From Alphaproteobacteria bacterium (lineage in GTDB: Bacteria; Pseudomonadota; Alphaproteobacteria; Micavibrionales; Micavibrionaceae), in contig JAMASZ010000014.1 in NCBI GenBank assembly GCA_023301585.1, positions 1-42,875 of the forward strand: a stretch of 42,875 nt of DNA. The letters are read 5' to 3'. This document shows, piece after piece, positions 1 through 42,875 of the stretch. Positions within the stretch are counted from its first letter, which is position 1. Each line of letters begins with the position of its first letter. The position numbers and the translations under genes are program-made. Under the pieces are notes generated by a model, which was not told the DNA's origin, made no database searches, and was given only the letters and a program-made list of their open reading frames with translations.

Positions 1-1449
1 ATTGTGGATCAAGCGGATGATGTTTATTTACATAACATCTCCGGTGTGGGGGATGCTGGTATTGATCCAGTGACAGGACTGGAAGACACTAGAAGTTCCG
101 TGATCGCCCTTGTAAATACAGGTGACGGTCGTGGGATACAGTTAGATAACCTAACAGCTAATAACATTGAAAACCTTGCGGATGTTAATGGTAGTCAGCA
201 GATTACAATAAATAATCCTAGAGGTACTATGATGAGTGGTGCCACCATCTGGTATTCAGACGCCACCCGTGGCCTCTATATTAATAACCTCCAGTTTAAT
301 TGGCATACACTAGGACGTGGTATTAACAATGCTATCGGTGGTAAGGGACAAACAAACAGTGCTCGTAAAGAGCATGTATATATAAAAGGTGGATTACTCC
401 AAGGTCGTCCGGGAGTCTCTCACGATTCTGAGATACAGAATGGTGCGTCAGGAGATTTGATCGCTATCCGCGATACTTCTAATTGGGCTATTGATGGCAC
501 AACTATCCTCGATAGTGGGGAGTACAGTGCAGATGGTGTACATGGGTCATCTGGTGGTCGTATAACTAATTGCTACATGGCACGAGCCAACGTATGCCAC
601 ATAACTGTAGGTTCTTTCACAGACGGGACCGGCACACAGTCTCCTACTTTAGATACTATAGTTGGAGGAAATATACTTGAGGATGCAGGCCTTAACCACG
701 ACGGTACTTTAGACTCGGCAACTATTCCAGCGATACGGGTATACAATACAGATAGAACATCTATCCTACCTAACCACATTAAGAATGCGGCTATTGGAAT
801 AGGGTACAGGGATGCGCTTAATACAGTAGCACACGATCAGACTATGATTAATGTGGATACAGTAAAAACCGCGATTGGTACGAATAGTTTTAAACTTCCT
901 CAAGGGGCTTCGTTTGGTACAACATCAGAAAATAGATGGGAGGCAGGGTTTAGTGGAGCTGGTGCATTAGCGAATAACTTCCCACAGAGCAACGTATCAC
1001 AAAATGCAGTGGTAGTGTCCACTGGAGTATACGATGTCACCTTCGATGTAGATACTGGTGCCGATGTATTAATGGCAGTACGGGCGATCTCTGCAACTCA
1101 AGAGAGAAAGTGTACTATATCAAGGATAGATGAGAAACTGTTTAGAGTGACGGTTACAGATTCATCGGGTGCGCCACGTAATACACAATTTCATATTGTT
1201 ATTGAAGATAGTAAGCAGAGATTTGATGCTAGCCCTATGCAAGTCGATTGTGCCGGGGCGGAATTAGATAGTCCGTTATTTAATAGTAAGTTGCCGGATG
1301 AAACCACATCCTCTACGGGAGCGGTCATAGACCTGAGTAACTATACAGTACCTGCAGGAGTTTCTGCAAGAGCTCAGCAACGTCGATGGCTCGGTGAGTT
1401 AATAGCCACTGACGGGTCAGTAACAAAGGAATGGAGTACATCCCCATGA
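1..1449 (+). CDS. Tail spike/fibre protein, 5'-truncated by the window edge (parallel beta-helix-like)
   Basis: Frame is open to the window start; Asn/Gly-rich repetitive beta-strand pattern (e.g. NGSQQITINNPRGTMMSGATIWYSDATRGLYINNLQF, TNCYMARANVCHITV) typical of right-handed beta-helix spikes; next to other virion genes. Confidence 0.7.
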   Translation: MVDQADDVYLHNISGVGDAGIDPVTGLEDTRSSVIALVNTGDGRGIQLDNLTANNIENLADVNGSQQITINNPRGTMMSGATIWYSDATRGLYINNLQFNWHTLGRGINNAIGGKGQTNSARKEHVYIKGGLLQGRPGVSHDSEIQNGASGDLIAIRDTSNWAIDGTTILDSGEYSADGVHGSSGGRITNCYMARANVCHITVGSFTDGTGTQSPTLDTIVGGNILEDAGLNHDGTLDSATIPAIRVYNTDRTSILPNHIKNAAIGIGYRDALNTVAHDQTMINVDTVKTAIGTNSFKLPQGASFGTTSENRWEAGFSGAGALANNFPQSNVSQNAVVVSTGVYDVTFDVDTGADVLMAVRAISATQERKCTISRIDEKLFRVTVTDSSGAPRNTQFHIVIEDSKQRFDASPMQVDCAGAELDSPLFNSKLPDETTSSTGAVIDLSNYTVPAGVSARAQQRRWLGELIATDGSVTKEWSTSP

Positions 1450-1997
1450 GTTTTCCAACATCAAATCCAATAGCTGCCGACACTCCACACCCTATTAATC
1501 CCTCAGCATTCGGAACTCGATTAATCGCTGAGGGTGTATGGGAATGGTTTCCAATTAACTCGGCCCCCGTGGAGGGGGTCACGGGTTCAACGGAGTCCGA
1601 ACAAGTGGTGGCCCTACAAGAGAGTCTTAACACCCTATCTAACGAAGTAATTAGCCTGTCTAATCAGACACAGCAACTAGAGTCTGCTACGACTGTCTTG
1701 GAAGAATTAGTAGAAACAATCGGAGATCCCATATTCCGTATGGGGTCGCCCTATGTAGTACAGGCTCTCGATAGACACAACGTGGTAATTACCGATGGAG
1801 ACATTTCTGTACCTGCCTTTGAAGTAGGTGAGGCGCCAGCTACAATCAATGTATACAACATGAACTCGGATGATAAGACAATCACCGGTACTAACTACAC
1901 TGGGATAGACACTATTGAAGGTAACGGTGTAGCAGTATTCCTCATCACTGATGACGGAAGTGGTCCACAGACCGAGGGTGTTGGTGGTAGGGCATGA
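1446..1997 (+). CDS. Tail-associated protein with coiled-coil segment
   Basis: ATG at 1446 overlaps the upstream TGA; N-terminal Pro-rich part followed by heptad-like QVVALQESLNTLSNEVISLSNQTQQLESATTVLEELVETI. The track start at 1431 is probably too early. Confidence 0.55.
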   Translation: MSFPTSNPIAADTPHPINPSAFGTRLIAEGVWEWFPINSAPVEGVTGSTESEQVVALQESLNTLSNEVISLSNQTQQLESATTVLEELVETIGDPIFRMGSPYVVQALDRHNVVITDGDISVPAFEVGEAPATINVYNMNSDDKTITGTNYTGIDTIEGNGVAVFLITDDGSGPQTEGVGGRA

Positions 1998-3112
1998 TCC
2001 TCTTAGCGGTTATGTCACCTACTCCTACTCCTGTCATAGAACAGGAACGTCATACACTAACCTCCCACCTAGCTGGTGGGGAGCTGTTTGTAGGGGATAC
2101 AATTACTTTTGAGTATGCCGACGGAGTGCCCTTAGACGGAGAGACTGTTGATGTGTTTGTCGGCACTGTCGATCAGGGGCCATCCACATCTTCAGGGGAT
2201 TACGTACTAAACAATATCCCTTCTGATGCTACCTCCATCACACTGAACCAGTTAATTGGCGGAGTATTCACAGGGGTATCGACTACGATACCAATGGTAT
2301 TTCCAGCATCAGAAGGGACGTTGATTGCTCACATGGGGCCATTCGGCCCTATAGTTAATGAAGGCAATTGGAGCCGTACAGCTTGGGCTAACGCTTGGGG
2401 AGTACCTGCATCGGATATCTTCTATACACAGGGAGACGATAGAGTATCTACTGTAGATATAAATGGCACCAGATGGCTTAGTGCTAAACACGCGGCACTG
2501 GACAGTGCATCGTCCGGTAATATACAGACTGCTCTAGGACTGACCAAAGGTCGTCATTATATCTTTGAACAAACGGTCATGCTGCCAGATCCATTTAGTT
2601 TTGGTGGGCCTAGCTTAGGTACACAGGCTATAAAGATGGGAGCAGGTATTGCTCAGGGCCGTGACAATAATGGACTGATACTTGGTGGAGGCAATATTGC
2701 ATCTGATGCTTCTTCAGTACGGATGTACTCAAGGGGGGATGGCAGTAAACCATATACTTATCCTGAAGATCGTGAATCTGTACAACTAGGTGAAAACCCT
2801 GCTTTTGGAGATGAATACCCTAGAGGTGTAAACCGGTTTATGAATAATGGCCCTAAGTTAATACCGGGACAAGAACACAATATGAAGATTGAAGTATACC
2901 TCAACGATGTTGGACAATCAAACGGTTGGATGAAGCAGTGGCACGATGGTGTATTACACGTTGATGAACAGAATATGAGCTGGACTACAAGTAATGACCC
3001 ACGTTGGGACACTGCATGGTTCGCCTCGTATCATGGTGGAAACGATAGTTTCAATCCCGCATTCGATGTCCGTATACTATACCGAGATCAGAAATACTAT
3101 AGAGTTGCATAA
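1994..3112 (+). CDS. Tail protein with polysaccharide lyase family 14-like beta-jelly-roll domain
   Basis: ALGLTKGRHYIFEQTVMLPDPFSFG...GLILGGGN...SVRMYSRGDG...LIPGQEHNMKIEVYLNDVGQSNGWMKQWHDGVLHVD resembles the PL14/alginate-lyase-like fold (long WHDG strand motif). Confidence 0.55.
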   Translation: MILLAVMSPTPTPVIEQERHTLTSHLAGGELFVGDTITFEYADGVPLDGETVDVFVGTVDQGPSTSSGDYVLNNIPSDATSITLNQLIGGVFTGVSTTIPMVFPASEGTLIAHMGPFGPIVNEGNWSRTAWANAWGVPASDIFYTQGDDRVSTVDINGTRWLSAKHAALDSASSGNIQTALGLTKGRHYIFEQTVMLPDPFSFGGPSLGTQAIKMGAGIAQGRDNNGLILGGGNIASDASSVRMYSRGDGSKPYTYPEDRESVQLGENPAFGDEYPRGVNRFMNNGPKLIPGQEHNMKIEVYLNDVGQSNGWMKQWHDGVLHVDEQNMSWTTSNDPRWDTAWFASYHGGNDSFNPAFDVRILYRDQKYYRVA

Positions 3113-3115
3113 CAT

Positions 3116-4699
3116 ATGACTAAAGATGAGAGGAGGACACTATTAGAGAACGACCTATGGATGTACGCACAGTTTGTTCTCCCTCATTATTCATTTGGAG
3201 ACATACACAAGGATGTGTTTCAACTCATAGGTGCCTCTAACAGACATGAAGTAAACCCAAACATACTGGCACTGATACCACGAGATCACTTGAAGAGTGT
3301 GATGGTAGCAGTGTACAGCTCATGGCGGGTAGCACGTAACCCAGCCTATACGATACTATATATCTCAGCGAATGAGGATCTAGGTAGACTACAGATGTCA
3401 TTCATTCAAAACATCTTTCAAGGGAAGGAGTTCAGGGCACTATGGCCTGACCACTTCATACCAGAGGTAGGACGAAGGGACAAGTGGACTAGCTTATCTG
3501 TAAACACAGATCATCCTATTCGTATCGCTCGTAACATACGAGATGAGACTATCGCAGTCAAGACAGTCAAGGCAGATAAGACAGGCCGTCACCCCGATGA
3601 GATTATCTATGACGATCTGGTAGTACCTAACAATGCATACACTGAGCTGGGACGAGGAGAGGTACGTAAGGGTGCATCAGAGGCCGTCTCTCTGGCTAAG
3701 AGCAACGCTCTAATGACAGCAGTGGGTACAGTCTACCACCCCAAAGATCAATACGCCATATGGAAGGACAGCTCCTATCAGGAGTACACTGACGATGGAG
3801 AGTACATCGGAGAGAAGAACCTCTGGCATGTAATCGAACATCAGGTGGAAGATCAAGGTGACGGTACAGGTAACTACCTTTGGCCTAGAGTCTGGAACCC
3901 TGCTCTTAAAGAGTGGTTTGGTTGGGGTATACAGAGCATCAGTAAGAAGAAGGCGGAGTATATTAGTAATGGTGAGAGCACTCAGTTCTACGCTCAGTAC
4001 TACATGGAAGCGAATGACCCTAGTAGTCATCGTCTCCGCTATGATTCATTTAACTACTTCAATCCGAAGCACCTCCTATTCAAGAGAGAGGAAGGCCATT
4101 GGGAATACAGTGGTAAGAAGCTCACCATCGGATGTTACATGGATGCAGCAACGACAGACGCAGGAAGTAGGAACGCTAAGAAAGCTGACTACACCGCTCT
4201 GGCAGTTGTGGGTATTGATACTGAAGGATTCTATTACGTTCTTCAGTTGGAACAATTCCAAACAGATAAACGTACTGTATACTATGACTGGGTAATCCAG
4301 CTATGGAAGAAGTGGGGCTTCAAGAGACTAGACATAGAACTAGAGAGTGCAGGTAAGATCATTGCTGAAGGGATGAAAGAGCAGCTTCGTAAGGATGGCT
4401 ATTCTCTTATCGTAGAAGGTAGGCCAGCACCACGTGGTATCAGTAAGGCAGAGCGTCATGCTTCAATCACGATACCCCGCTATGAACAACAGGTAGTCCT
4501 ACACAATAAAGGTGGGTGGACTACAGAGCTAGAGGAACAGCTCGTTAAGGAACGACCAGCTCACGATGATCTACTTGATGTAGTCACTATGGGTATCGAG
4601 CAGCTCAAGCAACCGTACAAGGCCCACTGGTCCTTCTCGGGAGAAGAGGATGGCGGTAGCGTTATCGCTGCACACAATAGATTTGGTGGGAGAAGATAA
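3116..4699 (+). CDS. terL: Terminase large subunit
   Basis: ATPase-like IPRDHLKSVMVA, Walker B-like HPDEIIYDDLV, and nuclease-domain Asp segment GCYMDAATTDAGSRNAKKADYTALAVVG; directly upstream of portal. Confidence 0.93.
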   Translation: MTKDERRTLLENDLWMYAQFVLPHYSFGDIHKDVFQLIGASNRHEVNPNILALIPRDHLKSVMVAVYSSWRVARNPAYTILYISANEDLGRLQMSFIQNIFQGKEFRALWPDHFIPEVGRRDKWTSLSVNTDHPIRIARNIRDETIAVKTVKADKTGRHPDEIIYDDLVVPNNAYTELGRGEVRKGASEAVSLAKSNALMTAVGTVYHPKDQYAIWKDSSYQEYTDDGEYIGEKNLWHVIEHQVEDQGDGTGNYLWPRVWNPALKEWFGWGIQSISKKKAEYISNGESTQFYAQYYMEANDPSSHRLRYDSFNYFNPKHLLFKREEGHWEYSGKKLTIGCYMDAATTDAGSRNAKKADYTALAVVGIDTEGFYYVLQLEQFQTDKRTVYYDWVIQLWKKWGFKRLDIELESAGKIIAEGMKEQLRKDGYSLIVEGRPAPRGISKAERHASITIPRYEQQVVLHNKGGWTTELEEQLVKERPAHDDLLDVVTMGIEQLKQPYKAHWSFSGEEDGGSVIAAHNRFGGRR

Positions 4700-6504
4700 T
4701 GGATGGTACTGGTAATGTACTAGATGCACAATGGATGCAAGTCAGAGACCATAAGGATCTCATTGCTTCTTACATAACAGAGCGCTGGACCCAGTTCTTC
4801 CACAGCGAGGAACGATCCAAGTGGAGAAAAGAGGCGAGAGAGGTACGTGACTTCCGGTACGCTACAGACACACGTAGCACCAGTAACAGTACCAACTCAC
4901 TAAGCCACAGTACTCACCTACCTAAGATTACACAGGTAGCTGATACACTAGAGGCTCACTATTCGGATGCTATGTTCCCACACAGTCGGTGGCTACAGTT
5001 CATAGCTGGGGACCAGAAGGCCAACACTGATACTAACCGTAGGCTCATTGAGACCTACATCCACTCTCGTCATACTCTATCAGGGTATGAGAAAGAGATG
5101 GCCCTATTGATTAGGGACTGGGTAGATGAGGGCAACTGTTTTGTTGAGGTACTATGGAAGTCCAAGACAGCGGGTGATGACAATGGTATTCTACGTAAGG
5201 CGTTTGTAGGGCCACAGATACGGAGATTAGATCCTCGTAGGATAGCATTCAATACCAAAGCTAACTCCTTCCATGATAGCTGGAAGATAGTACAGTCTAT
5301 TAAGACTAGGGGAGACATAGCACAGGACATACTCGATGAGTCACTGAGCGAGAAGTACCGTACTGTCCTCATGGAGGTGGAACAGTTCAGAGGCTACGCC
5401 AGTCAGTACAGCACTGATCTAGGTGAGTGGGGGGATGAGGAATACTCAGGCTTCGGTACTAACTCTAGCTACTTTGGAGATGGAGATGCTGTAGAGCTAC
5501 TCACTTTCTATGGTAGTATCTATGACACAGACTCACAGGAGATGCACCTCAATAAGAAGATTGTTGTAGTGGATCGTAAGTGGGTACTGATGAACGAGAG
5601 TGTAGAGACATGGGACGGTAAGCCCCACATCTACCATAGTGCATGGAGAGAGAAACCAAACACACTCCTCGGTATGGGTCCGTTACAGAACCTAACCGGT
5701 ATGCAGTATATGATTAACCACCTACAGAATACTAAGGCTGATGCCTTTGATAAGATGGTTAGCCCGGATAGATTGTTCTCTAACATAGAGGATGCCAAAA
5801 GACAGATAGATGGTAGTACCCACTTCTATGCACATGATGGAGGTAAGGTAACTAACATCCTTCCCGATACTACTATACTTAACGCTGACTTCCAGCTCAA
5901 TGAACTTGAGAGGAAGATGGAAGAGTATGCCGGGGTACCCCCTGAAGCTTTTGGCTTTAAGACTCCCGGTGAGCAGACTAAGTTTGAAGTATCAGAAAGA
6001 ATCAACGGAGCAGCTAGACTGTTCCAGAATAGAATCAAGAAGTTTGAGAGAGAGGTGATCGAACCCTCTGTCAATGCTGAGCTTGAGTTAGCGAAGGTGC
6101 ATCTCGATAATAACTTACAGGTGCTAGCCTCCCGACAGGAGGGTGATGTCTTTGAGACGATAACACCAGAGCTAATCAGGAACCAAGGTACACTCATGGC
6201 TAAGGGAGCACAGCACTACGCTCAACAGGCTAGGATGGTACAGGAACTCAGTAACTTCATGCAAGTGCTAGCGCAAGATCCAGAGGTGAGGATTCACTTC
6301 CCACCTAAGAAGATTGCTATGGCATTTAACTCACTACTCGGCGGGTTCCATCAGAAGGATGGTATCTACGAAGAGTACGGACGGTTGGTGGAGCAGGTCG
6401 AAGCCCAGCAATACCAACAAGCTGCTGCTAGCATGGTAGATCAAGCCAGCATAGCTCAGCAACAACTCGATGACCCCGAGGGCTTAGGCCCACAACAACC
6501 GTAA
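4699..6504 (+). CDS. Portal (head-to-tail connector) protein
   Basis: 601 aa, position between terminase and scaffold; GMGPLQNLTGMQYMINHLQNTKADAFDKM and GVPPEAFGFKTPGEQTKFEV are characteristic of podoviral portal proteins. Confidence 0.9.
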   Translation: MDGTGNVLDAQWMQVRDHKDLIASYITERWTQFFHSEERSKWRKEAREVRDFRYATDTRSTSNSTNSLSHSTHLPKITQVADTLEAHYSDAMFPHSRWLQFIAGDQKANTDTNRRLIETYIHSRHTLSGYEKEMALLIRDWVDEGNCFVEVLWKSKTAGDDNGILRKAFVGPQIRRLDPRRIAFNTKANSFHDSWKIVQSIKTRGDIAQDILDESLSEKYRTVLMEVEQFRGYASQYSTDLGEWGDEEYSGFGTNSSYFGDGDAVELLTFYGSIYDTDSQEMHLNKKIVVVDRKWVLMNESVETWDGKPHIYHSAWREKPNTLLGMGPLQNLTGMQYMINHLQNTKADAFDKMVSPDRLFSNIEDAKRQIDGSTHFYAHDGGKVTNILPDTTILNADFQLNELERKMEEYAGVPPEAFGFKTPGEQTKFEVSERINGAARLFQNRIKKFEREVIEPSVNAELELAKVHLDNNLQVLASRQEGDVFETITPELIRNQGTLMAKGAQHYAQQARMVQELSNFMQVLAQDPEVRIHFPPKKIAMAFNSLLGGFHQKDGIYEEYGRLVEQVEAQQYQQAAASMVDQASIAQQQLDDPEGLGPQQP

Positions 6505-6519
6505 GGAGACTCTTACACC

Positions 6520-7296
6520 GTGACCAATTTTGCACAAGCAGCAGCAGACCAAGCAGCAGCAAATACCCCTCCTGCACAGGAGACGTTTCAAGAGGCAGCA
6601 TCGACCCATGCTCCTACCCCTCAGATCGCTACTCCCCTAGACAATGGGGCTATTGTAGTTGGTGGTAAGATGTACCATCCAGAGGCAGCCGCGAAGAAGA
6701 TAGAGAATGCTGACACGCATATCACTACCCTCGAACGGGAGAATGCCGAAAAGGACGCCACAACATTAAAGTTGTTGGAGAGAATTGAGGCGCTAGAAAA
6801 GGATCGAAATACTACAGATGCAATTGACAGGTTGGTAGCAGCACAGCCCATCGTACCAGCTACCCCAGCTCCAGAACCTCTTCCTACACAGGAGGTCAGT
6901 AAGGAGGAACTTGTACAGGCAGCAGTAGATTCGATTAAAGGTGAACAGGTAGCACAGAAGCAATCAGCTAACCTCGACGCCTGTATAGCAGAAGCACAGA
7001 CTGCGTTTGGTGACGACTATGGTGTCAAAGTAGATGCCGCCGGAGCCAAGCATGGAATGAACTTCGATCAAATAATGGAGATGGCTCGTAATCAGCCGTC
7101 AGTATTCAAAGCTCTGTTTATACCAGAAGGTGCAGCAGCAGGCAAACCGGATACTACTCGGTCCTCAACTATTGGTGGGCTAGGTCAGGAAGGATTCGCT
7201 CCTCCTGCCAAACGAAAGTCCTACCTCAACATGAGTGCTAAAGAACGAAACGCAGAAATTACTCGGCGCATGAATGCGCTCTCTAACCCAGGATAA
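6520..7296 (+). CDS. Capsid assembly scaffolding protein
   Basis: Ala/Gln/Glu-rich, coiled-coil central part, located between portal and major capsid. Starts with GTG at 6520. Confidence 0.75.
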   Translation: MTNFAQAAADQAAANTPPAQETFQEAASTHAPTPQIATPLDNGAIVVGGKMYHPEAAAKKIENADTHITTLERENAEKDATTLKLLERIEALEKDRNTTDAIDRLVAAQPIVPATPAPEPLPTQEVSKEELVQAAVDSIKGEQVAQKQSANLDACIAEAQTAFGDDYGVKVDAAGAKHGMNFDQIMEMARNQPSVFKALFIPEGAAAGKPDTTRSSTIGGLGQEGFAPPAKRKSYLNMSAKERNAEITRRMNALSNPG

Positions 7297-7302
7297 TAAC
7301 TA

Positions 7303-7662
7303 ATGAAGACCTGTAATAGGTGTTTCAAAAGTAAGCCTACTGGGATGTTTTATAAGAGAGCAGTTTTGAAAGGCGGACATATGCTGCACTGCAAAGAGTG
7401 TTCAGAGAGTGACCAGAGGCTTATACGTTATCGTCTTGACGACAAGGCGTATGAAGCACTGCTACAATCTCAAGACTACTCCTGCGGTGTTTGTACTAAG
7501 CCACTCTCCGATGTAAAGAAAATTGCTATAGACCACTGCCATGAGACAGGGGACATAAGAGGAATCTTGTGCTCTCCTTGTAACGTAGCTATTGGTATGC
7601 TTGGAGATAATATCTCCGGGTTACAAAAGGCGATAAAGTACCTCAACTTAACGGAAACTTAA
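7303..7662 (+). CDS. Recombination endonuclease VII-type HNH endonuclease (probable free-standing homing endonuclease)
   Basis: CNRCF...CKEC...CGVC...IAIDHCHETGDIRGILCSPCNVAIGMLGDN: paired CxxC zinc ligands and the DHCHxTGxIRGxLCxxCN signature of the endonuclease VII family. Confidence 0.9.
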   Translation: MKTCNRCFKSKPTGMFYKRAVLKGGHMLHCKECSESDQRLIRYRLDDKAYEALLQSQDYSCGVCTKPLSDVKKIAIDHCHETGDIRGILCSPCNVAIGMLGDNISGLQKAIKYLNLTET

Positions 7663-7666
7663 TATT

Positions 7667-8674
7667 ATGGCGGGTAATACAACCTCCAATACACAAGCAC
7701 TACACCGACGTGATGTCTACTCTGACGTTATTCAAGACGAACTGACCGAGGGCTTTCTACCTGAAGGCCTAGCCCGTGATGTATCTGACTTCCCTGATGG
7801 CTCCAAGTTGCTCATCCCCACCTTTGGTGAGGTAGTAATCAAGGATGTCGTAGAAGATCAGGAGACTCCTGTTGATGCTATCGACACTGGCCGTATCGAG
7901 CTGGAGATCAGCGAGCACAAAGGTGCTGGTATCTCCATCACTGATGAGAACCGTGAGGATGGTTATTACATCCAACAGTTCGACAGTGCTGCTCCCGGCA
8001 AGATGCTTCATGGTCTCAAGGAAGTATATGAGACTGACCTGTTGATGACAGGTGAGGTAGGTCAGACACAAGGTGACGCTAACCAGATCAATGGTTTTGC
8101 TCATCGTTGGGTAGCCTCTGGTGCCAATGGTCAACTTGGTCTCTCCGATTTCTCTTACGCTAAGACAGCGTTCTTGAAAGCGAAGGCACCTGACATGGGT
8201 ATCATCGCAATCGTAGATCCAATCTCCGAGCTGTCCTTGAACCGACTGTCTAACATTGCTAACGTATCTAACAACCCTCACTTCGAGGGCATTGTAGAGA
8301 CTGGCTTTGCTAAGGGCATGAAGTTCATTAAGAACATCTTCGGTGTTGATGTCTACATGAGTAACCGCTTGCCACGTGTTGCCTCTGAGGTGATTGATAC
8401 TACTGCTAACGCAGGTATCCCCGCCCCTGACGGTGAGACTGGTGTACAAACCGGCGCTAAGACAGCAACTGATGCCTACGCGATGCAGTTTATGATCGTC
8501 GCTGATGACATGACTACTCCGTACATGAGTGCATGGCGTCGAACTCCCTCGGTAACATACTTCCGAGATGAGCCACGAAGACGTGACATCTACTACGTCA
8601 CAACTCGCTACGGTTTCGGTATGCAGCGTCCACAGACGTTGGCTACTTGCCTCGTATCTGCAACACAGTACTAA
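7667..8674 (+). CDS. Major capsid protein (HK97 fold, T7-supergroup type)
   Basis: 335 aa, position downstream of scaffold; N-terminal segment RRDVYSDVIQDELTEGFLPEGLARDVSDFPDGSKLLIPTFGE typical of podoviral capsid proteins. Confidence 0.88.
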   Translation: MAGNTTSNTQALHRRDVYSDVIQDELTEGFLPEGLARDVSDFPDGSKLLIPTFGEVVIKDVVEDQETPVDAIDTGRIELEISEHKGAGISITDENREDGYYIQQFDSAAPGKMLHGLKEVYETDLLMTGEVGQTQGDANQINGFAHRWVASGANGQLGLSDFSYAKTAFLKAKAPDMGIIAIVDPISELSLNRLSNIANVSNNPHFEGIVETGFAKGMKFIKNIFGVDVYMSNRLPRVASEVIDTTANAGIPAPDGETGVQTGAKTATDAYAMQFMIVADDMTTPYMSAWRRTPSVTYFRDEPRRRDIYYVTTRYGFGMQRPQTLATCLVSATQY

Positions 8675-8689
8675 TAGGAGCTTTAACTA

Positions 8690-9193
8690 ATGACTCGTGA
8701 CGGACAGAACGTCGTAATTACTGGTGGTGTCAAGGGCAACCTAGCCACTACCTCGTATGGTCCTCGTAAGACCAATAAGACTACCGCATCCTCTCGGCCT
8801 ATGTCGACAGTGCGGCGAGAGCTGGTACTCCAGCTTGACGGAGATCAAAACCCTACGTTGGTGGCTGACTTCCGTAATCAGACTCTCACTAGTATCCCCA
8901 AAGGCTCTTTTGTCACTGACATGATTGCCTATAGTGAGACAGGTGCAACGATCTCGTTGTCCCTGACTGATGAAGACGGTAACGTATCACCCGCTAAAGC
9001 CCTCACACCTTCTGCAGGTGAGTGGGATGCAGACCGGGACTGTGATGTATCCTGCCTTGCCAACACTCAGGTGACTGGTACTATCTCTGCTGGTGGCACA
9101 GCAGTGGTACTGGTAGGCTATATGGCGACCGAAACTACGGGCGATAACGGTGTACTAGCGCGAGCTGGTGACACTCCAAGCGTAGACCTGTAA
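8690..9193 (+). CDS. Probable head decoration/virion structural protein
   Basis: Located between major capsid and tail adaptor; all-beta composition; no enzymatic motif. Confidence 0.5.
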
Positions 9194-9199
9194 GTGACT

Positions 9200-9224
9200 G
9201 GGGGTCGAGAGGCCCCCTTTCTTT
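9200..9224 (+). terminator. Rho-independent-like terminator after the capsid genes
   Basis: GGGGGTC-GAGA-GGCCCCC (7-bp stem, one G-T wobble, GNRA-type GAGA tetraloop) followed by TTTCTTT. Confidence 0.75.
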
Positions 9225-9232
9225 AGGAGGAC

Positions 9233-10036
9233 ATGATGCAGAAGACATTACTGGAGATAGTCCAGAGTACACTAGGTAGCATGGACTCTGATGCAGTTGA
9301 TAGTATCGGGGACACTATTGAAAGTGAACAGATAGCTATTACCGCACAGGAGCAGTTCTATGAACTCGCTACCTACCAACGTGTCCCCCAGTTTGAGGAG
9401 CTTACACAGCTCATTGGACTGAGCGACAACACGCAGGCTACGGTTATGAAGATACCCGAGAATGCCACAGACATTAAGGATGTGAGGTACAGGCATACTG
9501 ATAGTCAGGGCCGTACCACCTTCCGTAGTATATATTACCTTGATAAGGATGCCTTCCTTGATACTCAGCTTATGTTGAGAGTAGGGGACAGCAATGTAGG
9601 TGAGAACATCCTCGCTGACAATGTACGTATCCCTTATCGTAATGACTTAGGACCGACCTGTTGGACCACCTTCGATGATGAGCACCTCGTGTTCGACTCC
9701 ATTGATACTATAGATCAACAAGATAATACGCTACACAATGACAGCTCACTGGTACTGGCCTATATCATACCTACCTTTCAGCTAAGAGATGACTTCATAC
9801 CGGAGGTTCCGGCTAAGATGTTCTCTCAATACATGAATATGATAAAGGAAATCAATAGTTATGAGCAACGCCAAATCAGTAACGAAGTCCGCACCCGCCG
9901 CAGCGAAAGGCAAGGCCACCGCAACCGTCACTTCGGAAGTATCGCAGACGGTTCGGACGAGGGATTCACATCTGACTCAGGAATGGGCAGGTTCAGACGA
10001 CCAAGTAGGTACAACAGGGGCGGACGTTTCCGATAA
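9233..10036 (+). CDS. Tail tube/adaptor protein (T7 gp11-like)
   Basis: MQKTLLEIVQSTLGSMDSDAVDSIGDTIESEQIAITAQEQFYELAT is typical of the T7 gp11-like adaptor N-terminus; precedes the long tail nozzle gene. Confidence 0.75.
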   Translation: MMQKTLLEIVQSTLGSMDSDAVDSIGDTIESEQIAITAQEQFYELATYQRVPQFEELTQLIGLSDNTQATVMKIPENATDIKDVRYRHTDSQGRTTFRSIYYLDKDAFLDTQLMLRVGDSNVGENILADNVRIPYRNDLGPTCWTTFDDEHLVFDSIDTIDQQDNTLHNDSSLVLAYIIPTFQLRDDFIPEVPAKMFSQYMNMIKEINSYEQRQISNEVRTRRSERQGHRNRHFGSIADGSDEGFTSDSGMGRFRRPSRYNRGGRFR

Positions 10037-10211
10037 GATCCGATGTGGTCTCCCTGATAACAAGGGATTGAAGATTATTACAGTCCCCGGTGGCCTGTAT
10101 AAGGTCAAGAACCTAGCCGGTGGTATCGCACCCGCCCCTATGGGAGGTATGCACTCTGAGCTGAGTAAACTACAGGGTAATGTTTTGAAGTACAATCAAC
10201 AGGTGAAGTAA
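9861..10211 (+). CDS. Small virion-associated/hypothetical protein overlapping the tail adaptor gene
   Basis: 116-aa ORF; Ala/Lys/Thr-rich N-terminus overlaps 9233..10036 in another frame; C-terminal domain DKIRCGLPDNKGLKIITVPGGLYKVKNLAGG looks like a real folded domain; stop is adjacent to the next start at 10211. Confidence 0.65.
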   Translation: MSNAKSVTKSAPAAAKGKATATVTSEVSQTVRTRDSHLTQEWAGSDDQVGTTGADVSDKIRCGLPDNKGLKIITVPGGLYKVKNLAGGIAPAPMGGMHSELSKLQGNVLKYNQQVK

Positions 10212-12964
10212 TGGCAGTCACTCCGTATACCAAAGTATCTTCAGCCAGTATCGCTGGCCTAGTAACAGATGGGAATGCTTTGTTGTCTACGGACCAGAGC
10301 AACCTCGATGAGGCTAACTACGAACTACTACGAGACGGAACTCGTAGACGTAGGCGACCTATAGTACAGGAGACAGATGGTGCTACTACCTTCTTAGGCT
10401 CTAGCGCTAACTCTCTACGATCCAGCTACCTATGGCAGACCCCTGCTTTTAGAGATAACTACTCCATCCTATGTGAGGAGAACAACGGTGACATCCTCTT
10501 CTATGAGGTAGACCACGATAACCCAAGCTACATGCGTAGGAAGGAGGTCAGCAATGATCGTCTACGCTTAGAACTATGGGGGACAGGAGACTTTAACCGT
10601 GTCGATCACCCACAGGGTGAGATAGCCTGCACCTATACTGAGGGTAACGGCTCTCTTTATGTATTCAACTCCAGAGCAGGCACCATCAAGGTTGATCTAC
10701 TCGATGATAATACCCTACGGATGTCCCCCATCAATACATGGGTCAGGGACTACCGAGGTGCTGCTGAGAGAGATCAGTTAGACTACCGTAGGCCACGGGT
10801 TGCGCCAATCAATACCTTTGCTGCTAGTAACCCATTCATAGACCCTGAAGAGGAGGTACTAATTACCTCTGAATTAGGAGCACAGAGAGCATACAACCTG
10901 TCCAACACAGGGTGGGATGCGAAAGCTATCTCTGAGTTTATGATACAATCAGATCAAGACTACACTGTGAGAGATGGGGCTAACCCCTACATCTCAGAGG
11001 GAGCACAGGTAGAGACGATCAGTACTAATCTCATCAGCTCCAACACTCACTACACTGTTGTACGTAAGGTCATTAACAACCCATCTCTCTGGCCTGCTGT
11101 TACAGATAAGTATCTAGCAGGTAGGCAGGTAGATGACAGGGGTATAGATCAGTTCTCTTTTCCTCAGCTGATACAGGCTAAGGACAGCACTAACCCACCC
11201 CCTATGGGTGCAAGGATTGGAGTAAGTGAGTTCAGCCCTGCGGGTTCTCTTTCTGGAGTGCCAGTAGAGCGTAAGAGCTCTACTGCAACCCTTGTTAGCG
11301 GAGATAACGTAAGCTTCGATGTGACGTTCAACAAGAGGCAACAGCATTATAGAGGCTTCCGAGCAGATAATATCTCATTTGTACATAGCCTAACATTTAC
11401 CGTACAGAAGGATGGAAGAACATACCAAGGCGGCTTATCGGGAGCTTTACGTACTACCTTCATTAGCGATGACGGACTAACATCACGATTTTATCTACCA
11501 AATGGTAGGATGAGCGGGTACGCTAACATAGAGCTGAAGTCTCTATACATGCACCCCTCTCCTGAGTACTTCCCCGACAATGCACGGTTCGCTACTAACG
11601 CATATGACTATGCAGACACCAAAGCACGGCCCCTAGCTGGAGCTTTCTTTGCTGGTAGGTTGTGGCAGACCTCTGATGGACATAACAGACTGTACTACTC
11701 ACAGGTTGTTGACGTTAGTACTTCTATAACAGATAACCCCGGACCTAATCTAGAGAGCCTATGCTTTGCGTATGCAGACCCTACCGATGGGGATGATAAC
11801 TCTGTAGTGGCTACTGATGGAGGGTATGTTAATTCTAACGACAGCGGTACACACTATGGACTGGTTACACTCGGTGACAGCCTGCTCCTCTTGACAGATA
11901 GGGGCATATGGGCAATAAGGCCGGGAAGTGGTAATGCTTTCTCAGCGTCAGACTACCAGTATGTCAAGGTAGTAGGTGCTGAGGTACTAGGTAGCCAAGC
12001 ATTTGTATCTACAGGGGATCAAGTCCATGTAGCTACAGATGAGGGGATTCTAGTACTATCAATGCAGAGCTCTAGCTTTGGAAATACCAGTGTACAGGTA
12101 GAAAGGGTATTAGATAATAGGTTAATGAACGCCTACGATGACATAGTAGACAAGTGGCCTAATCCTACAGCAGGGTATGATCCTGAGAGCCGTGTCGTTA
12201 GATGGTTGTTCCGACCTAAGCTGGATAACTACCCTGATGAGGGGCAGCCAGTACTATCCTACTCTATGTATCACAACTCGTGGTACAAGTATGTACTCGG
12301 AGCTGATAGTAGAGTCTTTGATATGGTAGTCCTGCCCTATGCAGCTAACACATCCACTTATAACAAGTTCCGATACCTAGTAGGCGGCCTCTCTAGTCCT
12401 ACCTCTAATGTCTACCTTACAGGGTGGGGAGTGGAGGTGGAGTTTGGACCAGAAGGCACCGGGCTATGGGTCCAGAATGGTGTACGGACAGTGGAGCTAT
12501 TCGCTGACTATAGGCCATTACCTGCTGATGTAAACAATGCACGGGAGTCTCCCAAGGCTTTCATGTTAACGAACCACATGCTCCCCGGAGAGGCTATCAA
12601 GTGGTCTCAGATCAACTACATCGTGGTACATAACCGCAATGTAACAGAGACATGGAGGGATGTAGGTAACAACATCATCCGACCTAGCGTAGATGGAGGC
12701 ACCCTCCTATCAATACGGTGGGACTGGATGAACCAGAAGAGTACAGGTAAGTGGGCTGACCCATATCAGACATACCGTTATCGTAGATCGTATCTCCCAA
12801 CAGGGATAACAGAAGATAATAAGTATGGAGAACCTGTACTGGTACACAAGATGAAGCTCAGAGGTAGGGGGAGAGAGTTTAGACTCTTCTTTGAATCTGA
12901 TGGGCATAAAGACAGTCATATAGAAGGATGGGCATACCAAGGCTACATCCTAAACGAGGTATAG
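10211..12964 (+). CDS. Tail tubular/nozzle protein (T7 gp12-like)
   Basis: 917 aa; position after adaptor; DEANYELLRDGTRRRRRPI, SYLWQTPAFRDNYSILCEENNGDILFYEV and TLGDSLLLLTDRGIWAIRPG are reminiscent of phage nozzle proteins. Confidence 0.8.
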   Translation: MAVTPYTKVSSASIAGLVTDGNALLSTDQSNLDEANYELLRDGTRRRRRPIVQETDGATTFLGSSANSLRSSYLWQTPAFRDNYSILCEENNGDILFYEVDHDNPSYMRRKEVSNDRLRLELWGTGDFNRVDHPQGEIACTYTEGNGSLYVFNSRAGTIKVDLLDDNTLRMSPINTWVRDYRGAAERDQLDYRRPRVAPINTFAASNPFIDPEEEVLITSELGAQRAYNLSNTGWDAKAISEFMIQSDQDYTVRDGANPYISEGAQVETISTNLISSNTHYTVVRKVINNPSLWPAVTDKYLAGRQVDDRGIDQFSFPQLIQAKDSTNPPPMGARIGVSEFSPAGSLSGVPVERKSSTATLVSGDNVSFDVTFNKRQQHYRGFRADNISFVHSLTFTVQKDGRTYQGGLSGALRTTFISDDGLTSRFYLPNGRMSGYANIELKSLYMHPSPEYFPDNARFATNAYDYADTKARPLAGAFFAGRLWQTSDGHNRLYYSQVVDVSTSITDNPGPNLESLCFAYADPTDGDDNSVVATDGGYVNSNDSGTHYGLVTLGDSLLLLTDRGIWAIRPGSGNAFSASDYQYVKVVGAEVLGSQAFVSTGDQVHVATDEGILVLSMQSSSFGNTSVQVERVLDNRLMNAYDDIVDKWPNPTAGYDPESRVVRWLFRPKLDNYPDEGQPVLSYSMYHNSWYKYVLGADSRVFDMVVLPYAANTSTYNKFRYLVGGLSSPTSNVYLTGWGVEVEFGPEGTGLWVQNGVRTVELFADYRPLPADVNNARESPKAFMLTNHMLPGEAIKWSQINYIVVHNRNVTETWRDVGNNIIRPSVDGGTLLSIRWDWMNQKSTGKWADPYQTYRYRRSYLPTGITEDNKYGEPVLVHKMKLRGRGREFRLFFESDGHKDSHIEGWAYQGYILNEV

Positions 12965-12965
12965 T

Positions 12966-13433
12966 ATGGCATTTGGAGCAATATTATCTGGTATAGGTAT
13001 CGTAAGCTCCCTACTTGGGGCTAATGAGAGCCGTAGGGCCAGTAACGCTGCGGAAGATGCAGAGGAATTGGCTGCTAAGAGGCAGGCAATCATTAACGTA
13101 CAGAGTAGACGAGCTGCTGCCGCATCAATACGGAGGCAACAGGCTCAACAAAGGGCTGCATCCATAGCAACAGGACAGGGAGGAGGGTCAGCGGATAACG
13201 CTACCCGAAGCTCTGTAGCAGCACAAGGTATCGCTGCCCTAGCTACCCAGTCTCAACAGATTGAGCTAGGTGCAGATATCAATGAGCAGATCGCAAGGTC
13301 TAATGAGTACACCAATAGAGCAAGTAACTTCAATGCAGTCAGTTCACTGTCTTCACAGGTTGCTGGCTTAGCAGGTAGCGTGGGTGGTGGGGTTAGTGCA
13401 ACCGTCCCCGGACTACCTGTCGCACCAGTATAA
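12966..13433 (+). CDS. Internal virion protein (small)
   Basis: N-terminal hydrophobic Gly-rich segment followed by Ala/Gln/Arg-rich helix; first of three ejection-protein-like genes. Confidence 0.65.
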   Translation: MAFGAILSGIGIVSSLLGANESRRASNAAEDAEELAAKRQAIINVQSRRAAAASIRRQQAQQRAASIATGQGGGSADNATRSSVAAQGIAALATQSQQIELGADINEQIARSNEYTNRASNFNAVSSLSSQVAGLAGSVGGGVSATVPGLPVAPV

Positions 13434-13446
13434 CAAAGGATACATC

Positions 13447-16400
13447 ATGTCACTCAACTCCCTAGTACAAGAAAGCATTAACAACCCTCCTGTAGATACT
13501 GATGTGATCGGTACTGAGGGAGCTGTAGTGGCAGATCCTTTAGCTCAAGCCCGTAGTGAGGCTTTCGTTAAGATGGCTGATACTACATATGACACCTCGG
13601 ATGAAAGTCCGGGACGTAAGTATGCATTCGATGCTATCAATGCACAGAACGCTAAGGTACTACAGGGTAGATTGGCTGATGAAGCTCTGACTACTCGTAG
13701 GGCTGAAGCTAGTGCTATAGAACAACAGATCCTTGACTCCCCAATGACACCAGAGGCAGCCTTCGGTACCATACGTGACCTGAGAGCAGCACTGAGTGCA
13801 GGTACGGAGCCAGAGGATCTAGCAGTACAGGAACTATCAGCCCGTAACATGCAGGAAGCAGCTAGAGCTAATCAGGAAGACATTGCTCTGGTACAGGCAG
13901 TAGAGGATCAAGAGAAGTATAGCTCTGCTGCCATGTTGGAGAGCCTACGTGCTAAGATCGGACAGGAGTTTGATGCTACCATCCCCGGATTAGAGGATGC
14001 GTATGAGTTCATCACCTCTGGTATCCTGTTCCCCAAGAGCGGGGGCACTAACGTAGCAGGACTGATGGAAGATACCTTTGGTGTCAGCGTAGGGTTCCTT
14101 GAGCAGTTCGCTCCGGGGGATCGTATCGTAGAGCTACAGAAGGTATGGGGACAAATGACTGGGCCTCAGAGAGCCTCGGCTGTCAAGAGAGCACACGCAT
14201 CTATCTCCAAGAGAGCAGGTATCCTATTCGATAATGAATCTGATGCTATGATTATGATGAATGCACTGGAGGCCATCGCTGGCCCTCGTGTACAGGCAGA
14301 GGCAGCTCGTGTAGCTGGGACTACTGGACAGTTCATCGACACTATTCTAACTCTTGCTGGTGCTGTGCCATTGAAAGCGCTGGGTAAGGGAGCTAAAGCA
14401 GGTAAGGACTTGGTTGTATCGGGAGAGAGGAGTTCTTCTTTCACTGGTGTAGCTAGGCCTATTCAAGAAGGTACTGATCTAGTATCTAATAACCTGCCTG
14501 TAACTAACAATCTCCCTGTTACTACTACCGATAAGGGTACAAACCTGATCCGTGGAGTTGAAGGAGAGCTAGTAGGCGAACAATTGCTGCTTACCCATCA
14601 AAAGAAGCAGCTCGGTGTGGACTCCTTAGAGGGCGAGTTTACCGACATCAGTGGGGTAGGTAGGGTAGAGGGCACAAAGGCTGCGAGAGGGGCTAAGATC
14701 ACCCCTGATGAGGTATTAGGCGGTACACCCAAGCCAAGTATACTACCAGATGAGGTACTTCCTTCGCCACAGGCTGCATTAGAGGAGACAATTGAGCTCC
14801 GATCTGGTGCTAGTAAGGCAGGAAGAGACTCTATCGCACGACGTAAAGAGATGGCAGGTATACTACGTGGGTACCCACATACGGGTACACCAGCCTTCTC
14901 CCCAGCACAGGTATTGGACAACGTAGCACCTAAAGCATCTGGTCCTATCCTGTCTGATGCTGTAACAGATGCTACTGGTAACATAGCCCGAGGACTGGGA
15001 GCTACCAGAGCACAGGTAGTAGATGACACTATCGTACCTAATGTAGGTGGTGGCCCTATCCGTAGAGGAGCTACACTCTTAGGTTCTGACGTATCCAATC
15101 AGCTATCAGATGCAGGATCTAGTATCATCAACATGATGCACGACTCTAAACTATATACTGCTGCTGAGATAAAGAAAGTAGAAGAGAACCTAGGTAAGAC
15201 GCTCGACAATCTGGTATCTGATGAGGTCACTCTGGTCAATAAGAGTGAGGCTTTCATAGATGCTGATGCTGGTAAAGTCTCAATGAACTACACTATCGGG
15301 GCTGGTGGGGGTAATACCTTTGCCACTGCTGCTGATGCTAGAGCATTCATTAGTCGCCTGCCGTCTGAGAAGCTGGATACCTTTGAGGTACTCAAGTTCG
15401 ACAGTAAGCAGAACCAGTATGTACCTTACAAAGGACAGGCTGACCTCCGTGGTGACTACCTGTTGAGAGCTCGGTACACACACTCTCGTTCATCGGGAGC
15501 TAGTAAGGAGGATGTACTGCGCAATGATACAGTAAACAGATTAACTAACAATGTTGATACTTCTGTGTCTTACATCAAGCGTGTATCAGAAGGTATCTCT
15601 CGATTAGACATCCGACAGTCTCAGGTAGCAGGGGTCTTTAAGCAGATCCTAAAGCCGATGGAGGCGTTAAAGAGTAAGGCTGACCTAGACGACGTATGGG
15701 GTGTTCTGAAGTCTGCTGAGAGGCAGGCAGAGGACTACACACAGGGTCAGTTGACTCGTCAGATGGGTGGAGACATGAAGAAGGTCGCTGCTTATCGCTC
15801 AGTACGTAGATTCTATCAAGCCATCTATGAAGTACGTAACCAACAGTACCGTGATCTGCTCTCTAAGCGAGGGTTCCTCACTCATACACACCCTGACGGT
15901 ACAAATGGGTGGGTTAAGCCAATCAAGGACTCCGATAGCGTAGTCACTGTATGGTGGGATGAGGCAGGTACAGTAGTAACTAAGCAGGAATTGCTAGATC
16001 AAGGTATCGAGCTAGATATACTGGAAGGATTCAAGCCTAGAAGGGCTGAGGTCAAAGACGGTATGTCTATGGAGACCCCTTATGTAGCAGTGAGAAAGGG
16101 TAAGGCTGATCTTCAACCACTCCCTTCTCAGGTATTATATAATAAGAAGACATATCTTGGTAGGCACATGCAAGCTAGGTATGTAGTGGAGGAGTTCGAT
16201 AACGTAGTCGTTAACGGAAAGGTATCTCAGGTAGGTAGGGTGGTAGCAGTAGCTAATAACCCTGTCGATGCTAGTAAAGCAGCCCTGTTATCCCCTACTC
16301 GTAGGTCACGTCGAGCTATCGAGACTACAGAGACAGATGCTAGCTACCTAGCTCAAGAGTTGAACCAGATGCACGATCTTCAGATGCTTACCAATACCAA

Positions 16401-18711
16401 GCATCGTATGGATTTCGAGGCAATGGACGTAACACGTCAACATTCAGTCGTATCCCCCAGTGAATCACTGGATAGGGTACGTAACACCATGTCTAAGAAC
16501 GTAGTCCTCAATGAGTGGACTGAGTACAACACTAACAAGTGGGTACAAACCTACGGCCATCTGTTCAGTCGTAAGGGATTCCCTTGGGGTGGAGAGATCA
16601 GCCTGAAGTCGGACTTAGCGACTGATCCTGAAGCTATACGTCAGTTGGCTAGGGCACGTAAGGTACGTGAAAGGATTCAATTGACCTCTGGGGTACATGA
16701 TTTGCAGATAGGGGAGAGAATACAGCAGAAGCTACTGGGTACAGGAGAATGGTTGTCCCGAGCTGGTGCTAATGCGATAAAGAAAGGGGATGCTGGCCTC
16801 CTGCGGAGTATGCAGGTCAAGTCCATCAACACAGCAGCTCATATCTTTAGCTCAGCAGCAGATCATAACATCGTTAATAAGTCTAAGTCACTGGCTCACC
16901 TGTCCTTTATCGTAGCTAACCCTATACGTCAGCTTGTCATGCAGAGTACGTCTGCTTTGATGTACGCTGGCATACAACACGGGTCTAAGTACTTCGCTAC
17001 AGGTCACGCAGCTAGGGATCTGGCTTACCTTGCAATGGCTAAGTCATACAAGGACATAGATGCAGGCGAGTTTGGTAAGATTGTAGACAAGTATGCCAAG
17101 GCAGCCGGTGTAGATAAGAAGACAGCAGAGAGGTTCTTCAAGGACTTCGAGGACTCTGGTACAATGGGGTCCGTAAGTGGACACCAGTTCCTTGAGCATG
17201 GCTTTAATGCAGGTGGCTCCTACCGTAATCATGCCGGTACCTATGGTACTGAGGATGCTCCCGGATTCTTGGGAAGAGTAGGTCACTCAATCAAAGGTGG
17301 AAGTCAGACAGCAATACGTTCTACTTCTAAGTATGGCTTTGAGGCAGGTGAAAAGGCTAATCGTATCAGTGCTTACCTAGCAGTACGTAATAAGCACCTT
17401 GTTAATGGTACTCTCGATCAGGTAGATGCTACTGATCTAGGCACTGAGGGACTCAGGGTGTCAGGTAACATGGGACAGTACAGTAAGGCAGCCTTTCAGT
17501 CTGGTGCCCTTGGTCTTCCCTTCCAGTTCATGTCTTACACTACACGAATGATACAGTACATGCTACCACAGACTAAGTGGACATCATGGGTTGCATCAGA
17601 TGTGTTGTCAGGTAATGAGAAAGCAAAGATAGGACTGTGGCAAGCGGTGATGTTCGGTACTGGTGGGTTGGGAGTTGGGTCTATGTTTATAGACGGAGCC
17701 AAAGACGCAGGTATCGAGGTAGATCCACTGGTTCAGGAGGCTCTTGAGGAGGGATTGGCAGGGTTAGGTATAGAGGCAGTGATTGAGGCGTTAGCCGGTG
17801 GCGATGCCAACATCAATATCTCTGGAACTATGGGTCCACTGAGTGGATTGACTGGTGATCTTCAGGTTGTGTTCGGTAAGGCAGAGAGAGCAGCTACTCC
17901 GCTTGGTCTGGCTTACAAGGTCATAGCTGATATGGCTACAGGTGTACCACTAGGGTACGAAGACCTGACTGGTGCTAGTTCTGGTGCTGTTGGCAACCTC
18001 TTTGGTATCGCTAAGAACACCATGAACATCTGGTCTAACCCAGTACTGGGGACAGGTGAGAAGTTGGAGCTACAGGCTCGTGATCTAGCGATCATGTTAC
18101 CTGCTGTCAACAATGTGCTACAGGCACGGATGATGGCTACCACTGGTGAGTACGTGAATAAGTATGGTACCCCTATTGCTCAGGTAACTATCGCTGAAGC
18201 CCTCTCACGAGGACTGATAGGTGTAGGTCCAGAGCAAGTCAAGGATGTATATGAACTTAACGCACAGCTAAGAGGTAAGAGGACTAGATTGCTTGATCCT
18301 TCACACAAGGAGCTTTCTACAAGCGGCAAGGACTTGGCAGGATTTACCTACAATGCTCTACGACAGCTAAGTAATGGTCAGATGTCTAAGGAAGAGGCGA
18401 TGAACCGCATCGAGGCAGGTAATGCTGGTGTATTCATGGCTTATGAGGACCAGACTGACAAGGGTATAGTGCAAGCATCCATGCGTAAGGAGCTGATACG
18501 ACTGGTAGGGAGTAAGGAGACGCTAGCAGATGAGTTGGTTAATCTTATGGCCTCAGACTTTGAACTTACCCATGAACTGGGTTGGGACAAGGTAGTCAGA
18601 CACCTCGAGAAGGTAGGGCCAAGTGCCTATAAGGACTTCGTTATAGAGAATATACGTAAGTCACAAGAGAATGAGAGTGGTTCCAAGTTAACCTTTGAAC
18701 CTGAACTTTAG
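13447..18711 (+). CDS. Giant internal virion/ejection protein (about 1754 aa)
   Basis: Best start is ATG 13447 (MSLNSLVQESINNPP) rather than the track's 13384; very long helical protein with hydrophobic C-terminal segments; position matches the T7 gp16-type internal core protein. Confidence 0.8.
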   Translation: MSLNSLVQESINNPPVDTDVIGTEGAVVADPLAQARSEAFVKMADTTYDTSDESPGRKYAFDAINAQNAKVLQGRLADEALTTRRAEASAIEQQILDSPMTPEAAFGTIRDLRAALSAGTEPEDLAVQELSARNMQEAARANQEDIALVQAVEDQEKYSSAAMLESLRAKIGQEFDATIPGLEDAYEFITSGILFPKSGGTNVAGLMEDTFGVSVGFLEQFAPGDRIVELQKVWGQMTGPQRASAVKRAHASISKRAGILFDNESDAMIMMNALEAIAGPRVQAEAARVAGTTGQFIDTILTLAGAVPLKALGKGAKAGKDLVVSGERSSSFTGVARPIQEGTDLVSNNLPVTNNLPVTTTDKGTNLIRGVEGELVGEQLLLTHQKKQLGVDSLEGEFTDISGVGRVEGTKAARGAKITPDEVLGGTPKPSILPDEVLPSPQAALEETIELRSGASKAGRDSIARRKEMAGILRGYPHTGTPAFSPAQVLDNVAPKASGPILSDAVTDATGNIARGLGATRAQVVDDTIVPNVGGGPIRRGATLLGSDVSNQLSDAGSSIINMMHDSKLYTAAEIKKVEENLGKTLDNLVSDEVTLVNKSEAFIDADAGKVSMNYTIGAGGGNTFATAADARAFISRLPSEKLDTFEVLKFDSKQNQYVPYKGQADLRGDYLLRARYTHSRSSGASKEDVLRNDTVNRLTNNVDTSVSYIKRVSEGISRLDIRQSQVAGVFKQILKPMEALKSKADLDDVWGVLKSAERQAEDYTQGQLTRQMGGDMKKVAAYRSVRRFYQAIYEVRNQQYRDLLSKRGFLTHTHPDGTNGWVKPIKDSDSVVTVWWDEAGTVVTKQELLDQGIELDILEGFKPRRAEVKDGMSMETPYVAVRKGKADLQPLPSQVLYNKKTYLGRHMQARYVVEEFDNVVVNGKVSQVGRVVAVANNPVDASKAALLSPTRRSRRAIETTETDASYLAQELNQMHDLQMLTNTKHRMDFEAMDVTRQHSVVSPSESLDRVRNTMSKNVVLNEWTEYNTNKWVQTYGHLFSRKGFPWGGEISLKSDLATDPEAIRQLARARKVRERIQLTSGVHDLQIGERIQQKLLGTGEWLSRAGANAIKKGDAGLLRSMQVKSINTAAHIFSSAADHNIVNKSKSLAHLSFIVANPIRQLVMQSTSALMYAGIQHGSKYFATGHAARDLAYLAMAKSYKDIDAGEFGKIVDKYAKAAGVDKKTAERFFKDFEDSGTMGSVSGHQFLEHGFNAGGSYRNHAGTYGTEDAPGFLGRVGHSIKGGSQTAIRSTSKYGFEAGEKANRISAYLAVRNKHLVNGTLDQVDATDLGTEGLRVSGNMGQYSKAAFQSGALGLPFQFMSYTTRMIQYMLPQTKWTSWVASDVLSGNEKAKIGLWQAVMFGTGGLGVGSMFIDGAKDAGIEVDPLVQEALEEGLAGLGIEAVIEALAGGDANINISGTMGPLSGLTGDLQVVFGKAERAATPLGLAYKVIADMATGVPLGYEDLTGASSGAVGNLFGIAKNTMNIWSNPVLGTGEKLELQARDLAIMLPAVNNVLQARMMATTGEYVNKYGTPIAQVTIAEALSRGLIGVGPEQVKDVYELNAQLRGKRTRLLDPSHKELSTSGKDLAGFTYNALRQLSNGQMSKEEAMNRIEAGNAGVFMAYEDQTDKGIVQASMRKELIRLVGSKETLADELVNLMASDFELTHELGWDKVVRHLEKVGPSAYKDFVIENIRKSQENESGSKLTFEPEL

Positions 18712-18719
18712 GAAACAAT

Positions 18720-20765
18720 ATGTCGGATCTACAATCGTTCGGTAATGCAGTAGCTGTGGCTGAGACTGCTGCCCCTCGCAATCATGGGAGTAATTTCTCT
18801 CGTGTAGCGGGGGCAGTAAGTAATGGGCTGGGGGTGGTTAGTGATCTGGTAGAGAACAACCAGAAGCAAGCGACAGCAAGGGAGAAGGCTAGTAACGCAG
18901 CCAGTGTAGCTCAAGGGTTTAGAGACAACGAAGTATTTAAGAGGCGTGAGCCTCTCCGTGAGGCACTGGCCTCTGGTCAACTCAGTGCTAGTCAGGTAGC
19001 ACAGTTTGGTGTGGATGAGGCTAGCTCTCTGGCTGCTCTGGATCAGGCAGCAGGGCAGGGCATGGGCCACTCAGTACGTAATGCACTGGAACGGTCAGTA
19101 CGTTACCAGTTCGCTGCTATGAAGAACCCCGGAGCTGCTAAGGAATTGGCAGCAGCCTATGGTATCGGTAATAGTAGTGAAGGACAGGATACTTTAGATG
19201 CTATCGAGGCTATCGAGAGAGATAGGCTCAAGGCTGATGCTAACCAAGTACGTGAGTTGGCTGCTAATGAGGGGTATCAGGAGTTCTTAGGTAAGGGGGA
19301 TGAGGAGGTCATAGAGATGTGGCTTGATTCTCCTGCATCACAGCGTGAGAGGCAGATCAAGCAGTCACAGCGTAGTGCCTTGTCTCAAGAGAGCTCCATT
19401 GAGGAGAGGGCAATCCCTGCGTCTAGGGCTATGTCCCTAGAGATGAGTAAGATAGGTAATACTATCAACTCTATTGCTAATAACTACGAGGCAGCTCGTG
19501 GCAACAGTAACACAGGTAGCACAGGAGGTGTAGCGCTAGCTGACCAGCTCAACCTATGGGCTGAGGACACTATTGCTGGTATCTCCCGTACCTACAAGGA
19601 CTTCCCTAAGTTGGTCGAAGCCTACTCTACTGGTGTACGTAGGTCAGTAGAGGATAGACTGACAGCTAGGAAGTCAGGGCTGGAGCAGAGCAGGCTGGAG
19701 CACAATGTACAGGTGATGCAGCCATTGGCTGAAGAGTCTCAACGGCTACAGATTGTACGTACTGCCTTCGATAACCAACGTAACCCTATCCGTGCAGTGG
19801 AGGATGCCGCTCAGCTTAGCATCAACATGTCAAGAGAGATGCGCACCATTGCAGGGCTACAGGATGAGATACTTAATCAGTCTCCTGCTGAACAATCTCC
19901 CTCTATGATAGCATACCTACAGGGAGAGGGTAATGCACAGGCTCTAGCCCAGTACAAGGTAGCCTCTGAGATGGGTGTAGCGGGACTTAATATGTTATTG
20001 GACCCAGCATCAGGGGCACAGAAGAAAGCTGCTGATACGGCAGCTACTACGCTAGGATACATCAGTAGGACAGGGGGTGTGGCTGCTAATGAAGCAGCAA
20101 CTAAACAAGTAGTAGCTGATCTAGCTACCGCACACCAATACAATGTATCTCTATCTCCATCTAAGGCAGCAGTGATAGAGGAGGCAGTAGGCAAACTAGC
20201 AGATGACCCTCGATTCATTGAGATGGCAAAGGATTCACCTGCTGTACGTCCGTTACTGGCACCGTATGCAGCATCGGTTAAGTCTGAGATAATACAGAAA
20301 ATGCAGGATAGTCTCGATATAGCTACTACGACTAAGGTTAATGCAATCGGGAACCCTAACCTCCCCGGCTCACGAGAGACTCGTATCTCACTATGGAGAA
20401 AGATGGGGCAGTACATGGTATTGGATAAGAAAGGAACCGATGCGGTGGGTGTACCGCAGTACAAGCTAGTGAATAACATCACTGAAGCACTAAGTACTGA
20501 GGATATCGCTGACCAACAAGCTGCTCTTGATGAGCACAACCAGTATGTGCAACGTACCTCTCAACCTAGTCGGTATAAGCTATTGAAGAACCTAACAGGT
20601 GCTACTAGTATCTCTGCTGCTGTTACTTCCGTGGTAGAATCAAGTGATGGTATCGCACTAGAGAGCCTGTCTCCTACTAGAGAGATAGCTGACAGAAATA
20701 AAGAAGCTATTGCTAGAGATGAAGCTCCAGTAGCTACCAACCGTAACGAATTCAGGAGTAACTAA
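18720..20765 (+). CDS. Internal virion protein (681 aa)
   Basis: Ala/Gln-rich, helical, sits between the giant internal protein and the tail fibre gene; no catalytic motif. Confidence 0.65.
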   Translation: MSDLQSFGNAVAVAETAAPRNHGSNFSRVAGAVSNGLGVVSDLVENNQKQATAREKASNAASVAQGFRDNEVFKRREPLREALASGQLSASQVAQFGVDEASSLAALDQAAGQGMGHSVRNALERSVRYQFAAMKNPGAAKELAAAYGIGNSSEGQDTLDAIEAIERDRLKADANQVRELAANEGYQEFLGKGDEEVIEMWLDSPASQRERQIKQSQRSALSQESSIEERAIPASRAMSLEMSKIGNTINSIANNYEAARGNSNTGSTGGVALADQLNLWAEDTIAGISRTYKDFPKLVEAYSTGVRRSVEDRLTARKSGLEQSRLEHNVQVMQPLAEESQRLQIVRTAFDNQRNPIRAVEDAAQLSINMSREMRTIAGLQDEILNQSPAEQSPSMIAYLQGEGNAQALAQYKVASEMGVAGLNMLLDPASGAQKKAADTAATTLGYISRTGGVAANEAATKQVVADLATAHQYNVSLSPSKAAVIEEAVGKLADDPRFIEMAKDSPAVRPLLAPYAASVKSEIIQKMQDSLDIATTTKVNAIGNPNLPGSRETRISLWRKMGQYMVLDKKGTDAVGVPQYKLVNNITEALSTEDIADQQAALDEHNQYVQRTSQPSRYKLLKNLTGATSISAAVTSVVESSDGIALESLSPTREIADRNKEAIARDEAPVATNRNEFRSN

Positions 20766-23077
20766 TGGAATCATTCTCACAGATAGCAAGTAATAAAGAA
20801 AAGGACCGGCTCAAATTTAAGAAGTCTAGCTTCAAGGACAGTACCCCTAAGAGTGGCACTCGTGCCATTGGGGGTGCATCTCCTGTAGCGGCAGCCTCTC
20901 TCAAACAGATCGAGGATCTAACAGAGGCGGTAGGTAATGCAGGGAGTGGGGGGTTAACGCTTAGTGAGCGTCTTGAGGGGATTGAGGCCAAGTCTAACGC
21001 AGCAACAGGCAACATCAATGCCCTAGATACAGCAACCTCAGCTATCGGTATGCAGGCTGACAGTATTGCTACGTCCTTGCAGGCGTTGACTCAAGAGGTG
21101 GCTGGTAAGGCCGTCGCTGAGCATGAGCACATGGGTACGTACCTTACCCAAGCACAGGTGACATCCCTTATCGTCAGCCTCTTGGAGAACAACGGTATCA
21201 CAGAGCCGCCTGCTGTAGGTTCTCCTACTATTGCAGTAGGGCAGTACGGTAGAGACTTCAGCTATACCCCAGCATGGGGGGATGACTTCTCTAACGAGAA
21301 TGCTGAGACCTTGTTCAACCGTTGGCACCCTGACCAGATGGTAGAAGGGCTACATCAGGCAGGTAACAACGGGGAGCCTAACTGGAGGTGGTCAGCTAAC
21401 TACTCTAAGCCCACTGAGACTGCCTTCGTTACAGACAATGCACTACACATGAGGGCACATGTAGAGAACCGGCCTAACCCTTTCCGTAAGGCGTACCAGT
21501 GGAGGGGACAGACCATGAATCCTCAAGATTATTGGATCTATCTGTCCTTCCTCACCACATGGGCACGTAAGTATGACAATGCTAGCGATGGGTTCATTAC
21601 TGACCCTGATGCACCTGACCGTACATGGGGTCCGGGGTCTGCCTTTGAGTGGACTATCAACCTTGAAGAGATGAGGACACAGGCTTGCCGTATCTCCCTG
21701 TACCTACTCCCTGCCTATGAGAATGACTCAAACTCCTACGATCCTAATGGAACTAATGGAGTCGAGGTAGATATCACTGAGATCGAGGCACTCAATGGCC
21801 TAGAGAATGTATCACAAAGTAAGGTCATCTCTGGACGAGCAGCAGGTAACACACCTAATGGTTCGGTCCGTGTATCTGACCTTATAAGCGGTATTAACCT
21901 ACCGACTGGAGACCATAAGTTCACCCTGTTGTGGGCTAAGGACAAGCTGGTATGGTACGTCAATGGTATTGAGATACAGAGAGACGAAGACCCTCGACGT
22001 ATTCCTCAGACTCCACACTATATTGCCATGAGTCGTGAAGCTAACAGCGGTATCAAGCCACAACGTAACGATGGTGTATTGTTTGACACTAGTGACGCAT
22101 ACTCTGATGGTAGCCTACAGATGCCACCCGATGTAGGTATCTTTGCTCGCCCTGTCTACCTTGAGATTGACACACTACATAACGATACCTCAATGATAAA
22201 AGATTTCCAGTCTTACTCCTTTGTAGATAACTCTACTGCTGGTATAGGGCTTGGAGACGACACATCAGGTATCTCACCGTCTATTACTAGTGGTAATCCA
22301 GAAGCTGACTTCGCAGCAGGCCGTGCCCATACATTCACATGGGATGCTAATGGCCGTACTGTCTCAGACTGGTGCTTAGAGGTAGGCAGTACACGTGGTG
22401 GTACTGAGTTGACTGCTGTGTTTATCAATGGTGATAACAGGTCAGCCTTGGTAGGACTAGGAGACCCATACACTGGCCCTGTTAATGCAAGGCTATGGTT
22501 CCGTGCTAGTGCTAACTCAGTATGGCACTGGAGAGACTATGGCTTTGATAGTGGGCTACAGCCGTACCGTGTAGGCACAACAGGTAAGATACGTGCAACT
22601 GCACCACCTAATACATTTGTAGGTTCAACACCTACGGTGGTAGCAGGGGTAAGTTCAGGTAGGGATGGTAAGTTTGCAGATAGTGTGGATTATACGGGGG
22701 GGGTGGTACCTAGTGACTACAGTATGGGATTTACTGGCCCTAACATAGGTATGGTTGGAGAGGCATCACCAGACTACAGTCTGAATGGCCCTGCTCTGAG
22801 GCAGGCATTGCCTAATCCTCCGGGGCTGACGTATCAGCAGTACCCTAACGTACAGGGTGAGTTCCTCTGGCCTTCTCCAGCGGAGGGGTTTGATCCAGCC
22901 ATAGATAAGTATGAGCTGGCAATCAATGGGGTAGTACAACAAAGGAATACCAGTAACTCCTTCCTTTTGGATTACCTACCTGTTAGCCAAGGTAACACAG
23001 CTAACGTAAGAATAGTACGAGACGATGGATCACATGGCCCAGCCTTAGAACTGGTGTTCAATGTGTTTGAACAGTAA
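20765..23077 (+). CDS. Tail fibre/spike with glycoside hydrolase family 16-like domain
   Basis: Contains NGVEVDITEIEALNG (matches the GH16 ExDxxE catalytic motif) followed by HKFTLLWAKDKLVWYVNGIEIQR, the typical GH16 C-terminal strand motif; N-terminal coiled-coil trimerisation-like region. Confidence 0.75.
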   Translation: MESFSQIASNKEKDRLKFKKSSFKDSTPKSGTRAIGGASPVAAASLKQIEDLTEAVGNAGSGGLTLSERLEGIEAKSNAATGNINALDTATSAIGMQADSIATSLQALTQEVAGKAVAEHEHMGTYLTQAQVTSLIVSLLENNGITEPPAVGSPTIAVGQYGRDFSYTPAWGDDFSNENAETLFNRWHPDQMVEGLHQAGNNGEPNWRWSANYSKPTETAFVTDNALHMRAHVENRPNPFRKAYQWRGQTMNPQDYWIYLSFLTTWARKYDNASDGFITDPDAPDRTWGPGSAFEWTINLEEMRTQACRISLYLLPAYENDSNSYDPNGTNGVEVDITEIEALNGLENVSQSKVISGRAAGNTPNGSVRVSDLISGINLPTGDHKFTLLWAKDKLVWYVNGIEIQRDEDPRRIPQTPHYIAMSREANSGIKPQRNDGVLFDTSDAYSDGSLQMPPDVGIFARPVYLEIDTLHNDTSMIKDFQSYSFVDNSTAGIGLGDDTSGISPSITSGNPEADFAAGRAHTFTWDANGRTVSDWCLEVGSTRGGTELTAVFINGDNRSALVGLGDPYTGPVNARLWFRASANSVWHWRDYGFDSGLQPYRVGTTGKIRATAPPNTFVGSTPTVVAGVSSGRDGKFADSVDYTGGVVPSDYSMGFTGPNIGMVGEASPDYSLNGPALRQALPNPPGLTYQQYPNVQGEFLWPSPAEGFDPAIDKYELAINGVVQQRNTSNSFLLDYLPVSQGNTANVRIVRDDGSHGPALELVFNVFEQ

Positions 23078-23235
23078 TGGAACAGTTCTGTATTCCATTA
23101 CCTGACAGCCTACCTACAATAGATGACTTGTTTAACTACATGTGGGTAGCGCTGATATACTGGTTGAGGCAAGCCTATCTTCGTATCAATATGCTAGAAG
23201 GTAGGCCCCTTGACATAGACTTAGGAGTCAAGTGA
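23077..23235 (+). CDS. Small protein with hydrophobic segment (52 aa)
   Basis: MEQFCIPLPDSLPTIDDLFNYMWVALIYWLRQAYLRINMLEGRPLDIDLGVK; start overlaps the upstream stop (TAATG). Confidence 0.6.
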   Translation: MEQFCIPLPDSLPTIDDLFNYMWVALIYWLRQAYLRINMLEGRPLDIDLGVK

Positions 23236-23366
23236 TGAAGTGGTATCGTAAACTACATCGAGGTATTAAGAAAGTATGGGACGAGAACTTCCGTCCTGCC
23301 GTAGAGCCTGTGCTCCGTATGGTTATTGGAGCTAAGGTAACTAAGGAACTAGATCGACATAAGTAA
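23235..23366 (+). CDS. Small basic protein (43 aa)
   Basis: MKWYRKLHRGIKKVWDENFRPAVEPVLRMVIGAKVTKELDRHK; start overlaps the upstream TGA (TGATG). Confidence 0.5.
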   Translation: MKWYRKLHRGIKKVWDENFRPAVEPVLRMVIGAKVTKELDRHK

Positions 23367-23369
23367 AGA

Positions 23370-23432
23370 GGTGGCCCCCGAATAGGGGGCTCACCAATTA
23401 GTGTGGTCATGCTACGATGAGTGACCACACTA
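23370..23432. terminator. Hairpin pair at the convergent gene junction (probable bidirectional terminator)
   Basis: GGTGGCCCCC-GAATA-GGGGGC(T)CACC stem, then TAGTGTGGTCA...TGACCACACTA (11-bp perfect arms, 23399-23409 / 23422-23432). Lies between the ends of the rightward and leftward operons. Confidence 0.7.
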
Positions 23433-23478
23433 TCCACAGTGTGACAAGATAGATAGTTCCATACTCCAGAGCTTTCAA

Positions 23479-23727
23479 TTAGATTGAAGACTCTAATTCC
23501 TTCTGTGCCCATGAACTCTTACCTTGTTCGATAAGCTCATAGACTGCCTCTAGGTCCATACAGTTACCATGCTGATGCTTGTCTGCCCAACACAATTCAA
23601 ACCTACCAGTGGTATCATTCATACCTAAGAAGTACTGTGAGCCAGTACCGGGATTGCCTGCTACTTGAGCAAAAGAACTACTCATCATAACGACAGCTAG
23701 TGTAAGTCCTGCAAAGAATTTCTTCAT
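23479..23727 (-). CDS. Small secreted protein with Sec-type signal peptide
   Basis: Re-started at ATG 23727: MKKFFAGLTLAVVMMSSSFA|QVAGNPG..., a clear n/h/c-region signal peptide; GAGAG upstream. Confidence 0.65.
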   Translation of the reverse strand: MKKFFAGLTLAVVMMSSSFAQVAGNPGTGSQYFLGMNDTTGRFELCWADKHQHGNCMDLEAVYELIEQGKSSWAQKELESSI

Positions 23728-23740
23728 AGTTTTCTCTCGG

Positions 23741-24154
23741 TTATGTTCTTGTACTGTAGATCTTCTTGGGATTGTTGAGCGCTTCAGCTCCATACCCCTC
23801 TAGCACCCTAACTGATGCGTTAGCTACCCATCGCCACATGCCATCCTCGATACACAGGTCACCATACCAACGATCAGCGTAAGGACGAGTGAATGCTGGC
23901 ATACCCCCCTCCCTAATCAATTGATACCATGCGTCATGGATCAAGCTACCAAACATGGATGACTTAATGTCAGGCATCGGACCTGATGGACCATCCCATG
24001 AGTACGATTCTCCTATCCACAAGACACCATCATCATATGATACATAGGTGTTATCGAAGAACACACGGTTAGGTATCTGCTTAGCCAAGGCCTCGGGAAC
24101 AGGTATGATAACCTCCTCCTCTAGCCTGTACTTGTACCCTGCTGAATAGATCAT
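23741..24154 (-). CDS. DUF1353-like protein
   Basis: SYSWDGPSGPMPDIKSSMFGSLIHDAWYQLIREG...RPYADRWYGDLCIEDGM resembles phage DUF1353-family proteins (SLIHDxxYQ core). Confidence 0.55.
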   Translation of the reverse strand: MIYSAGYKYRLEEEVIIPVPEALAKQIPNRVFFDNTYVSYDDGVLWIGESYSWDGPSGPMPDIKSSMFGSLIHDAWYQLIREGGMPAFTRPYADRWYGDLCIEDGMWRWVANASVRVLEGYGAEALNNPKKIYSTRT

Positions 24155-24393
24155 GTGACCTTAGCTCGGAACCCACGGATATTGTGGAGTGCAGTGTTGT
24201 ATGTTGCCAACATACGTCCGGCTTTCTTTGAGGTACTACAGATCCATATACTCATATGAGCGGTGATACGGCCAATAAGATACTCACGGTACTCTGCCGC
24301 CTGTTGCCAATAGGCCAATGCCTGAGCATCTTCCCACCCCTTAGTCGTAGCATAGTTCTTATACTCATAAGGCAAGTCTTCATACGTCATCAC
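24151..24393 (-). CDS. Hypothetical protein (80 aa)
   Basis: Coupled to both neighbours by short overlaps on the same strand. Confidence 0.5.
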   Translation of the reverse strand: MMTYEDLPYEYKNYATTKGWEDAQALAYWQQAAEYREYLIGRITAHMSIWICSTSKKAGRMLATYNTALHNIRGFRAKVT

Positions 24394-24691
24394 GTCTCTC
24401 CTGATAGGCCATCCACATCATTGCATTACAAGCGACATGAGCCATATGAGATTGTCCTGACTCATCATCGACAAGATCACCACTTGCCACAGCAAAAGCA
24501 TGGCGTAGTAGGCTAGCCACAATGTCATGCTGAAACTGGTCATGAGACTCTGTGTTAATAGAGTTCTTCCAGTTGTCACGGCTGTACTTAGTTGCACCAT
24601 ACTCCATCACCTTAGCTATACCATCCCGTACTTCTTCCTCTAAGTAGGTGTGGTCAGGTTTACCTTCGTTGTATCGTAAGGCCTTACTCAT
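24380..24691 (-). CDS. dATP/dGTP diphosphohydrolase-like protein (DUF5664-type)
   Basis: MSKALRYNEGKPDHTYLEEEVRDGIAKVMEYGATKYSRDNWKN...LLRHAFAVASGDLVDDESGQSHMAHVACNAMMWM: RYNEGKxD / GAxKYxRxNW / DxESGxxHxxHVxxNAxM pattern of this phage family. Confidence 0.75.
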   Translation of the reverse strand: MSKALRYNEGKPDHTYLEEEVRDGIAKVMEYGATKYSRDNWKNSINTESHDQFQHDIVASLLRHAFAVASGDLVDDESGQSHMAHVACNAMMWMAYQERRDDV

Positions 24692-24926
24692 CAAGCTTCT
24701 CCACTCTAAAGACACTACCGTAGTCTTCCTTAAAGGAACGGAACCACCGTGCTAGTCCGTTGGGCTTAACTTGCTGAATACCCACCTCCACCATATCCCT
24801 GCACTCCCGAAGGAAATCTAGTTCCTCCATCGAGACTATAGCCAATTCCTCCATAGGGTAATGAAGTCTAGCCCTCGCAACTGCTCGTTTCAACTCGTTG
24901 GTAGTTTGAAATATGAACGCACTCAT
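24684..24926 (-). CDS. Hypothetical protein (80 aa)
   Basis: Same-strand ORF coupled to neighbours by short overlaps. Confidence 0.5.
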   Translation of the reverse strand: MSAFIFQTTNELKRAVARARLHYPMEELAIVSMEELDFLRECRDMVEVGIQQVKPNGLARWFRSFKEDYGSVFRVEKLDE

Positions 24927-25699
24927 AAGTATTTTCTCATTATGTTACCAAGGTATCGGATGTCAGGATCATAACTGCCCTTACGTACATTCCGTAAGAC
25001 CGCTGCTCCTCTATATACATCCTTGCCCTTGCCCCAGTAGCTATGGTTCTCTGTATGAGCACACCCTAGTATCAGGGTAGACAGAGGAGTACCATCACCT
25101 AACATACGCTGACCATGAATCAATGGCCCATGCTGATGGCCTGCTACATGAGGGAAGCCAACGTTCTTCATACGTATGTCAGCACTACCCCCCTGTATAC
25201 TACCCATCAATGACGTAGGGTTAATGAAGGCATGACTGAAGGCTACACCATTGATCTTAACGATGTCAAGGTAGTCGTATACCTCATACCCATACTCATT
25301 GTATGAGAAGGGATCATCACCGAAGGCCCCCTGCATCTGAGGGTCATCACTCTCCAACCTATTGAGTCGGTACTCGTGATTCCCGAGGGTCATTATCCGA
25401 TATGGGTCGTGCCCTTGTAGCCCTTCCTCAAAGAGATCCAAGCACTGTGCGCTGTACGAAAGGTCCGCTTGAATTCTGGCTCCTTCCATACCCGATCTCC
25501 CCTTATCGTAAGAGGACAGGCTATGCATGTCATTGAAGTCGCCGATGTTGACAACGATGTCCACTCCCTCATCTGCAAACCAACGAGCAATAGCAGTGAT
25601 AGGCCGAGTATCATGGCCGGGGTCGCAGTGCGCATCCGGATATAATCCAATTGTGACATCATCGTCCATCTCCCATATGTTTCTCTCATTCAGCGCCAT
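24923..25699 (-). CDS. Calcineurin-like metallophosphoesterase
   Basis: Motifs PDAHCD, VVNIGDFNDMHS, TLGNHEYRL, FSHAF, AGHQHGPLIHG. Confidence 0.85.
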   Translation of the reverse strand: MALNERNIWEMDDDVTIGLYPDAHCDPGHDTRPITAIARWFADEGVDIVVNIGDFNDMHSLSSYDKGRSGMEGARIQADLSYSAQCLDLFEEGLQGHDPYRIMTLGNHEYRLNRLESDDPQMQGAFGDDPFSYNEYGYEVYDYLDIVKINGVAFSHAFINPTSLMGSIQGGSADIRMKNVGFPHVAGHQHGPLIHGQRMLGDGTPLSTLILGCAHTENHSYWGKGKDVYRGAAVLRNVRKGSYDPDIRYLGNIMRKYL

Positions 25700-25838
25700 C
25701 TTCTAACTCCTCATGGTAGGTATCAAGATACTCTTGAAGTATTTCTTCAGCTACGGAACTGTTCCCATCCTGTATAGCAGTAATGCATGCCTGTATGTCA
25801 TGGATATTCACAGATGTTTCGTATTCTATATCGTCCAT
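25686..25838 (-). CDS. Small acidic hypothetical protein (50 aa)
   Basis: MDDIEYETSVNIHDIQACITAIQDGNSSVAEEILQEYLDTYHEELEDGAE; short overlaps with both flanking genes; below the ORF track cutoff. Confidence 0.5.
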   Translation of the reverse strand: MDDIEYETSVNIHDIQACITAIQDGNSSVAEEILQEYLDTYHEELEDGAE

Positions 25839-26341
25839 CCTAACTCCTTCCTACCATAGTAGATTCCAATGAGTACTGCTTCAGCTATGTCAACGTTGGG
25901 CTTACGCATCCTTGGTTTAAGGAGGAACTCCTCATCCACAAGGGTAAGAGCTAGGTCCACACTGGCCTGCTTGTCTTGGCCAGACAGCCCCATCTTAGTC
26001 TTCCATGTGACTGGACGTACTACCTGTACCTCGTCCACCCATTGAGAACACAGTCCATACTGTATACCCCAGTTGACAGCCGTGGTGTTGGTAGCTACTG
26101 CTGACTGCTTAGGCATGTGCCTATCAAGCAGTCCCTCCATCACCACACCGCCCTCTTCTTCGTTGGCGATTGTTAATAAGTAATCAATCAACTGTTCCAA
26201 ATCACGGTCGGTAAAAAACCTCTGCCCAGTCGCCACCTTTACCTTGTGTGTGCCGTACAGGTACCCATCCTTATCAAACAATGCGAACGCACCACTCTTT
26301 CCCGGATCAATTGATACTAAGATAGCCTCTCTCCCAGTCAT
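25826..26341 (-). CDS. RuvC-like Holliday junction resolvase
   Basis: AILVSIDPGKSGAFALFD, GVVMEGLLDRHMPKQ, and VDIAEAVLIGIYY acidic C-terminal motif of RuvC-fold resolvases. Confidence 0.8.
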   Translation of the reverse strand: MTGREAILVSIDPGKSGAFALFDKDGYLYGTHKVKVATGQRFFTDRDLEQLIDYLLTIANEEEGGVVMEGLLDRHMPKQSAVATNTTAVNWGIQYGLCSQWVDEVQVVRPVTWKTKMGLSGQDKQASVDLALTLVDEEFLLKPRMRKPNVDIAEAVLIGIYYGRKELGWTI

Positions 26342-27200
26342 AGTCTACATGCCATGACTCTTGTATTGTACGTCTCATGTGTAACAGGTTGGCTTGCTCA
26401 AGGAAGTATGCCATGTCGTGGCCCTTGGTGTAGTATGCCTGCCATACACTTTCATGCAGGTTCTGTATTAGATCCTGACTTGCCTGTATCGTCAGCGGCA
26501 TGATGTCATACTCATGTTCAAAGTCAGCCTTCAGTCCTTCCCAGAACTTCGGACCTCTTCCCTTACACCCCGGTATAGAATCAACACTATCGCCTGTTAT
26601 CATCTGACCGTAGAAGTTAAGAGCTGCCTTCTCCCATGTGATCCATTCTTCTATGTCCTTACGTGGATCATAGTGACGACCGAACATACACTTGAGATCC
26701 TTATCTGGACCTACGATAACAGAGTCAGTGCTCCCCTTGAGGAACACATCCATCTGCCTAGTGCATACCATGTCATCAGCCTCACACCCTAGTGCAACAG
26801 TTGCTTGGTGCGAATGCAGTAGATGTTCCCGGATGGCTTGGTAGTAGAAGGGACGAGGGCTACTGCGTCCGCTCTTATAGGGACGGCTAACGGCCACATC
26901 ATACCTGAAGTTTCCTTCGTGGGGGGTGAGCCACACCTCGATGGAATCACTACCGAACTTATCTTTGAGCTTATCAATTTCATTGTCTATTCTCCAGTGT
27001 ACTAGCTCAATGGGATCAACCCATACCCAACGGTCTGTCTCTTCATCGACACAGATGTGCCGCTGTCCCTTGGTGTCGGGGTTACGATCAGCAGCTTGAC
27101 TGATACCTCCTATCATATAGGCGAGGTAGTCAGCGTCAAGCAGGATGAGGGGGACAGCCCCTCGCGGGGCTACCTCCGGTGCTGTGTATAGTATACTCAT
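26307..27200 (-). CDS. 5'-3' exonuclease (FEN/PIN-fold, T7 gp6-like role)
   Basis: LILLDADYLAYMIGG, YKSGRSSPRPF, GCEADDMVC, VIVGPDKDLKCM, MITGDSVDSIPGCKGRGPKFWEGL (H3TH). Confidence 0.88.
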   Translation of the reverse strand: MSILYTAPEVAPRGAVPLILLDADYLAYMIGGISQAADRNPDTKGQRHICVDEETDRWVWVDPIELVHWRIDNEIDKLKDKFGSDSIEVWLTPHEGNFRYDVAVSRPYKSGRSSPRPFYYQAIREHLLHSHQATVALGCEADDMVCTRQMDVFLKGSTDSVIVGPDKDLKCMFGRHYDPRKDIEEWITWEKAALNFYGQMITGDSVDSIPGCKGRGPKFWEGLKADFEHEYDIMPLTIQASQDLIQNLHESVWQAYYTKGHDMAYFLEQANLLHMRRTIQESWHVDYDWERGYLSIN

Positions 27201-27201
27201 G

Positions 27202-27417
27202 TTATCTCCTTGGCCCTAGCTTACCACCCCAACACACAGCTACCCACAGCCATGCAGTATAGAATCCACGGAACTGCATTGGCCCCATGTATCTAGTATT
27301 GAACCCAATGAAGGGAAGTAAGCCACCGATAAAGTAGTTGTGTTGGAACTGTCGGTCAATCCATCCACCACCTAAGTACAACGTGATGATGAGCAACGGA
27401 ATGAAAAAGACATCCAT
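27202..27417 (-). CDS. Small membrane protein (71 aa)
   Basis: Two hydrophobic segments (FFIPLLIITLYLGGGW; FYTAWLWVAVCWGG); same-strand operon position. Confidence 0.5.
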   Translation of the reverse strand: MDVFFIPLLIITLYLGGGWIDRQFQHNYFIGGLLPFIGFNTRYMGPMQFRGFYTAWLWVAVCWGGKLGPRR

Positions 27418-27418
27418 A

Positions 27419-28000
27419 TTACTGTACTCGGTTTTTAATCATATCCTTGAGGAAGTCAGGGATATCAGGGGCATTGTCTGCCTCGTTGTCGATAGCCTCC
27501 CAGTCAGCATCAGTGACGAGGATAGGTTCACGGAGTGGAGCGCCGACTGAGCTGCCTCGCATCGGGCCAGCTACACCGTCTACTCGTGGCTTACCCCCAC
27601 TGGTAGTACCACTGGTGATAGTCACCGGCATGGACAGCATCTCGCCGAAGTTACGACCGTCCTTAACCACCGCCTTGTACATCTTGACGAGGTTAGACTT
27701 GTCGGACTTGGATACCTTATACTGCTTACCGATCACTTGGTCTCGCTCAACTGTCTCGCCCTCATACTCTGCCTCGTACCGTTCAGTAGGTAGGCAGAAG
27801 GAGTACCACAACATGTGGCCTACATCATAGTCAGCATCAGTACATGCTTCGTCAGGCTTATCCTTGCTATCGAACTTCTTATTCTTCTGTACTCCAAGGT
27901 CAACAATCATGGAGATGAGGCCTGGATATACACCGTCCTCAATCTTAGGAGCAGAAGAAGAACCAGTAGCAGGTACATCATTAGGTGTCATGTTTAACAT
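27419..28000 (-). CDS. Putative single-stranded DNA-binding protein
   Basis: KIEDGVYPGLISMIVDLGVQ... start, OB-fold-like beta pattern and acidic C-terminal region with a basic end; located between exonuclease and DNA polymerase. Confidence 0.55.
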   Translation of the reverse strand: MLNMTPNDVPATGSSSAPKIEDGVYPGLISMIVDLGVQKNKKFDSKDKPDEACTDADYDVGHMLWYSFCLPTERYEAEYEGETVERDQVIGKQYKVSKSDKSNLVKMYKAVVKDGRNFGEMLSMPVTITSGTTSGGKPRVDGVAGPMRGSSVGAPLREPILVTDADWEAIDNEADNAPDIPDFLKDMIKNRVQ

Positions 28001-28003
28001 AGA

Positions 28004-28255
28004 TTAGTTTCCTATTGTGGGTGTTATTATCGTTGTCCCGTCAAGTAAAGACAAAGGACGTACACTATCAGGACGATGGCCGTCACTAATGTGGGAGTAA
28101 GGTTGATTTAATATCCAGAACCATGAGCCGTCCCATTTAGCTTGTAGTTGTTGGCCCTTCTGTTCCACTAGGTATAATCTCTGCGCTTGCAGGCTCACCT
28201 TTGATATAGTCTTCGGCACCTTCGACTGATAGACTTTCCCGACGACGCTGCTCAT
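28004..28255 (-). CDS. Hypothetical protein (83 aa or shorter)
   Basis: Same-strand ORF; first part overlaps 28137..28457, so the true start may be further downstream. Confidence 0.35.
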   Translation of the reverse strand: MSSVVGKVYQSKVPKTISKVSLQAQRLYLVEQKGQQLQAKWDGSWFWILNQPYSHISDGHRPDSVRPLSLLDGTTIITPTIGN

Positions 28256-28457
28256 CTACTTGCTCCTTGTATTGGGTGAACTCATCTTCATAAATATGTG
28301 TGTACTGTCCTGTATCATTGTTACGCTTGAAGTTCGGGTGGTTACGTAACCATGTCTTTAACTTCTTAGTGACCGTGAACTTGTTAGCTGTCTGCATGTC
28401 CACACTGTGAGTCATCACCCTTGTGGTCATTGGGGTGTCGTCAATGGGTCTCTGCAT
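28137..28457 (-). CDS. Hypothetical protein (106 aa)
   Basis: Short overlap with the end of the DNA polymerase gene; basic KKLKTWLRNHPNFKRN segment. Confidence 0.55.
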   Translation of the reverse strand: MQRPIDDTPMTTRVMTHSVDMQTANKFTVTKKLKTWLRNHPNFKRNNDTGQYTHIYEDEFTQYKEQVDEQRRRESLSVEGAEDYIKGEPASAEIIPSGTEGPTTTS

Positions 28458-30276
28458 AGTTTAATCCTGTTTGTGTATCGAACTCAATAGGTACATTTAG
28501 TTTGAACTTATCTGTTACCCAGTCACCGGCATCAACCCATGCCTGTTGTAACATATGCCCAAACATAGGAGCCACCTCTGTCTGTGCCTCATCGTGCATC
28601 GTACATACCGCCCTCCATCGAGGTGCATCTAGTAGTACACGGTTGAAACAGTTCTTCATTATGATGGCACCTGCTGACTGGAACTGTGCGTTGGTTGCAG
28701 AATGCGGGGATCGTATCATAATCCTCCGTCCATCCAACCCCGGCACCCAGCCATGTTTCTTTGCATGCTCTATCGCTTCCTCTCTAACACAAGCAAGCGC
28801 AGGGTTTGCTTCCCAGAATGCGTTAAGCATAGCCGATCCTACCTCTAAGCTAACACCCACCTGAGTCGCTACCTTACGTGCTGTGGCACCGTACAGTATA
28901 GCGTAGTAGATAGTCTTAGCTTGTTGTCGAGTCACCACCTTACCGGCAGCGTGGCTGAAAGCATGAGCATTCTTGGTATGTACATCACCTTCTAACAACT
29001 CAGTAGCGAACACACCACCATCATGGAAGGTAGTGTAGTGGCCTGCTACTCGGGCCTCAAGACCTGAAGCATCCGTACCAGAAAGGATATGACCTTGGGG
29101 CACACATAGGAGAGAGCGTAGCTCCTCACCGTATAGACTACCCACTGCTGGTATGTTTACTATCTGCCTGTGTGTATACCTACCGGTGTTGGTACCCAGT
29201 GGTATAGCCTGTGCTTCTACACGTCCATCGGTACGTACCTCATTGAGCCAGCCCCCCTTCTTACCATCCTTCTTACGAACGCGGTGTATGAGGCCAAGTC
29301 TATGAGTTAGTACTCTCCACGTGAGGAACAATTGACCTGCTGCACCTTGTATGGTATCAAGACAGGACTGGTCCTCGTCTGCTTTAGGTAAGCGAGGTGA
29401 CGAGATGACATAGGTGCCATCATCATTCAACTCATACCCTCCACGCTTAGCTTTCTTGTAGTTAAAGTAGTTGGGTTGCCAGCCCTGCGAGTATAAGAAA
29501 GCCGTGACTTGTTGTGGACTATTGAAGCTGAAAGGAATAAACTCTACCTTACTGAGCGGTCCGTTCACAGCAGACGCTTGTTCAGGTGTGAGATAATCCG
29601 TTAATACTTTCTTCAGTGTGCCTGCCTTAGTGAAGGGTGCAGCGTAGGTGGTCCCCGCCTTGACCTTCCAAGGTAACACACTGTTTAGTTCTTCTTCGAT
29701 CTTGGTTAGCTTACCGCTTAACTCATCGGCCAATGCTTCGGCTGCGGGTATGTCTAGTAAGAAACCTTGATCTTCTATCTGGTTCTGGAGCAACTGTGCA
29801 TCGTACTCAGTACGTATAGCATCACGCCAGTCAGCCGTACTACCTTCATCAATGAGTACTCGTAACAGCATACAGTTAATGAGAGTGTCCTCCGTACATC
29901 TGACCCGCATCTCTTCACTGTACTGTGACCAGTCCTCATGGACAGGCTTAGCTTTCCCCAATCGCTGCCCCCACGCATTGATTGAGTGTCCTCCTACTCG
30001 GTCTGGATTGTATAGTCGGGAAAGTATGAGGCTATCTTCGTAGGCTTTAGGTTCGAACCAAGGGTAGAGTCTCTTTATAAGGGGGTAGTCATGGCCCAAG
30101 AAGTTATGGGCCACCACTACGTCCGCCTCCATCAGGTACTCAAGACCTTCCCTGATGCAGAAAGGATCGAAGAACCTTTCCTGTCTACTCCCTAAGTCAC
30201 GACATGATATACACCAGAGCCGAGTAGCATCGTTACGGAACCCATCGGACTCAGTGTCGAACACTCGGATAATCAT
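28441..30276 (-). CDS. DNA polymerase, family A (with 3'-5' exonuclease domain)
   Basis: Exo motifs FDTESDG, VVAHNFLGHDYPL, CTEDTLINC; polymerase motif A GTDASGLEARVAGHY, motif B RQQAKTIYYAILYGA, motif C CTMHDEAQTEV. Confidence 0.95.
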   Translation of the reverse strand: MIIRVFDTESDGFRNDATRLWCISCRDLGSRQERFFDPFCIREGLEYLMEADVVVAHNFLGHDYPLIKRLYPWFEPKAYEDSLILSRLYNPDRVGGHSINAWGQRLGKAKPVHEDWSQYSEEMRVRCTEDTLINCMLLRVLIDEGSTADWRDAIRTEYDAQLLQNQIEDQGFLLDIPAAEALADELSGKLTKIEEELNSVLPWKVKAGTTYAAPFTKAGTLKKVLTDYLTPEQASAVNGPLSKVEFIPFSFNSPQQVTAFLYSQGWQPNYFNYKKAKRGGYELNDDGTYVISSPRLPKADEDQSCLDTIQGAAGQLFLTWRVLTHRLGLIHRVRKKDGKKGGWLNEVRTDGRVEAQAIPLGTNTGRYTHRQIVNIPAVGSLYGEELRSLLCVPQGHILSGTDASGLEARVAGHYTTFHDGGVFATELLEGDVHTKNAHAFSHAAGKVVTRQQAKTIYYAILYGATARKVATQVGVSLEVGSAMLNAFWEANPALACVREEAIEHAKKHGWVPGLDGRRIMIRSPHSATNAQFQSAGAIIMKNCFNRVLLDAPRWRAVCTMHDEAQTEVAPMFGHMLQQAWVDAGDWVTDKFKLNVPIEFDTQTGLNYAETH

Positions 30277-30279
30277 CCG

Positions 30280-30822
30280 CTATCTCCCAGATGGGTTGGG
30301 TCTCGGTCGAGGTCTTGGAGGTAAGGGGTTCACTCCATAAGTCTCTTGTATAGTCATTATATAGTCGCCGCTGTCGGGGACATTAGCTTGGGTATTAGCC
30401 ATGCTCGCGGCATAGAGCTCACTGGCCTCCTCTACCAGTCTACGAGAGTCTCGTACATATGTACCCCCTTCCATCGTAACGGGAGCCTCTGCTTCATTAG
30501 CAGCTCTACGGTCAGCTATAAAGTCAGCTATACGGTCAGCTATACGGTCAGCTAGTTCTTGTCGTTCGACCAAGCTGGGATCTACATTACTTATCCGACT
30601 CAAACCATCAATTGGCATCTCCTCCCTCATCAGGGTGTCAGGACGTGACATAACTGTCGCCGGTGGCGGTGCCGTCCACGCCTCCACCCTTGTCTCGTCA
30701 TGGCCAGGGCTCTCATACTGCATGAGCCTCTCTCGCTGAGAGACAAGGGTACTGGTTAACTCCTTGTTCTCCTGCTCAAGAGCAGCTATCTGATCCAGAT
30801 AATCTTTCTTATTATTAAACAT
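30280..30822 (-). CDS. Coiled-coil hypothetical protein with internal DRIA repeat
   Basis: MFNNKKDYLDQIAALEQENKELTSTLVSQRERLMQ coiled coil; DRIADRIADFIADRRA encoded by a 12-bp tandem repeat. Confidence 0.55.
   Translation of the reverse strand: MFNNKKDYLDQIAALEQENKELTSTLVSQRERLMQYESPGHDETRVEAWTAPPPATVMSRPDTLMREEMPIDGLSRISNVDPSLVERQELADRIADRIADFIADRRAANEAEAPVTMEGGTYVRDSRRLVEEASELYAASMANTQANVPDSGDYIMTIQETYGVNPLPPRPRPRPNPSGR
30507..30554. repeat. 12-bp tandem repeat, four copies
   Basis: TACGGTCAGCTA / TAAAGTCAGCTA / TACGGTCAGCTA / TACGGTCAGCTA read directly from the + strand. Confidence 0.9.
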
Positions 30823-31031
30823 TAGGCACCTCCCGATGCTAAGTCATAAGGGCTGTACTTCTGTAGCAGCATGTCAATGTCCTCCTCACTGAACATACCA
30901 GCGATACCAAGCATAGGTTCTTCCTGATGTGGTGCAATAGGATCATCAGTGAACTCTATGATACGTCCGTCGATAGTGTTACGAAGGACACGTTCCCCTG
31001 TATGAGGTACTACTTCCCAGTTAGTGGACAC
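30822..31031 (-). CDS. Hypothetical protein (69 aa)
   Basis: Coupled same-strand ORF. Confidence 0.5.
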   Translation of the reverse strand: MSTNWEVVPHTGERVLRNTIDGRIIEFTDDPIAPHQEEPMLGIAGMFSEEDIDMLLQKYSPYDLASGGA

Positions 31032-31290
31032 GATATGTTGCCCTCGCTATAGATTCTTCCATCGTCAGTAGCATCTTATCCCAGTCACCATCCATAATGT
31101 GTTCTTCCAATAGGATAAGACCTGCTTGCTTATCTATCTCAGGACACCAGCCCTGTATCATCACAGCAGACATGGGTGCTGGTGCTGGGGCTGGTATCAT
31201 TTGGAACTGCCATCCCGGTAGGCTAGTAGCCATACCGTCAAGCCTGTCCCGTAGCCGGTCAAGGCCATCCATCAGTAGGTCACGTGGCAT
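31021..31290 (-). CDS. Hypothetical protein (89 aa)
   Basis: Coupled same-strand ORF; Pro/Ala-rich centre. Confidence 0.5.
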   Translation of the reverse strand: MPRDLLMDGLDRLRDRLDGMATSLPGWQFQMIPAPAPAPMSAVMIQGWCPEIDKQAGLILLEEHIMDGDWDKMLLTMEESIARATYRVH

Positions 31291-31559
31291 TATACCCTCC
31301 GGTTATCGGGACACTTAGCTGGGCCACCAGTAGCACGACGTACTGCCGCAGGCTGTAGAGATGACACGATACCTTCCGACACAAGGACAAGGGATGGTTC
31401 ATCAAAGGATTCAGTAGCAGGTATCGCTCCCGTATCCCCAACCTTGGGCTGTAGTGAGATACGATCACAGCCATGCAAGTAAGTGTAACGACAGATAGCT
31501 ATACCTGTAAAGCCTGTAACAAAATCATTATACTCTTTACCTAGTATTACTTTAGACAT
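31290..31559 (-). CDS. Small phage protein with 'VTGFTGIAICRYTYLHGCDRISLQP' motif
   Basis: Resembles a widespread short phage protein type (VTGFxGIxxxRxxYxxGCxxxxxxP); AGGAGAT Shine-Dalgarno upstream. Confidence 0.6.
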   Translation of the reverse strand: MSKVILGKEYNDFVTGFTGIAICRYTYLHGCDRISLQPKVGDTGAIPATESFDEPSLVLVSEGIVSSLQPAAVRRATGGPAKCPDNRRV

Positions 31560-31911
31560 GTGTATCTCCTATGTTATTAACGATGAGCCATGATAAATTC
31601 GATAGGCTACAATTGCTGCGATCGCCATCCCTGTGCCAAGGACTATGACGCTCCGTAGGTGGTTGGCCCACGAAGGCTCGTAGTACGAGCTCGTTGACAT
31701 ACCTATAAACCTGTTTACTGCCCACGACAGGACGTACCCTGAGACTACCATTCCAAATACTATCAGTACTAGCACGATTGCCTCGGCTATCATACACTAC
31801 TCCTCTATTGTCTACTGACCATGATGTATCCTCTATAGGTCTTACTTGTTTCTTATACATTGATCTATCTATACTTAAATCATTAAGTAAGAAGTAATCA
31901 TTAGTATCCAT
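31552..31911 (-). CDS. HNH endonuclease (HNH_3-like homing endonuclease)
   Basis: YRYVNELVLRAFVGQPPTERHSPWHRDGDRSNCSLSNLSWL matches the HNH_3-type pattern (LVxxAF...HxDGDxxNxxxxNLxW). Confidence 0.75.
   Translation of the reverse strand: MDTNDYFLLNDLSIDRSMYKKQVRPIEDTSWSVDNRGVVYDSRGNRASTDSIWNGSLRVRPVVGSKQVYRYVNELVLRAFVGQPPTERHSPWHRDGDRSNCSLSNLSWLIVNNIGDTHV
31569..31793 (-). CDS. Holin-like two-TM protein nested out of frame inside the HNH gene
   Basis: MIAEAIVLVLIVFGMVVSGYVLSWAV...LRSVIVLGTGMAIAAIVAYRIYHGSSLIT: two TM segments, 74 aa; strong SD (AGAGGAG-TAGTGT-ATG on the minus strand); next to endolysin. Confidence 0.65.
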   Translation of the reverse strand: MIAEAIVLVLIVFGMVVSGYVLSWAVNRFIGMSTSSYYEPSWANHLRSVIVLGTGMAIAAIVAYRIYHGSSLIT

Positions 31912-31976
31912 ATACCTAAACCCCTACCCCTTACAATATTAGATTGTGGCTATTTGCATGAGGTATAAAAATAAAT

Positions 31977-32495
31977 CTAAACTAATTCCAGATGAGCATA
32001 GTCAGCACGGTTACTGAAGTACTTACCTGACCTCATGTTGTCAATACCTGCTTCCTTAGCGATAGCATAGGCAGCACCTATCATCTCATCGAAGCCTGCT
32101 ATGTCGTCCCAATCCAACGGATGCCTTGCAATATCAACGGCACGAGAAGGCATAACGTTATGATTAGAGTCAGGCCAAGGTAGCCCGTTGCCTCTGTTGT
32201 AGGCGTGTGTCTGTTGAGCTTCATTTCGGTATCCCCATATGATTGTCATGTCCCATATATCTGCTAGCTTGTTAGCTATGTATCGTAGGTCAGGCTCTAG
32301 CTCAGCCAGTCGTTGCCTACTTGCCAGCCCCCAAGGGTGGACAGGTAGGTAGTTGACCGAGTAGGGGTTGGTCTCAGGTGTCATCGGAGGGGCTATACTG
32401 TTTGCCGCCAACTCTGCAAGGTATAGTGACTCCCCCACTTGTACTCGTAGCCTATCAAGCTGGTCTCTGATCGAGCGGATTGACGCTAAGTCCAT
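31977..32495 (-). CDS. Endolysin, peptidase M15-type (L-alanyl-D-glutamate/D-Ala peptidase-like)
   Basis: IIWGYRNEAQQTHAYNRGNGLPWPDSNHNVMPSRAVDIARHPLDW...ADYAHLELV: SxH...AxD and HLE zinc-ligand layout of M15C lysins. Confidence 0.8.
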   Translation of the reverse strand: MDLASIRSIRDQLDRLRVQVGESLYLAELAANSIAPPMTPETNPYSVNYLPVHPWGLASRQRLAELEPDLRYIANKLADIWDMTIIWGYRNEAQQTHAYNRGNGLPWPDSNHNVMPSRAVDIARHPLDWDDIAGFDEMIGAAYAIAKEAGIDNMRSGKYFSNRADYAHLELV

Positions 32496-34131
32496 CTCTA
32501 TAGTCCTCTAATGTTATGGTACTAGGAGACAGACGACCTGTCTCGTTATCGTACTGCACAAGGGCAGCATCACCAGTCTTACCACAGAATCTATTCTTTA
32601 GTACTGTGATCTTACTGGTGTTACGTCGTATCAAGTCAGGGTCTTGTTGGTTACGACTCAGTGCATACACTCCATGTGCTAGCTGTGCTATGCTGCCTGA
32701 GCCACGTAAGTTAGCAAGGCTAGGGGTTGCCCCTTCCTCGAAAGACTTAGACTGTTGTGACCTGTTAAGATGAGACACAAGACTAATGTGTATCTGTAAC
32801 TCCTCAGTCAATCGCTTGAGTCGAGTCATCAGTACATCAATGTTCTTTCTCTCATCACCATCGGTAGCTGTCTCACTAACTAGTATTGATAGGTGATCCA
32901 CGACGATGTACTCACATCCCATTCCTGACGCCAAGTACCGTAGCTTTTGTATGAGCCTTGATTCTTCAACACTTCCCCAGTGATCGACACAGACAAGGTT
33001 GTCGTTGGCGTTCGCTGCCTCCCAGTATCCTCGAAGGTCATCGTCACTGACACTTGATCTGACTTCAGGTAGGTGGAGTGGTAAGTTTGCGCAGATAGAC
33101 ATTTGGCCGAGTATAGTCGTAGTAAGATTCTCTTCAAGAGCCAGCACTCCAACCTTCGTATCATGTTGTATACTCCAATGGTGTATTAGTTCACGCATCA
33201 CTGCGCTCTTGCCCATCCCAGTACCACTGGTCCAGACATCAAGCTCACCCTTACGTGAGCCATAGGACATGGTGTTAAGATCCTCCCAAGGGAAGGGGAT
33301 ACCTGCTGTGTGCTCATTATGGTGTTCCTCAAGCACAGCATCCCATGTATCAGAGCCTAGCACCACACCATCAGCCATTACAGCACGAGCTGACATGAGA
33401 GAGGAGAAGAACTCCTTGTCCTGTCCCTCAGTGAGGCAATCATTAGCATCCTTGCAGGGTAGCATGGCTCGCTTACACTTCTCTCTACCGAACAGGCCAG
33501 CCAACATCTCTGCTGCCTCATCTCCCGGATCATCCATGTCAACCGCAATGATGATTGTCTCGAATGATGAGAGAAACTCCTGACTGGTGGTGGTTAACTT
33601 AGACTTAGCACCATTAGGTAGTGATACAACACGGTAGTCCTTGCCATTCATAGCAAGCATTTGCTTGGCAGCTACCGCATCGAACTCACCTTCCACTATG
33701 ATACATAGCTTACGTCCACCGTCAAGGTGCATACCGAACAGGTCACTGTCCTTACCATCGCCCTTAGAACTGAACCTCTTCTGTGTCAGGTCAGCTATCT
33801 TCCAGCCCACCTGTCTGCCCTGCTTATAGCGAGGCCACCATACTGCTCGCTGTTCACGGGTAGCAGTGTCGTACTCAATGACACCACCGTATAGCTCGAC
33901 CATGCTACGACTAAGGCCACGACTTGGGATGTCAGCAGCCTCTAGTCCATCAGGTGTATCTCCTGACATGTCTTCCTCCTCACGTTCCTCACCATCAGGT
34001 GAGCGGTAGTACTCACATCGGTTACAGTAGCCACCCCCATCAGCGAAGATCATAAGATGGTCGCCAGTGCTGTCACGTCCACGCTCTCTACACTGAGGGC
34101 ATGGCTCGTTGCCTACTACGCGGCCTGTCAT
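32455..34131 (-). CDS. DNA primase-helicase (T7 gp4-like)
   Basis: Zinc-binding CPQC...CNRC, TOPRIM LCIIVEGEFDAVAAKQML...IIIAVDMDDPG, Walker A TSGTGMGKSAVM, Walker B EYIVVDHLSIL, SHLNR motif. Confidence 0.93.
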   Translation of the reverse strand: MTGRVVGNEPCPQCRERGRDSTGDHLMIFADGGGYCNRCEYYRSPDGEEREEEDMSGDTPDGLEAADIPSRGLSRSMVELYGGVIEYDTATREQRAVWWPRYKQGRQVGWKIADLTQKRFSSKGDGKDSDLFGMHLDGGRKLCIIVEGEFDAVAAKQMLAMNGKDYRVVSLPNGAKSKLTTTSQEFLSSFETIIIAVDMDDPGDEAAEMLAGLFGREKCKRAMLPCKDANDCLTEGQDKEFFSSLMSARAVMADGVVLGSDTWDAVLEEHHNEHTAGIPFPWEDLNTMSYGSRKGELDVWTSGTGMGKSAVMRELIHHWSIQHDTKVGVLALEENLTTTILGQMSICANLPLHLPEVRSSVSDDDLRGYWEAANANDNLVCVDHWGSVEESRLIQKLRYLASGMGCEYIVVDHLSILVSETATDGDERKNIDVLMTRLKRLTEELQIHISLVSHLNRSQQSKSFEEGATPSLANLRGSGSIAQLAHGVYALSRNQQDPDLIRRNTSKITVLKNRFCGKTGDAALVQYDNETGRLSPSTITLEDYRDGLSVNPLDQRPA

Positions 34132-34301
34132 GAGGTTACTTCAACTTCATCCAACTCCTCTCTGAGTCCGGCAGCATATAGCGCCTCGTTAAGAAGCTGT
34201 AGATCCTGTACAGCTTCTTCTAACCGTTGTTTTTTTAAAGCTACTTGTTCAATTGTCTTACAGTCCCACATTAAGTCAAATATATATGGTAGTTTATTCA
34301 T
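34128..34301 (-). CDS. Small hypothetical protein (57 aa)
   Basis: MNKLPYIFDLMWDCKTIEQVALKKQRLEEAVQDLQLLNEALYAAGLREELDEVEVTS; short coupled overlaps at both ends. Confidence 0.5.
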   Translation of the reverse strand: MNKLPYIFDLMWDCKTIEQVALKKQRLEEAVQDLQLLNEALYAAGLREELDEVEVTS

Positions 34302-34489
34302 TGTCTTGGTTCAATGGTAACATAGTCTCCTACTACCACGCTCTTGTGTGTTACTACCTTACGCCCGGTATCATTGGCTGCACCACATACTGAACTGAGT
34401 GTGGTCCAGCTTAGCTTCATCCGCTCATCCATATACAGGACGTTTCGATCCCATGTGATTGAGCCAGTCACCGCTGTCGATCCTGTCAT
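34298..34489 (-). CDS. Small hypothetical protein (63 aa)
   Basis: Stop overlaps the next ATG (ATGA-type coupling at 34298-34301). Confidence 0.45.
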   Translation of the reverse strand: MTGSTAVTGSITWDRNVLYMDERMKLSWTTLSSVCGAANDTGRKVVTHKSVVVGDYVTIEPRQ

Positions 34490-34817
34490 TGCCTCTCTCC
34501 TCTAAAATCCCCGGCATTGTGTACACTACAGCAGCACCGAAGGGTGTGTCGATCTCTTCACGATCATAGAACGAATGGGTCGTAGCATCAGGGTCATAAC
34601 CTTCTAGTCTGTTGCATCGTTGCTCAGCCTCAGGGCCACACTCGTACACCTCTACTAATACTGAGCCACCCTCTTCCTTCTCGATAGCAGGGAAGCCACC
34701 GAGTGACACCATGCTGTACCCCTTAAGCTGATGAGTACCTAACATCTTACTACCCATGAGGCAGGGGTTGTTACCCTGCCCCTTACGTAACGTACCATAC
34801 ACTGCAATGTTAATCAT
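34425..34817 (-). CDS. Gamma-glutamylcyclotransferase (GGCT/AIG2)-like protein
   Basis: INIAVYGTLRKGQGN...GGFPAIEKEEGGSVLVEVYE...CNRLEGYDP...YDREEI: canonical GGCT-like YGTLRxG, FPAI, VEVYE, LEGY motifs. Confidence 0.85.
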   Translation of the reverse strand: MINIAVYGTLRKGQGNNPCLMGSKMLGTHQLKGYSMVSLGGFPAIEKEEGGSVLVEVYECGPEAEQRCNRLEGYDPDATTHSFYDREEIDTPFGAAVVYTMPGILEERGNDRIDSGDWLNHMGSKRPVYG

Positions 34818-34828
34818 ATTTATTATCC

Positions 34829-35041
34829 TTAGTCCAAGTAGTCAAGCGTGTTAAGATAATCTCGAAGAACACGCACCTGCTGTCGATTAAGTACGAGAGA
34901 GGCATCATCCAGAGAACAAGATATCCACGAGAAATCCGTTACTCCGCTGGGGTATGTCGTCACCTCAATATCACTGGCCTCGAATCTCTGTGTCGAAGGC
35001 CAGCTAGGTGTTTTTAAAACTACTGAATCACCCAGCCTCAT
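34829..35041 (-). CDS. Small hypothetical protein (about 70 aa)
   Basis: Re-started at ATG 35041 (MRLGDSVVLKTPSWPSTQ...), ATGA-coupled to the ATP-grasp stop; the track start (35107) lies deep in the upstream gene. Confidence 0.5.
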   Translation of the reverse strand: MRLGDSVVLKTPSWPSTQRFEASDIEVTTYPSGVTDFSWISCSLDDASLVLNRQQVRVLRDYLNTLDYLD

Positions 35042-35790
35042 AACATCTCTCCAATAGATACCATAGCAGCAGCCGTGAGCTCTGCCGAATACTCGTTCAT
35101 GCCCCATGCTGTGTTAGCTTCGATAACCACAGCCCTGTCCTCTCCACTGTTGTATGCCACATCATAGGCAAGTAGGTTCAGGCCACACTGCTCACTCAAC
35201 TGAGCACCTACTACCCGTATCACACAGCATACCGCAAGTGGTAGTAGCTCATGCTCCACCTGATAGGTGAAACCGTTAGCCAATGTACGTACCAGCAGGG
35301 CATCACGCTCAAGCTCAGTGTTAGGACGAAGACGCTTACTTGCTTTGTATACTACGCCAGTGACAGGGCTAAATACCACACGGTATTCACGATCCTTCTT
35401 GAAGTACTGTGTGTACAGTGGGGCATCAACTACCTGCTCTGCATTACGAGCGATGACGATACCCTCCCCACTGCGCCCATTGAGGACAGTCCGGCACACT
35501 ACCTTCTCCCCTACTTCCGACGCCCACTGTTTGGCAGTGACAATAGATGTGGTAGATTCAGGGCCAAGACCAAGCTGTGACCACGCTAGCTTATCGGATA
35601 CATGACGCACTCCCGATGGGTGATTGATCCACTTCATTCTATCAGCCCACGGTGGTGCTGTTCGACACCCCCATGAGGTAGCTACCCCTGCCTTGGGGTT
35701 GGACGTACCGTAGCGGAGCTTACAGCCTGCCTCTCGCAGCAGTCTTGCACTTGCTAGTCCCTTCATCCAAGGGAGAATGGTTGTACTCAT
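35038..35790 (-). CDS. ATP-grasp ligase
   Basis: VVCRTVLNGRSGEGIVIA (glycine-rich ATP loop), LYTQYFKKDREYRVVFSP, VYKASKRLR, LLAYDVAYN and VVIEANTAWGM (E-x-N metal site). Confidence 0.8.
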   Translation of the reverse strand: MSTTILPWMKGLASARLLREAGCKLRYGTSNPKAGVATSWGCRTAPPWADRMKWINHPSGVRHVSDKLAWSQLGLGPESTTSIVTAKQWASEVGEKVVCRTVLNGRSGEGIVIARNAEQVVDAPLYTQYFKKDREYRVVFSPVTGVVYKASKRLRPNTELERDALLVRTLANGFTYQVEHELLPLAVCCVIRVVGAQLSEQCGLNLLAYDVAYNSGEDRAVVIEANTAWGMNEYSAELTAAAMVSIGEML

Positions 35791-37007
35791 GCTTGCTTCC
35801 TTAGTTTCTGGTCACGTACTATAGAGATCAGCTTACCCTCTGCATCAATGTCAGCACGGAATACATCGAAGCACTGATGATGTATCTTGATGCGTCTATC
35901 GTCTACGCTCTCAAGGAATGACGCGTCTTCGATTGTTTTGTTACAGCAGGCACATTGGTAGCTGAGGAAAGCCAGCTCTGCCCACTCTCCCACGATGCCC
36001 ATTGCTTTCTCCTCTGCCGTGACTCCCTGACCTCGGAAGCCCACGCCCTTTTGAAACGCAACACTGCTGTCCTTAATCTTGCCAGTAACCCTACCGGAGG
36101 GCTTGTACGAAGGGATCGGTAACGTCGTGCCCTTCGTCGAGGTCGATGTCGAGGCTGTCGTCCCACTCTGTCCAGTCGGTGACGTTGTAGTTCCCTTTGC
36201 TGTTGCCGAGGAACTGCTCTTGGATGAGGAATTCGTGGTAGCGGCGCTGTGATAGGTAGTCTGCTTGCCACCCTTGGCAGACTTCCCCTTTGGGTAGGAC
36301 TTGACTGCCCTATTTAATACACGGTCAACACGTACCTTGCCATCTGTAATCTCATACAGTGTGTTGATATTGAATGCCTTGATCTCAGTGTGTTGAATAC
36401 CGCACTTGGTCAGCATCCACTGCAACATGCCAGCCTCGCTTGCATAGTACACTCGGTTGCTTGACTTACTCTCTGCATAGTGCAAGGGACGTTCAGCATT
36501 ACGATACACAAAGACTCGTTGCTCATCAATCTCTGCCCATACCAATGCCGCAGCACCGTACAGATTAGAGATAGCCCAGTCTATACCTCGTGCTGAGATG
36601 GCACGGTACAGACCACGGCTATCCACATCACATGTCTTGCTTACTTGCAAGTCACCACGCCAGTCACCCACTAGGGTGCCATTGTGTACACCAATGATGT
36701 TACCTTCAATGAATGGGTGTGCTGTGTCATCGTTGATCTTACCGACAGTAGCAGCACGATTATGTCCAATGACTGAGTGTGTCTGATTACCCATGTTCCA
36801 CTCAGGATTCCATACATCATTAACCATCGTTGCCCCATTGACTGCCTTCTTCAGGTAGGTAGTAGGGTTGACTGGGTTATTGGTGAGGAATACGAAGCCA
36901 GTAGCATCGAGTCCTCGTACTGAACCGGCGATGGTGCAGTGCTTGATGAACTTGTCATCCGCTTGAGTGGTGATGAACTCACTCGTCATTCCAAATATGC
37001 CACACAT
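35787..37007 (-). CDS. Class II (Ntn) glutamine amidotransferase with Ser/Thr-rich linker and C-terminal CxxC/HxxC module
   Basis: MCGIFGMTSEF (catalytic Cys2), IGHNRAATVGKINDDTAHPF, IIGVHNGTLVGDW, VDSRGLYRAI, GAAALVWAE; then linker NSSSKSSSSATAKGTTTSPTG and YQCACCNKTIE...IKIHHQCFD. Confidence 0.92.
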   Translation of the reverse strand: MCGIFGMTSEFITTQADDKFIKHCTIAGSVRGLDATGFVFLTNNPVNPTTYLKKAVNGATMVNDVWNPEWNMGNQTHSVIGHNRAATVGKINDDTAHPFIEGNIIGVHNGTLVGDWRGDLQVSKTCDVDSRGLYRAISARGIDWAISNLYGAAALVWAEIDEQRVFVYRNAERPLHYAESKSSNRVYYASEAGMLQWMLTKCGIQHTEIKAFNINTLYEITDGKVRVDRVLNRAVKSYPKGKSAKGGKQTTYHSAATTNSSSKSSSSATAKGTTTSPTGQSGTTASTSTSTKGTTLPIPSYKPSGRVTGKIKDSSVAFQKGVGFRGQGVTAEEKAMGIVGEWAELAFLSYQCACCNKTIEDASFLESVDDRRIKIHHQCFDVFRADIDAEGKLISIVRDQKLRKQA

Positions 37008-37008
37008 A

Positions 37009-37746
37009 TTACTCTCCTACCATTGAATTGTGAAGGTTATACATACCCTGTACCCACTCTATCTCATTAGTTAGAGAGGAGTCAAAGCCTGTCCATACAT
37101 CCCGTGCTCCGTTCTGAGCATTGGGGCCAACACCACTAGCCCTGTTGTATATAGCGGTGATCTTATCAAGGATCGCATCCATCTGTGTTGCATCTACAAT
37201 AGGGGAGAAGTGCCGTAACTCTATCGTACCCAAGTTATCAAGAGGCATGGTGTTAATGCTCATGTACTTGGTGTTGCTGCTGAACAGTTGAGCTACGTCA
37301 CGTCTTCTCGGTAGCTCTTGCATACGTCCATTGATCCAGTCATTAGATCGTACTGCCCTGTTGATTACCGTCAAGGCAGGGGCAGGGGAGTACAGGGTGG
37401 GGCAGCAGAAGCTATTGCTATCTCTACCCTCTCCGTACTGATAGAACCAACGGTCATGTGCCAACAGCCCGAGCAACAGTGATACCGTAGCGTACCCATT
37501 CAACCCTGTTGTATCAACATGGATGTGGGTGGAGCAGCGGTGACTGATGCTGTAGTTGGTACCAAGGGAGGACAAGAGAGCACGCATCATAACCTTGGCT
37601 GTATTTGGCCGTTGCTTACCAGCCATGAGGAACTCAATCCCTCCATCCCCCCGTAAGGTGCCGTCATGTTCCGCTCGCCACCCTGTAGTAGCGTACCCTG
37701 AATTGGTATCTTCAAGCTCAAGCTCGATGCCTACGTTAAGCGACAT
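37009..37746 (-). CDS. Amidoligase (Amidoligase_2-like COOH-NH2 ligase)
   Basis: NVGIELELEDT, EHDGTLRGDGGIEFLMAGK, HRCSTHIHVDTTGLN, TIELRHFSP: glutamine synthetase-like carboxylate-amine ligase signature. Confidence 0.8.
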   Translation of the reverse strand: MSLNVGIELELEDTNSGYATTGWRAEHDGTLRGDGGIEFLMAGKQRPNTAKVMMRALLSSLGTNYSISHRCSTHIHVDTTGLNGYATVSLLLGLLAHDRWFYQYGEGRDSNSFCCPTLYSPAPALTVINRAVRSNDWINGRMQELPRRRDVAQLFSSNTKYMSINTMPLDNLGTIELRHFSPIVDATQMDAILDKITAIYNRASGVGPNAQNGARDVWTGFDSSLTNEIEWVQGMYNLHNSMVGE

Positions 37747-38332
37747 TGTGTCGTGCCTCCTCTGCCCATGTCAGGATGGTGGATTGGTTGGTTGTACTCT
37801 GTACCACTAGCCCATCTGCTAGACCATAGTAGTGGTCATCGTGGCGGCTAAGGAAAATACCACAACGAGGAGACAGGGCAACCGCTCGACGGTTCGCCAG
37901 CAATGTGCGGGTATCTTGTCGAGTGGCGGGGTATACATCATCATCGCTAAGGTAAGCAAGGATGAGGTCGTGGTCTACTGAGTTACCTCGTCTGCCTCCA
38001 AGTATGATCGGTATGCTGCCTCGATGGTATAACAGCGCCGACATGTTACCGCCATGAGGGGGTTTCTTATGTGATCGAGCACCCGACGGGCCAACAAATG
38101 CTAGCCTGTCTTGCCATACCACACATCGAGTACGTATCAGGCCACGCCATAGGATATCACCAACCTCGATGACACGACTTGATCCATTGCAGTTGACGAT
38201 AACCCTCTCAGCCTCGGTGAAGGTTTCGATACGCCCTATACGTACCCCGGACTTGCTTTGAAACTGTACGTATGTGTCGTTGAAGTACTGTCCCCAATCA
38301 GAGGAGGAAAACTCTCGTATTGATGGCTGCAT
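37736..38332 (-). CDS. Uncharacterised cassette protein (198 aa)
   Basis: Short overlaps with amidoligase genes on both sides; beta-rich; no recognised family. Confidence 0.6.
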   Translation of the reverse strand: MQPSIREFSSSDWGQYFNDTYVQFQSKSGVRIGRIETFTEAERVIVNCNGSSRVIEVGDILWRGLIRTRCVVWQDRLAFVGPSGARSHKKPPHGGNMSALLYHRGSIPIILGGRRGNSVDHDLILAYLSDDDVYPATRQDTRTLLANRRAVALSPRCGIFLSRHDDHYYGLADGLVVQSTTNQSTILTWAEEARHNVA

Positions 38333-39120
38333 TACCCAATCCTCCGAGCTATGGTATGGGACAGCGATATTGCTGCTTCCAAGTCACATGTATCAATAGC
38401 TGACTGGATCTCGTGAGCATAGGGGGCTACAAGCTCAGGGGGTAGGCTCAGGGCACGACGTACCATCTGGAATAGCTCACTGCCTGTGGTCTGTACCCAC
38501 GATGAGGCAGGCAGGGTGCGGTACTCAATACCATGTACCTCGGGAGTGAACTCCTTCATACGATACTCCCCCGCCCTGCCGTAGACAGACCGACGTGCCT
38601 GTATCTCTTCCTTGTGCTCTTGCTCCCAGTTAATCACCGAGTGCAGGCCAATGACAGCATCAAGACACAGTGCATGTGAAGGCATGATACTTTGATCGTA
38701 AGTACCGTCTGTTCCGATGTTGATGTGCAGCCCAGCATAACGCCTGTTGTCGGGGTACTCATCAGGCATAGGTACTGACCCTTCATACAGGTTCATGCTT
38801 GCACCACATCCAAGGACGCTAGCATACTCATCGCTTGCTAGCTCCTCATCAGTATACTCGGCTGATGGCACACACACCAGCTCAGCACCGGCAGGTAACA
38901 GAGACTGTGCCTGCTGTAGTGCTTGCCGATAGATATTATCCAGCTCCTCGCCAGTAGAGGCAGGGCGCATGGCTAGCTCGAACATGCTCGCATCCTTGTG
39001 GTACAGGTTGCCTTCAATATCGAGAGGTTCCTCCTTTGTGTATGGGAGGAATGAACATACAACAGGGCGAGCTAGTCGTTGGACTGTTAGCTCTACCTCT
39101 AATCCTATGCTAATACTCAT
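38332..39120 (-). CDS. phiEco32-like COOH-NH2 ligase type 2 (amidoligase)
   Basis: SIGLEVELTV, HKDASMFELAMRPASTGEEL, NRRYAGLHINIGTDG, HGIEYRTLPASSWV: GS-like ligase motif order, distinct from the neighbouring amidoligase. Confidence 0.75.
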   Translation of the reverse strand: MSISIGLEVELTVQRLARPVVCSFLPYTKEEPLDIEGNLYHKDASMFELAMRPASTGEELDNIYRQALQQAQSLLPAGAELVCVPSAEYTDEELASDEYASVLGCGASMNLYEGSVPMPDEYPDNRRYAGLHINIGTDGTYDQSIMPSHALCLDAVIGLHSVINWEQEHKEEIQARRSVYGRAGEYRMKEFTPEVHGIEYRTLPASSWVQTTGSELFQMVRRALSLPPELVAPYAHEIQSAIDTCDLEAAISLSHTIARRIG

Positions 39121-39129
39121 GTGATTCTC

Positions 39130-39978
39130 CTACTTACTTAGTGCGTTGACGATAGTGTCGTGCCATAGTTGGAAGTGCTCGGCGTTACCTTTGGTGTCCA
39201 TGTTGGGGCAGGGTACCGGTGTCTTGTGTATCCCTGCCTTACGCAGTGCCATCTCTGCTAGCTTGAGGGAAGCAGGCTCGAGGGGTGGTATCATGAAGGC
39301 GTCAGCTAATTTTGTGTCATAATCCTCATCGTAGATGTCTCCAAACCCATCCTTATATTCTCCAGAACCTGCTGAATTAAAAAGATGATGACGTAGACTA
39401 GGGTGAAGTGCTGCTACTCTGCGGATAGCCCACTGATCCATCAGACCCTCGAGGGTAGGAGACATACCGGCAAACATGGACTGATGGTGCCCACCAGTTG
39501 CCCGATAATACTTCGGACCATTAGGGCGCAACATACTTTTCGTCTGGTCCCAGGTGTACAGATGACAGCCGATGAAGGCACCGATACCGCTGTATCGTTC
39601 GGCACGATTGAAGAACCCGATACGGTCAGGCCGTTCAATAAAGATACGGAAGGGAGCAAGACGTGCATGTATCACCGCAGGGTGTGTGTCAGGCCGCATC
39701 ACTAACTTACCTGTCGCCATTGCCTCATCCCTGTCCTTTGCAGTGAGGAATATAGTGGCAGGGATATGTCGTGCTGCTCGGGTACATACCTCGATCATCA
39801 GATCCTTGGCCCATGCCGTACGTTTAGACGATGGTACATTTTCTATTCCCGGTATCATGCCAGCAAATGAGTAGGTGTACATGCTGACTGTGATTGGATC
39901 ACTAGATTCCTCGAACATGTGTGTGATGTTGGCTAGGCACCCCATTGTTCGATTGCCCCTGTCTGTATCGTAGCTCAT
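39130..39978 (-). CDS. Uncharacterised cassette protein (282 aa)
   Basis: Operon member; conserved-looking FNRAERYSGIGAFIGCHLYTWDQTK and RATGGHHQSMFAGMSPTLEGLMDQWAIRR; no confident family. Confidence 0.6.
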   Translation of the reverse strand: MSYDTDRGNRTMGCLANITHMFEESSDPITVSMYTYSFAGMIPGIENVPSSKRTAWAKDLMIEVCTRAARHIPATIFLTAKDRDEAMATGKLVMRPDTHPAVIHARLAPFRIFIERPDRIGFFNRAERYSGIGAFIGCHLYTWDQTKSMLRPNGPKYYRATGGHHQSMFAGMSPTLEGLMDQWAIRRVAALHPSLRHHLFNSAGSGEYKDGFGDIYDEDYDTKLADAFMIPPLEPASLKLAEMALRKAGIHKTPVPCPNMDTKGNAEHFQLWHDTIVNALSK

Positions 39979-40157
39979 GCCTTGTCCCCTTTCTTAGACA
40001 ACAGGCGGACCACCTCGTTAGGGTAGATAACGTGGGTCTTGCCTGTCTTACTGGTACCCTGACATGGGTGTGTCTTGCGGAGGACACCAACACCAGCACA
40101 GATGAAGAGTGTACCAACAGCGATGTCATTCATGGTCAGTGTGATTTGAGTTGTCAT
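39975..40157 (-). CDS. Small hypothetical protein (60 aa)
   Basis: ATGA-type overlap with 39978 start; MTTQITLTMNDIAVGTLFICAGVGVLRKTHPCQGTSKTGKTHVIYPNEVVRLLSKKGDKA. Confidence 0.55.
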   Translation of the reverse strand: MTTQITLTMNDIAVGTLFICAGVGVLRKTHPCQGTSKTGKTHVIYPNEVVRLLSKKGDKA

Positions 40158-40164
40158 GTATATA

Positions 40165-40269
40165 TTATCCTGTGATATATTTAAAGAGGGCCATGTTTAC
40201 CATGACTATAGTTGCTAACAAAAGTAATCCATCGAAAATTTGTGAGATAGTTCTGATGAGGTCAATCAT
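40165..40269 (-). CDS. Micro-protein with one TM segment (34 aa)
   Basis: MIDLIRTISQIFDGLLLLATIVMVNMALFKYITG, fits the operon gap; below the track cutoff. Confidence 0.4.
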   Translation of the reverse strand: MIDLIRTISQIFDGLLLLATIVMVNMALFKYITG

Positions 40270-40270
40270 A

Positions 40271-40648
40271 TCAGTCGTGCTCCAAGACGGTGGTGCCTAC
40301 CTTTGCATCATCAGGGCGTGGGAAAGCAGAGCCACGTTCATATTCTTTGTATACAATATGTCCGTTGAGTACGCCGATGGAGAAAAAGTGACGGACCTTG
40401 GTGCCCTTATCCGCCTCTAATATCAGCTTGTTGCGGTGATCTACGGCCTCATTCCGTTGATCCTTGACTTTATTTAGGTCACGCTGAAGGTCAGAGATCG
40501 TACTATTACGAACAGCTATAGTCTCGCTTGCTGACTCAGTGGACTGCTTGAGGGTATGTACCTTGTTCGTTAAGTGATGTACCTCAGCTGCTTGAACCCT
40601 GCACTCAGCGAGTAACTTGTCGGCTAAGTCTACTGCTCTCGTACTCAT
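40271..40648 (-). CDS. Coiled-coil hypothetical protein (125 aa)
   Basis: Heptad-like AAEVHHLTNKVHTLKQSTESASETIAVRNSTISDLQRDLNKVKDQRNEAVDHRNKL. Confidence 0.55.
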   Translation of the reverse strand: MSTRAVDLADKLLAECRVQAAEVHHLTNKVHTLKQSTESASETIAVRNSTISDLQRDLNKVKDQRNEAVDHRNKLILEADKGTKVRHFFSIGVLNGHIVYKEYERGSAFPRPDDAKVGTTVLEHD

Positions 40649-40812
40649 ACCTGTACCCTCACCTGTTGTTGTTGTCGTGCCATCATGGATGCCAGCTCTG
40701 CATCTAGCTCATCCCTCTCAAGACGGAGGGCAGTACGCTCAGCGGGTGGCTGGCTGTTGATCCAAGCGTCGGTATACTCGGCGAGTACTACCTGTAGGTC
40801 ACGGATGTTCAT
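40645..40812 (-). CDS. Small hypothetical protein (55 aa)
   Basis: MNIRDLQVVLAEYTDAWINSQPPAERTALRLERDELDAELASMMARQQQQVRVQV; coupled at both ends (ATGA at 40645-40648). Confidence 0.5.
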   Translation of the reverse strand: MNIRDLQVVLAEYTDAWINSQPPAERTALRLERDELDAELASMMARQQQQVRVQV

Positions 40813-41140
40813 GACTTGTCCTCCTGCTTAGCAGTCAGTACCTTGTTACGGTGCGTCAAGTTACGTACCTCCTCCTCAAGGACAGTGATGGACTGCCCTA
40901 ATGTATCACAATCAGTCTTTAGCTCTAGGCATTCCTCTACTAACCTCCAAAGTCCCTGTTCAGTTAGCACTTTGAACGATTTAACTTGCATAAACGCCCA
41001 TCCGAAGCCGATCACTCCGCAGAATACCGACCGACCTACTGGCATAGGAGTGCCCGATAATGTCCACCCCAGTATGAGAAAGAGGATAAGGCTGGCAATC
41101 CATGCGTGTTTATAGGTCAGCTTATTTGTGTCTATCTTCA
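40809..41140 (-). CDS. Membrane protein with two TM segments and C-terminal coiled coil
   Basis: Likely start at the internal Met (MKIDTNKLTYKHAWIASLILFLILGWTLSG...) rather than 41156; C-terminal LELKTDCDTLGQSITVLEEEVRNL coiled coil. Confidence 0.5.
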
Positions 41141-41368
41141 TAGCTCTTTGTCCCACAACTCATTGTAGTAGGAAGTCAACCTAGCCCATCGAATCACTTG
41201 AGCTATAGCAGAGGAAAGTACGGCTAGCCCCCAGAACACAGCCCTTGGCTCGTCTGCCGCAGTCCATGTCAGTCCTGTTAGTATGTAACTAATGAGCACA
41301 AGCAAGGCAGTACATGCCCACCATACGTGCTTGTGTTTGATCTTTAGTTTCTTAGTGTCGATAATCAT
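41138..41368 (-). CDS. Membrane protein, apparent paralogue of the adjacent downstream gene
   Basis: MIIDTKKLKIKHKHVWWACTALLVLISYILTGLTW...; shares MxIDTxKLxxKHxW...L...G layout with 40809..41140. Confidence 0.5.
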   Translation of the reverse strand: MIIDTKKLKIKHKHVWWACTALLVLISYILTGLTWTAADEPRAVFWGLAVLSSAIAQVIRWARLTSYYNELWDKEL

Positions 41369-41607
41369 TGGTCATTCTCCAGTGTGATAGCCGTAGTAGC
41401 AAGGGATAGTAGCCTACATGGTATTTCTTGGCGGACTCCATCCCTCAGAGTTACACCAACGAGGATTGAACCATCGTTGGTTGAACTGTTGGTTCTCATG
41501 ACCCCCCATATATAATAATATTCCTTTGACTTTATCCCCTGCATAATACAGGGGAACTCATTCGGCGAAGCTGCCTGTTTTTTCTTGGCCTGGGCTGTAA
41601 CTTTCAT
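41365..41607 (-). CDS. Hypothetical protein (80 aa)
   Basis: Coupled same-strand ORF at both ends. Confidence 0.5.
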   Translation of the reverse strand: MKVTAQAKKKQAASPNEFPCIMQGIKSKEYYYIWGVMRTNSSTNDGSILVGVTLRDGVRQEIPCRLLSLATTAITLENDQ

Positions 41608-41723
41608 ATTGCTGCCTCCAATACGGGTACAAGTACCCTATCTATGGTGTATAAAGATGAGTATAAAAGGGCTGCAAACACCAGCCCCGTGAGTAGCATT
41701 CCTGCTAGTAATTTGACAACCAT
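41604..41723 (-). CDS. Micro-protein with one TM segment (39 aa)
   Basis: MVVKLLAGMLLTGLVFAALLYSSLYTIDRVLVPVLEAAI; ATGA overlap with the 41607 start. Confidence 0.45.
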   Translation of the reverse strand: MVVKLLAGMLLTGLVFAALLYSSLYTIDRVLVPVLEAAI

Positions 41724-41738
41724 CAAAGAGCCTCAGAG

Positions 41739-42305
41739 TTAGAAGTCTGGTGTCATAGCTGTAGCAGACACAGGCCCAACCGCTGCCTTCACTGCCTTAG
41801 TCTTGACCTTATCCTTCTGCTGTGTAGCTAGCTTGACCAGCTCCGATACATCTACCGCTACATCATGTGCCAACAGTGCAGCAATGGCGTTAACAGCACG
41901 TGTCTGTGCCTGATCTGCATCAAAGGTAGCAGCCTTGGCTTCCTTCTGCTCATGGTCACGGTTAATGATAGCTTCCATCTTGCCTTTCAGTTCGCCTGTC
42001 TTGGCTCGCATCATCTTGAGACGCTTAGGGTTAGCCTTACCCTTGTACTTACCTGCTACGGTCTTGTGACACGCTACAAGAGACAGTAATTGTGCTGTCA
42101 CCCGTACCTTAGTCACGAACTTGGACGCTGTGACTACACGGTTCAAGACATTCAGATCACCTGTATCAAGGTAGTCCAATGCCGAGGTGTAGACATAGTT
42201 GAAGTAGTCCTTAGTGATCTGTTTAATATCACTGCTGTGAAAGAATGTATCAGCCGCTTGATAGTCAACATCATTCATACGCTTTAGTGTAATCTTCATA
42301 GCCAT
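41739..42305 (-). CDS. Hypothetical protein (188 aa), first gene of the leftward operon
   Basis: Long ORF, start MAMKITLKRMNDVDYQAADTFFHSSD with AGGA upstream; Lys/Ala-rich helical C-terminal half. Confidence 0.6.
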   Translation of the reverse strand: MAMKITLKRMNDVDYQAADTFFHSSDIKQITKDYFNYVYTSALDYLDTGDLNVLNRVVTASKFVTKVRVTAQLLSLVACHKTVAGKYKGKANPKRLKMMRAKTGELKGKMEAIINRDHEQKEAKAATFDADQAQTRAVNAIAALLAHDVAVDVSELVKLATQQKDKVKTKAVKAAVGPVSATAMTPDF

Positions 42306-42333
42306 AGTCCTGTTGTATCTGATTGATTGATTA

Positions 42334-42403
42334 AGGTTAGTTTGTGGTGCCCTGTATTGAGTCTATCGAAACCCCACCCACACAGGGCACCATCAACTAA
42401 CCT
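42334..42403. repeat. Imperfect inverted repeat, 22-bp arms (2 mismatches), 26-nt loop
   Basis: AGGTTAGTTTGTGGTGCCCTGT (42334-42355) versus the reverse complement of ACAGGGCACCATCAACTAACCT (42382-42403). Confidence 0.85.
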
Positions 42404-42426
42404 GCCATGTAGTACCAGCGGCAGTC

Positions 42427-42446
42427 ATACTGCATGATACTGCATG
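42427..42446. repeat. Perfect tandem 10-bp repeat (ATACTGCATG x2)
   Basis: Read directly: gtc-ATACTGCATG-ATACTGCATG-gtag. Confidence 0.9.
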
Positions 42447-42621
42447 GTAGATTAGTTACCAGACAGTGTGAGCTTACGTGATGCTACTCACTCCCTCACC
42501 TCTCTGGTTAATTCTGTTACCCTCCTACTACTAAGGTGCTGACCTAACACATCCGCATTTACAGATGTAATCATAGTGTCAGTCTTACTATACCTGCCGC
42601 ATGAGCCTAGTACCAATAGTC

Positions 42622-42650
42622 ATACTATCGGGATTCATACAGGGTATCAA
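42622..42650 (-). promoter_or_regulatory. Candidate sigma70-type promoter for the leftward operon
   Basis: Minus strand TTGATA-N17-TAGTAT (5/6 and 4/6 consensus matches), upstream of 42305. Weak on sequence alone. Confidence 0.25.
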
Positions 42651-42875
42651 CCTATGGGGTTATGGCTTATGATTAACGACCCCGCACCATATGGGGCAAA
42701 ACAAGCCACCTTGCGGTGGAACTAAAGAGCGGTCAGCAGCAGAACAAGCTGCGCTGATTTGATGTACCTATTATCGGCCTATCTGAACGATAACACAAGT
42801 GAAACATCGTCACAACACTTGTGACTGAGTGGATCAACTGGACTAGGTACACATTGGACCCGATAACGGGCCTCC

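What the first reader, a model, noticed from the sequence alone, without database searches (positions are those of the whole stretch)
34298..40157. Phage-encoded amide/peptide ligation cassette: GGCT + ATP-grasp + class II GATase + two amidoligases + two unknowns
Seen in sequence: eight or so tightly coupled minus-strand genes combine a GGCT-like protein (YGTLRKG/FPAI/LEGY), an ATP-grasp enzyme (GRSGEGI loop, EAN metal site), a class II glutamine amidotransferase (MCGIFG), an Amidoligase_2-like enzyme (GIELELE...DGTL...HIHVD...ELRHF) and a phiEco32-like COOH-NH2 ligase (GLEVELT...DASMFELAMRP...GLHINIG...IEYRTLP). Established knowledge: comparative genomics (Aravind and colleagues on amidoligases) predicted such ligases in phiEco32-like phages with ATP-grasp and GATase neighbours, but the product and substrate remain, to my knowledge, unknown. 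Inference: GATase supplies ammonia from glutamine, the ligases form amide or isopeptide bonds on carboxylates (host envelope, peptidoglycan, a small peptide, or virion/host proteins), and GGCT trims gamma-glutamyl/epsilon-type amide linkages. About 14% of the window is spent on this, which implies strong selection.
Basis: partly seen in the sequence, partly recalled or inferred. Interest (0 to 1): 0.87.

Follow-up and report, generated by a model that had tools for sequence, protein, structure and literature searches.

The report
Phage gamma-glutamyl amide-ligase gene cassette
This phage carries a tightly packed set of genes for enzymes that make and cut amide bonds on small peptides; the same gene set is already known from many other phages, where it is suspected but never shown to alter the host cell wall, so this is a new, divergent example of a known puzzle rather than a new system.

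Summary
Window 34298-40157 (minus strand) is a compact transcription unit encoding a GGCT-like protein (y), a RimK-type ATP-grasp ligase (P), a stand-alone class II GATase (G), an Amidoligase_2 (A), a phiEco32-like COOH-NH2 ligase (C) and two uncharacterised proteins (u, S). It sits directly upstream of the primase/helicase in a Zobellviridae-like podovirus contig. Active sites are intact. The cassette is not new: the literature calls it a "peptidoglycan modification cassette" (PMC5498523), and UFV-P2 has the same gene order. Function is untested. What I add: (1) 123 of 142 distinct loci carry all four core enzymes; 110 keep the order C-u-A. (2) 83 of these 123 also encode a Peptidase_C26 (gamma-glutamyl-hydrolase family); 113 carry C26 and/or GGCT, two unrelated gamma-glutamyl-cleaving folds that tend weakly to replace each other. 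(3) u and S are conserved families with confident models but no significant PDB match; S has an invariant Cys and Arg. (4) Most cassette GATases end in a zinc-ribbon-like motif. Best reading: a cytoplasmic, mid-infection gamma-glutamyl ligation/deglutamylation pathway whose target (cell-wall precursor, protein or small molecule) is unresolved. New member of a known kind.

The parts
39975..40157 (-). small ORF, 60 aa, first gene of the packed unit; no family
   Evidence: ATGA overlap with S
39130..39978 (-). S: 282 aa protein of a cassette-linked family with invariant Cys (window C14) and Arg (R111), mostly-conserved His (H165); no Pfam, no PDB fold match
   Evidence: held-out profile E=8.5e-5; family in 57 of 123 full cassettes, nearly always the first cassette gene; conserved residues; family model pLDDT 84.9, pTM 0.86, no PDB match
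38332..39120 (-). C: phiEco32-like COOH-NH2 ligase (glutamine-synthetase-like amidoligase)
   Evidence: phrog_3815 E=8e-24; PF14395 19 bits, below cut-off; invariant E10, E48, H132, R187, K189, E199, R201
37736..38332 (-). u: 198 aa protein lying between the two amidoligases; distant member of a conserved phage family (PHROG 11055/4877, unknown)
   Evidence: position and length match 15 other phages; held-out HMM: top window ORF E=0.008, 0.4 with a faster alignment; hhalign E=0.028, Prob 1.7 over the N-terminal D-x3-Y-x4-TYV stretch only: homology of the window copy is likely but weak
37009..37746 (-). A: Amidoligase_2
   Evidence: phrog_7469 E=1e-20; invariant E8, E10, E12, H74, H76, E176, R178
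35787..37007 (-). G: class II glutamine amidotransferase (Ntn, Cys2) + Ser/Thr/Gly-rich linker + C-terminal CxxC...HxxC zinc-ribbon-like tail; no synthase domain
   Evidence: PF13522 E=2e-11, phrog_4736 E=4e-54; MCG start, R84, T87, H108-N109-G110, D129; tail motif in 106 of 134 cassette GATases
35038..35790 (-). P: RimK-type ATP-grasp ligase
   Evidence: phrog_2599 E=9e-33; family profile matches alpha-L-glutamate ligases/RimK in the PDB, E=5e-11 to 2e-9; K67, R100, E135xR137, D210, E224xN226 invariant
34829..35041 (-). small ORF, 70 aa, overlapping P by 4 nt
34425..34817 (-). y: GGCT / AIG2-like gamma-glutamyl cyclotransferase
   Evidence: PF06094 E=1.2e-18, phrog_2520 E=2e-23; YGTLRKG and the LEGY glutamate conserved
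34298..34432 (-). small ORF, 44 aa (listed as 63 aa from an upstream start)
34128..34301 (-). small ORF, 57 aa, coupled to the primase/helicase
32455..34131 (-). primase/helicase, the conserved downstream neighbour of the cassette (not part of it)
   Evidence: PF03796 E=3e-26; same neighbour in 124 of 159 loci

Best explanation
The cassette encodes a cytoplasmic enzyme pathway, expressed in mid-infection together with the replication genes, that forms amide (most likely gamma-glutamyl isopeptide) bonds at ATP cost on a small peptide-like acceptor and then trims gamma-glutamyl groups from it. SHOWN: the genes, their intact active sites, their tightly packed arrangement, and their strong co-conservation in unrelated phage lineages. 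INFERRED: the GATase releases ammonia from glutamine; C and A (glutamine-synthetase-like folds) activate a glutamate carboxylate as acyl phosphate and join it to an amine or ammonia; the RimK-like ATP-grasp adds a further amino acid; u (modelled as SH3-like barrels) tethers C to A; GGCT, or Peptidase_C26 in other phages, removes gamma-glutamyl units, either to unmask the product or to recycle glutamate. Mid-infection timing is transferred from PaP3. My first-choice target is a peptidoglycan precursor, as earlier authors proposed (about 0.35), with an intracellular protein or a free small molecule as alternatives; the target is not shown by any data here.
For: Five enzyme families with intact catalytic residues. 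All four core enzymes in 123 of 142 distinct loci; C-u-A order in 110. In the two seed-biased samples separately: of 80 loci chosen by G, 69 have C, 77 A, 68 P, 66 u; of 80 chosen by C, 70 have G, 70 A, 68 P, 62 u. Two unrelated gamma-glutamyl-cleaving families, GGCT and Peptidase_C26 (Pfam E=1e-13 to 1e-18), are present singly or together in 113 of 123 full cassettes, and in 89 of 93 with at least 2 kb of flank on both sides; they are negatively associated (Fisher p=0.018 overall, 0.001 with flanks). ATP-grasp nearest solved relatives are RimK and alpha-L-glutamate ligases. PaP3 microarray places ORF32-48, which includes cassette genes 42-48, in the middle class peaking at 10-30 min (PMC4707531). 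SU10 mass spectrometry detected GATase, ATP-grasp and GGCT-like products and gp86 (the amidoligase gene in the GenBank record) (PMC4281155). Missense changes arose in both amidoligase gp22 and GATase gp23 of Bruynoghevirus FJK, in both evolved phages sequenced from a biofilm evolution experiment (PMC11450229).
Against: I found no report in which an enzyme of such a phage cassette was assayed. The C26/GGCT replacement weakens within each gene-order class (p=0.38 and 0.13), so shared ancestry explains part of it. Ten of 123 cassettes show neither enzyme. The window itself has GGCT but no C26. Mid- rather than early expression fits superinfection exclusion less well. The cassette is dispensable: ICP2, in the family nearest to this phage by terminase, has no component. 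Pfam matches for C and A are below their curated cut-offs.
Confidence: 0.5

Rival explanations
1. Published hypothesis: the enzymes add unusual peptide linkages to peptidoglycan side chains, altering the cell surface to exclude superinfecting phages.
For: Proposed for RIO-1-like, phiEco32 and LUZ24-like phages (PMC5498523; PMC10580990; PMC11945000). Peptidoglycan stems contain gamma-Glu and DAP amide chemistry (established knowledge). Missense changes in amidoligase and GATase arose under biofilm selection (PMC11450229).
Against: No experiment found. The conserved ligases are ATP-dependent, so they would have to act on cytoplasmic precursors. Expression is with replication genes rather than earliest. 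GGCT and C26 families are known for L-gamma-glutamyl substrates, whereas peptidoglycan carries D-Glu (own knowledge).
Confidence: 0.35
2. Protein tagging: the RimK-like ligase and amidoligases add glutamyl or amide groups to host or virion proteins.
For: RimK-type ATP-grasp relatives modify ribosomal protein S6. Peptide tagging of proteins was proposed for the R2K ATP-grasp family in phages (PMC4431377). Cassette proteins were found in concentrated SU10 stocks.
Against: The R2K_2 Pfam model is not met (13 vs 26 bits). No conserved small substrate protein was identified in the neighbourhood survey. The SU10 preparation was not shown to be free of lysate proteins.
Confidence: 0.25
3. Nitrogen and glutamate recycling: G, GGCT and C26 break down glutamine and gamma-glutamyl compounds of the host to feed nucleotide synthesis; the ligases trap or store nitrogen.
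For: Co-expression and adjacency with replication genes. Hydrolytic enzymes in nearly all cassettes. PMC5498523 also speaks of recycling host material.
Against: Three ATP-consuming ligases kept together in near-fixed order are hard to explain by breakdown alone. No conserved amidotransferase acceptor for nucleotides (purF, guaA type) was recognised among linked genes.
Confidence: 0.2
4. DNA base hypermodification, with the GATase giving ammonia to a base-modifying pathway.
For: Adjacency to primase/helicase and mid-phase expression.
Against: None of the recurrent neighbours recognised in the survey is a base-modification enzyme such as QueC or an amidinotransferase (judged only on the families recognised); the ligases act on carboxylates.
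Confidence: 0.05

Closest known systems
'Peptidoglycan modification cassette' of RIO-1-like podoviruses (PSA-HP1, RIO-1, CW02, PA11)
   Same: Same enzyme families (GGCT, GATase, COOH-NH2 ligase, Amidoligase_2, ATP-grasp), same position before primase/helicase, same family (Zobellviridae) by terminase.
   Different: In the window the GATase follows Amidoligase_2 (C-u-A-G-P-y), as in LUZ24/phiEco32-like phages, instead of G-C-u-A-P; protein identities are about 20-34%; no C26.
LUZ24/PaP3/UFV-P2 (Bruynoghevirus) amidoligase cassette
   Same: Gene order COOH-NH2 ligase, ~190 aa unknown, Amidoligase_2, GATase, ATP-grasp, GGCT, primase/helicase is the same.
   Different: PaP3 has two upstream ~320 aa proteins where the window has one S protein, and a 72 aa ORF between G and P; no DNA-level similarity.
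phiEco32 / SU10 (Kuravirus) cassette, predicted by Iyer et al. 2009
   Same: Same components and order (SU10).
   Different: Longer GATase and ATP-grasp with extensions; carried by a C3-morphotype phage.
PuuA/PuuD gamma-glutamylation and de-glutamylation; butirosin BtrJ/BtrG (own knowledge)
   Same: Logic of ATP-dependent gamma-glutamyl attachment followed by removal by a C26 hydrolase (PuuD) or a GGCT-family enzyme (BtrG).
   Different: Not homologous as pathways; two amidoligases plus a class II GATase here; substrate unknown.
RimK / alpha-L-glutamate ligases
   Same: Nearest solved relatives of the ATP-grasp protein.
   Different: About 250 aa; embedded in an amidoligase cassette; acceptor unknown.

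Membership tests
phage amidoligase ('peptidoglycan modification') cassette | phiEco32-like COOH-NH2 ligase with intact active site | tested here: met
   phrog_3815 8e-24; held-out 9e-41; residues
phage amidoligase ('peptidoglycan modification') cassette | Amidoligase_2 with intact active site | tested here: met
   phrog_7469 1e-20; held-out 3e-36; residues
phage amidoligase ('peptidoglycan modification') cassette | ATP-grasp, class II GATase and GGCT in the same unit | tested here: met
phage amidoligase ('peptidoglycan modification') cassette | ~200 aa unknown protein u between the two amidoligases | tested here: inconclusive
   position and length met; sequence homology of the window copy weak (E=0.008 to 0.4)
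phage amidoligase ('peptidoglycan modification') cassette | located next to primase/helicase | tested here: met
   window 32455-34131; 124 of 159 loci
phage amidoligase ('peptidoglycan modification') cassette | changes peptidoglycan or excludes superinfection | not testable with these tools
   no experiment found in the papers searched
Pfam PF14395 COOH-NH2_lig | curated score cut-off (25 bits) | tested here: not met
   19 bits; assignment rests on PHROGs, alignment and context
Pfam PF12224 Amidoligase_2 | curated score cut-off (22 bits) | tested here: not met
   15 bits; assignment rests on PHROGs, alignment and context
R2K-clade ATP-grasp | PF18299 R2K_2 cut-off (26.2 bits) | tested here: not met
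   13.4 bits; profile nearest RimK
Peptidase_C26 (gamma-glutamyl hydrolase family), in other cassettes only | PF07722 cut-off and Cys/His/Glu triad | tested here: met
   50-66 bits vs 20.5; Cys of [GI]CRG and HPE conserved; absent from the window

The most novel reading that the evidence does not exclude
The cassette makes a so far undescribed gamma-glutamyl-masked peptide or metabolite, in which glutamyl groups serve as a temporary handle and are later removed by GGCT or C26, assembled by a u-scaffolded C-A ligase complex and with a Cys-dependent step by S, a fold without a match in the PDB; its biological role would be something other than cell-wall superinfection exclusion.
Probability: 0.25. 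Interest if true: 0.7.

Novelty: new member of a known kind. Interest (0 to 1): 0.42.

Why it matters
The cassette takes up about 14% of this contig and is kept by at least six phage groups (Bruynoghevirus, Kuravirus, Zobellviridae, Grimontviridae, Bjornvirus, Lahexavirus) in one of two main gene orders, so it must pay for itself, yet no one appears to have shown what it makes. The companion enzymes found here narrow the chemistry to something testable: gamma-glutamyl bonds made and removed. Two of its recurrent members, u and S, are uncharacterised families; if an activity were found it would explain one of the more widespread unexplained metabolic gene sets of podoviruses.

Tried and rejected
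A viral-contig scan with the single window ligase found no relative; only family alignments reached relatives. tblastn with window u and S against phages gave nothing; families were recovered only through position and profiles. Relatives of the window's MAG lack it. I considered an anti-phage defence system: no PADLOC match. I looked for gene fusions that would tell which ligase takes ammonia from the GATase: only one doubtful G-C case. PDB fold searches of u and S gave no significant match, so I do not name a fold for S and call the SH3-like reading of u weak. A claim that PaP3 orf49 belongs to the S family was not supported.
Full report
WHAT IS THERE. The window is contig C14 of a 2.73-Mb, 387-contig bacterial genome assembly, apparently a metagenome bin. 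It is a phage contig: the terminase is 40-41% identical to Salinivibrio phage CW02 and Vibrio phage ICP2, both Zobellviridae, with no DNA-level relative for 20000-42875 in the phage collection. The relatives of that genome which were searched lack the ligase; only the window's own copy was found, so the cassette is phage-borne.

The finding is confirmed. Reading the minus strand from 40157 down: a 60-aa ORF, S (282 aa), C (COOH-NH2 ligase), u (198 aa), A (Amidoligase_2), G (class II GATase), P (ATP-grasp), a 70-aa ORF, y (GGCT), two tiny ORFs and the primase/helicase. Spacing between neighbours is -11 to +11 nt. Pfam and PHROGs name each enzyme; for C and A the Pfam scores lie below the curated cut-offs and the assignment rests on PHROGs (8e-24, 1e-20) and on held-out profiles made from other phages (9e-41, 3e-36). 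Active-site columns are invariant in multi-phage alignments: GATase R84, T87, HNG and D129 with the MCG start; C E10, E48, H132, R187, K189, E199, R201; A E8/E10/E12, H74, H76, E176, R178; ATP-grasp K67, R100, ExR, D210, ExN; GGCT YGTL and the LEGY glutamate.

IT IS A KNOWN KIND. UFV-P2 shows the same order (PMC3890496). I read the cassette in PaP3, SU10, T2S2, QDWS535, SJSY21, CW02, BA6, RIO-1, CVT22, LAh_6, J3S, Klyazma, 1.293.O, RHph_N3_13 and Bjorn. PMC5498523 calls it a seven-gene 'peptidoglycan modification cassette' and lists RIO-1, phiEco32, 7-11, PA11, tf, MR299-2, LUZ24, PaP3 and CW02; PMC11945000 repeats the name for a LUZ24-like phage. The superinfection-exclusion idea is attributed by later papers to Iyer et al. 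2009; that paper was not available here. No experimental test was found in the library searched, which lacks most subscription journals.

HOW CONSERVED. IMG/VR scans with the GATase and COOH-NH2 ligase alignments gave 160 loci. With the GenBank loci and the window these collapse to 142 distinct loci: 123 have C, A, G and P; u is recognised in 111; the order C-u-A in 110. Because loci were chosen by G or C, the fair figures are the cross ones: of 80 chosen by G, 69 have C, 77 A, 68 P; of 80 chosen by C, 70 have G, 70 A, 68 P. The primase/helicase is a neighbour in 124 of 159 loci and DNA polymerase in 104. Two main orders exist: G-C-u-A-P and C-u-A-G-P; the window has the second although its terminase is Zobellviridae-like. 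ICP2, of that family, lacks every component, so the cassette is an accessory unit that can be gained or lost.

WHAT IS ADDED HERE. (1) Peptidase_C26, the family of gamma-glutamyl hydrolases, is a regular partner: 83 of 123 full cassettes by profile, with Pfam support for the four members tested. GGCT is in 73. Only 10 have neither, and 4 of 93 when at least 2 kb of flank is present on both sides. The two are negatively associated (p=0.018; 0.001 with flanks), but not significantly inside each gene-order class (p=0.38, 0.13), so part of this is ancestry. Since GGCT and C26 are unrelated folds that cleave the same kind of bond, the simplest reading is that the pathway creates gamma-glutamyl bonds that must be removed. 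(2) u is one family joining PHROGs 11055 and 4877 (both unknown); a representative folds with pLDDT 93; PDB matches are weak and local, to SH3-like, Tudor and PWWP barrels (best E 0.08), and the significant viral matches that carry a name include the equivalent proteins of CW02 and Bjorn and one from Vp_R1. The window copy is a distant member: top window ORF at E=0.008 with a careful alignment, 0.4 with a fast one, hhalign E=0.028 but Prob 1.7. (3) S is a family in 57 of 123 cassettes, nearly always the first gene, with invariant Cys and Arg in 43 sequences of 12% mean identity; the Cys lies between a strand and a helix in the model; no PDB fold match. (4) 106 of 134 cassette GATases end in a CxxC...CxxC-type motif; the window copy has CACC...HHQC.

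MECHANISM. Established chemistry of the families says that C and A make acyl phosphates and amides, P makes peptide or isopeptide bonds (nearest solved relatives RimK and alpha-L-glutamate ligases), and G frees ammonia from glutamine. Together with the two cleaving enzymes I commit to a cytoplasmic gamma-glutamyl ligation/deglutamylation pathway (0.5). The target is open: peptidoglycan precursor 0.35, protein 0.25, nitrogen recycling or other free metabolite 0.2, DNA 0.05. Timing data place the PaP3 cassette genes in the middle class with replication genes. SU10 mass spectrometry shows that several cassette products are made and are abundant enough to be seen in concentrated stocks. Missense changes in both amidoligase and GATase in the two evolved FJK phages sequenced suggest that these two proteins matter together; they do not say for what.

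VERDICT. Real, ordinary in kind, divergent in sequence, unsolved in function. The finding deserves attention as a way into a long-standing open question rather than as a discovery of a system.

Noticed in passing
window 7303-7662 (+): Endonuclease VII-like gene (PF02945, E=1e-22) between the genes at 6520-7296 and 7667-8674, which look scaffold-like and capsid-like by position; possibly a mobile HNH-type element.
   Followed up: no
window 31552-31911 (-): HNH_3 homing-type endonuclease near the DNA polymerase region; HNH genes also lie inside the cassette in UFV-P2 and Klyazma.
   Followed up: no
window 24380-24715 (-): dATP/dGTP diphosphohydrolase-like protein (PF18909, E=4e-21); possible dNTP pool or modified-purine function.
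   Followed up: no
L018 (ICP2) 33357-36230: In ICP2, which lacks the cassette, the region before the primase holds CobT/CobS-like genes instead.
   Followed up: no
L008 (RIO-1) 6264-7460: The RIO-1 COOH-NH2 ligase has an N-terminal extension of about 160 aa containing a 'VGDLVRI'-type stretch; by eye, small 'KVGDKVR' proteins also recur near cassettes.
   Followed up: partly
L189, L194: Contigs binned as Stahlbacteria and Aenigmatarchaeota carry a COOH-NH2 ligase with C26 and GGCT profile matches but without A, G or P; if the archaeal binning is right, a peptidoglycan target would be unlikely there.
   Followed up: no
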